The translations under genes and the position numbers were made by a program. DNA of 41,680 nt, from contig CALLMA010000011.1 in assembly GCA_938008015.1 (NCBI GenBank), positions 1 through 41,680 of the forward strand, in the 5' to 3' direction. Shown here piece after piece: positions 1 through 41,680 of this stretch. The notes under the pieces are model-generated. The model saw only the letters and a program-made list of their open reading frames with translations, was not told the origin of the DNA and did not search any database. Source of the stretch: an uncultured Celeribacter sp. Its GTDB lineage: Bacteria > Pseudomonadota > Alphaproteobacteria > Rhodobacterales > Rhodobacteraceae. Position 1 is the stretch's first letter; every line of letters starts with the position of its first letter.

Positions 1-13
1 AAACCCAGACTGA

Positions 14-1280
14 ATGCTAAAACGCATCAATAAACGCCTGCGGACAGTGGACGTCTGCGTTTCCTAATCCTTAGCCCTATACACAACTGTTCGTCTTACA
101 GATGGGACGGTGGTTGGCGGAGCGGCCCCTAATCAGCTCCGTTTTATCAAACCAAAAGGTCAGGATGATTTCAGCCCCATACCTGCCGCCGCAGATCTAT
201 ACTGGAGCGATGTCGTGGGTGACTCTGATGTCATTTTTGCCAAGAAAACCAAAGATGGTGCGCTTCTGGTGTTTGATGGCGCAGGATTTGCCCCGTCTCC
301 CATTCCTGAAAAAGGTCACACGCATCTGGGCGAGTTTCTGCCGTGGTATTCTAAAGCGATTGATGGTTTTTTTACCGCATGGCGCGCCGATATCTGGTTT
401 CATAGACCTGGGGATCCAGGTTGGCGTCAAGTACAGGAAAGCGAAATACAATTCGTGGGCGCCTTCTTGGGGTTTGTACGAGCGCGGCTCACGGGACATT
501 CTTAGCCCCGATAGGGCCCTCTTAAAGGTCATTTCCAAGAACGCCTTGTCGCTCAGGCAGTACCGCATCTCAGATGGCTACCCAACCGACATGCTCCCCT
601 CTCTGGCCGGCCAATGGCATCAAGTTGCCGATTCAGGCGAAATCGTAGGGTGGCGTGGGTTTCAGTCGCGATATCTTTTTTCAGCTGAAGACCACGAGAA
701 GGTCGAAGAGCGCACCCCTCAATTCGTCCGTATCGCTCCCAACTCCGATACGCCGGAGGTCATTGCAGACCTGCGCCCGTTGATCTTAATTCATGACGAA
801 AACTCGATCAGCTATCAGTACAGCTTCGCGGCTATTGCTAAGACAGATCGTCTTTACTTTTTACATGAAGATGGCTTTGCTTACTATTCCAATGGCAAGG
901 TCAAGCGCCTCCCTGCCGAATGGTTGGACAGTGTCGGGAAACTCCCTCACTTTGTTACAACCAACCACGCGCTGTACATTGCGGCGGGCAATGGCTTTTT
1001 CCTTGTCGGAGAGGACGACACACTCACCCATGTTGTCGCGCCGCAGTCTCAAGCGGGCTTTGGGGTGGATCACAATGCGTTCGAGCTAGAATGCGAGGGG
1101 TATGGCGTCGGTTTTTTTGGTTCGAAGACGGGCATCTATTCTTTTGACTTGAATGGAATGGTCACGTTGATTGAGCAATTTCCTGCGCCGGTTAAGCCAT
1201 ACGGGGTTATGCCTGATGGAAAGTCTGGCTTATTTTCAGAAAGAGACGGACATCTGAAATTGCTGAGCGCAGAGTGCTAA
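14..1280 (+). pseudogene. Broken gene of unknown function (internal stop plus frameshift)
   Basis: Two coherent reading frames join to make one protein of about 410 residues. The first half reads from ATG at 14 in frame 2, meets a TAA at 65-67, then stays open from 68 to 502. The second half reads in frame 3 from about 445 to the TAA at 1278-1280. Both halves look like coding sequence, with repeated Trp/Tyr/Phe-rich beta-strand patterns, for example FTAWRADIWFHRPGDPGWRQ in the first and DRLYFLHEDGFAYYSNGKV in the second. This resembles a beta-propeller or a cell-surface repeat protein, but I recognise no family. The frame change falls at about 445-500. GTG at 110 could restart the first half. 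An assembly error could also explain both lesions. The first 20 nt of the window may hold the end of another gene (frame 3, ending ...TEC then TAA). Confidence 0.6.
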
Positions 1281-1376
1281 AGCCAACTCAATACGGCCCT
1301 CATATACTAGAGCTTAGCGACTGATAAGTGCTTTATTCGTGATGAATTTCTCTCTCAAAGGAGAGATTCGTAGGAT

Positions 1377-2162
1377 TTATAAAAGATCAATATTTTTCAA
1401 GCTGTCTTTCAAAGTCACCTTGCCTGTGATCATCTGCTTTAGGTGTTGCAACTGCATATCAGTTGGTTTGAAGGCTGTTTCTTCTGCCCAACCGCCACCA
1501 CTCCCCAAGTACAGCTCTTTGTTTTTCTTTTTGATAAAATGCATAAAGATATCAATCGGAGATGTTGCAATATTGAAAGCAAATACGCCAGAGCATACCA
1601 TGGATATACTTAAAATTACGAGCCAAATAGTCATCTGGCTCATTTGCCAAAACTGCCAAGAGATTAGCGCACTTAACACAGCTAAGCCGCAGAAAAGAAC
1701 ATTCCACAGCACTGCATTCGGATAAGATGCTTTAAGCTTTTTATTATTGCTATCGCTATTGCTACGATCATATTGCTCACCCCCAGTCAACCTATGCATC
1801 TCGATTGATTGCACAGATAAAGCGATCAAATCGATGCGAAGCTTAACGAGATCCTCAACAAGTCCTGTGAAAAGATTAGGCGAGTTTAAGGTGCGAAATA
1901 TCAAATTTGCTTGTGGCAAGTTAACCTGTAGATAGCTCCGATCATTACTAGAAAACAAAGCAAAAAAGCGCTTTATCGGGCTTCGCTGGATTTCGTAATA
2001 ATTCTCGACAGCAATTTTCAAAAAGACATAAAACTCTTCAATGTCTTGAGGCATCATCGTGCTGCTGCCCTTCAAACCGCCAGCGGACCACGCTGTATTG
2101 ATTTTCAGCGTGCTCACGCGGGCGGTTCTGCTTTCTGGTATCTTGAAGATCTTATTTGTCAA
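1377..2162 (-). CDS. Hypothetical two-helix membrane protein behind carB
   Basis: This is a 261-residue protein I do not recognise. The N-terminal 145 residues are soluble and mixed alpha/beta. A hydrophobic hairpin follows at about residues 150-170 and 178-200 (two membrane helices with a short turn), then a basic stretch with KKKNKE and a C-terminal soluble tail of about 45 residues. The long form starts at TTG, 3 nt after the carB stop, with an AGGA about 10 nt upstream lying inside the last carB codons, so translation could be coupled to carB. An alternative start is ATG at residue 36 or 37 (MMPQDIEE). No terminator separates it from carB. The sequence is more AT-rich and Asn/Ser-rich than its neighbours, which may indicate a recently acquired or fast-evolving gene. 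A function cannot be assigned. Confidence 0.7.
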   Translation of the reverse strand: MTNKIFKIPESRTARVSTLKINTAWSAGGLKGSSTMMPQDIEEFYVFLKIAVENYYEIQRSPIKRFFALFSSNDRSYLQVNLPQANLIFRTLNSPNLFTGLVEDLVKLRIDLIALSVQSIEMHRLTGGEQYDRSNSDSNNKKLKASYPNAVLWNVLFCGLAVLSALISWQFWQMSQMTIWLVILSISMVCSGVFAFNIATSPIDIFMHFIKKKNKELYLGSGGGWAEETAFKPTDMQLQHLKQMITGKVTLKDSLKNIDLL

Positions 2163-2165
2163 AGA

Positions 2166-5100
2166 TTATTCCTGCAGGCTTTCGACCTCTATGTCCCCTT
2201 CCGCGCGGGCTTTGATGGCCATGGCGGCGGCGTGGGAGGCGGCGGCTGTTGTGAAGTACGGGATCTTATCATAAAGTGCGACTTTGCGGATTTCTTTTGA
2301 ATCCTCAACGGCCTGTGCGCCTTCAGTTGTGTTAAATACGACTGAGATTTCGCCATCCTTGAGGATATCAACGAGATTTGGACGACCTTCATACACTTTA
2401 TTGACGACAGTTGCTGGCACATCGTGCTCTGCGAGATAGGCCGCTGTTCCGCGTGTGGAAACGATTTCAAACCCAGCTTCGACCAATGTCTTGGCGGCTT
2501 CGATCATCTTTGGCTTTTTGTCATAATCTTTGATAGAAATGATTGCCTTGCCGCCTTGCGGAAGGTCTGTGCCTGCGCCCATTTGCGCTTTTAGGAATGC
2601 GCGCTCGAATGTGACGTCTGAGCCCATGACTTCGCCTGTAGAGCGCATCTCTGGGCCTAGGATTGTATCGACCCCTGGGAAGCGTGCAAAGGGCAGTACA
2701 GCCTCTTTCACGGCGAATTTACCGGTTTTGGACGGGTCAACAAGATCGAAAGCATCAAGTTTTTCGCCTGCCATGAGGCGTGCAGCAATGGATGCGATCG
2801 GTGAGTTCACGGCCTTTGCAACAAATGGCACGGTTCTTGAGGCGCGTGGGTTGACCTCAATCAGGTATATCACATCGTCTTTGACGGCGAATTGGATATT
2901 CATCAAGCCAACCACATTCAGTGCCAAGGCAAGGGCTTTGGTTTGTGTGTGGAGTTGCTCGATGATTTCAGGTTTCAAAGAGTATGGCGGGAGTGAGCAA
3001 GCTGAATCGCCTGAGTGTACCCCAGCTTCTTCAATATGCTGCATGATCCCAGCAATATGCACGCTTTCACCATCACAGAGCGCATCCACATCTACTTCGG
3101 TTGCTCCAGACAGGTAGCTATCAAGCAGAACAGGGCTATCGCCAGAAACGACAACAGCAGATGAGATATAGCGCTTGAGGCCTTCCATATCACGCACGAT
3201 TTCCATCGCACGACCGCCTAAAACATAAGAAGGGCGGATCACGAGAGGGAAGCCGATTTCTTCTGCGATCTTGATGGCCTCTTCATCTGTCGATGCAATG
3301 CCATTTTCTGGTTGTTTGAGTTCGAGACGGTTCACCAAATCTTGGAAGCGCTCGCGATCTTCAGCTAAGTCGATCGCATCAGGCGTTGTGCCAAGGATTG
3401 GAATGCCGGCTTCTTCGAGGTCATTTGCAAGCTTGAGTGGCGTTTGCCCGCCAAATTGCACGATCACGCCATGCAAGGTGCCGTTTTCTTTCTCAATGCG
3501 TAAAATCTCCATCACATGTTCAAATGTTAATGGTTCAAAATAGAGGCGGTCGGAGGTGTCATAATCCGTCGAAACAGTTTCAGGGTTACAATTGACCATG
3601 ATCGTTTCATAGCCTTGATCACTGAGCGCATAGCAAGCATGGCAGCAGCAATAATCAAATTCAATGCCTTGGCCAATGCGGTTTGGTCCGCCGCCTAAAA
3701 TGACAACTTTCTTGCGATCACTTGGGCGTGCTTCACATTCCGCTTCGCCCATCACTGGGTTTTCGTAGCTTGAATACATATAAGGGGTCTGCGCTTCAAA
3801 TTCAGCGGCACAAGTGTCGATGCGTTTGAAAACAGCATTCACACCTAAGCCGTGGCGCGCTTGGCGGACTTCATTTTCACTTTTGCCCAAAATATTTGCA
3901 AGGCGCGCATCGCTAAAGCCCATCATCTTGAGATGGCGTAGGCCTTCCGCATGATCTGGCAGACCATTTGCACGGACATCTTCTTCGGCGTCCACGATTT
4001 CGCGAATGCGCTCCAAGAACCATGGATCATAGGAGTTTGCCGCGCGGATTTCTTCATTGCTCAATCCATGGCGCATCGCTTGTGCGATGACGCGGAGGCG
4101 ATCAGGCGTTGCCACAGAAAGCGCTTTGATAACGGCAGATTTCTCTGGTGCGCCTTCGATTTCGATCTCATCAAAACCAGAAAGTCCTGTTTCCATCGAT
4201 GCCAAAGCTTTTTGCATCGATTCGTGGAAGCTGCGGCCAATGGCCATAACTTCGCCCACAGATTTCATCGCCGTTGTTAGATATGGTTCGGCACCTGGGA
4301 ATTTCTCAAAAGCAAAGCGTGGAATTTTTGTGACAACGTAATCGATTGTTGGCTCAAAGGAGGCTGGTGTTACTTTTGTGATATCATTATCAAGCTCATC
4401 AAGCCTATAGCCCACCGCGAGTTTCGCAGCGATTTTGGCAATTGGGAAGCCTGTTGCTTTTGAAGCCAAAGCCGATGAACGAGAAACGCGTGGGTTCATC
4501 TCAATCACGACCATGCGCCCATCTTCAGGATTTACAGCCCATTGTACGTTTGAGCCGCCCGTTTCCACGCCGATTTCACGCAAGACATTGATCGAATGCG
4601 TGCGCATAAGCTGATATTCTTTATCAGTGAGTGTCAAAGCTGGGGCAACCGTCACGGAATCGCCTGTGTGAACACCCATTGGATCTACGTTTTCGATTGC
4701 ACATACGATGATCGCGTTGTCGGCTGTGTCGCGAACCACTTCCATTTCGTATTCTTTCCATCCAAGCAGACTTTCATCTACCAAGATTTGCGCCATTGGC
4801 GAGGCTTCGAGGCCTGAGCGGCAATAATATTCGTAATCTTCGCGGTTATACGCAATGCCGCCGCCTGTGCCGCCCAATGTGAAAGCGGGGCGAATGATGG
4901 CAGGCAGACCAATTTCTTCCAACGCTTCCATCGCATCTTTAAGGCCGGCTTGGATATCGTATTTGCCCGCTTCATTCTTTGGGGCGGCAACGATGGTTGC
5001 CTTAGGGTTTTCAATCCCTAGACGATCCATAGCCTCGCGGAAGAGCTTGCGGTCTTCGGCCATCTCAATCGCATCGCGCTTGGCACCGATGAGTTCGACA

Positions 5101-5435
5101 TTAAATTTTTCCAGCACACCCATGTCATCAAGTGACAGAGCTGTGTTGAGCCCTGTTTGACCGCCCATTGTTGGCAAAATCGCATCAGGGCGCTCTTTTT
5201 CAACAATCTTGGCAACAACTTCGGGTGTGATCGGCTCAATATAAGTCGCATCAGCGAGGCCCGGGTCTGTCATGATTGTTGCTGGGTTGGAGTTAACCAA
5301 AATGACGCGGTAGCCTTCTTCTCGAAGTGCTTTACAAGCTTGCGCCCCTGAATAGTCAAACTCACAAGCTTGACCGATAACAATCGGGCCAGCCCCGATG
5401 ATCATGATGGATTTAATGTCAGTTCTTTTTGGCAT
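2166..5435 (-). CDS. carB: Carbamoyl-phosphate synthase large subunit
   Basis: CarB (1089 residues, full family length) makes carbamoyl phosphate from bicarbonate, two ATP and ammonia channelled from the CarA glutaminase. It feeds pyrimidine and arginine synthesis in the cytoplasm. The two homologous ATP-grasp halves are clear. The first begins [17 protein letters not shown] (residues 14-30) and carries [18 protein letters not shown]. The second begins [15 protein letters not shown] (about 577-591) and carries [16 protein letters not shown]. The C-terminal MGS-like regulatory domain (about 955-1070) contains TRGTAAYL and VYEGRPN. The start [16 protein letters not shown] is the usual one, with GAGGT upstream. 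carA is not adjacent. The gene is divergent from aspS across a 334-nt gap and is followed at 3 nt by an unknown membrane protein. pyrD is also in this window, but 14 kb away. Confidence 0.98.
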
Positions 5436-5680
5436 AGCAGACCTCGATTGCAGGCGATAAGGAGCTTGAGCGCGTTTTCAGCTTATGAGTATAAGAGATT
5501 CCATGTGGAAATACGCAAATTGTCGTGGTTATAACGAAGCCTGTGCTTCATTCAAGTGCGATATGGAGTCTTTTTAAAGATATTTTCGCTTTTGCCTCCA
5601 GACTCACGTGAGTTCGCCAAACTTCGGCCTCAATTAAGGATAAATTAAGCAAACAATAGCTATTCCCAGCCTTAGAAGAC

Positions 5681-5709
5681 TTGACTTTCCAAGATACAAG
5701 CTGTGTATC
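5681..5709 (+). promoter_or_regulatory. Possible aspS promoter
   Basis: TTGACT (5681-5686) is followed after 17 nt by TGTATC (5704-5709). The -35 box matches the sigma-70 consensus at five of six positions; the -10 is weak. This would give a leader of roughly 50 nt containing the hairpin at 5734-5749. Confidence 0.4.
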
Positions 5710-5733
5710 TCATATCAATAAATTGCATCTATT

Positions 5734-5760
5734 TCTAGGATCACCTAGAGGACCGAAGGA
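5734..5760 (+). promoter_or_regulatory. aspS leader hairpin and ribosome-binding site
   Basis: TCTAGG-ATCA-CCTAGA (5734-5749) is a perfect 6-bp stem with a 4-nt loop. It ends just before the Shine-Dalgarno sequence AAGGA (5756-5760), which sits 9 nt from the aspS ATG. There is no T-run, so it is not a terminator. It may shape ribosome access or mRNA stability. Confidence 0.4.
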
Positions 5761-5769
5761 ACGATTATC

Positions 5770-7563
5770 ATGCACGCCTATCGCACTCATACATGTGCCG
5801 ACTTAAATAAATCAAACGAAGGCGAAACCGTTCGTCTCTCAGGCTGGGTTCACCGCATTCGCGATCACGGTGGCGTCCTGTTTATCGATTTGCGCGATCA
5901 TTATGGTATGACACAAGTTCTTTGTGATCCAGATAGCCCTGTTTTCGCAGAGATGGAAAAAGTGCGCTCTGAATGGTGTATCCGCATTGATGGCAATGTC
6001 AAAGCGCGCGATGAAAGCTTGGTGAATGCAAAGCTGCCAACGGGTGAAATTGAAGTTTTCGTGAGAGACTTGGAAATCCTAGGCGATGCGGGCGAATTGC
6101 CATTGATGGTCTTTGGCGATCAAGAATACCCAGAAGAAACACGCCTCAAGCACCGCTATCTCGATCTTCGCCGTGAGCAAATGCAGCAAAATATGATCAT
6201 GCGCTCACAAGTTGTTCAAGATCTTCGTCAGCGCATGTGGGATCAAAACTTCAACGAATTCCAAACGCCGATTATCACCGCTTCTTCGCCTGAAGGCGCG
6301 CGAGATTTCCTCGTCCCATCTCGTTTGCACCCTGGTAAATTCTATGCGCTTCCGCAAGCGCCGCAGCAGTTTAAACAGCTGCTTATGGTTTCTGGTTTCG
6401 ACAAGTATTTCCAGATCGCACCATGTTTCCGCGATGAAGACCCGCGCGCAGACCGCTCCCCAACGGATTTCTATCAGCTTGATGTTGAAATGAGCTTTGT
6501 AACACAGCAAGATGTTTTCGATACTGTTGAACCTGTCATTGCAGGCATGTTTGAGAAATTCGGCAAAGGCCGTGCAGTGAACCGCGATTGGCCGCAAATT
6601 TCTTATAAAGATGCCGCCCTTTGGTATGGCTCTGACAAACCAGATCTTCGCAACCCGATTAAAATGCAAGATGTGTCTGAGCACTTCCGCGGCTCTGGAT
6701 TTGCTATCTTCGCGAAGCTTTTAGAGCAAGACGGCACGCAAGTCCGCGCAATTCCTGCGCCAAAAGGCGGTTCACGTAAATTCTGTGACCGCATGAATAA
6801 ATTCGCGCAGCAAGAAGGCCTTCCGGGAATGGGCTATATCTTCTGGCGCGATCAAGGCGAAGGCATGGAAGCGGCTGGTCCATTGGCGAAAAATATCGGC
6901 CCTGAACGCACAGAAGCTATTCGTCAGCAGCTCGGCCTTGAAGTGGGCGATGCGGCCTTCTTCTTGGGTGGTAAGCCAAAAGCATTCGAGCGCGTTGCGG
7001 GCAAAGCACGTGATACAATCTGGGCAGAAACGCCAAAATCACCTGAAGATGCAAATTGGGCTGCACAGTTCAAATTCGCATGGATCGTCGATTTCCCAAT
7101 CTATGAAAAAGATGAAGAGAGCGGCGCGATTGATTTTGAACACAACCCATTCTCAATGCCGCAAGGCGGGATGGATGCTTTGAATGGCGATCCGCTTGAA
7201 GTCAAAGGCTGGCAGTATGATCTGGCTTGTAACGGTTATGAGCTTGTTTCAGGTGCGATCCGAAACCATCAGCCAGAATTGATGCTTAAAGCCTTTGAAA
7301 TTGCGGGCTATGATGAAGCGGAAGTGAAATCTCGCTTTGGTGCGCTTTATCAAGCCTTCCAATTCGGTGCACCTCCGCATGGTGGCTGTGCTATGGGGAT
7401 CGACCGCGCTGTGATGCTTCTCGCAGATCAAGATAACATCCGTGAAGTCATGCTCTTCCCAATGAACCAACGTGCGGAAGACTTGATGATGAACGCCCCA
7501 AGCGAGCCGCAAAACGAACAACTTCGCGAACTCAATTTGCGTGTGATCCCAGCAGATTCTTAA
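5770..7563 (+). CDS. aspS: Aspartate-tRNA ligase, probably acting on tRNA-Asp and tRNA-Asn
   Basis: This class II synthetase (597 residues, normal bacterial length) charges tRNA with aspartate. The N-terminal OB-fold anticodon-binding domain covers about residues 1-110. Class II motif 2 is [19 protein letters not shown] (about 220-238), the bacterial insertion domain lies at about 290-420, and motif 3 GIDRAVMLL is at about 543-551. The anticodon-domain loop reads RDHGGV with His33. At this position His marks non-discriminating enzymes (P. aeruginosa type) and Leu marks discriminating ones (E. coli type). I therefore infer that Asp-tRNA-Asn is made here and then amidated by GatCAB, which is not in the window. 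Start ATG has AAGGA 9 nt upstream. The gene is transcribed alone and ends in a strong terminator. Confidence 0.97.
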
Positions 7564-7590
7564 ATCGAAACTTCTCTATAAAACAACAAG

Positions 7591-7621
7591 GCGCAGCTGT
7601 TCTTTTCAGCTGCGCTTTTTT
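7591..7621 (+). terminator. Intrinsic terminator of aspS
   Basis: The 9-bp perfect stem GCGCAGCTG (7591-7599) pairs with CAGCTGCGC (7607-7615) across a 7-nt loop and is followed by six T residues. It lies 27 nt after the aspS stop. Confidence 0.93.
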
Positions 7622-7777
7622 ATTGCCAGAACGCCTCACAACAGTCTCTCTTTTATGTGAACACATTGTGAACAAATGGCCCTTTTAAAGTCTGAGATAG
7701 AGGCCTATATCTATAACACAAGGAAACGGAAAATCTTTCAAATGAAAGAATATCCAATTAAAATCAAAGGCGTAGAT

Positions 7778-8113
7778 ATGACTTTCAAGGCAATCACAAC
7801 AGCAATCGTAACTGCAACAATTCTTTTTGGTGGCGCGGCACATGCCGATTCAATCTTCCAAAGAGGCGCACAAAATTTTGATACAAACATCTCTTTAGAT
7901 TTGGTTCGTGCCTCCTCTGACGGGACTGTAAAAGTCTACAACTATCATGGCGGCGAACGTGGTGATTTGCTTGGAATGACCGATGTACACGCTGGTGCGA
8001 ATACAGACGTAAAGATCAAAATTAGAACAACAAGCTCTGATGAGCTCCTCGCAGTTCTTTCAGTGGATGGTTTTGAAGCTGCTGTTGAAGATCTTAACGA
8101 GGCAAGCAACTAA
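7778..8113 (+). CDS. Small secreted protein of unknown function
   Basis: The protein has 111 residues from ATG 7778, preceded by AAAGG at 7 nt. The frame is also open upstream (an ATG at 7742), but only the 7778 start puts a proper signal peptide at the N-terminus. That peptide has Lys near the start, a hydrophobic core at about residues 6-20 and a cleavage site AHA|DS at 23/24. The mature 88-residue part has beta-strand character and a central patch, VYNYHGGERGDLLG followed by HAGAN. I recall similar short periplasmic proteins in Rhodobacter-type genomes, but no function. It is monocistronic, between the aspS terminator and its own terminator. Upstream, TGTGAACA occurs twice at 11-nt spacing (7656-7663 and 7667-7674), which could be a regulator site. 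Confidence 0.75.
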   Translation: MTFKAITTAIVTATILFGGAAHADSIFQRGAQNFDTNISLDLVRASSDGTVKVYNYHGGERGDLLGMTDVHAGANTDVKIKIRTTSSDELLAVLSVDGFEAAVEDLNEASN

Positions 8114-8142
8114 GCTTCCCCAATTTTCTAATCTTCCTGCCT

Positions 8143-8201
8143 TTAAGCTTTCGCTCCCACGCATCCTCCCTGCGTGAGAGCGAGGGCTTAAATTATTTTT
8201 T
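8143..8201 (+). terminator. Terminator of the small secreted protein
   Basis: This is a long interrupted stem: TTAAGC (8143-8148) with GCTTAA (8186-8191) outside, and CGCTC plus CACGCA with TGCGTG plus GAGCG inside, with loop 8164-8170. The T-rich run ATTATTTTTT (8192-8201) follows and overlaps the last codons of ubiK on the other strand. Confidence 0.75.
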
Positions 8202-8444
8202 AAGCACCTCTTCAAGCGCTTCAAGACGTTTTTTTAGATCTTCGTTTTCTTCGCGTGCTTTTTGCGCCATGTCTCGAACGACATCAAATTCTTCACGCGT
8301 CACAAAATCACGCTCAGCCAGCCAGCGATCAAGCAGACCTGATATTGCTGTATTCGCTTCATCCTTCGCCCCTTGAGCGACGCCCATAGCATTTGTCATA
8401 AGCTGCGAAATATCGTCTAAGATCTTATTTTTTGTTTGCATCAT
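8193..8444 (-). CDS. ubiK: Ubiquinone biosynthesis accessory factor UbiK (BMFP family)
   Basis: This 83-residue protein belongs to the UbiK/YqiC family, also called BMFP. In enterobacteria UbiK helps the late hydroxylation steps of ubiquinone synthesis together with UbiJ, and Brucella BMFP has membrane-fusing activity in vitro. The N-terminal half is an amphipathic helix (DDISQLMTNAMGVAQGAKDE). The C-terminal half, from about residue 45, is a charged coiled coil ending KKRLEALEEVLKK, thought to drive trimerisation. Two ATGs in tandem (8444 and 8441) follow GGAG by 4 and 7 nt; the second may be the real start. The frame extends further upstream (to 8480) without support. It is divergent from lgt, with 88 nt between the starts. 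Confidence 0.88.
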   Translation of the reverse strand: MMQTKNKILDDISQLMTNAMGVAQGAKDEANTAISGLLDRWLAERDFVTREEFDVVRDMAQKAREENEDLKKRLEALEEVLKK

Positions 8445-8532
8445 ATCACTCCAAAATATTTTTATCTTATATGGGGGCATTTGTGATCATACACAAGCTT
8501 GACACTCTCAACTTTCATGGCATTGATGCGGC

Positions 8533-9432
8533 ATGGACTTATTTACGATGATGACACTCCCCGCTGTTTTAAACTTCCCTGATATCTCACCTACTCTTTT
8601 TGAGATTAATTTAGGGCCCATTCATATTGCTCTAAGATGGTATGCGCTGGCATATATTTTTGGAATAATTCTTGGCTGGAGTTTGATTTCTTATACGCTT
8701 AAGCGCGCTGAGTTGTGGCCAAATAATCAAGCCCCCATGCGCAAGGAGCTTTTTGAAGATCTTGTGACTTGGATTATTATTGGCGTGATCGTTGGAGGGC
8801 GCTTAGGCTATGTGCTTTTCTATCAACCTGCCCAATATCTCGCCGATCCCATCGAGATTATACGTGTTTGGAATGGGGGAATGGCCTTTCATGGCGGCTT
8901 TTTAGGTGTTGTTATCGCCGCGTTTATTTGGGGAAAAAGAAATGATGTGCCCTTATTGCCGCTTGCCGATAGTCTCGCGCTAGCCGCTCCCATTGGGCTT
9001 TTGTTTGGGCGCTTGGCTAATTTTATCAACGCCGAACTATGGGGCAAGCCATGGGATGGGCCTTGGGCGGTGATCTTTCCGTTCAGCGACGCGCAGAGCT
9101 GCACCAATGTGGGCGACTATTGTGCCAGACACCCTTCACAACTATATGAAGCTGGTCTTGAGGGGCTTCTTCTCGGTGGTATTTTATTGACGCTCGCATT
9201 CGGTTTTAAAGCTCTGAAACGATCAGGCTTGATAACGGGCTTGTTCTTGATGGGGTATGGCGTTTCGCGATTTATCGTCGAATTTTACCGAGAAGCGGAT
9301 CAACAATTTATCTCCATTGATAATCCAGCAGGGCATGTTTTCTTCTTTATGCAAATGGGGCAAATTCTATCCTTGCCGCTTATCTTCTCTGGGCTTTATC
9401 TGATTTTCATGAGCCGCAAGCATCGCGCCTAA
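8533..9432 (+). CDS. lgt: Prolipoprotein diacylglyceryl transferase
   Basis: Lgt (299 residues) moves diacylglycerol from phosphatidylglycerol to the lipobox cysteine of prolipoproteins in the inner membrane, the first step of lipoprotein maturation. Family landmarks are GGRLGYVLFY (88-97), GGMAFHGGFLG (115-125, with the conserved His120), the signature GRLANFINAELWG (159-171) and HPSQLYE (200-206). About seven hydrophobic helices are visible. The signature has Ala in LANF where Gly is usual, a mild change. The ribosome-binding site is weak; a second in-frame ATG lies at residue 6 or 7. The next gene downstream encodes a predicted lipoprotein that Lgt would modify, though a small terminator lies between them. 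Confidence 0.97.
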   Translation: MDLFTMMTLPAVLNFPDISPTLFEINLGPIHIALRWYALAYIFGIILGWSLISYTLKRAELWPNNQAPMRKELFEDLVTWIIIGVIVGGRLGYVLFYQPAQYLADPIEIIRVWNGGMAFHGGFLGVVIAAFIWGKRNDVPLLPLADSLALAAPIGLLFGRLANFINAELWGKPWDGPWAVIFPFSDAQSCTNVGDYCARHPSQLYEAGLEGLLLGGILLTLAFGFKALKRSGLITGLFLMGYGVSRFIVEFYREADQQFISIDNPAGHVFFFMQMGQILSLPLIFSGLYLIFMSRKHRA

Positions 9433-9451
9433 CCGCCAGCTTGCGGTTTTT
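9431..9451 (+). terminator. Short terminator after lgt
   Basis: The 6-bp stem AACCGC-CAGCTT-GCGGTT (9431-9448) has T residues running through 9451 and overlaps the lgt stop codon. It is small and may be leaky. Confidence 0.55.
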
Positions 9452-9528
9452 CGCGACTTTTTAGAAAAGCTCTTTTTAGATTGTAGGAATCAGTTATAGT
9501 TATCTTATAAAAATAATTGAGGCATAAA

Positions 9529-10113
9529 ATGTTTAAAAAGCTTACCCTTTTAGGGGTGCTGGCAGTTCTTGCAGCTTGTGGCAACAGTAAGAATGTTGCG
9601 CCGCGCAATCTTGAAAACGCATGTGCGATCGTAGATCAGCACCCAAGCTATTTGCGTGCGATGAAGAAAACTGAAAGTAAATGGGGTGTTCCTGTCAGTG
9701 TGCAAATGGCAACGATTTACCAAGAGAGTAAATTCATCGCCAATGCGCGCCCACCGAAGAAATATGTTTTTGGTATTATTCCAAATGGTCGGATAAGTTC
9801 GGCTTATGGTTATTCGCAAGCTCTTGATGGGACTTGGAAAGAGTACCAAGAGCAAGAGGGCGGACGTTGGACAAGCCGTACAGACATCAAAGATGCAACT
9901 GATTTTATGGGTTGGTATATGGATTTAACCACGCGCCAACTTGGGATTTCGAAGACGGATGCAAGGCGTCAGTATCTTGCATACCACGAGGGGCGTGGCG
10001 GGTATTCGCGCCAGAGCTACAATAAGAAGCCTTGGTTGCTCAGAGTTGCCTCTCGTGTTGGGACGCGGGCTCAAAAATACCAAGCGCAACTTCAAGCTTG
10101 TGGCAAAATCTAA
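9529..10113 (+). CDS. Lysozyme-fold (transglycosylase SLT-like) lipoprotein
   Basis: This 194-residue predicted lipoprotein starts at ATG 9529 with GAGG 6 nt upstream. The signal peptide ends in the lipobox LAAC with Cys17. The rest looks like a small lytic transglycosylase. WGVPVSVQMATIYQESKF (52-69) holds the likely catalytic Glu66, and AYGYSQALDGTWKEYQ then LAYHEGRGGY match the GxxQ and Tyr-containing stretches of the SLT fold. It would cleave or remodel peptidoglycan from the outer membrane or periplasm. Residues 18-35 form a short linker containing a second Cys (Cys32), and another Cys lies near the C-terminus (QACGKI). The gene is alone between two terminators, and TATAGT at 9495-9500 could be its -10 box. 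The transglycosylase assignment rests on motif pattern only. Confidence 0.8.
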   Translation: MFKKLTLLGVLAVLAACGNSKNVAPRNLENACAIVDQHPSYLRAMKKTESKWGVPVSVQMATIYQESKFIANARPPKKYVFGIIPNGRISSAYGYSQALDGTWKEYQEQEGGRWTSRTDIKDATDFMGWYMDLTTRQLGISKTDARRQYLAYHEGRGGYSRQSYNKKPWLLRVASRVGTRAQKYQAQLQACGKI

Positions 10114-10120
10114 AAACTTA

Positions 10121-10155
10121 AACGCCGATCATTCGATCGGCGTTCCGCGTTTTTT
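10121..10155. terminator. Bidirectional terminator between the lipoprotein and lolA
   Basis: The perfect 10-bp stem AACGCCGATC-ATTC-GATCGGCGTT (10121-10144) lies at the convergent junction and overlaps the lolA stop codon. On the minus strand it is followed at once by TTAAGTTTTTAG. On the plus strand six T residues follow (10150-10155) after a 5-nt gap. Confidence 0.8.
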
Positions 10156-10740
10156 GGCTTCTGATTTAATGTTGAAGAGAGATGATTTAAGGCTCCCACC
10201 GAGTTCCATTTTTGTGAGTTGAATAAATGTCTCGCTGCCGTCTTGGCTTTTGATTTTCCAAGCTTTCAAGATTGGCGCATCCCCAAAGATCAAATCAATA
10301 TATCCATATTCAGGATGGTCTGGGTCTTGCGCACGTACATATGTATCATTTCCGCGCGCAGTATGAGAGACGACCATCTTCGTCTGCGTGAGATCGACAT
10401 TGCGTTTCAAGATGATGGACAGAGGCGTTTGATTTAAGGGAAAGCGCGTTGGTGGTTCATTCGAGCTTGGATCGAAGACGCCCACTTGGCCACCAGAAAC
10501 CAATACTAAGGGTGCAAATTCTCCGCCGTATTCTAGGCGCAGGCGACCAGGGCGGCGGATCAACAGCTTCCCTGTGGAAACGCTCCCATCTTCATTGGAT
10601 TGTTGAAAATCAGCCGAAACATTCTCTAAGCTGTTTAAGTAATCCGAAATTTCGGTAAGCGAAAGTTTTTCGGCTTGCGCTGCCGCTGTGAATGTAATCA
10701 CGGCGATGCAGCTTATAAGTATTTTGCGTATCAATGTCAT
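10129..10740 (-). CDS. lolA: Outer-membrane lipoprotein carrier protein LolA
   Basis: LolA (203 residues) is the periplasmic shuttle that takes lipoproteins from the LolCDE exporter to the outer membrane. The ATG at 10740 gives a good signal peptide, with a basic start (MTLIRK), a hydrophobic core and cleavage at about AQA|EK (23/24). The usual family start of the mature protein, ISDYLNSLENVSADFQQ, follows. Next come GKLLIRRPGRLRLEY, with the conserved RPGR stretch, and VSGGQVGVFDP. The frame is open further upstream but without support. It lies 95 nt after ftsK on the same strand, a pairing common in Alphaproteobacteria, and shares a terminator with the convergent lipoprotein gene. Confidence 0.92.
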   Translation of the reverse strand: MTLIRKILISCIAVITFTAAAQAEKLSLTEISDYLNSLENVSADFQQSNEDGSVSTGKLLIRRPGRLRLEYGGEFAPLVLVSGGQVGVFDPSSNEPPTRFPLNQTPLSIILKRNVDLTQTKMVVSHTARGNDTYVRAQDPDHPEYGYIDLIFGDAPILKAWKIKSQDGSETFIQLTKMELGGSLKSSLFNIKSEAKKRGTPIE

Positions 10741-10835
10741 AATTCCTAATATATACACCCAGCTTGCCTTTTCTATCCCCATGCGCATCACAAAAACGCG
10801 AATAGGGGAGGGGCATCTTGCGTATGATAAATATG

Positions 10836-13808
10836 TTACTGTTCTGGAACGAGTATCTCGCGCTTGCCAACGTGGTTTGCAGGGGAGACAACGCCTTGAT
10901 CTTCCATTTGCTCAACCAATTTAGCGGCTTTATTATACCCGATCGATAATTTGCGCTGAATATATGAGGTGGAGCATTTGCGATCTTTTAAGACGATGGC
11001 AACAGCTTGATCATAAAGCACATCTTCACCGCCAGTATTGCCGCCCGTATTAAGGCCCAAAACGGCATCAATGCTTGCGGATTTCTCATCGTCTGGCCCT
11101 TCAACAACGCCACCAACATAATCAGGCGGGCCGTAATCTTTAAGATAGGTTACAACCTTTTCGACTTCTTCATCGGTAACAAAAGGGGCGTGGCAGCGCT
11201 GAATGCGTCCGCCGCCTGCCATATAAAGCATGTCCCCCATGCCCAAAAGCTGTTCTGCGCCCTGTTCGCCTAAGATGGTACGGCTGTCAATCTTAGAGGT
11301 CACTTGGAAAGAAATTCGCGTTGGGAAGTTTGCTTTAATTGTACCCGTGATAACATCGACAGAAGGGCGTTGCGTCGCCATGATGATATGGATGCCAGAG
11401 GCACGCGCCATTTGCGCAAGGCGTTGAATACAAGCTTCGATTTCCTTGCCTGCAACCATCATCAAATCGGCCATCTCATCAACGATAACGACGATGAAAG
11501 GCAGAATTTCAGGCTGGAATTCTTCGGTCTCAAAAATAGGATCGCCCGTTTCTTCGTCAAACCCTGTTTGAACGGTGCGCGAAAACATCTCATTTTTTGC
11601 AAGCGCTTCTTTGACGCGGCCGTTGTAGCCATCGACGTTGCGAACGCCCATTTTAGACATTTTGCGGTAGCGATCTTCCATTTCAGCCACAACCCACTTG
11701 AGGGCCACAACGGCCTTCTTTGGATCTGTTACAACAGGAGAAAGTAGATGGGGGATGCCGTCATAAACCGAAAGTTCGAGCATCTTCGGGTCGATCATGA
11801 TCAGACGGCATTCTGCGGGTGTTAGCTTATACAGCAGAGATAAAATCATCGTGTTGATCGCGACTGATTTCCCTGAACCGGTTGTCCCTGCGATCAAAAG
11901 GTGAGGCATTTTCGCAAGGTTGGCGACAACACTTTCGCCGCCAATATCTTTGCCTAAAGCAAGAGGAAGCGCATGTTTTCCATCGCCGTAATCCCGCGTT
12001 GAAAGGATTTCTCTAAAGCCAACAGTCTCACGATTTTCATTTGGCAATTCGATGCCAATAACAGAGCGCCCAGGCACTGTAGAGACACGTGCAGAAAGCG
12101 CAGACATAGAGCGCGCGATGTCATCAGCTAAGCCAATCACGCGGGATGCTTTCAAGCCAGGGGCTGGCTCAAGTTCATACATGGTGACAACAGGACCAGG
12201 TCGGACAGATACAATTTCGCCCTTAACCCCGTAATCATCGAGAACATTCTCCAACATGCGCGCATTTTCTTCGAGCGCTTCATCTGAGAGCGTGTGGCGC
12301 TCGATGTGGACTGGATTATCTAAAAGCGAGAGGGGCGGTGTCTCATATTGTGCTTCTGTCGGATCGAATTTGAGGCTCGGCTGCGCTTCGGATTTAGCTT
12401 GTTTAGAAGGCGTGATGGGCTTTGTGGCCCTATGTTGGACAACGGCTTTAGCTTCTGGGATCAAAGGGGCCTCAGGAACGTAGCGCTCTTGTTGATGTGC
12501 AACATATTCAGGCTCTTCTATTGAATAATCATCATTGGCTTGCGCCTCATCGTGATAGTTCACACTTTCAAGCGCCGCCATCTCCATTGGTGCTTCCGCG
12601 GTTTCAAAGGAGGGTATGTCAGGCGCGAAGGGGGCTGCAGGCTCCATTTCGAAATCGTCGTGCATTTGATGAGCCTGTTCTTGCGCAGAAGGGGGTTCAT
12701 CTTTCTTTGCATATAAAATTGGAGCTTGTCCTTTTTTATACTTTGCGGCCGCTTTTTGTGCGGCAGTGAGTGGCGGTTCTACTCTTGTTAAATCGCCTAG
12801 ATTCCCATGCGCCCCTAAGCGCAGGCGCGCGTTGATGGCTTTGGTGATCCGTGAGCGCATTTTGTCATCTTGCGAGGGAGGCTCTACAGGATGTTGAACA
12901 GGCTGTTGCTCGATTTCAGCGTGCTCAGGCAGATCATCATAGCTCAGAGTATGATCGTCCTCATCAACAAGATTGAAATGTTGTTCGTCTATTTGGCGCT
13001 CATCCGGCAGAAAGCTTTCTTGACGCATAATGCGGCTTGCTGCAGGGCTTTGCTCATAGTGCTGCTGTTCATTTTGAATTTGCTCTTGGTAAGCGGCCAT
13101 TTCAGCAGCGCGTTGACGGCTTTCTTCGCGCTTTTGCGAGAAGTCTTGGCTAAGTTGAACGGATTTGCGAGCGCCTTTGCCGAAAAGCTCTAATATAAAC
13201 GCATATAGCGCAACAAGGCCAAGGATTGCAAAGCGCGTGATTTTTGAAAGCTCCTCTTTCGTGAAGCCAAGAACATATAAAAACAACGCGATTGATGCGA
13301 AGAACAGGCCAAAAGACAGAAGTTTCAAAGATAAGGCTGCCCCGAGAGGCACGATTTGGATCAAGGCAGCAAGAAGCGTGTCGCCAAACAAACCGCCAAA
13401 GCTTTGAGGCGCTGAGCTTGAATGTGTCGCAGCGTAAACGGCAATTAGTGCGATTGATATTGGTGCGAAAACCGATCTTGAGAGCACGCGCGTTGAACCA
13501 CGGTGGAGAATAAAGCGTATCCCCCAAGCGGCAAAATAGAGCGGTATTCCCCATGATGCGATGTCAAATATCACCATAAGTGGAGAGGCAATAGAAGCAC
13601 CAAAGCGCCCTAAAGTGTTTTGTGCAGGCTCTGATGTTGAAGAAAGCCAGCTGGGATCTTCGGGGGTGTAGCTGCCCAGCAGAAGAGAAAACAGAAAGGA
13701 GATGACAATAAAGCCAACGCCGATCAGTTCCTTGGATCTTTTTTCCAAAGCTGCCTGTGTCTTGCTATCAAAGAGAGGATCTCGCCCGCGTGCTTGATAA
13801 GATGCCAT
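10836..13808 (-). CDS. ftsK: DNA translocase FtsK
   Basis: FtsK (990 residues) anchors at the division septum and pumps chromosome termini apart, activating XerCD at dif. The N-terminal part has about four membrane helices within residues 25-215. A long acidic, Gln/Glu/Pro-rich linker follows (about 220-490). The motor then shows Walker A GTTGSGKS (about 637-644), [16 protein letters not shown] and Walker [13 protein letters not shown] (about 765-776). The C-terminal gamma winged helix (about 935-990) carries [20 protein letters not shown], which reads the polar KOPS sequences. Start ATG 13808 ([11 protein letters not shown]) has GAGG at 5 nt and lies 11 nt after the upstream aminotransferase stop, so the two are probably co-transcribed. 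An in-frame GTG at 13835 is an unlikely start. Confidence 0.97.
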
Positions 13809-13819
13809 TTTTGCCTCGT

Positions 13820-15001
13820 TTACTTGTACAAACACTCACGGATAATCTCTAATCCGCGTTTTGTTTCTTCTTTTGGGGCGACTAAAGCTGCCCTTATATA
13901 GTTTTTGCCAGGATTTTTGCCATCCGCATCGCGAGAGAGATAAGCCCCAGGAAGGGTGCGCACACCTGTTTCACGCCACAACTTCAAGCTAGCCTCTTCC
14001 CCATCTTCGACAGGCAGCCAGAGGAAAAATCCGGCTTCTGGTGCGGAAATAGAATCGATGTTTGCGAAAATCTCATCTGCGATTTTAAACTTCTCAACGT
14101 AGAGTTGGCGCGAATGGATGACGTGCTCTTCATCAGACCAAGCTTTGGTTGAAACGGCTTGAATAGGATTTGGAACCGGCGCCCCAGAATAGGCTCGTAG
14201 CTTTCGGATGCGCTCAATATTTTCAGGGCCAGATGCTACGAAACCTGAGCGTAGGCCTGGCATGTTGGAGCGCTTTGAGAGCGAATGAAATATAACGACA
14301 CGTTCAGGATCAGCCCCCATTTTTTGGGCGACTTCCATCGAAGATGGGGGGGCTGTGTTGCTATAGATTTCAGAATAGCATTCATCTGAAAAGATTTTGA
14401 AATCATGCTTATGTGCAAGCTCTATCAGCTCTTTGAGATAGGCTTCTGGCGCAATTGCGCCTTGTGGATTTGAAGGGGAACACAGATAGACGATTGCTGT
14501 TTTATCTAAGATATCACTCGGCAAGCCCGCGTAATCTGGTAAAAAGTTATTTTCTGCTAAGGCAGGCACGAAAAGAGGCTCTGCCCCAGCGGCAAGTGCG
14601 GCGACGGCATAGACTTGATAGAAGGGATTAGGCGATAGGACATATGGCTTACTGCCATTCTTATCCTCAGGACATAGAGCCATGCATGCATTCATCAGCC
14701 CTTCGCGCGTGCCGTTGAGGGCCATTATCTCACGATCAGCATCGGCTCGGATATCAAAGCGCCATTTGAGCCAATTGGAAATTGCGCTCAGGAGGGCTTC
14801 GGAGCCGTTGTTGTTTGGATATTTGGTGAAACCTTGGATTTCATCGGCCAAAATCGGCGCAACGAAATCGGGCAACCCGTGTCGAGGCTCGCCGATTGTC
14901 ATTGCGATGACATCACCACCTGGCGCATGGCAATCAAGCAGATTGCGCAAACGCGGAAATGCGTATTCAGGCAGATTGGAAAACCGCTCTGGGAACTTCA
15001 T
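13820..15001 (-). CDS. dapC: Class I/II aminotransferase, probably succinyldiaminopimelate transaminase
   Basis: This PLP-dependent aminotransferase (393 residues) has the fold type I core. [10 protein letters not shown] near the N-terminus binds substrate, CSPSNPQGA is the cofactor-site NPxG stretch, and [15 protein letters not shown] (about 238-252) carries the PLP lysine. That last motif is characteristic of DapC-type succinyldiaminopimelate transaminases, which make LL-succinyl-DAP for lysine and peptidoglycan. A gene of this type directly upstream of ftsK is a recurring alphaproteobacterial arrangement. The specificity is inferred, and a broader aspartate-family aminotransferase is possible. 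It is the first gene of the dapC-ftsK-lolA unit and divergent from prs across 254 nt, in which I saw no clear promoter. Confidence 0.85.
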
Positions 15002-15255
15002 AATAGCTATGCCTCAATTTTTATGACGGATCTTTGTCCGTTTTTTCGTACTTTAACAAATATAATATTTTTGGTCCAGATAAACCACACTTACATTCTA
15101 TAGGCGAAAAGCCGCAATCTTGCGCTGTGAATATATCTTTTTGGCTCGTATTGGAAATAAATTAGCCAACTGTGATATTACAAACTTGCAAAAAATCTTA
15201 TGAATGATAAGCGAAGGTTGTGTTACAAGACTGTTGAAATCAGGGAATATCAGCC

Positions 15256-16272
15256 ATGTCAATTTCATCTGAACCAAAGCTCATATCGGGAAATGCAAAT
15301 AAGCCTTTAGCGAAAGCCATTGCTCGGCGGCTATCGATGCACCGCGGTAAGAATATCGAACTTTGTGATTCTCGAGTTGAGCGCTTTAATGACGGTGAAA
15401 TTTTTGTTGAGGTACATCAAAATGTACGCGGCGAAGATATGTTTATCATCCAGCCAACTTCGAATCCTGCGAATGATAATCTTATGGAATTGCTTATCAT
15501 CACCGATACGCTAAGACGCTCTTCTGCAGGCCGTATCACGGCTGTTATTCCTTATCTTGGCTACGCACGCCAAGATAGACGCACAAAAGCGCGCACGCCA
15601 ATTACTGCGAAATTGGTTGCAAATATGATGGCCGCCGCAGGAATAGAACGGATTTTAACCTTGGATCTTCATGCGAGCCAAATTCAAGGCTTTTATGATA
15701 TTCCAGTAGATAACTTATACGCATCTCCTGTTTTCGCTCTCGATATCAAGCATCATTTCAAGTCCTCTATGGATGACATTATGGTTGTTTCTCCTGATGT
15801 TGGCGGAGTTGCGCGCGCACGCGATCTCGCAAAGCGCATTAATGCACCTCTCTCAATTGTTGATAAGCGCCGCGAAAAGCCGGGTGAAATCGCAGAGATG
15901 ACAATTATTGGGGATGTGGTTGGTAAGAAATGTATCATTGTTGATGATATCGTTGATACAGCGGGTACTTTATGTAAAGCGGCTGAGCATTTGATGGAAA
16001 GTGGTGCTGAGGAAGTGCATGCTTATATTTCGCACGGCGTTCTTTCTGGGCCGGCGGTCGAGCGCATTTCGAGCTCAAAACTCTCTTCTCTGGTTGTCAC
16101 AGATTCTATTCAAGCGACAGATTCTGTAAAAGGATGCAAAAATATTCGCGTTGTACCAATGGCGCCAATCTTTGCTCAATCTGTGATTAATACTTGGAAT
16201 GGCACATCCGTATCGTCTCTTTTTGATGATGAAACATTGATCCCACTTTATGAGGGCGTCTATTCAGCCTAG
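15256..16272 (+). CDS. prs: Ribose-phosphate pyrophosphokinase (PRPP synthetase)
   Basis: Prs (338 residues) transfers pyrophosphate from ATP to ribose 5-phosphate, giving PRPP for nucleotide, His and Trp synthesis. Seen directly: [18 protein letters not shown] near the N-terminus, the catalytic-flexible-loop region [32 protein letters not shown] with the metal-binding DLH, and the PRPP-binding loop DDIVDTAGT (about 230-238). It is about 20 residues longer than the E. coli enzyme, mostly from small insertions and a C-terminal tail ending YEGVYSA. Start ATG has CAGGGA upstream. A strong terminator follows, so it is probably its own transcript. Confidence 0.96.
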
Positions 16273-16327
16273 CGCAATAAATCTGCGCGCCTTCTATAGA
16301 CTATGAGACTCAAACTCGTTATTATTT

Positions 16328-16362
16328 TAGCCCAAGTATACAAATGCTTGGGCTATTTTTTT
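16328..16362 (+). terminator. Terminator between prs and the RidA-family gene
   Basis: The 9-bp stem TAGCCCAAG (16328-16336) pairs with CTTGGGCTA (16347-16355) and is followed by seven T residues (16356-16362). The T-run touches the Shine-Dalgarno GGAG (16363-16366) of the next gene, so any transcript entering that gene from upstream must pass this terminator. Confidence 0.88.
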
Positions 16363-16372
16363 GGAGTTTATC

Positions 16373-16747
16373 ATGCCGATTAAGCGCATCTCTTCTGGCG
16401 GAGTTTATGAGCAGAAAATCGGGTATTGTCGCGCGGTGGTCGCTGGGAATACAGTATATGTTGCAGGGACAGTCGCGCAGGGCGCTGAAATTTCGGCGGA
16501 TGTGCGTGAGCAGTGCAAATCAGCGCTTAGCTGCATAGAAAACGCATTGAAAGAGGCTGGATCAGGCTTTGCAGATGTTGTGCGCGTGAATTATTATCTT
16601 CCAAATGGCGATGATTTCCAAGAATGTTGGGATATTCTAGCGGCGACCTTTGGTGAAAACCCACCCGCGGCAACGATGATCGAATGCGCTTTGATTGATC
16701 CAAAGTATAAAATTGAAATTGAGGTTACGGCTTATAAAGGAGAATAG
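16373..16747 (+). CDS. RidA (YjgF/YER057c) family protein without the usual arginine
   Basis: This 124-residue protein starts at ATG 16373 with GGAG at 6 nt. It has the RidA fold pattern, including FGENPPAATMIECALIDP and the final strand KIEIEVTAY. Classical RidA hydrolyses reactive enamine/imine intermediates released by PLP enzymes, using an arginine (Arg105 in Salmonella RidA, within a VEVAR-like stretch). Aligned by eye, that position here is Leu107 in IECALIDP. I therefore infer that it is not a standard imine deaminase but belongs to one of the Rid subfamilies with another or unknown role. It is the only gene between the prs terminator and a weak terminator-like hairpin. Confidence 0.88.
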   Translation: MPIKRISSGGVYEQKIGYCRAVVAGNTVYVAGTVAQGAEISADVREQCKSALSCIENALKEAGSGFADVVRVNYYLPNGDDFQECWDILAATFGENPPAATMIECALIDPKYKIEIEVTAYKGE

Positions 16748-16780
16748 CTTATACTTGAGTTATTCTTGAGAGCTAGATTG

Positions 16781-16812
16781 CAGCCTTGCAATTCGTAGGG
16801 GCTGTTTCTTTT
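16781..16812 (+). terminator. Weak possible terminator after the RidA-family gene
   Basis: CAGCC (16781-16785) pairs with GGCTG (16800-16804), with extra G-T pairs, and is followed by TTCTTTTT. The stem is short, so this is tentative. Confidence 0.35.
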
Positions 16813-16832
16813 TGAGTTTAGAAAGTTGAAAA

Positions 16833-17258
16833 ATGAGCGTAGATCGCAGTCATATCGCGAAGAATTTTATTGACGTTCTCCCACACTCGCGTGCCTTAGG
16901 CATGAAGTTGGAAGTGCTAGAACAAGGCAAGGCTCAAATTGTGATGCCTTATGCAGAACATTTGATTGGCGACCCTGATACCGGCGTTATTCATGGCGGG
17001 GCGATTTCGGCGCTGATGGATACTTGCGCGGGCGCAGCTGTCATGAGTCATCCAGAAGCGGGGGCTGCAACAGCCACGTTAGATTTGCGTATTGATTACA
17101 TGCGAAGCGCAACGCCTGGGGAGGCCATTGTGGCAAAAGCGGAATGCTATCATGTCACGCGCAATGTTGCCTTTATTCGGGCGACAGCTCATGATGGGCG
17201 CGAAGATGTGCCTGTTGCGACTGCCACGGGTGCTTTTACGATTGAGGGCAAATCATGA
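16833..17258 (+). CDS. PaaI-family hotdog thioesterase
   Basis: This 141-residue single hotdog-fold protein has the PaaI/HGG signature IHGGAISALMDTCAGAA, with HGG at 54-56 and the expected acidic residue Asp63 on the central helix. Such enzymes hydrolyse acyl-CoA or aryl-CoA thioesters; the substrate cannot be read from the sequence. The ribosome-binding site is poor. The stop overlaps the start of a second thioesterase in an ATGA junction, so the two are translationally coupled and may form a heteromeric hotdog enzyme. A MATE exporter follows directly. Confidence 0.88.
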   Translation: MSVDRSHIAKNFIDVLPHSRALGMKLEVLEQGKAQIVMPYAEHLIGDPDTGVIHGGAISALMDTCAGAAVMSHPEAGAATATLDLRIDYMRSATPGEAIVAKAECYHVTRNVAFIRATAHDGREDVPVATATGAFTIEGKS

Positions 17259-17767
17259 ATGGTTACGTAAGACGAAAAACGCCTGAGCCTGTGCAAGTGA
17301 TCAAAGAGCGCCGCGATGAGGCCTTGAAGGATCTTGTCGCACGCGTGCCATATATTGGCTATATGGGCATTGATTTTGATCGACGCGGCGATGAATTAAC
17401 AGCCCTCTTGCCTTACAGAGAAGATCTGATCGGTAATCCGATGTTGCCGGCCTTGCACGGCGGTGCGCTCTCTGCATTTTTGGAAGTAACGGCGTTGATT
17501 ACGCTCAGTTGGTCAGTGTTCTGGCCCAAGCTTGAAGATGGCGATAAAATCAACAGCTCCATGCCGCGCTTGCCGAGGACAATCGATTTTACAGTTGATT
17601 TCTTGCGTTCGGGATTGCCGCGTGATGCTTATGCGCGCGCGCAAGTCGTGCGCTCTGGGCGCAGATATGCCTCAGTGAGCGTCAGCGCTTGGCAAGACAA
17701 TCATTCTCGCCCTATCGTGCAAGCCAATGGGCATTTCTTGATGCCAGCACCCAGCGAGGCGCAATAG
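17255..17767 (+). CDS. Second PaaI-family hotdog thioesterase, divergent
   Basis: This 170-residue protein starts in the ATGA overlap with the preceding thioesterase. It has the same hotdog layout, PYIGYMGIDF then LHGGALSAFLEVTAL with HGG at 68-70, but the catalytic-helix acid is Glu77 rather than Asp. It also has a charged N-terminal extension of about 25 residues and an insert around residues 90-105 (WPKLEDGDKINSS). The residue change suggests a shift in mechanism or substrate, or a structural partner role for the first protein. The stop is immediately followed by the GTG start of the MATE gene. Confidence 0.83.
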   Translation: MNGYVRRKTPEPVQVIKERRDEALKDLVARVPYIGYMGIDFDRRGDELTALLPYREDLIGNPMLPALHGGALSAFLEVTALITLSWSVFWPKLEDGDKINSSMPRLPRTIDFTVDFLRSGLPRDAYARAQVVRSGRRYASVSVSAWQDNHSRPIVQANGHFLMPAPSEAQ

Positions 17768-19102
17768 GTGGCGCAAGACTATAACGCGCAAATCGCACCC
17801 AGCTCGAAGCCGACACATAGACGCGTTTTGAAAATCGCGTTGCCGATGGTTTTGTCCAATGCAACAGTGCCGATCCTAGGCGCTGTTGATACTGGGGTGA
17901 TTGGTCAACTTGGTGATGCGGCGCTGATTGGTGCTGTTGGGATTGGTGCGGTTATTCTTGCGGCTGTTTATTGGGTGTTCGGCTTTTTGAGAATGGGGAC
18001 CACAGGCCTCGTATCTCAAGCCTATGGTGCGAATGATCAATTGGAAGTCTCTGTTTTGTTGACGCGGGCGCTTTTGATCGCTTTGGCGGGGGGGCTCGCT
18101 ATTATAATTCTCCAAGCGCCCTTGATTTGGCTCGCCTTTGAAATGGCGCCCGCCTCTCAACGTGTTGAAGAATTTGCACAAAGTTACATCAGTATTCGTG
18201 TTTATTCCGCGCCTTTTGCAATCGCTCTCTACGGTCTCACTGGCTGGCTTATTGCGCTGGAGCGGAGCAAGGCCGTCTTGGTTTTGCAGATTGTTATTAA
18301 TGGCACCAATGTTGTTTTAGATTTTTGGTTTGTGTTGGGCCTTGGTTGGGGTGTTGAGGGCGTGGCGTTTGCGACCGTCACTGCCGAAATCTTCGGCTTC
18401 TTTTTAGCGCTTTATCTCTGTCGGGACGCATTTAAAGGCCCGAATTGGAAAAACTGGCCGCGCGTGTTCGATAAAGAGCGTTTGCTTTATATGCTCAAAC
18501 TCAATGCCAATATAACAGTGCGTTCTGTTTTGCTGTTGGCTGTGATGATTTCATTTGCCTTCTTGGGCGCGCGACAAGGCGACGATATATTGGCCGCCAA
18601 TCATATTTTGATGCAGTTTATTGAAATTACAGCATTTGCACTTGATGGGTTTGCCTTCTCAGCCGAAGTGATCGTTGGGCAAGCTATTGGGGCAAAGGCG
18701 CGCGATCATCTTCGTCAGGGCGTTGTGCTTTCCTTTATCTGGGCGGGAATCGCGAGTTTAATTCTGGCAAGCGCATTTTTGTTTTTCGGGCCGCATATCG
18801 TGGCCATTATGGCGAGTGCGCAAGATGTGCGTGCAAGTGCTGCGGCTTATCTCCCTTGGATGGCACTCGCGCCTATCGTTGGGGTCGGGGCGTGGATCAT
18901 GGATGGGGTCTTTATCGGAGCGACACGTAGCGCGGATATGCGCAATATGATGATTCTATCGACCCTCATCTATCTTGTGGCCGTGCTTATTCTCTTGCCG
19001 CTTTATGGCAATCACGGCCTTTGGGGCGCGCTTTTGATTAGTTATGGCGCACGCGGGCTGAGCCTTTTGTCGCGATATCCAAGTTTAGAGAGATCGCTTT
19101 AA
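17768..19102 (+). CDS. MATE family efflux transporter (DinF-like)
   Basis: This 444-residue protein has about twelve hydrophobic helices in two similar halves. The first opens with RRVLKIALPMVLSNATVPILGAVDTGVIG (residues 18-46 or so), typical of DinF-branch MATE exporters with the Asp in the first helix (AVDTGVIG). Members export cationic drugs or organic metabolites using proton or sodium gradients. The start is GTG, directly adjoining the thioesterase stop, with GAGG about 10 nt upstream, so it is coupled to the thioesterase pair. The gene ends 5 nt from the convergent pyrD stop with no terminator between. The cargo is unknown. Confidence 0.9.
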   Translation: MAQDYNAQIAPSSKPTHRRVLKIALPMVLSNATVPILGAVDTGVIGQLGDAALIGAVGIGAVILAAVYWVFGFLRMGTTGLVSQAYGANDQLEVSVLLTRALLIALAGGLAIIILQAPLIWLAFEMAPASQRVEEFAQSYISIRVYSAPFAIALYGLTGWLIALERSKAVLVLQIVINGTNVVLDFWFVLGLGWGVEGVAFATVTAEIFGFFLALYLCRDAFKGPNWKNWPRVFDKERLLYMLKLNANITVRSVLLLAVMISFAFLGARQGDDILAANHILMQFIEITAFALDGFAFSAEVIVGQAIGAKARDHLRQGVVLSFIWAGIASLILASAFLFFGPHIVAIMASAQDVRASAAAYLPWMALAPIVGVGAWIMDGVFIGATRSADMRNMMILSTLIYLVAVLILLPLYGNHGLWGALLISYGARGLSLLSRYPSLERSL

Positions 19103-19107
19103 CCTCA

Positions 19108-20181
19108 TCATAGCCAATCATCGCGATCGACGCCTACGGCATGAGAAATATGCTCGAAGCCGTCATTTTCGAGAAGTTGATCTAATTCTATTGCGATTTT
19201 TCCGGCAAGCGAAAGCCCTTGGTAAACCATCGCGGAATAGAGCTGGATCGCGGATGCGCCCGCGCGAATTTTTGCATAAGCTTGCGTGGCCGACGAGACG
19301 CCCCCGACGCCGATGAGCGGGATTTTTGCATCTAACTCTTTGGAGAGCTGGGCTAGAACCTGCGTCGATTTTTCAAAAAGAGGTTGCCCAGAAAGGCCGC
19401 CTTGTTCGTTTTGATGCTTTGAGTGCAAGTTTTTGCGCTCTAGCGTGGTATTTGTTGCAATGATGGCATCAATATTCGCATTTGTTGCAACTTGCGCGAT
19501 TTCTTTGATTTCCGAGATTTCTAAGTCTGGAGCGATTTTTAAGAAAATCGGAATTTTCTTTTCCAAAGTGTCGCGCGCATTCATGACGCCTTCAAGCAGC
19601 GATGCAAGTGCTTCGGCGCCTTGTAAGTCTCTGAGTTTTTCCGTGTTGGGGGAGGAGACATTCACCGTTGCAAAATCAACTGAATTTCCGCAGTGGCGCA
19701 AGACTTTGGCGAAGTCCTCAGCTTTATCGGTGCTTGTTTTATTGGCCCCAAGATTTAATCCGAGCGGAACATTGCGTTCGTTATGAGTGTCAGTGGCTTT
19801 TTTGAGGCGTGCGCCAACAACCTCCATGCCTTCATTATTGAAGCCAAATCGATTGATCACAGCCTTATCTTCGCTGAGGCGAAATAAGCGAGGCTTTGGG
19901 TTGCCGGGTTGCGGCAGCGGCGTCACGGCGCCGACTTCGATGAAGCCAAAGCCTGCCCGCGAAAGTTGCGAGATGGCTTGTGCATTTTTGTCGAAACCTG
20001 CAGCAAGGCCGATAGGATTGCCTAGCTTTAATCCTGATATTTCAGTTTGTAATCTTGGTGATGTGAGCGGCCCTGAGAGAGGGGCACAATTTGAACGCAG
20101 CCCTAAGAGTGCGAGAGTATGTGCTTTTTCGGGATCGAATAGATACAAAGCTTTGAGGGCAAGGTGTTCTAATCTACTCAT
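19108..20181 (-). CDS. pyrD: Dihydroorotate dehydrogenase (quinone), class 2
   Basis: PyrD (357 residues) oxidises dihydroorotate to orotate and passes electrons to ubiquinone at the inner membrane. It is class 2. It has an N-terminal helical extension ([21 protein letters not shown], split here as residues 1-21) that forms the quinone tunnel. It also has the FMN-binding GLAAGFDKN (58-66), NRFGFNNEG (110-118) and catalytic loop NVSSPNT (174-180) with Ser177 as base, then GVGGVSS near the C-terminus. It lies 10 nt after a DUF952 gene and closes a nine-gene minus-strand run. Its stop is 5 nt from that of the MATE gene. Confidence 0.97.
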
Positions 20182-20191
20182 GGGTCTCTCG

Positions 20192-20542
20192 CTATGTTGG
20201 GAGCTTAGGGAAAATATGGCTGTCGGAGCTGGGCTGCTTGGCCAAGGGCAAATCGTGGTGCCAAAATATATCGTCTAAATTGAGCTGGCGGTAGAGATGC
20301 GGAAACAAATCACCTTTGCGCGCCTTTTCCCATTTAATATCTTTGGCGAGTTCTTCTGAGCGGCAGGCAATCAGGGTTAGATCTTTGTCTTGGGAGAAGT
20401 GCTTGCGCGCCGTTTCTTGGAGTGTCTCGGCAGTGGAAAAATGGATGTAACCATCTTTTAGATCAACCGGCGCACCAAATGTATAACCTTCTTTCAGGAG
20501 GTTTTCCCATTCATTGCGGCGGAAGATCTTATAAATTAGCAT
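20192..20542 (-). CDS. DUF952 domain protein
   Basis: This 116-residue protein has the DUF952 pattern: [17 protein letters not shown] at the start, [20 protein letters not shown] (27-46) with the conserved IHFST, and FPHLYRQLN further on. The family has an ADP-ribosyltransferase-like small fold and no settled function. DUF952 genes often sit next to pyrD in Alphaproteobacteria, as here at 10 nt, but the link is not understood. There is no clear Shine-Dalgarno, consistent with translation as part of a longer message. Confidence 0.9.
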
Positions 20543-20563
20543 TTTGAAAGCATTCTTTGACGG

Positions 20564-20767
20564 TTAAGATTTTAGTCGTCTGGCTTCACTAATGAGCATA
20601 ATTGGAATGCCATCTCTGATCGGAAAGGCCAAGGCGGCTTTGTCAGATATTAGCTCTTGCTTTTGTGCATCATAGCGCAGGGATGTGCGTGTTTGCGGGC
20701 AGATCAGGGCTTCGAGCATCTTGCGCTCGATTGTTGATTTAGCTTCTTTGCCTTGAGTGTCGTTCAT
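20564..20767 (-). CDS. Trm112 family protein
   Basis: This 67-residue protein has the Trm112 domain: [17 protein letters not shown] at residues 17-33, then [20 protein letters not shown]. In eukaryotes and archaea Trm112 activates methyltransferases. Bacterial copies (YcaR type) are short and of unclear role. Only one cysteine of the usual zinc pair is present here, so it probably does not bind zinc. Its ATG overlaps the LON-domain gene stop by 1 nt (TAATG), so translation is coupled. Confidence 0.88.
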
Positions 20768-21399
20768 TACATAACATCCTTACTGGAGCCGCCGTGCAAA
20801 GAAAATTCCATCAAGGCGATCAATGTTTCTAAGCGTTTTTGTAGGTCGGTTGCTTCTAAAAGCGCTTGTTTGTCTTCTTCTGAGAAGGGGCAGAGCATAG
20901 AGAGAGAATTGATTAAAAGTTCATTATCGGCACTTTCCAGCTTCTCCCAATCCGTCTCTAATCCTTCAGAGGCAAAAAAGCGGTTTAGAAGATCCAAAAA
21001 CTCGCTGCGCTGAATGTTCGATTCTTTTGCTTTTCTATGCCTGTCCATCTCAAAGCGGTCCCAAGAGACATTGAAGTTTCTATAGGGTGTGTCGAGGTGA
21101 ACTTCGTCAAGCAATTCAAAGCGGGAGATGCCCGATATTGTTATCAAATAGCGGCCATCATCTGTTTCGGTGAAAGACGTTATGCGCCCCACACATCCCA
21201 CAGTTTGCAGGGCGGCTTCATCTTCTGCACCCGTTTGGACAAGCCCAATTAATCTTTCATCCGTCTTCAAGCTGTCTTCAATGAGCTGCAAAAACCGAGG
21301 CTCAAACACGTTGAGCGGCAAATGCGCTCGCGGCAAAAGCAAGGCGCCTCGAATGGGAAAGAGGGGGATTGTTTTGGGTAAACTGCTTGGGATTCTCAT
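20767..21399 (-). CDS. LON peptidase N-terminal substrate-binding domain protein
   Basis: This 210-residue protein corresponds only to the substrate-recognition domain of Lon protease, with no AAA+ or protease domain. [26 protein letters not shown] (split: IPLFPIRG at 11-18 and [10 protein letters not shown] at 27-36) is the family opening, followed by [10 protein letters not shown] and a C-terminal helical bundle from about residue 120. Stand-alone copies are common next to a thioredoxin and Trm112 gene in Alphaproteobacteria, exactly the order seen here. A role in protein quality control is plausible. The start has no obvious Shine-Dalgarno. Confidence 0.92.
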
Positions 21400-21424
21400 G
21401 AGGGCAACTTATCTGAAAAGACGC

Positions 21425-22336
21425 TTAAAGGAAAATCATAGAAGAAAGCTTGCGCCGACCATTTAATACAATCGGATCATTGGGCTTGAGGCTATCAAAG
21501 ATCTTAAACAACTGCTCTTTGATCGCGCCATTTTCCCACTCACGATCTTGTTTGAAAGCTTGTAGCAATGTCTCTACCGATGTTTCAATTTGCCCTGCGC
21601 CATGTTGGGCAATGGCAAGATCGAGTTTCGCTTGCATGTTTTCAGGATGGGCTTGAACTTCTTTTTCCAAATCGCCAAGAGGGCCGGCATTTTCCGCCTC
21701 GCGAGACAGGGCGATTTGTGCCAAAATCGCATCGACAAGAGGATCGGACGATAATTCCGCAGGGATACCATTCACAACAGCTTCCGCTTCATCAATGGCC
21801 TCTTGCGCAAGGTGGCAATTCGCAACGCCGACGTAAGCGCTGAGTAAGTTCGAATCTTCTTCTAAAATTGCCTGATACGTTTGTAACGCATCCTCAATTT
21901 CACCCGCTGCTAACATTTCATCTGCTGCGGCAATGGCGTCGGCAAGGCCGCCGTCTCCTGCCAATTCAGCGGTTTTTTTGACAAAGGCTTCGATTTCAGA
22001 AGGGGCGACATTGCCTTGGAACCCATCAACGGGCTGGCCTTGGAAAAACGCATAGACAGTTGGGATCGATTGGACGCGCAGCTGACCTGCGATCATTTGG
22101 TTCTTGTCGACATCGACCTTCACCATCTTAACCTTGCCGCCTTGCGCATTCACAGCTGCTTCAAGCGCTGGGCCGAGCGTTTTGCAGGGGCCGCACCAAG
22201 GCGCCCAGAAGTCAACGATGATAGGTGTTTCTTGCGAGGCCTCAACGACCTCGGCCATAAAATCCGCTTCCGTTACATCTTTTACGTAGCTTTCATTGCC
22301 ATTTGTCTCTGTGTTTGCGGAGAGGTCAAAATCCAT
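21425..22336 (-). CDS. Thioredoxin-TPR chaperedoxin (CnoX/YbbN-like)
   Basis: This 303-residue protein fuses an N-terminal thioredoxin domain (about 22-125) to a tetratricopeptide-rich tail (about 130-303). The active site is intact, WAPWCGPCK with Cys48 and Cys51, followed by the cis-proline stretch SIPTVYAF. The build matches CnoX/YbbN, a holdase that passes clients to GroEL. The E. coli protein has lost redox activity, but this one should keep it, as reported for the Caulobacter version. AAGGA lies 6 nt before the ATG. It stands between xthA (55 nt) and the LON-domain gene (25 nt). Confidence 0.93.
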   Translation of the reverse strand: MDFDLSANTETNGNESYVKDVTEADFMAEVVEASQETPIIVDFWAPWCGPCKTLGPALEAAVNAQGGKVKMVKVDVDKNQMIAGQLRVQSIPTVYAFFQGQPVDGFQGNVAPSEIEAFVKKTAELAGDGGLADAIAAADEMLAAGEIEDALQTYQAILEEDSNLLSAYVGVANCHLAQEAIDEAEAVVNGIPAELSSDPLVDAILAQIALSREAENAGPLGDLEKEVQAHPENMQAKLDLAIAQHGAGQIETSVETLLQAFKQDREWENGAIKEQLFKIFDSLKPNDPIVLNGRRKLSSMIFL

Positions 22337-22391
22337 GGTGCGTCCTTAAAAATATAAGTATTTAAGTTTATATGTGGTGTGTGAGAAAATA

Positions 22392-23180
22392 TTAAAGATC
22401 AAACTGTGTAAAAATTGGCGCATGATCTGAAGGCTTTTCCCATCCGCGCGCTTCTCTCCAAATGAAAGAGCTATGCGCTTTGTCTGCGATGTCTTGAGTT
22501 GCCCATACATGATCTAAGCGACGCCCTTTATCAGCGGCATTCCAGTCTTTAGCGCGGTAGGACCACCAGCTATAGAGCTTGCCTTCAGGGATATCTTGGC
22601 GTGTAATGTCAATCCAATTTCCCGCATCCATAACCGCCGTTAAATGCTCAATTTCAATTGGCGTGTGTGAGACGACCTTTTTGAGCTTTTTTGTGTCCCA
22701 TACATCATCCTCGAGGGGGGCGATGTTGAGATCCCCTACAAGGATTGATTTTTGAGGGGCGTTGGCGAGGTATTCATCGCGCATTTCAGTTAAGAAATCG
22801 AGCTTTTGGCCGAACTTCTCATTTACATCACGATCAGCAACATCGCCGCCAGCTGGGATATAAAAATTGTGAATGGTGACGCCATTTTCCAATATGCCTG
22901 CAATATGGCGCGCATGGCCGAGACCTGCGTAATCATTGGCCGCAACTTCTTCGATAGGAAGCTTCGAAATGATCGCAACCCCGTTATAGCCCTTTTGGCC
23001 ACGTGCAATCATATGATTGTAACCGAGTGCTTTGAAGCCTTCTGTCGGGATTAAATCGACAGGTGATTTGCACTCTTGCAAGCACAGCACATCTGGCGCT
23101 TTTTCTTGCAAGAGTTTTAAGACAATAGGTTCGCGTAAGCGGACTGAGTTGATATTCCATGTTGCTATGGTGAAAGACAT
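22392..23180 (-). CDS. xthA: Exodeoxyribonuclease III
   Basis: This 262-residue enzyme of the exonuclease III/AP endonuclease family removes 3' blocks and cuts at abasic sites in base-excision repair. Motifs in order: ATWNINSVR (6-14), LCLQECK with the metal-binding Glu (about 33-39), YNGVAII, VGDLNIAP with the catalytic Asp and Asn (about 145-152), and KGRRLDHVW then the final SDHAPI with the catalytic His (about 252-257). Start ATG has GGAG 6 nt upstream. It is 34 nt after the aminotransferase gene on the same strand. Confidence 0.95.
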   Translation of the reverse strand: MSFTIATWNINSVRLREPIVLKLLQEKAPDVLCLQECKSPVDLIPTEGFKALGYNHMIARGQKGYNGVAIISKLPIEEVAANDYAGLGHARHIAGILENGVTIHNFYIPAGGDVADRDVNEKFGQKLDFLTEMRDEYLANAPQKSILVGDLNIAPLEDDVWDTKKLKKVVSHTPIEIEHLTAVMDAGNWIDITRQDIPEGKLYSWWSYRAKDWNAADKGRRLDHVWATQDIADKAHSSFIWREARGWEKPSDHAPIFTQFDL

Positions 23181-23214
23181 CGCGCTCTCCAGTGCCGCTT
23201 ACGTTCGTTGGTGT

Positions 23215-24402
23215 TTATTTGCACACACGTGCAACAGCTTCTGCAAGCAATGGCACTGTTTGTGTGTTGAGACCTGCAATATTCATGCGGCTATCGCCGA
23301 CCATATAAACGCCATATTCCTTTCGGATTTGAAGCACTTCTTCACTTGAAGCGCCAATCCGTGAAAACATGCCGCGATGCTGGGCAATAAAGTCAAAACG
23401 GCTAGAATTGGTTTTTTGGCGCAATTCATCAGCAAGTTGAGTGCGCAGTGCAAGCATGCCTAAGCGAACGTCTTCTAATTCAGCCATCCAATCCGCTTTG
23501 AGCTCTGGATCATTTAAGATCATGCCCACAAGGCGCGCACCATGATCTGGCGGGAAGGAATAGTTCTGACGGTTTAAGAAGTTTAGCGTGCCTTGAGTGG
23601 TTGCGCTCTGTTCTGCTTTTTCAGAAATCGCCATCAAACAGCCTGTGCGTTCACGGTAGATCCCAAAGTTCTTAGAGCATGAAGAGGCAATCAGCATTTC
23701 AGGTAGCTTGGAGGCAAGTAAGCGCGTTGCTGCGGCATCTTCATCCAAGCCATCGCCGAACCCTTGATAAGCAATATCGACCAGCGCAATCGCGCCTTTT
23801 TTAGCAATAAGATCAGCAACAAGGCCGTATTGCTCTAGCGTCAAATTAGCGCCTGTTGGATTGTGGCAGCAGCCATGCAAGAGAACGACGTCACCTGCGG
23901 CAACCTCATCTAATGAGGCCAGCATCGCATCAAATTCAACGGTGCAAGTTTCTTCATTGAAGTAAGCGTAAGAGCGATTGTTCATTTTCATGAATTTGAG
24001 GATCGAGACATGGTTGGGCCATGTTGGGTTCGATGTCCATACAGTTGCATCTGGGTTGGCAAGCTTGATGAGTTCAAAAGCCTGACGCAAAGCGCCCGTT
24101 CCGCCTGGTGTTGCAACGGCTGCAACGCGTGCATGATCAACGCTTTGCGCAAGCACGAGTTCTTTCATACCGTCGTTAAACGCGGGATCGCCTGAAAGGC
24201 CCGTATATGTTTTGCTGTCTTGAATATCCCAAAGCTTCTTTTCAGCCGCTTTAACGGAACGCATCACAGGGGTGAGCCCTGTAGCATCTTTATAAACACC
24301 AACGCCCAAATCAATTTTATTGTCGCGTGGATCTTCGCGGTAGAGCTGCATGAGCTCAAGAATTTTGTCGGCAGGTTGTGGTGTTAAATTGCTAAGCATC
24401 AT
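23215..24402 (-). CDS. Aromatic/aspartate aminotransferase (class I, AspC/TyrB type)
   Basis: This 395-residue PLP enzyme of the Ia subgroup is most like bacterial TyrB/AspC: PADKILELMQLYREDPRDNKIDLGVGVY near the N-terminus (residues 9-36 region), TPGGTGALRQAFEL, HGCCHNPTGANLT with the conserved NPTG, and SCSKNFGIYRERTG with the PLP Lys (about 243). Such enzymes exchange amino groups between Asp, Phe or Tyr and 2-oxoglutarate. The pair of ATGs at 24402 and 24399 overlaps the sseA stop (ATGA), with GGAG upstream. The second ATG has the better spacing. Adjacency to a mercaptopyruvate sulfurtransferase fits cysteine transamination to 3-mercaptopyruvate followed by sulfur transfer. Confidence 0.92.
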   Translation of the reverse strand: MMLSNLTPQPADKILELMQLYREDPRDNKIDLGVGVYKDATGLTPVMRSVKAAEKKLWDIQDSKTYTGLSGDPAFNDGMKELVLAQSVDHARVAAVATPGGTGALRQAFELIKLANPDATVWTSNPTWPNHVSILKFMKMNNRSYAYFNEETCTVEFDAMLASLDEVAAGDVVLLHGCCHNPTGANLTLEQYGLVADLIAKKGAIALVDIAYQGFGDGLDEDAAATRLLASKLPEMLIASSCSKNFGIYRERTGCLMAISEKAEQSATTQGTLNFLNRQNYSFPPDHGARLVGMILNDPELKADWMAELEDVRLGMLALRTQLADELRQKTNSSRFDFIAQHRGMFSRIGASSEEVLQIRKEYGVYMVGDSRMNIAGLNTQTVPLLAEAVARVCK

Positions 24403-25265
24403 GCTTCTCCAGTTGCAATATCCAAGTTTTTATTCATTCCCCACTCACTCCAAGAGCCATCATACAGCGCACTATCTGTGCCGATAACCTTTAAGGCAAG
24501 TGAAAGGATCGCGGCAGTAATACCTGATCCGCAAGATGTTATTATAGAAGCATTTGTATTTACGCCAGCCTCTTTAAAAATCTCTTTCAACTCATTTGGC
24601 GATTTCATTTGGCCATTGGCTTGCAGAACTTTCGCAAATGGTAAATTCAGAGAGTTCGGAATATGCCCTGATCGCAGGCCTTCTCGGGGCTCTGGCATAT
24701 TGCCTTGGAATCTCTCTGCCGCACGCGCATCGATAATAATCGAGGATTGATCAGCGGAAGCTTGAGCTACTTGTGTTGCGCTGCGAATAAGTGATAGATC
24801 AAGGCGCGCCTTGAAGTTGCCCATTTGTTTTGTCGCAATGCGCTGGGCGGCGTCCGTGGCAGTGGCGCGATTTTCGGCGATCCACTTTGGCAAGCCGCCA
24901 TCTAAAACGGCAACATTTTGATGACCAAAACAATGGAACATCCACCAAAGGCGCGCTGCTGAAAACAATCCAGAACTGTCATAAACGACAACTTGATCGC
25001 CATTATTGACTCCAAAGCCTTGAATGGCTTGTGCAAAAACATCTTCACTCGGGAGCATATGTGGCAAGTTTGAGCTGCGATCGCAGGTTTTGTCGATGTC
25101 AAAGAAGTGCGCGCCCGGCAAAGACAATTTCGCGAATTCCTCAGAGGCGTTGCGTTGGGAGGCTGGCATGTACCAGCTTGTATCCATGATATGGAGGTCT
25201 TTGCGTCCTATTTGGCGGGCAAGCCAATCTGTTGAGACAAGAGTTTGAGAAAAATCATGGGTCAT
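24399..25265 (-). CDS. sseA: 3-mercaptopyruvate sulfurtransferase
   Basis: This 288-residue protein has two tandem rhodanese domains (about 8-130 inactive, 160-285 catalytic). The active loop is CGSGITA with Cys at about 243, the mercaptopyruvate-type form; thiosulfate rhodaneses have a more basic loop. It moves sulfur from 3-mercaptopyruvate to thiols or cyanide in the cytoplasm. The sequence also contains YDSSGLFSAARLWWMF, where the first domain's cysteine is replaced. The aminotransferase downstream overlaps it and could supply 3-mercaptopyruvate from cysteine. The COQ9 gene lies 20 nt upstream. Confidence 0.93.
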   Translation of the reverse strand: MTHDFSQTLVSTDWLARQIGRKDLHIMDTSWYMPASQRNASEEFAKLSLPGAHFFDIDKTCDRSSNLPHMLPSEDVFAQAIQGFGVNNGDQVVVYDSSGLFSAARLWWMFHCFGHQNVAVLDGGLPKWIAENRATATDAAQRIATKQMGNFKARLDLSLIRSATQVAQASADQSSIIIDARAAERFQGNMPEPREGLRSGHIPNSLNLPFAKVLQANGQMKSPNELKEIFKEAGVNTNASIITSCGSGITAAILSLALKVIGTDSALYDGSWSEWGMNKNLDIATGEA

Positions 25266-25285
25266 AATATGCGCTACCTAAAGAT

Positions 25286-25972
25286 TTACTGCGTGCCAGG
25301 GAGATCATCCCTATTTGTGCCTGCGGGTGCTTGAATGTTTTGAAGCGCCAGATTGGGCAAGTTGAAGATTTTCGAAAGGATCTTATTGTTTTTGGTGCTG
25401 GCTTTGAGTTTTTCAAATTGCATCACGTTCTCAATGCGTCGGCCGATGAAATCTAGCGTTTCTGAGTTGTCAGCGCTCTCATCCCCGATCCAAAATAAAA
25501 TCGTAGAGGCTAAAACAGAAGAAAGGGTCATCCTTTTTGTGTACCAATTCATATCTTTCGACGAATCGCCAAGCGCAGTCCAAATTGTATCCGATGTTTC
25601 CCACAATAAGCGTGTGCCTTCGGGGGCCAGATGTGGAAGGGCATAAAGAGACATGGATTTTTGAACAATCTCTCGATCAACTTGCTGCAGTCGAACCCAA
25701 ATGGCATGTGCGATCTTCTCGCGCATTTTCATTTCTTCGAGGCCTGTCTGCTCTAAGGCGCTTAGCATTGAGCGGTCGCCGCGAACATGATAGGCGCTCG
25801 CCAAGTCCAATGCGCCACGGGGCGCTGCAATGCGTGCAAGCGGCTCAGGAGTGCCAGAATCACTTATCGCTTGTGCAAAAGTTTCAGGGCTCCAGCCATC
25901 AAAAATCACATGATCCAAAGCTGCATCGAGGAGCTTTTCTCGTGTGGGATCAGGAATTCCATTGGCAGCCAT
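25286..25972 (-). CDS. COQ9 family protein (ubiquinone biosynthesis)
   Basis: This 228-residue protein starts at ATG 25972 with GAGGG 7 nt upstream; the open frame extends further but without support. It has the COQ9 layout: a TetR-like N-terminal helical part (TREKLLDAALDHVIFDGWS, about 9-27) and a C-terminal lipid-binding part with ILFWIGDESADNSETLDFI. In mitochondria COQ9 binds lipids and delivers quinone precursors to COQ7. Bacterial copies are nearly confined to Alphaproteobacteria. The gene is divergent from rpsU, a conserved alphaproteobacterial arrangement, and starts a nine-gene minus-strand run that reaches pyrD. Confidence 0.9.
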   Translation of the reverse strand: MAANGIPDPTREKLLDAALDHVIFDGWSPETFAQAISDSGTPEPLARIAAPRGALDLASAYHVRGDRSMLSALEQTGLEEMKMREKIAHAIWVRLQQVDREIVQKSMSLYALPHLAPEGTRLLWETSDTIWTALGDSSKDMNWYTKRMTLSSVLASTILFWIGDESADNSETLDFIGRRIENVMQFEKLKASTKNNKILSKIFNLPNLALQNIQAPAGTNRDDLPGTQ

Positions 25973-26004
25973 CTTAAAACCCTCGCTATTATGTCTGTGC
26001 ATAC

Positions 26005-26033
26005 TAGACAATTAAATATGCTTTTGCTATAGG
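26005..26033 (+). promoter_or_regulatory. Probable rpsU promoter
   Basis: TAGACA (26005-26010) matches the -35 consensus at five of six positions. It is 17 nt from TATAGG (26028-26033), a four-of-six -10 box. Transcription would start near 26040, giving a leader of about 46 nt. Confidence 0.6.
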
Positions 26034-26042
26034 GCCACATCC

Positions 26043-26085
26043 TGCAATTCATTGCAAATCTAACTTAGGAAGGTGGTGACACCAC
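26043..26085 (+). promoter_or_regulatory. Structured rpsU leader with the Shine-Dalgarno in a hairpin
   Basis: Two perfect dyads lie in the predicted leader. TGCAAT-TC-ATTGCA is at 26043-26056. GTGGT-GAC-ACCAC is at 26073-26085 and ends right at the ATG. The second includes part of the Shine-Dalgarno AAGGTGGTGA (26070-26079), one mismatch from full complementarity to the 16S tail. Folding would hide the site. Confidence 0.5.
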
Positions 26086-26292
26086 ATGCAGGTAAGCGTT
26101 CGTGATAATAACGTAGATCAAGCACTTCGTGCTTTGAAGAAAAAACTTCAGCGTGAAGGCGTTTTTCGTGAAATGAAGCTTAAGCAACATTTCGAAAAGC
26201 CATCCGTGAAAAAAGCACGCGAGAAAGCCGAGGCTGTTCGCCGTGCTCGCAAGCTAGCTCGTAAAAAAGCTCAGCGTGAAGGTATGCTCTAA
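26086..26292 (+). CDS. rpsU: 30S ribosomal protein S21
   Basis: S21 (68 residues) is a small, very basic protein of the 30S subunit near the anti-Shine-Dalgarno end of 16S rRNA and helps initiation. The sequence is typical: [20 protein letters not shown] at the start, [13 protein letters not shown] in the middle, and a Lys/Arg/Ala-rich tail ending [10 protein letters not shown]. It is monocistronic, with its own promoter and terminator, and divergent from the COQ9 gene. Its ribosome-binding site lies in a hairpin directly before the start, which suggests control of its own translation. Confidence 0.97.
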
Positions 26293-26351
26293 GCATCGCT
26301 TCAGCGACTATATATAGATTTTCATTCATATATTTGAGTGATGATTAAGCA

Positions 26352-26387
26352 AACCCTTCAGGAATTATTTTCTGGAGGGTTTTTTTT
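26352..26387 (+). terminator. Intrinsic terminator of rpsU
   Basis: AACCCTTCAG (26352-26361) pairs with CTGGAGGGTT (26372-26381), 10 bp with one G-T pair, then a run of T residues to 26387. The run overlaps the stop codon of the convergent regulator gene. Confidence 0.9.
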
Positions 26388-26949
26388 AAAAGCTCGGTGG
26401 TGTGCTTGCGCTGACAAGTATGCAGGGATCAGGGCCGACTTGTTTGAAGCGGTGGGGCTGCTTGCTTTGAAAATAATATGCATCTCCTGGCCCTAGAATT
26501 TTACGCTCTTCTCCGACCGTAACTTCTATGCGTCCAGAAATCACAACACCGCCTTCTTCGCCATCATGAACATACATTTTGCGCCCCGTATCGGCGCCGA
26601 TCTCATATGTTTCGTGTAAGATCATCATTGCGCGGTCGAGGAGATCGTTGCCCACCTGCTTTAAAGAGAGTTTGCCTTTGCCGATATCGGGCAGGCTTTC
26701 GGCTGTGAAAAAAATCTGTTGCTCTTTCTCAGGCTCATCGGCAAAAAATTCGGATAACCCAATGGGAATGCCGGATAAAATACGCCGCAAAGCACTCACG
26801 GATGGGCTGGTTTTCCCAGCTTCAATGAGAGAGATCGTCGAATTGGGGACGCCAGTCTTTTTTGCCAAGCTGCGTTGAGACAAGCCGCTCCTCTCTCGGA
26901 TCGAGCGAAGCCTATTTCCTACATCGAAATCATGATCAGCGTTTAACAT
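26386..26949 (-). CDS. XRE-cupin transcriptional regulator (PuuR-like)
   Basis: From ATG 26949 the protein has 187 residues. An N-terminal HTH (SGLSQRSLAKKTGVPNSTIS, residues 21-40, then LIEAGKTSPS) is joined to a C-terminal cupin domain (about 110-185) with GRIEVTVGEERKILGPGDA and the end stretch PHRFKQVG. This architecture is that of PuuR, which represses putrescine and GABA degradation genes. Here it stands divergent from gabT-gabD, which supports the same role. Other in-frame ATGs exist at 26967 and 26979, but none has a Shine-Dalgarno. A promoter-like pair places the transcription start at 26949/26950, so the message may be leaderless. An operator-like palindrome overlaps that promoter. 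Confidence 0.87.
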   Translation of the reverse strand: MLNADHDFDVGNRLRSIRERSGLSQRSLAKKTGVPNSTISLIEAGKTSPSVSALRRILSGIPIGLSEFFADEPEKEQQIFFTAESLPDIGKGKLSLKQVGNDLLDRAMMILHETYEIGADTGRKMYVHDGEEGGVVISGRIEVTVGEERKILGPGDAYYFQSKQPHRFKQVGPDPCILVSASTPPSF

Positions 26950-26984
26950 GTTCAATATATTAAACATAAAGAAGCCCATGTAAA
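26941..26984 (-). promoter_or_regulatory. Regulator promoter with overlapping PuuR-like operator
   Basis: On the minus strand TTTACA (26979-26984) and TAATAT (26957-26962) are 16 nt apart. The -10 box lies within a near-palindrome. Read on the minus strand, 26949-26963 matches the E. coli PuuR box, as I recall it (AAAATATAATGAACA), at 12 of 15 positions; the plus strand shifted by a few bases matches at 11 of 15. GTTTAA (26941-26946) and TTAAAC (26960-26965) form an outer dyad. This suggests autorepression. Confidence 0.45.
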
Positions 26985-27055
26985 GCAAAATCAATGGGTT
27001 AGGTGGAGTTAATAATAGGCTTACACCCCTGATAAATCACCGCTACTTTGAGGCA

Positions 27056-27070
27056 AATTTAGAATGAATA
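27056..27070 (+). promoter_or_regulatory. Candidate second operator before gabT
   Basis: This 15-mer ends AATGAATA and matches the recalled PuuR box at 11 of 15 positions. It lies about 26 nt before the gabT start and 12 nt before its AAGGA (27083-27087). Such a site would fit repression of gabT-gabD by the divergent regulator. One weak match could be chance. Confidence 0.3.
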
Positions 27071-27095
27071 AACAAAAAGAATAAGGATCATTTTG

Positions 27096-28373
27096 ATGCA
27101 AAATGCTCAGCTCAGCGCAAGAAAAGACCAAGCCATTTCACGTGGTGTTGGAATGCAAACGCAAATCTATGCACAACGTGCTAAAAACTCTGAAGTTTGG
27201 GATGTTGAAGGGACGCGTTACATTGATTTTGCAGCAGGTATTGCTGTTGTAAACACAGGCCATTGCCACCCAAAAGTCATGAATGCGGTGCAAGAACAAA
27301 TGGGTGCTTTTACACATACGTGTCACCAAGTTCTTCCATATGAAAACTATATCTCTTTAGCAGAGCGCCTCAATGAAGCGGCTGCTGGGGATTTTGATAA
27401 GAAGACTGTTTTTGTGACAACTGGCGCAGAAGCTGTTGAAAATGCGATCAAAGTCGCACGCGCTCATACGGGTCGCCCTGCTGTGATTGCATTTGGAGGC
27501 GGCTTCCACGGTCGTACATTTATGGGCATGAGCCTGACAGGCAAGGTTCAGCCTTATAAAGCTGGATTTGGCGCGATGATGCCAGATGTTTACCATATCC
27601 CATACCCTGTAGAACTACATGGCATTTCAACACAAGATTCTCTTGAGGCGCTTTATAAGCTCTTCAAAGCCGATCTTGATCCAAACCGCGTTGCGGCAAT
27701 CATCTTTGAGCCTGTTCAAGGTGAAGGCGGTTTCTATCCTGCGCCAGCTGAGCTTGTGAAAGGCATTCGTGAGCTTTGTGATGAGCATGGCATCGTGATG
27801 ATCGCAGATGAAATTCAAACAGGTTTCGCACGCACTGGAAATCTTTTTGCGATGCATGGCTATGAACATGCGGCGGATTTGACAACAATGGCGAAGGGCC
27901 TTGCAGGCGGCTTGCCTCTTGCGGCTGTGGTTGGCAAAGCGGAAATCATGGATGCGGCTAATCCCGGTGGTCTAGGTGGCACATATGGCGGTAACCCATT
28001 GGGGATCGCGGCCGCTCATGCTGTTCTGGATGTGATTGAAGAAGAAAACCTATGTGAACGCGCAAATGAGCTTGGCTCACGCCTGCGCCAACGCTTAGAG
28101 GCTATTCGTGAAACAACGCCAGAAATAGTTGATATTCGTGGCCCTGGTTTCATGGTTGCGGCGGAATTCAATGTTGCTGGCACAGATACACCAAGCCCAG
28201 AATTCACACAAAAAGTGCGTGAAGAAGCGCTTAAGCGTAATCTTATTTTGTTGACCTGTGGCGTTTACGGCAATGTGATCCGCTTCTTGGCTCCAATCAC
28301 CATTCAAGACGAGATTTTTGCTGAAGCGCTCGATATACTCGAAGAGTCTATCGCTGCAGCAAAAGGAGCATAA
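27096..28373 (+). CDS. gabT: 4-aminobutyrate aminotransferase
   Basis: GabT (425 residues) moves the amino group of GABA to 2-oxoglutarate, giving succinate semialdehyde. It is a class III PLP enzyme. Landmarks are TTGAEAVENAIKVARAHTG (about 108-126, the phosphate-binding region), GFHGRTFMGMSLTGK, the cofactor Asp in IADEIQTGFARTG, and TMAKGLAGGLPLAAV with PLP Lys267. Start ATG 27096 has AAGGA 8 nt upstream; an in-frame TTG one codon earlier is not needed. gabD follows after 2 nt and takes the next step. A PuuR-like regulator is divergent upstream. A related role in delta-aminovalerate or putrescine breakdown is possible. Confidence 0.95.
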   Translation: MQNAQLSARKDQAISRGVGMQTQIYAQRAKNSEVWDVEGTRYIDFAAGIAVVNTGHCHPKVMNAVQEQMGAFTHTCHQVLPYENYISLAERLNEAAAGDFDKKTVFVTTGAEAVENAIKVARAHTGRPAVIAFGGGFHGRTFMGMSLTGKVQPYKAGFGAMMPDVYHIPYPVELHGISTQDSLEALYKLFKADLDPNRVAAIIFEPVQGEGGFYPAPAELVKGIRELCDEHGIVMIADEIQTGFARTGNLFAMHGYEHAADLTTMAKGLAGGLPLAAVVGKAEIMDAANPGGLGGTYGGNPLGIAAAHAVLDVIEEENLCERANELGSRLRQRLEAIRETTPEIVDIRGPGFMVAAEFNVAGTDTPSPEFTQKVREEALKRNLILLTCGVYGNVIRFLAPITIQDEIFAEALDILEESIAAAKGA

Positions 28374-28375
28374 GA

Positions 28376-29824
28376 ATGCTAAACTTAAAAGATCCATCTC
28401 TGTTAGAATCACGCGCTTATATGAATGGCGCGTGGGTGTCTTCGGAGCGCTGTTTTACTGTGAGCAACCCGTCGACGGGTGAAGAAATCGCGCAGGTCAC
28501 AGATTTGACACCAGAAGATGTTTCCAAGGCAATTGATGTTGCTTATGCGGCACAAAAAGATTGGGCTGCGAAAACAGGCAAAGAGCGCGGGGCAATCTTG
28601 CGCAAATGGCATGATCTCTTGATTGAAAACGCGGATGATCTCGCAGCGATTTTGACAGCAGAAATGGGCAAGCCCCTTGCTGAAGCCAAAGGCGAAGTTC
28701 TTTATGGTGCATCGTATGTCGAATGGTTTGCAGAAGAGGCAAAGCGTGTTTACGGCGATGTGATCCCCGGCCATCAGCCTGACAAACGCATCATCGTGCT
28801 CAAGCAGCCTGTTGGCGTTGTTGGTTCTATCACGCCTTGGAACTTCCCAAATGCAATGATCGCACGCAAAGTTGCTCCAGCGCTTGCTGTTGGGTGTAGC
28901 TTTGTAGCACGCCCTGCAGAATTGACGCCATTATCGGCGCTTGCAATGGCTGTTCTTGCTGAGCGCGCGGGCGTTCCTGCTGGTGTATTCAATGTTGTTC
29001 CAAGCTCAGATTCATCAGGTGTTGGGAAAGAGCTATGTTATAATCCGAAGGTAGCTAAGATCACCTTTACAGGCTCAACGCGCGTTGGAAAAATCTTGAT
29101 GGAGCAAGCCGCTTCTACAATCAAGAAAGTATCGCTCGAGCTTGGCGGCAATGCCCCTTTCTTGGTGTTTGATGATGCGGATGTTGATGCCGCCGTTGAA
29201 GGCGCTTTGATTGCAAAATTCCGCAATGCAGGGCAGACATGTGTTTGCGCCAACCGCATATATGTACAAGCAGGCGTTTATGATGAGTTTGTTGAAAAGC
29301 TCTCTGCGAAGGTTTCTGCCTTTAAGGTTGGGGATGGTTTTGAAGAGGGTGTTGCCCTTGGGCCGCTCATCAATGAAGCCGCTCTTGAGAAAGTCGAATC
29401 GCATCTTGAGAACGCTGTTTCAAATGGCGCTTCTGTTGTCACAGGCGGTAAACGCCATGCAAACGGGCGTACATTTTTCGAACCAACTGTCTTGCGCGAC
29501 ATGAAAAAAGATATGCTCGTGAGCAGTGAAGAAACCTTCGGACCACTTGCGCCTGTCTATAAGTTTGATGATGAAGCGGAAGCTGTGGCGCTTGCGAATG
29601 ACAGTGAGTTTGGTCTTGCTGGGTATTTCTATAGCCGAGACATTTCGCGCGTGTGGCGTGTGGCGGAAGCTCTTGAAACGGGCATGGTCGGCGTAAACAC
29701 TGGCTTGATTTCAACAGAGCTTGCGCCATTCGGTGGCGTGAAGCAATCTGGCCAAGGCCGTGAAGGCTCAAAATATGGTACGGATGACTATACTGAAATG
29801 AAATACGTTTGTATGGGCGTATAA
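28376..29824 (+). CDS. gabD: Succinate-semialdehyde dehydrogenase (NAD(P)+)
   Basis: GabD (482 residues) oxidises succinate semialdehyde to succinate, feeding GABA carbon into the TCA cycle. It is a full-length aldehyde dehydrogenase. Seen here: TPWNFPNAMIARKVAPALAVG, the glycine motif FTGSTRVGKIL, LELGGNAPFLV with the general-base Glu, and the nucleophile in GQTCVCANR (Cys289, with a second Cys at 291). The cofactor-binding stretch reads FVARPAELTP, with Arg where Lys is more usual, which may affect NAD/NADP choice. Its Shine-Dalgarno AGGAG lies in the last gabT codons, 8 nt from the ATG. A terminator follows. Confidence 0.96.
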   Translation: MLNLKDPSLLESRAYMNGAWVSSERCFTVSNPSTGEEIAQVTDLTPEDVSKAIDVAYAAQKDWAAKTGKERGAILRKWHDLLIENADDLAAILTAEMGKPLAEAKGEVLYGASYVEWFAEEAKRVYGDVIPGHQPDKRIIVLKQPVGVVGSITPWNFPNAMIARKVAPALAVGCSFVARPAELTPLSALAMAVLAERAGVPAGVFNVVPSSDSSGVGKELCYNPKVAKITFTGSTRVGKILMEQAASTIKKVSLELGGNAPFLVFDDADVDAAVEGALIAKFRNAGQTCVCANRIYVQAGVYDEFVEKLSAKVSAFKVGDGFEEGVALGPLINEAALEKVESHLENAVSNGASVVTGGKRHANGRTFFEPTVLRDMKKDMLVSSEETFGPLAPVYKFDDEAEAVALANDSEFGLAGYFYSRDISRVWRVAEALETGMVGVNTGLISTELAPFGGVKQSGQGREGSKYGTDDYTEMKYVCMGV

Positions 29825-29849
29825 ATTAAAGAGATTTTAAATCTTGAGG

Positions 29850-29877
29850 CGGAGTCCATATTTTGGGCTCCGTTTTT
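29850..29877 (+). terminator. Intrinsic terminator of gabT-gabD
   Basis: CGGAGTCC (29850-29857) pairs with GGGCTCCG (29865-29872), 8 bp with one G-T pair, followed by TTTTTCTTTTT. This separates the GABA genes from the next operon. Confidence 0.9.
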
Positions 29878-30006
29878 CTTTTTGCTGTAAATACGTCGTA
29901 ATTCTCAACAAAATTTGAATGTATTGAAATGTATTTGACCGATAAAGCTCTGTTCAATGGATATGAAAAGAGCTACGTTTTTGTCAGTTTAAAAAGAGAA
30001 AATGCA

Positions 30007-30636
30007 ATGTTTGATGCGAATATACGCCCATTAATTGATCCGCCGCTGAATTATATTGGTCATGGGTTGGCACGTTTAGGTGTAACGGCGAATAGCGTTA
30101 CGTTGGCGGGCTTGGCGATTGGGATCTTCGCGGCAATTGCGATCAGTTTGGAGGCGTTTTTTATCGGCTTCATACTCATCTGCATCTCGCGCGTCGCGGA
30201 TGGATTGGATGGGGCTGTGGCCCGCGCAACGCGCAAGTCTGATTTTGGCGGTTATCTCGATATTGCGTGTGACTTCTTGTTCTACGCCTTGATACCCTTG
30301 GCATTTGTTTGGGTGTCTCCAGAGCACAACGGCGCAGCCGGCGCTTGGCTTCTTGCGAGCTTCTATTTCAATGGCGCAACCTTTTTAGGCTATGCTGTTT
30401 TGGCCGAAAAACATGAGATGCACACAAGCAAGCGTGGCTCTAAATCTTTATATTTTACGGGCGGATTGTTGGAAGGAGCTGAAACCATTGGTTTCTTTTT
30501 GCTTCTGTGTTTGCTGCCAGCTTGGTTTGCTGTGTTGGCTTGGGTGTTTGGAGCGCTTTGCTTTTTTACGGCTGTGTCGCGCATTGTTCTTGCGTGGCAA
30601 GTGTTCGGTGATTTGATTGAAAAGGATGAAACATGA
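30007..30636 (+). CDS. ynjF: CDP-alcohol phosphatidyltransferase family membrane protein (YnjF-like)
   Basis: This 209-residue membrane enzyme carries the complete family motif: D65, D68-G69, A72-R73, G81, D85 and D89, within DGLDGAVAR and GGYLDIACD. Such enzymes exchange CMP on a CDP-alcohol (usually CDP-diacylglycerol) for another alcohol to make a phospholipid or related product. About six membrane helices are visible. ATG 30007 is preferred; the frame is open from 29929 but has weaker support. Its stop overlaps the start of the next gene (ATGA). The five-gene set it opens has the same content as the E. coli ynjBCDEF cluster, where YnjF is the same kind of protein. Substrate unknown. Confidence 0.87.
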   Translation: MFDANIRPLIDPPLNYIGHGLARLGVTANSVTLAGLAIGIFAAIAISLEAFFIGFILICISRVADGLDGAVARATRKSDFGGYLDIACDFLFYALIPLAFVWVSPEHNGAAGAWLLASFYFNGATFLGYAVLAEKHEMHTSKRGSKSLYFTGGLLEGAETIGFFLLLCLLPAWFAVLAWVFGALCFFTAVSRIVLAWQVFGDLIEKDET

Positions 30637-31829
30637 AGAAATTGATTTGCGCTTCCGCGTTCTTGGCGGCTGGAGCCGCTTTTGCAGAGCCTAATCCGCA
30701 AAATTGGGATGAGGTTTTAAAAGAAGCAAATGGACAGACCGTTTACTGGAATGCTTGGGGCGGCTCAACGCAGACCAATGATTTCATTTCTTGGGTGGGA
30801 GAGCGCGTTTCTCAAGAGCATGGTGTGACGCTTGAGCATGTGAAACTCACTGATACAGCGGATGCCGTTGGTCGTGTTGTTGCGGAAAAAGCGGCGGGAA
30901 AAGACGAGGGCGGTGCTGTTGATATGATCTGGATCAATGGTGCAAATTTCGCTTCAATGAAAGAAGCTGGTTTGCTCTTTGGACCATTTGCGAGCTCTTT
31001 GCCGAATTGGGAATTCGCGGATGCGGACGGCAAATCACTTACAACAGATTTCACCGTGCCAACTGAAAGCTATGAAAGCCCTTGGGCCATGGCGCAAGTT
31101 GTCTTTATTTACGACAGTGAGACTGTAGAAAATCCTCCTAAATCAGCGCAAGACATGCTGGAATGGGCGAAGCGCAACCCAGGCCGCTTCACGTTCCCGC
31201 AGCCACCTGATTTCTTAGGGGCAACCTTCCTAAAGCAAATGCTCATCGACTTGGCGGAAGATACATCTGTTTTACAAGAGCCTGTTGGCGATAATTACGC
31301 AGAGGTAACAGCCCCGCTTTGGAGTTGGCTTGATGAAATCACACCCCATTTCTGGCGCTCAGGGCGTGCTTATCCGCAATCAGGCCCACGCCAATTGCAA
31401 CTCATCAATGATGGTGAGGTAGATATCGCGATCAGCTTCTCACCGGGTGAGGCAACGGCGGCAATCGCAAATGATCAATTGCCAGAATCTGCGCGCACAT
31501 TTGTTTTGGATAAAGGCACATTGGGAAATGCGAGCTATGTGGCCATTCCATATAACGCCTCTGCAAAAGAAGGTGCGATGGTTGTCGCAAATTTCTTACT
31601 GAGCCCAGAAGCGCAATTGCGCGCTCAGACACCTGATATCTTAGGATATGGAACAGTGCTCAATATGGAGGCCTTGCCTAGCGCGGATCGTGCTTCCTTT
31701 GAGCAGTTAGAGCTTGGTATTGCGACACTTTCTCCAGCTGAGTTGGGATCATCTCTTGCTGAGCCGCATCCGAGCTGGGTTGCAAGAATTGAAGCCGATT
31801 GGGCAGAGCGCTTTAGCGTTGCCAAGTAA
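30633..31829 (+). CDS. ynjB: ABC transporter substrate-binding protein (YnjB-like)
   Basis: This 398-residue periplasmic binding protein has a signal peptide ending AFA|EP (18/19). The mature start NWDEVLKEANGQTVYWNAWG and the region DMIWINGANFASMKEAGLLFGP resemble the YnjB family of the spermidine/putrescine-iron-thiamine binding-protein class (cluster D-like fold). The ligand is not known. Its start overlaps the CDP-alcohol phosphatidyltransferase stop by 4 nt, and its end overlaps the permease gene by 11 nt if the permease starts at TTG 31819, so the whole unit is translationally coupled. Some databases guess a thiamine-like cargo for this transporter type; I see nothing in the sequence that decides it. 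Confidence 0.88.
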   Translation: MKKLICASAFLAAGAAFAEPNPQNWDEVLKEANGQTVYWNAWGGSTQTNDFISWVGERVSQEHGVTLEHVKLTDTADAVGRVVAEKAAGKDEGGAVDMIWINGANFASMKEAGLLFGPFASSLPNWEFADADGKSLTTDFTVPTESYESPWAMAQVVFIYDSETVENPPKSAQDMLEWAKRNPGRFTFPQPPDFLGATFLKQMLIDLAEDTSVLQEPVGDNYAEVTAPLWSWLDEITPHFWRSGRAYPQSGPRQLQLINDGEVDIAISFSPGEATAAIANDQLPESARTFVLDKGTLGNASYVAIPYNASAKEGAMVVANFLLSPEAQLRAQTPDILGYGTVLNMEALPSADRASFEQLELGIATLSPAELGSSLAEPHPSWVARIEADWAERFSVAK

Positions 31830-33531
31830 AACGCATAAAAATCAAAGCTGGGGGTTTTTCCCAGTTTTGACAATATTAGTGCTCATTGGTCCTATTGTTT
31901 CAGGGCTGGTTGGCACTATTTTGCCGGCTTTTGGAGGCTCTTTTCAATCAGGCCTTAGCGCTCTTTCCTTTGAATATTGGGGGCATTTAATTGAGACGCC
32001 TGGCTTGGCACGCAGTGCGTGGCTTTCTCTAAAGACGGGCCTCATCTCAACCTTTGTTTCACTCTTGGTGTGCCTTCTGCTGGTTGCCAGTTGGCAGGGC
32101 ACGAAAATATTTCTGTTTTTCGAAAGGCTCTTGTCTCCCTTATTGTCTGTCCCACATGCGGCGGCGGCATTAGGCCTCACCTTTCTTATTGCGCCTTCGG
32201 GCTGGGTGTTTAGACTTATATCGCCTTGGGCAACGGGCTTGCAGCGCCCCGCAGATTTGCTCATTCTTGGCGATCCAGATGGATGGGCCTTAAGCGCTGG
32301 GCTCATCATCAAAGAAATGCCGTTTCTTTTGCTGATGTCGCTTGCAGCTTTATCTCAGGTCGATACGGCGAGTAGAATGCGGATCGCTTTGAGTTTAGGA
32401 TACGGCCAAGTGCGTGGGTGGATGCTGTGCGTTTTGCCGGCCTTATATCGTCAAATCCGCCTGCCTGTTTATGCGGTGATCGTTTATTCGATGTCCAATG
32501 TTGATGTGTCGATGATCTTAGGGCCAACCGCTCCTCCGACGCTTTCAATCTATATTTTAAACTGGATGACGGATCATGATTTAGCGCTGAGAAACGTCGC
32601 GGCGGCTGGAGCGATTTTGCAGCTCGCGCTTGTCTTGATCGGTTTGCTGATCTGGCGCTTAGGAGAGAAACTGTGTGCTTTATGGACGCAAAGGGCAATT
32701 TCGAGTGGAAAAAGAGGCGCGGGACAGAGTGATGTGATATTTAGGCTGCTCGCTTTGATCTTTGCCGCGGCTTCTTTGCTTGCAATCTTTGGGGGATTGT
32801 TAAGCCAAGTTATCTGGTCTTTCGCAGGACGTTGGCGTTTTCCTGAGGCATTGCCAAGCAGTTTCACAACGCGCATTTGGGAGCGCCATGGCGCTTCGGC
32901 ATTAGAGATGTCAATGACGACATTGGCGCTTGCGCTCTTGGCAGCGCTCATCGCATTGATTTTAACAATTGGTTGTCTGGAAGCGGAATTTAGGCGCGGT
33001 CGTGTCATGCAAAGGGCTGGGCTTATTTTGATTTATTTGCCTTTGCTTGTTCCCCAAATTGCCTTCCTGCCTGGTCTGCAGATTTTACTGTTGCAGATTG
33101 GGGCAGGTTTAGGCTTTTGGCCTGTGCTTATGTCTCATGTGGTTTTTGTATTGCCTTATGTGTTCTTAGCTCTTTCAGGCCCTTACCGCGCTTGGGATCA
33201 TCGCTTTCACACACTTGCAACAGCTATGGGAAAGAGCGCTTTTGTTGTGCTTTGGCGATTGCGTTTGCCGATGTTGTTGGCGCCAATACTGACGGCGATG
33301 GCCGTTGGAATGGCTGTTTCTGTCGGGCAGTTTTTGCCAACATTGCTCGCATCTGGCGGACGGCTTGCGACGTTAACCACAGAAGCCATCGCGCTTTCTT
33401 CTGGAGGCGATCGACGTGTCATCGGAGCTTGGGTTTTAATCTTGTCTGTGGCCGCTTGGCTTCCATTTTCCATCGCGCTCTTTGTACCACGCTTCATTTA
33501 CCGAAAAAGGTTAGGAATGCTGCATGAATAA
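31819..33531 (+). CDS. ynjC: ABC transporter fused permease (YnjC-like)
   Basis: This permease has about 570 residues, with two complete transmembrane domains in one chain (roughly 10-280 and 305-570), as in ThiP and AfuB-type fused permeases. Each half has an EAA-like coupling loop: ASRMRIALSLGYGQVRGW in the first and FHTLATAMGKSAFVVLWRL in the second. The open frame runs far upstream into ynjB, so the start is uncertain. TTG 31819 overlaps the ynjB stop and leaves a short cytoplasmic N-terminus, while TTG 31867 or GTG 31879 would cut into the first helix. The gene ends 8 nt inside the ATPase gene. It belongs with the preceding binding protein and the following ATPase. Confidence 0.86.
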   Translation: MPSKTHKNQSWGFFPVLTILVLIGPIVSGLVGTILPAFGGSFQSGLSALSFEYWGHLIETPGLARSAWLSLKTGLISTFVSLLVCLLLVASWQGTKIFLFFERLLSPLLSVPHAAAALGLTFLIAPSGWVFRLISPWATGLQRPADLLILGDPDGWALSAGLIIKEMPFLLLMSLAALSQVDTASRMRIALSLGYGQVRGWMLCVLPALYRQIRLPVYAVIVYSMSNVDVSMILGPTAPPTLSIYILNWMTDHDLALRNVAAAGAILQLALVLIGLLIWRLGEKLCALWTQRAISSGKRGAGQSDVIFRLLALIFAAASLLAIFGGLLSQVIWSFAGRWRFPEALPSSFTTRIWERHGASALEMSMTTLALALLAALIALILTIGCLEAEFRRGRVMQRAGLILIYLPLLVPQIAFLPGLQILLLQIGAGLGFWPVLMSHVVFVLPYVFLALSGPYRAWDHRFHTLATAMGKSAFVVLWRLRLPMLLAPILTAMAVGMAVSVGQFLPTLLASGGRLATLTTEAIALSSGGDRRVIGAWVLILSVAAWLPFSIALFVPRFIYRKRLGMLHE

Positions 33532-34168
33532 TTCTGGCTTTGAATTTAAAGATTTTACGATAAGTCATGCGAAAGGGGCTGAGCTGCTTTCTATAACGGC
33601 ACAGGTCGCCCCTGGAGAAATTCTGAGTGTTATGGGGCCTTCAGGAAGTGGAAAGTCTACTCTTCTTTCCGCCATTATTGGAAATCTTCCAAAAGCGTTT
33701 ACGCATACGGGCCAAATCCTTTTGGACGGCCTGCAGCTCGATAAGCGCGCGCCACAACATAGGAAAACCGGTATTTTATTCCAAGATCATCTCTTGTTTC
33801 CGCATATGTCGGTTGGTCAGAATATTGGCTTTGGTCTTCCCAAAATGGCGGTGGGCAAAGCGGATTTAATAGCTGAAGCCTTAAAAGATATTGATCTTGA
33901 AGGATATGAAGATCGAGACCCTGAAACTTTATCGGGCGGCCAGCGCGCCCGCGTGGCTTTAATGCGCACACTTTTAGCGGAACCTAAAGCCCTGCTTTTG
34001 GACGAACCTTTTTCGCGGTTAGATACGGATTTGCGTGAGAAAATTAGAGATTTTGTATTTACGCGCGCCCGTGCGGCTGGCTTGCCTGTCATATTAGTCA
34101 CACATGATGTTGAGGACGTGCAAGCAGCGGGTGGGCAGGTCCTTGATTTAGGGGAGAGGGAGCTGTGA
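33524..34168 (+). CDS. ynjD: ABC transporter ATP-binding protein (YnjD-like)
   Basis: This compact 214-residue ABC ATPase has no C-terminal regulatory domain. All motifs are present: Walker A GPSGSGKS (38-45), Q-loop in GILFQDHLLFPHMSV (Gln87), signature LSGGQ (136-140), Walker B ALLLDEP with Asp160 and Glu161, and the H-loop His194 in VTHDVED. It drives the fused permease, whose gene overlaps it by 8 nt. Its own stop overlaps the rhodanese GTG start (GTGA). The lack of a regulatory domain matches YnjD and ThiQ-type ATPases. Confidence 0.93.
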   Translation: MNNSGFEFKDFTISHAKGAELLSITAQVAPGEILSVMGPSGSGKSTLLSAIIGNLPKAFTHTGQILLDGLQLDKRAPQHRKTGILFQDHLLFPHMSVGQNIGFGLPKMAVGKADLIAEALKDIDLEGYEDRDPETLSGGQRARVALMRTLLAEPKALLLDEPFSRLDTDLREKIRDFVFTRARAAGLPVILVTHDVEDVQAAGGQVLDLGEREL

Positions 34169-34644
34169 GTGCAGCTCAGGTGCGATCAAGAGCCACAAGG
34201 CGCGCTTTCGTTTTGGGAGGTGGAGCGGCGCTTGTTGTGAGTGGGCTTGTTGCAACAAAGTGGTATAATGTTTTCGCAGATACATCCGCAGCAGATACAT
34301 TGGCACCAGCAGAAGCTTTAGAATTGGCGCAAAAGCGGGCGGCGTATTTGATCGATATTCGGCGGCCCGATGAGTGGCAAAAAACGGGCATTGCAGCGCC
34401 AGCACTTGCGATGGATTTGAGGCAGCCTGATTTTTTTGAGAAGCTGAAAGCGCTCAGAGAATCAGATCCTAATAAGCCGATCATCTTAATCTGCGCTCGA
34501 GGCGTTCGGTCTGCCAATATGAGGCAGCGCTTGCAAGAGATGCAGGTGGATAAAGTTTTTGATGTTCCTGAAGGGATGTTGGGTTCTGGTGCTGGGGCTG
34601 GTTGGATTGCGCGTGGTTTGCCATTGCGAAGTTTTCCTGAATGA
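34165..34644 (+). CDS. Tat-type exported or membrane-anchored rhodanese
   Basis: This is a 159-residue single-domain rhodanese with a twin-arginine-like leader, ATRRAFVLGGGAALVVSG, where Arg12-Arg13 precede a hydrophobic stretch (14-30). The leader may be cleaved or may stay as an anchor; a plain Sec anchor is also possible. The rhodanese domain (about 45-155) includes LIDIRRPDEW and the active loop CARGVRS with Cys110. The enzyme would carry persulfide sulfur on the outer face of the inner membrane. In E. coli the matching position in the ynj cluster is filled by YnjE, a larger multi-domain rhodanese. GTG start in a 4-nt overlap with the ATPase gene; last gene of the operon. Confidence 0.85.
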   Translation: MSAAQVRSRATRRAFVLGGGAALVVSGLVATKWYNVFADTSAADTLAPAEALELAQKRAAYLIDIRRPDEWQKTGIAAPALAMDLRQPDFFEKLKALRESDPNKPIILICARGVRSANMRQRLQEMQVDKVFDVPEGMLGSGAGAGWIARGLPLRSFPE

Positions 34645-34665
34645 TTTTCAATACTTGAAAGTCAC

Positions 34666-34812
34666 ATGGCGTTTTACCGAGTTGGATTTTGGCGTTTGGC
34701 AGCTGTGGCGCTTGCCCTTTTTCGTTTTTGGTCGGGGCAAGAAGACGCACATGTTGTTTGCCATTTGCGCGCAATGGACGTAAAGCAAGGGAAAGAAATA
34801 TATTCCCTTTAA
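34666..34812 (+). CDS. Possible 48-residue protein, hypothetical
   Basis: An ATG-started frame runs from 34666 to TAA at 34810-34812 in the 277-nt gap before rhlE. It begins MAFYRVGFWRLAAVALALFR, an aromatic and basic start followed by a short hydrophobic helix, and ends KQGKEIYSL. Codon choice looks like the neighbours. The ribosome-binding site (GAAAG, a few nt upstream) is weak. A perfect dyad, TTTCAA-TAC-TTGAAA (34646-34660), lies just before it. It could be a small membrane protein, a leader peptide for rhlE, or a chance frame. Confidence 0.3.
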   Translation: MAFYRVGFWRLAAVALALFRFWSGQEDAHVVCHLRAMDVKQGKEIYSL

Positions 34813-34830
34813 GAATTAGGTGTTGCTTTG

Positions 34831-34847
34831 GCTGTATGAATTACAGC
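34831..34847 (+). promoter_or_regulatory. Dyad in the rhlE leader
   Basis: GCTGTA-TGAAT-TACAGC is a perfect 6-bp stem with a 5-nt loop, 75 nt before the rhlE start. No T-run follows, so it is not a terminator. It may be an mRNA structure or a protein site. DEAD-box helicase genes often have controlled leaders. Confidence 0.35.
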
Positions 34848-34921
34848 TGGTTAAGCAGGCATAAAGATAAGGGGCTTGCGATACGTTTGAGATGTCGCAC
34901 CAAAGATCGTGGAAAGATGAA

Positions 34922-36265
34922 ATGACTGATTTTAATATGCTCGGGCTATTGGCTAAATTGCTGCGTACGCTCAATGAGCAACAGATTGAAAAACCTACAT
35001 TGATCCAAGCTCGTGCTATTCCGGAAGTGATGAATGGGCGCGATGTTATGGGGCTTGCAAAAACAGGCACGGGCAAAACGCTTGCATTTGGCTTGCCGCT
35101 TTTGCATTTGCTTTTTAGTGATGGTGAAAAATCAGCGCCGCGTACAGCGCGCTCCTTGATTTTGGCGCCGACACGCGAGCTCGTCAATCAGATTGCCGAC
35201 CACCTTTTGCCTTTTGTGAAGCACAGTCACATCAAGTTAACGCGTGTTGTTGGCGGGGTCGGGATTAACCCGCAAATCAAGCGTTTAGAGCGCGGTACGG
35301 ACCTTTTGGTGGCAACACCGGGGCGTTTGATCGATTTGATTGAGCAAGGCGCTGTGAGCTTAGATGAGACGACGTTCCTTGTTTTGGATGAAGCTGACCA
35401 AATGCTGGATATGGGATTTATCCACGCGTTGAAAACAATTGTTCCCATGTTGCCAGAAGAGCGTCAAACAATGCTGTTCTCTGCGACTATGGACAAGAAG
35501 ATGAATGAAATCTCTAAGAGCTTTCTAAAATCTCCGGTTCGCATCGAAGTGTCGCCTCCGGGCCAAGCTGCCGATAAGATTGCACAAGAGGTTCATTATG
35601 TGCCGCAATCTGGGAAAAGCGATTTATTGAAAGAGCATTTGGCCCTTCATGAAGGGGAGTTGGCGCTTGTTTTCTCTCGTACAAAGCATGGCGCGGAGCG
35701 CTTGTCTAAGTCTTTGCAGTCTGCTGGCTTTAAATGTGGGTCAATCCATGGGAATAAATCTCAAGGGCAGCGTGAGCGCACATTAAAAGAGGCGAGAGAC
35801 GGAAAAATTGATGTTCTTGTGGCGACGGATGTCGCGGCGCGAGGGATCGACATTCCTCTCGTACGCTTCGTTTACAACTACGACATTCCTAATGTTACGG
35901 CCAATTTTGTGCACCGCATTGGTCGTACAGCGCGTGCTGGGCGTGATGGCCGTGCGATTGCTTATGTGTCACCGACTGAAATTTCAGATTTCAAAGCGGT
36001 TGAAGTGTTGATGAAGGTGAAAATTCCTGTAGCAACCAAAGCATCATGGGCTGAAGAGGGTGCGATGGTGCCTGAGCAGACGAAGCCGTCTCGCGGAGGC
36101 CCAAGACGACATTCTCGCGGCGGTGCATCGGGGGAGGGGCGTTTTGGAAAAGGCTCACCAGCTGGTGGCAAAAAGGCTGGAGGCCCAAGAAGAGGGGCTG
36201 GCGGCAAGCCATCTACAGGCGGCAAGCGTCCGCAGGGAGCAGGAAGAAAGCCGCGCAGTAGATAG
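34922..36265 (+). CDS. rhlE: DEAD-box RNA helicase, RhlE type
   Basis: This 447-residue ATP-dependent RNA helicase probably acts in RNA decay or ribosome assembly. Motifs: Q-motif region PTLIQARAIP (25-34), Walker A AKTGTGKT (46-53), APTRELVNQI, TPGRLIDL, DEAD at 156-159, FSATMD, and the C-terminal HRIGRTARAGRDG (about 330-342). A Gly/Arg/Lys-rich unstructured tail from about residue 390 to the end (SRGGPRRHSRGG and similar) should bind RNA. ATG 34922 is chosen for its spacing to GGAAA; an ATG at 34892 lacks support. The gene stands alone, with a possible structured leader and a terminator that may serve both strands. Confidence 0.94.
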   Translation: MTDFNMLGLLAKLLRTLNEQQIEKPTLIQARAIPEVMNGRDVMGLAKTGTGKTLAFGLPLLHLLFSDGEKSAPRTARSLILAPTRELVNQIADHLLPFVKHSHIKLTRVVGGVGINPQIKRLERGTDLLVATPGRLIDLIEQGAVSLDETTFLVLDEADQMLDMGFIHALKTIVPMLPEERQTMLFSATMDKKMNEISKSFLKSPVRIEVSPPGQAADKIAQEVHYVPQSGKSDLLKEHLALHEGELALVFSRTKHGAERLSKSLQSAGFKCGSIHGNKSQGQRERTLKEARDGKIDVLVATDVAARGIDIPLVRFVYNYDIPNVTANFVHRIGRTARAGRDGRAIAYVSPTEISDFKAVEVLMKVKIPVATKASWAEEGAMVPEQTKPSRGGPRRHSRGGASGEGRFGKGSPAGGKKAGGPRRGAGGKPSTGGKRPQGAGRKPRSR

Positions 36266-36285
36266 GATCTGAAATAAAAGTAAGT

Positions 36286-36310
36286 CGCGGGGCGCGTTAG
36301 TCCCGCGTTT
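36286..36310. terminator. Possible bidirectional terminator between rhlE and the minus-strand gene
   Basis: CGCGGG (36286-36291) pairs with CCCGCG (36302-36307) across a 10-nt loop. On the plus strand TTTC follows; on the minus strand ACTTACTTTTATTT follows. It overlaps the last codons of the minus-strand gene. Confidence 0.5.
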
Positions 36311-36773
36311 CTTGTTCTAAATGGAGCTTCATCGTGATGAGAACGCGTTGAAGCGCTAAGGTCTCTCTTAGCATGCGTTTTGCTTCATTGATCGTAATAG
36401 TGCCATCTTCAATCGCTTCGGCATATTCGCCCATTAAGCCACCAAAGCGCTGGGATAAGACGGCAATATCGGATGTGATGCCTCCTGAATTTGCATCATC
36501 TTTGATGTTCGCATCATAAGATAAAGCCCCGCCGCCCAACTCAGCCAAGGCTGAAGTGACATGCGGATAAGATGATTTTTTTTCAAGCTGTGCGACTGTA
36601 TCAACGGGCATAAAGCGATCGGCGTGTTCTGCTGAGGTAGAATAATACCGCCCCAATGTTGCTTTTGACTTTCCTGTAATGTCACAGGCATTCTCAATGC
36701 CAACATCCTTCACCAAAGCTTCAGTATGTTTTTTCAAATATGTCATCATTGCGCTTTTGCTGATGTCACTCAT
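36297..36773 (-). CDS. Small helical DNA-binding-like protein (CII-like), function unknown
   Basis: This 158-residue all-helical protein is not firmly recognised. Residues 25-45 (GIENACDITGKSKATLGRYY) read like a helix-turn-helix, and RFMPVDTVAQLEKKSSYPHV follows with an aspartate and proline pattern. I recall similar proteins annotated loosely as phage CII-like regulators in Alphaproteobacteria. The C-terminal half (about 105-158) is a long amphipathic helix, GGLMGEYAEAIEDGTITINE then MLRETLALQRVLITMKL. There is no phage context here, so a housekeeping or lineage-specific regulator is more likely. It is divergent from serB across about 150 nt and convergent with rhlE. Confidence 0.75.
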   Translation of the reverse strand: MSDISKSAMMTYLKKHTEALVKDVGIENACDITGKSKATLGRYYSTSAEHADRFMPVDTVAQLEKKSSYPHVTSALAELGGGALSYDANIKDDANSGGITSDIAVLSQRFGGLMGEYAEAIEDGTITINEAKRMLRETLALQRVLITMKLHLEQETRD

Positions 36774-36925
36774 TTGCTTTTCCGCTTCTATGATTTCGTT
36801 TTCCGCAAATTATAGTATTTCTCACAAGTTGAAAGAGGAGATGACTGAAATATTAATATGAATTGGCACTAGTCAGGCCGGAATACGGGAGTTATCAAGT
36901 ATTTTATGACCACTTGGAGCACACT

Positions 36926-37804
36926 ATGTATTTTATCACTCTCATCTCAAATCCTAAAAATCCTATTTTAACGCAAGACCATGCTGAGCAATTAAGAATA
37001 CGGTGGCAAGGCGATGATTTGCGTTGGTTGAGTGAGGGGGAGGCTGTTGAGTTTTCTATTATGAATGTGCCTCAAGATTTGTGGCAAGTCTGGGAAGAGC
37101 ATCAGGCGTCCTCCATTGATCTCATCTTGTTGCCCGCTAAAAATCGCAAAAAGAAAATGCTTCTTGCTGATATGGATAGCACGATGATTGAGCAAGAGTG
37201 CATTGATGAATTGGCGGATGTTGCAGGCGTTGGGGCGCATGTCAAAGAAATTACCGCGAAGGCGATGAATGGCGAGCTGGATTTTGAAGGCGCGTTAATA
37301 GAGCGTGTTGGCCTCTTAAAAGGGCTTGATGAGGCGATTATAGATCAAGTGATTGATGAACGTATCTGCTTTATGAGCGGTGGGCGCGAACTTCTTGCGA
37401 CGATGAAAGCGCATGGAGGTTATTGCGCGCTCGTTTCTGGGGGCTTTACGGCTTTTACAGATCACGTGGCGCGCAACTTGGGCTTTGATGAGCATCGCGC
37501 CAATGAATTGCTGATTTCCGAAGGCAAGCTAAGCGGGGAAACGGGGCGCCCTATCTTAGGACGTGAGGCAAAGGTGGAAGCGCTCGTGGAAATTACGCAA
37601 AAGCTCAATGTCACGGAAGATGATGTGATCGCCGTTGGTGATGGTGCGAATGATCTTGGGATGCTGACGCGTGCTGGTGCTGGTGTGGCATTGCATGCAA
37701 AGCCAGCCGTTGCAGCTCAGTGCAATGTGCGGATTAATTTCGGAGATTTAACAGCTCTTCTTTATGTCCAAGGCTATGAAAAAAGAGATTTTATTCATGC
37801 TTGA
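36926..37804 (+). CDS. serB: Phosphoserine phosphatase
   Basis: SerB (292 residues) removes phosphate from phosphoserine in the last step of serine synthesis. HAD-family motifs: I, DMDST (82-86, nucleophile Asp82 and acid Asp84); II, SGGF (about 170); III, the Lys in LGREAKVEALV; IV, GDGANDLGML (about 238-247). The N-terminal 70 residues are a regulatory-like domain, here reduced relative to the ACT-type domain. ATG 36926 has GGAG at 6 nt; the open frame begins further up without a good site. The gene overlaps the following permease gene. Confidence 0.95.
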   Translation: MYFITLISNPKNPILTQDHAEQLRIRWQGDDLRWLSEGEAVEFSIMNVPQDLWQVWEEHQASSIDLILLPAKNRKKKMLLADMDSTMIEQECIDELADVAGVGAHVKEITAKAMNGELDFEGALIERVGLLKGLDEAIIDQVIDERICFMSGGRELLATMKAHGGYCALVSGGFTAFTDHVARNLGFDEHRANELLISEGKLSGETGRPILGREAKVEALVEITQKLNVTEDDVIAVGDGANDLGMLTRAGAGVALHAKPAVAAQCNVRINFGDLTALLYVQGYEKRDFIHA

Positions 37805-38555
37805 GTTTAGCGTCGAGATCATATTTCTCTTAATGGGCGCGGCGTTTATAGCGGGGTTTGTAGATAGTATCGCAGGCGGGGGCGGTTTGATTACATTGCC
37901 CGTGCTTTTGCTATCTGGCATGCCTCCTGTTGCGGCTCTTGCGACGAATAAAGTTCAAAGCGTCTTTGGCTCATGCACAGCCGCTTTGACCTACGCTTTT
38001 AGTGGCCGCGTGTCGCTGCGTGAGCAGATGAAGCCCGCTTTGGTCTCTTTTTGTGCTGCCGCTATTGGAGCCTTGCTTGCGAGCCGTTTGCCGATAGAGG
38101 TTATTCGGTTTGGATTGCCTGTTTTGCTGATCGGGGTTGCACTATTTTTTGCTTTTAAGCCCGGCTTGAATGATGTCGATAAAGCAGCTCGGATTTCGCC
38201 TTTGATGTTTATGGCAGTGATTGTGCCATTAATCGGGTTTTATGATGGCGTTTTAGGGCCTGGTACGGGGGCGTTTTTTATGCTCGCTTTTGTCTCACTT
38301 GCAGGTTTTGGCGTTTTGAAGGCCACCGCGCATACTAAGTTTTTGAATTTCGCGTCTAACATAGGGGCTCTGACGGTCTTTGCTTTGGTGGCGAAACCAT
38401 TCTGGAGTGTTGGTATCATGATGGGGGGCGCACAAGTTGCGGGCGCCTTCTTAGGGGCGCGTCTCGCAAGCCGCGTTGGCTCTAAAATCATTAAACCGCT
38501 CTTGGTTTCGGTTAGTCTGGCTTTGGCTCTAAAGCTCATCTTTGATTTGTTTTAG
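37797..38555 (+). CDS. TSUP (TauE/SafE) family membrane permease
   Basis: This 252-residue protein has about eight hydrophobic helices in two repeated halves, with the family opening AGFVDSIAGGGGLITLPVLL (about 18-37) and the repeat DGVLGPGTGAFFMLAFV in the second half. TSUP members move small anions such as sulfite, sulfoacetate or other organosulfonates, mostly outward; the cargo here is unknown. ATG 37797 overlaps the serB stop by 8 nt and has AAGAG at 9 nt; an ATG at 37776 would add seven residues. It is coupled to serB by position only, with no functional link evident. Confidence 0.88.
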   Translation: MLEFSVEIIFLLMGAAFIAGFVDSIAGGGGLITLPVLLLSGMPPVAALATNKVQSVFGSCTAALTYAFSGRVSLREQMKPALVSFCAAAIGALLASRLPIEVIRFGLPVLLIGVALFFAFKPGLNDVDKAARISPLMFMAVIVPLIGFYDGVLGPGTGAFFMLAFVSLAGFGVLKATAHTKFLNFASNIGALTVFALVAKPFWSVGIMMGGAQVAGAFLGARLASRVGSKIIKPLLVSVSLALALKLIFDLF

Positions 38556-38672
38556 CAAAAAATTGCTCAAAGGCTTTCCCATTGTGTTTATATTGGGTTA
38601 AGGTGCCGAAAAAGAGATAGTAGCAGCTGAGAAGCCAAAATGGCGTTCTCGATAAGTTATAATGAGGCTAAA

Positions 38673-39218
38673 ATGAGTTTGTTCAAATCTAAAACATTTC
38701 TCAATATCTTGGGATTTTGTGCCGCCGCAGGGATTGCAAATGCGAGTGCCGCGCAAGAAAGCACAAATAACGTTGCATCAAATACAGATTGGTATGTCTT
38801 CCAAGAAGATGCGCCAGCAAAACAATGCTGGTTGGTTTCAAAGCCTAAAGAGACATTGAATACGGATAGCTCAGGTCGGCCAAAAGAAGTGCGCCGCGGT
38901 GAAATCCTCCTATTCGTGACCTATATGCCGAGCAACAAGGTCTCGGCGCAGATTTCATTTGCGGGCGGTTATCCGTTTGCTCCTGATTCTGAGGTGGATT
39001 TGAAGATTGGCGCGCAAAATTATTCGCTCTTCATTGAAGGCGAAACAGCATGGGCGCTGACCTCTGAGGATGATACGAAGATTGTTAATGCGATGAAGCG
39101 GGGCGCTGAAGCGACGCTGACAGGGCGTTCGGCGCGTGGCACTGTAACGAAAGACACGTTTAGCTTGTTGGGGTTCACAGCTTCCAATGAAGAAGCCGCT
39201 AAGCGCTGCGCGGGATAA
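38673..39218 (+). CDS. Invasion-associated locus B (IalB) family secreted protein
   Basis: This 181-residue protein has a signal peptide cleaved near ASA|AQ (26/27). The mature part fits the IalB family: DWYVFQEDAPAKQCWLVSKP at about 42-61, then RRGEILLFVTYMPSNKVSAQ and FAGGYPFAPDSEVDLKIG, with two cysteines (CW near the front and RC near the end) that could form a disulfide. The family was named from Bartonella, but most alphaproteobacterial copies are general periplasmic or surface proteins without proven roles. ATG 38673 has GAGG at 5 nt. It is monocistronic with a strong terminator. Confidence 0.85.
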   Translation: MSLFKSKTFLNILGFCAAAGIANASAAQESTNNVASNTDWYVFQEDAPAKQCWLVSKPKETLNTDSSGRPKEVRRGEILLFVTYMPSNKVSAQISFAGGYPFAPDSEVDLKIGAQNYSLFIEGETAWALTSEDDTKIVNAMKRGAEATLTGRSARGTVTKDTFSLLGFTASNEEAAKRCAG

Positions 39219-39236
39219 CATCGCGCTAGAGTATTC

Positions 39237-39267
39237 AAAAGGCTGTGCAGTGATGCGCAGCCTTTTT
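39237..39267 (+). terminator. Intrinsic terminator of the IalB-family gene
   Basis: AAAAGGCTGTGC (39237-39248) pairs with GCGCAGCCTTTT (39255-39266), 12 bp with one G-T pair and a 6-nt loop. Five T residues (39263-39267) follow and overlap the last base pairs. Confidence 0.9.
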
Positions 39268-39281
39268 GTTTGTGCGCAGGC

Positions 39282-39818
39282 TTAAAGTTGGCTGAGCGCT
39301 TGACGTAGCTTTTGGGCCAGTTCGGGATCTTTAAGAGATTGCGTTTCTTGATCAAAGACATCGTAGAATGAACCGATTGATAGCGATCCTTTGATATCTG
39401 CCTCAAAATGCGGAGCGGATGTCAATGCGAGGTTTAAAACAGAAGCTGCGCCTCCTGGGCCCGGCGATGTTGAAAGAGCGACAAGAGGCTTCTTTTGAAA
39501 GACTTTTGGAGCAATGCGAGACGCCCAGTCGAAGATGTTTTTAAAGGCGGCTGTATAGTTCCCATTGTGCTCGGCATAGGAGATGATCACCTTATCGGCT
39601 GTTCCAATCTTGCTTAGAAATTCGTGCGCTTTTGGCTCAATGCCGCTTTGCGCTTCGCGATCGGTACTGAAAATAGGCATTTCAAAATCATTGAGGTCTA
39701 AAATCTCAATATCGGCTTCTGGGGCGAATTCATCCTTATAAACACGAGCGGCATGTGCTGCTAACTGTTGGTTGATTGATTTTGTACTATTGCTCGCTCC
39801 AAATGCGACGATCTTCAT
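39282..39818 (-). CDS. NADPH-dependent FMN reductase family protein
   Basis: This 178-residue flavodoxin-like reductase opens with the FMN phosphate loop GASNSTKSINQQLA (8-21) and has the typical YAEHNGNYTAAFKNIFDW (about 81-98), where family members usually have PEYNGS. STSPGPGGA (about 115-123) binds flavin as well. Such enzymes reduce FMN, quinones or azo compounds with NAD(P)H. AAGGA lies 8 nt before the ATG. It is divergent from trpA and convergent with the IalB-family gene. Substrate unknown. Confidence 0.9.
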   Translation of the reverse strand: MKIVAFGASNSTKSINQQLAAHAARVYKDEFAPEADIEILDLNDFEMPIFSTDREAQSGIEPKAHEFLSKIGTADKVIISYAEHNGNYTAAFKNIFDWASRIAPKVFQKKPLVALSTSPGPGGAASVLNLALTSAPHFEADIKGSLSIGSFYDVFDQETQSLKDPELAQKLRQALSQL

Positions 39819-39972
39819 GATGGGCTTCCTTTACCTTGTTGTGATTATACTTTGGAATTTAGGGCATTATTTTCAAGGTTTCGTTTGAATTTTCGATTTA
39901 TACGCCGAGAAGGACTTGCCCTTAAGCGTTTGCTCTGGCACTTCAAGATAAGAAGACAGGAGAACACAGATC

Positions 39973-40764
39973 ATGACACGCATTGACGCTAAATTTGCTG
40001 AACTTAAAGCAGCGGGTAAAAAAGCTTTTGTAACTTATGTCATGGCTGGTGATCCGGATTTAGAAAAATCCATCGAAATTGTGAAAGCCCTGCCTGCAGC
40101 GGGCGTTGATATTATTGAACTTGGTTTGCCGTTCACAGATCCAATGGCGGATGGTTCCACGATTCAACTGGCCGGCCAGCGCGCCTTAGCGCAAGGAATG
40201 GATCTTACGAAAACGCTTTCCGTCGCTAAAGCCTTCCGTGAAGAGGATGACACGACGCCTCTCGTTTTAATGGGGTATTATAATCCTATTTATAGTCGCG
40301 GTGTCGATGTGTTTTTGCAAGAAGCGAAAGAGGCTGGGATTGATGGGTTGATCGTTGTTGATCTGCCCCCAGAAGAAGATGACGAGCTCTGCATTCCCGC
40401 TCAAGAAGCCGGTTTGAACTTCATCCGCCTTGCAACGCCGACAACGGATGATAAGCGCCTTGAAACCGTGCTGCAAAATACATCTGGCTTTGTTTACTAC
40501 GTTTCGATCACAGGGATTACAGGCGCGGCCGAAGCTTCTGGCGCGGATGTGGCGCCTGAGGTTGCACGTCTGCAAGCCAAAACTGATTTGCCAATTATCG
40601 TTGGTTTTGGTGTCAAAACGCCCGAAAAGGCTGAAGAAATTTCGAAAGTCGCGGATGGGACTGTCGTTGGTTCTGCGATCGTTAATGAAATCGCATCAGG
40701 AAAATCTGTGGAAGAAGTGGCTGCTTTTGTAAAAGCCTTGGCAGATGGTGTTCACCGCGCTTAG
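39973..40764 (+). CDS. trpA: Tryptophan synthase alpha chain
   Basis: TrpA (263 residues) cleaves indole-3-glycerol phosphate to indole and passes it to TrpB. The catalytic residues are present at the textbook positions, Glu49 in IIELGLPF and Asp60 in PMADG. It also has [14 protein letters not shown], and the phosphate-binding GFGVKTPE and GSAIV. AGGAG lies 10 nt before the ATG. The usual partners are absent: an FMN reductase gene is divergent upstream, and a minus-strand surface-protein gene abuts the 3' end. trpB and trpF must therefore lie elsewhere, unlike the common trpFBA order in Alphaproteobacteria. Confidence 0.97.
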
Positions 40765-40771
40765 CAGTCGC

Positions 40772-41680
40772 TTACTGCAGTAGATCCACATCCCCTTGTA
40801 CGACAAGATAATCCCAAGTGAAGACAACTGTATCTTTGGGCCCCAAGTCTGTCCAAATATTATTTGCGCCATCGGTATCTATTGAATCGCCAAGGGGCGC
40901 GATATCCGTCACGGCGCCTGACGTTGCATGGATGATGTCGGGGGCTATTCCATCATTTGGCTTGTCGCCTTTTCCTGTAACAATATCTGTAACCTTAATG
41001 TCCTTGATGGTGACATTGCCAGGGTTGGTGATCGTATATGTATAGCGGATAATATCACCAACGGCGGCGCGCCCATCTCCGTTTTGATCCGTTATAAAAC
41101 TATGCGTTTTTATGACGCTCAAGTTTGGGTCTGCAACAATGATGCTCTCTTCCAAATCATCCCCAGTGCTTGTTGTGTCGGATTGGGAAGGGGTATTGGC
41201 GGCGGTTGTTTTATTGGTGATTGTGTCGCCGAGCGTATCTGAATCGACTGTGGCCGTAATGTCGAGAGAAACTGTGGTGTTGGGGGGGATGGTTCCCACA
41301 TTCCAAACGCCAGTCGTGGCGTTGTAATCGCCAGAGCTACTATCTGAGCTATATGTTAGGCCATCTGGCAACTTGTCGGTGAGTGAAATATTATCAAGAC
41401 CAAATTGTGTAGATGTGTTTTTGACCGATAGGCGGAACGTCACATTTCCGCCCGCGGAAACGATTGTTGTATTTGTAGGCTGGTGGAGCGTTTTTGTTGT
41501 AATGAGGTCAACAAACAAAAGCTCTCTCGGGCCGAGAGTAACGCTAGGTTCATCTTCGATATAGCGCCTGATAAGAATATTGCGGACGCGCCCTCTATCT
41601 TGGTTGACTATGATGCCAGCAAATCCGCGCCCCTCTGAATCATTATTGTCCGTGCCAGAAGCTTGGAGCGTATTGGTACC
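40772..41680 (-). CDS. DUF11-repeat surface protein, C-terminal part
   Basis: The frame is open from the window edge to the TGA at 40772-40774, giving 302 visible residues; the start lies beyond 41680. The visible part begins with a linker (GTNTLQASGTDNNDSEGRG) and then has two DUF11-type immunoglobulin-like repeats. The first, about 70-165, has NVTFRLSVKNTS and LTDKLPDGLTY. The second, about 185-290, has GDIIRYTYTITNPGNVTI and KVTDIV. Such repeats build large extracellular or outer-membrane-associated proteins. The chain ends DVDLLQ with no anchor or sorting motif seen. It abuts trpA, 7 nt between stop codons. It could be the tail of a long adhesin or a shortened one. Confidence 0.85.
   Translation of the reverse strand, partial: GTNTLQASGTDNNDSEGRGFAGIIVNQDRGRVRNILIRRYIEDEPSVTLGPRELLFVDLITTKTLHQPTNTTIVSAGGNVTFRLSVKNTSTQFGLDNISLTDKLPDGLTYSSDSSSGDYNATTGVWNVGTIPPNTTVSLDITATVDSDTLGDTITNKTTAANTPSQSDTTSTGDDLEESIIVADPNLSVIKTHSFITDQNGDGRAAVGDIIRYTYTITNPGNVTIKDIKVTDIVTGKGDKPNDGIAPDIIHATSGAVTDIAPLGDSIDTDGANNIWTDLGPKDTVVFTWDYLVVQGDVDLLQ

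Follow-up and report, generated by a model that had tools for sequence, protein, structure and literature searches.

A tight run of five genes on a contig of an uncultured Celeribacter sp. raises the question of why an ABC importer, a CDP-alcohol phosphatidyltransferase and a rhodanese should be encoded together, and whether all of them serve one pathway. The window that we analyzed, a stretch of 41,680 nucleotides, carries these genes on the plus strand in the order ynjF-ynjB-ynjC-ynjD-rhodanese, with consecutive overlaps of 4, 11, 8 and 4 nt, as an earlier note on this DNA had described. That note equated the five functions with those of an E. coli cluster ynjB-ynjC-ynjD-ynjE-ynjF; by blastp this holds for the relatives of YnjF, YnjB, YnjC and YnjD, but the rhodanese gave no match to E. 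coli YnjE. Nor are the E. coli genes one five-gene operon, because ynjF lies on the strand opposite to ynjBCDE.

Locus layout and the relatives of the E. coli ynj genes

The overlaps suggest that the five genes are made as one transcript. A terminator-like hairpin at 29846 to 29876 (plus strand, 13 pairs, T-rich tail), after a gabD-like gene, separates a gabT-gabD-like pair from the ynj group and may bound the transcription unit on its upstream side, though this is only suggestive because the whole scan gave 8 such sites against a shuffle mean of 8.9; no promoter-like site stood out. In the nearest relative found (L005, with a YnjB 79% identical to that of the window), the first three overlaps are also 4, 11 and 8 nt and ynjC has a TTG at the equivalent place, which makes the TTG start of the window's ynjC plausible, though not proven. 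Neither the window nor any of the 8 fetched loci searched gave an Rfam match, so thiamine or another riboswitch ligand finds no support here.

Adjacent relatives of YnjB, YnjC, YnjD and YnjF give the locus the make-up of an E. coli-type ynj module, and the kinship on which the earlier note depended is borne out for the binding protein, permease and CDP-alcohol enzyme alike. YnjB (30633 to 31829, 398 aa), a periplasmic substrate-binding protein with an apparent signal peptide as judged by eye, is 43% identical to E. coli YnjB (blastp E 1e-103) and scores 535.1 bits against NF008633 (PRK11622, the YnjB family; curated cut-off 203); its model has a pLDDT of 90.3. The permease YnjC (31819 to 33531, 570 aa from the TTG, two membrane halves in one chain) is 33-34% identical to E. 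coli YnjC in both halves (blastp E 7e-19) and matches PF00528 in its C-terminal half only (38.3 bits, cut-off 26.4), while the ATPase YnjD (33524 to 34168, 214 aa) is 48% identical to its E. coli counterpart (blastp E 1e-62; PF00005 108 bits, cut-off 25). In a YnjB conservation count that excludes L013, L020 and L035 (contig ends, remote relative), 34 columns are at least 97% conserved; Trp, Asn, Asp and Glu account for 15 of them, and Lys, Arg and His are absent from this set. The guess of an uncharged ligand is nevertheless weak, because basic residues lie just below this threshold (R393, as Lys/Arg, 96%; H379 96%; K71 94%; K110 93%; K201 92%; R242 88%) and the best Foldseek matches include proteins of mixed ligands, among them AfuA (sugar phosphate), FutA1 and FbpA (iron), PotD (polyamines) and Atu4243 (GABA).

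As had also been recognized from the start, the YnjF-like gene (30007 to 30636, 209 aa) leads the group and the rhodanese is small. YnjF is 46% identical to E. coli YnjF over 193 aa (blastp E 1e-54) and scores 44.5 bits against PF01066 (cut-off 22). Its catalytic motif is intact (D65-x2-D68-G69-x2-A72-R73-x7-G81-x3-D85-x3-D89) and agrees with the class I CDP-alcohol phosphatidyltransferase motif, D-x2-D-G-x2-A-R-x(7-9)-G-x3-D-x3-D, in a spacing widened to include this x7; motif and domain together place YnjF in class I, with a predicted activity of transfer from a CDP-activated donor. The catalytic Asp residues are kept in all 81 aligned YnjF sequences, and so are K146, G153, E156, E159, T160 and R192 of the subfamily signature K146...G153-L-x-E156-G-x-E159-T160...R192. 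The nearest folds to the YnjF model (pLDDT 88.8) are PIP synthases, yet the score against the PIP synthase family NF045883 is 47.5 bits against a cut-off of 170. Of the two arginines that PIP synthases conserve for the acceptor phosphate (R153 and R191 in the Renibacterium enzyme, PMC4634129), YnjF keeps one (R192, 81/81). No Arg stands at the PIP synthase RxxR place in the 81 sequences, in a TM5 comparison that runs through a gapped alignment with DIPP synthase and is approximate, with a possible shift of a residue or two; YnjF therefore seems to be without one of the phosphate-binding arginines.

Co-occurrence of YnjBCD and YnjF

YnjBCD and YnjF are found together far beyond chance, whether or not their genes are linked. 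Over 398 Pseudomonadota genomes, both YnjB and YnjF occur in 49, YnjB only in 2, YnjF only in 11 and neither in 336 (Fisher test 2e-49, uncorrected for relatedness), meaning that 49 of the 51 YnjB genomes hold YnjF and two are without a detectable one. Counts within the window's genus and family serve as controls for relatedness: full-length YnjB and YnjF occur in the identical 5 of 20 genomes of the genus (p 6e-5), and in the family 11 genomes hold both, none YnjB only, 6 YnjF only and 10 neither (p 0.001). YnjF does not need this importer, since it is present without YnjBCD in 11 of the 60 YnjF genomes and in 3 more relatives.

Thirty-five of the 49 pairs are linked. The other 14 (not within 10 kb) span 9 families, 6 of them lying on one contig at least 67 kb apart and 8 on different contigs, and argue against transfer of one operon as the sole cause of co-occurrence. 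Gene neighborhoods were compared at 87 loci (31 found by searching with the window's protein, 49 taken from the phylum sample, 5 contributed by relatives, namely four of the genus and G039, and those of the window and E. coli), which are not independent and some of which are shortened by contig ends; L135 and L136, with only a partial distant YnjB match, were dropped before the counts, and G429 is counted in the co-occurrence tables and absent from the locus set. A YnjF relative accompanies YnjB at 55 of these loci, upstream in 24, downstream in 23 and on the opposite strand in 8; because ORF calling simply took the first start codon, some locus spacings are too negative. YnjB and YnjF distances correlate at r 0.76 for the 55 linked pairs and 0.85 for the 14 unlinked pairs, both above every shuffle (101 and 500) in a comparison without species-tree control. 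From the pairing we infer that YnjBCD and YnjF act in one pathway.

Rhodanese and VTT-FAD oxidoreductase neighbors

The rhodanese (34165 to 34644, 159 aa, GTG start) overlaps ynjD by 4 nt and matches PF00581 at 42.4 bits (cut-off 22.2), with C110 in the loop CARGVRS. Its N-terminus appears Tat-like (TRRAFVL and a hydrophobic stretch), making it a putative exported protein on a by-eye reading rather than a signal-peptide predictor. With one domain it is not of the multi-domain YnjE type, and phmmer against the ORFs of the fetched ynjBCD loci found no relative of it at the other loci. Within fetched flanks of up to ~8 kb a side, a home-made profile placed any rhodanese near ynjBCD in only 9 of the 87 loci, 7 of them of E. 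coli type; the one in L022 lies just beyond ynjD on the other strand. The window, the E. coli type and L022 make three separate cases, a mild excess, because chance alone would put ~0.3 rhodanese neighbors in a 2-kb span at 87 loci (4.3-Mb genomes assumed; the 3-15 PF00581 matches per genome, from a whole-genome search of the 51 YnjB genomes, served only this estimate). Fourteen genomes of other relatives also encode a relative of the window's rhodanese, and none of them has YnjB above cut-off or YnjF. The argument from co-occurrence for a single pathway thus survives for YnjB and YnjF and fails for the rhodanese, whose place as a shared core part we reject, with a rhodanese at only 9 of 87 loci; nothing was found that makes sulfur chemistry central, and the sulfur part of the earlier note's guess is not supported. 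In our reading the small, putatively exported rhodanese is a lineage-specific addition and not a core step, and may protect against thiol, copper or oxidant stress on the outer side of the inner membrane. Around relatives of the window's rhodanese, a VTT gene lies within ~2 kb in 8 of 13 loci (7 of the 8 in the window's genus), and at the one scanned further (L177) it stands together with a multicopper oxidase and DUF302.

A third partner, a VTT (DedA/TVP38-type) domain with an FAD oxidoreductase, adjoins YnjF or YnjBCD in many genomes and lies beside ynj genes in 23 of the 87 loci, against 9 for rhodanese. Of the 24 YnjF genomes with the VTT-FAD fusion, 17 have it within 12 kb of YnjF, and 5 of these belong to the 11 YnjF-only genomes; split VTT and FAD genes adjoin YnjF in 2 of the 3 further YnjF-only relatives. 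The other 36 of the 60 YnjF genomes are without the fusion, which does occur in 33 of 338 genomes that have no YnjF. The window's operon has no VTT protein (YdjX/YdjZ), and a whole-genome search found two VTT genes, both on other contigs than the ynj locus, one overlapping an FAD oxidoreductase gene by 4 nt.

A gene cluster of TIGR04283 type beside ynjBCD in L019, L084, L085, L089 and L110, the last four also with a TIGR04282-type gene (one representative of each type scanned), was the origin of an arsenosugar phospholipid reading. We rejected it because of the distribution of ArsS (TIGR04167), found above cut-off in 1 of 42 genomes with YnjB or YnjF (the search covered 42 of 62), in 12 of the 18 genomes that have VTT-FAD but no ynj genes, and in 0 of 20 with none of these; the window's genome has only a 25-bit ArsS match.

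Proposed pathway, alternatives and known systems

We propose, tentatively and at somewhat less than an even chance, that the locus is the alphaproteobacterial form of the E. coli ynj module, with a core of the YnjBCD importer and YnjF acting in an alcohol-to-phospholipid pathway. YnjB would capture a small polar alcohol, not phosphorylated and, as a best guess, uncharged or zwitterionic; YnjCD would import it; YnjF would join it to CDP-diacylglycerol at the cytoplasmic face, yielding CMP and a minor phospholipid; and a VTT/DedA-type protein coupled to a redox enzyme would move or maintain this lipid. A bolder version, which we regard as somewhat unlikely, sees YnjF as founding a new phosphatidyltransferase subfamily (K...GLxEGxET...R) that forms an undescribed minor phospholipid from a YnjBCD-salvaged alcohol, with a VTT-redox flippase arm. 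If true, a phospholipid pathway of E. coli would have gone unnoticed, one that probably operates without oxygen, and the window would carry its alphaproteobacterial counterpart plus a rhodanese. The near-exclusive pairing of importer and phosphatidyltransferase across classes, even when unlinked, narrows the question to which alcohol is imported and which lipid is made.

The genes might instead form an envelope protection module against metal, oxidant or thiol stress, in which YnjF adjusts lipids, YnjBCD brings in some unrelated solute with a protective effect, and the VTT, redox and rhodanese proteins join the same response, with a shared purpose and no shared metabolite. This unlikely reading draws on the VTT, multicopper oxidase and DUF302 neighbors of the rhodanese relatives, on table rows for BaeR with fold changes of 1.6 for ynjA and 1.4 for ynjB (PMC2731931), and on the listing of ydjXYZ-ynjABCD and ynjE as FNR-activated in E. 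coli (PMC3688515); the genomes with those rhodanese loci, however, are without YnjB above cut-off and YnjF, and neighbors differ by lineage while the YnjB-YnjF pair is constant. The pathway first put forward, in which a sulfur-bearing or alcohol compound is taken up, the rhodanese transfers sulfur and a head group enters a lipid, we consider improbable: the 4-nt coupling to ynjD, YnjE adjoining ynjD in E. coli-type genomes and the mild excess of neighbors that includes L022 speak for it, but rhodaneses are scarce at these loci, mostly of one locus type and of two or more kinds, and the same FNR listing gives ynjE as a target of its own (PMC3688515).

Spread of one operon as a unit without functional coupling would account for the linked majority of pairs and for a cassette that is wholly present or wholly absent within the window's genus, yet it is a poor prospect given the unlinked pairs in 9 families and the three YnjF arrangements. 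That YnjBCD is a polyamine importer, as a review table row listing YnjB as a polyamine transport homologue would have it (PMC9397018), is very improbable. YnjB does show weak sequence matches to SpuD and PotD and fold similarity to PotD and PotF. The polyamine contacts of PotD are the acids E36, D168, E171 and D257 and an aromatic box (W34, W255), of which the PotD letters were checked at E36, W255 and D257, and these three are not kept: E36 falls in a YnjB gap next to Gly-Gly, W255 becomes Asn299 (84/84) and D257 becomes His, Ser or Asn at 301, so that at least two polyamine-binding acids are absent, although W34 is kept as W42 and the D168/E171 region aligns poorly.

Among known systems, the F-B-C-D clusters of other Rhodobacterales and relatives have the window's gene order and similarly tight spacing (an F-B overlap of 4 nt in L005, L011 and L132), but none was found carrying a relative of its rhodanese. 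Bacterial PIP synthases and archaeal DIPP synthase/AF2299, as class I CDP-alcohol phosphotransferases, have fold and catalytic motif in common with YnjF, which differs in that their RxxR acceptor-phosphate motif was not found and an invariant GLxEGxET stands there instead. VTT-FAD oxidoreductase fusions (COG0398 DedA and Pyr_redox) are a recurrent neighbor of both YnjF and YnjBCD. A search of open-licence PMC papers gave neither an experimental function for YnjBCD or YnjF nor a report of their pairing. Compared to E. coli K-12 ydjXYZ-ynjABCD with ynjE and ynjF, the window has ynjF first and on the same strand, a small rhodanese of another kind, neither ydjXYZ nor ynjA at the locus and its VTT-FAD gene pair elsewhere in the genome, whereas relatives of YnjB, YnjC, YnjD and YnjF, a rhodanese adjoining ynjD and VTT genes somewhere in the genome are common to both.

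Co-occurrence of the importer and the lipid enzyme

Five overlapping ORFs on the plus strand encode YnjF-like (30007-30636), YnjB-like (30633-31829), YnjC-like (31819-33531, TTG start), YnjD-like (33524-34168) and rhodanese (34165-34644) proteins, and their coordinates bear out the overlaps of 4, 11, 8 and 4 nt described in the earlier note. Pfam and NCBIfam assigned these to a CDP-alcohol phosphatidyltransferase, substrate-binding protein, permease, ABC ATPase and rhodanese, respectively, the binding protein scoring far above the NCBIfam cut-off for YnjB. In L005, the nearest relative found, the first three overlaps are identical and the TTG start is also kept.

The co-occurrence survey proposed in that note, run for YnjB (NF008633, E <= 1e-40) and YnjF (alignment A1 profile, E <= 1e-20; all matches at least 217 bits) across the same 398 Pseudomonadota genomes, found YnjF in 49 of the 51 genomes carrying YnjB. 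YnjF occurred in 60 genomes, 11 of them lacking YnjB; two had YnjB only and 336 neither (Fisher p = 2e-49, relatedness ignored). The problem of relatedness is reduced by counts within the window's genus, where both were present in the same 5 of 20 genomes (p = 6e-5; weak or partial YnjB-model matches below the cut-off in other members were left out), and within its family (both 11, YnjB alone 0, YnjF alone 6, neither 10; p = 0.001). The pair lay within 10 kb in 35 of 49 genomes; the other 14, from nine families, had the genes at least 67 kb apart on one contig (6) or on different contigs (8). The proposal of a single pathway is well supported for the importer and lipid enzyme, but not for sulfur handling, and we treat the function of the ynj module as a hypothesis.

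Partners of the ynj genes and possible origin of the rhodanese

We compared 87 YnjB loci, namely the window, that of E. coli and 85 fetched ones, after two that lacked a proper YnjB had been excluded from the fetched set. A YnjF relative was present in 55 of the 87, on the upstream side in 24, on the downstream side in 23 and on the opposite strand in 8. Among the other partners the commonest, at 23 loci, was a VTT-domain protein, either as a fusion with a MerA-like FAD oxidoreductase or, in the E. coli type, by itself. Counted at 900 bits or more, the fusion occurred in 57 of 398 genomes. YnjF was present in 24 of these, 17 of which had the two genes no more than 12 kb apart, and YnjB in 20, 15 of them with the genes that close (Fisher p for co-occurrence 5e-8 for YnjF and 2e-6 for YnjB, uncorrected). 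It adjoined YnjF in 5 of 11 YnjF-only genomes, and two of three further YnjF-only relatives had split VTT and FAD genes there (by Pfam for one); in the window's genome, too, such genes form a split pair, with 4 nt shared between them, on a different contig. A published survey gives this fusion as the commonest for its DedA subfamily, with phospholipid scrambling put forward as a possible role (PMC10127716). The fusion is not specific to ynj genes, because 33 of 338 genomes without YnjF carry it. The arsenosugar radical SAM protein ArsS is a frequent partner in genomes without ynj genes; in six genomes lacking YnjB and YnjF (G343, G161, G117, G321, G300 and G337) the fusion adjoins arsS or lies within about 3 kb.

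In the two YnjF-only genomes with loci L156 and L157, genes belonging to the same cluster lie between the VTT-FAD gene and ynjF; Pfam identifies the one at L156 as a NupC-type nucleoside transporter, perhaps an alternative importer. In distant lineages, ynjF is flanked by a gene for a pyridoxal-phosphate-dependent (PALP) enzyme (L028 and L180 by Pfam, L029 by blastp). The ynjBCD-ynjF loci L117 and L121 adjoin, respectively, a DUF692 (MbnB/TglH/ChrH) and DUF2063 pair and a DoxX-domain protein, neighbours that we take to resemble those of RiPP metallophore clusters.

Sulfur handling, the role that the earlier note tentatively gave the rhodanese, found no support. A profile built in-house from the window's rhodanese, a single relative and pieces of SseA and YnjE detected a rhodanese at only 9 of 87 YnjB loci, namely the window, L022 (confirmed by Pfam) and seven loci of E. 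coli type, and phmmer, run directly on the other ynjBCD loci, did not turn up any relative of the window's rhodanese. It was matched in 14 of 41 genomes besides the window's (best 45% identity, weakest below 30%), none of which had YnjF or a YnjB above the cut-off. Around these relatives, a VTT gene lay within about 2 kb at 8 of 13 loci, seven of them in the window's genus. On these results the window's rhodanese seems less a counterpart of YnjE than a gene acquired from a different setting, one that includes VTT genes. The relatives beside a VTT gene are at L177, L182-L187 (window's genus) and L191; L177 also has genes for a multicopper oxidase, a DUF302 protein and, by eye, a two-component system, and so resembles a copper-response locus.

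Predicted acceptor and ligand

The YnjF model (pLDDT 88.8) best matched PIP synthases, DIPP synthase and AF2299. Invariant in 81 sequences were the four motif Asp residues, K146, G153, E156, E159, T160 and R192. In PIP synthases, as described in PMC4634129 and PMC6506517, two arginines, one within an RxxR motif, hold the acceptor's phosphate. Mapped through the DIPP synthase alignment, the RxxR position falls in the arginine-free GLxEGxET stretch of YnjF, whereas R192 is the probable counterpart of the second arginine. The acceptor of YnjF may therefore lack that phosphate.

The YnjB model (pLDDT 90.3) was structurally similar to a broad set of binding proteins, whose ligands are sugar phosphates, iron, polyamines and GABA, and no one function stood out as the closest. 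Across 84 sequences, 34 columns were at least 97% conserved; 15 were Trp, Asn, Asp or Glu (including W42, N49, W100, N102, N105, D139, E148, W151, W241 and N299) and none was basic, R393, H379 and K71 being 94-96% conserved. PotD E36, W255 and D257 are not retained. An uncharged or zwitterionic, polar ligand would fit best, albeit weakly.

A possible operon border and the E. coli ynj cluster

A terminator-like hairpin (29846-29876) separates the five ORFs from an upstream gabT-gabD-like pair, and such sites across the region were no more frequent than in shuffled sequences. Just 5' of the operon (26386-29824), a divergent ORF, by eye a helix-turn-helix regulator, stands beside these gabT-like and gabD-like genes (GABA use). 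On the minus strand, the gene for an SseA-like sulfurtransferase (24399-25265), which blastp matches weakly to YnjE, shares 4 nt with an ORF (23215-24402) whose product, by eye, resembles an aspartate/aromatic aminotransferase; between them, the two enzymes could produce and consume 3-mercaptopyruvate.

Homology to the ynj genes of E. coli K-12 MG1655, as claimed, holds by blastp for YnjF (46% identity, E = 1e-54), YnjB (43%, 1e-103), YnjC (33-34% in two halves, best E = 7e-19) and YnjD (48%, 1e-62), but not for the rhodanese, which had no match. Near the E. coli cluster lie astC and astD, which encode a class-III aminotransferase and an aldehyde dehydrogenase, but they run in the opposite direction, and the likeness to the gabT/gabD-like pair is probably coincidence. 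In E. coli, ynjF lies on the strand opposite to ynjBCDE, and ydjX, ydjY, ydjZ and ynjA precede ynjB; PMC3688515 gives ydjXYZ-ynjABCD as a single FNR-activated operon and ynjE as an FNR target apart from it.
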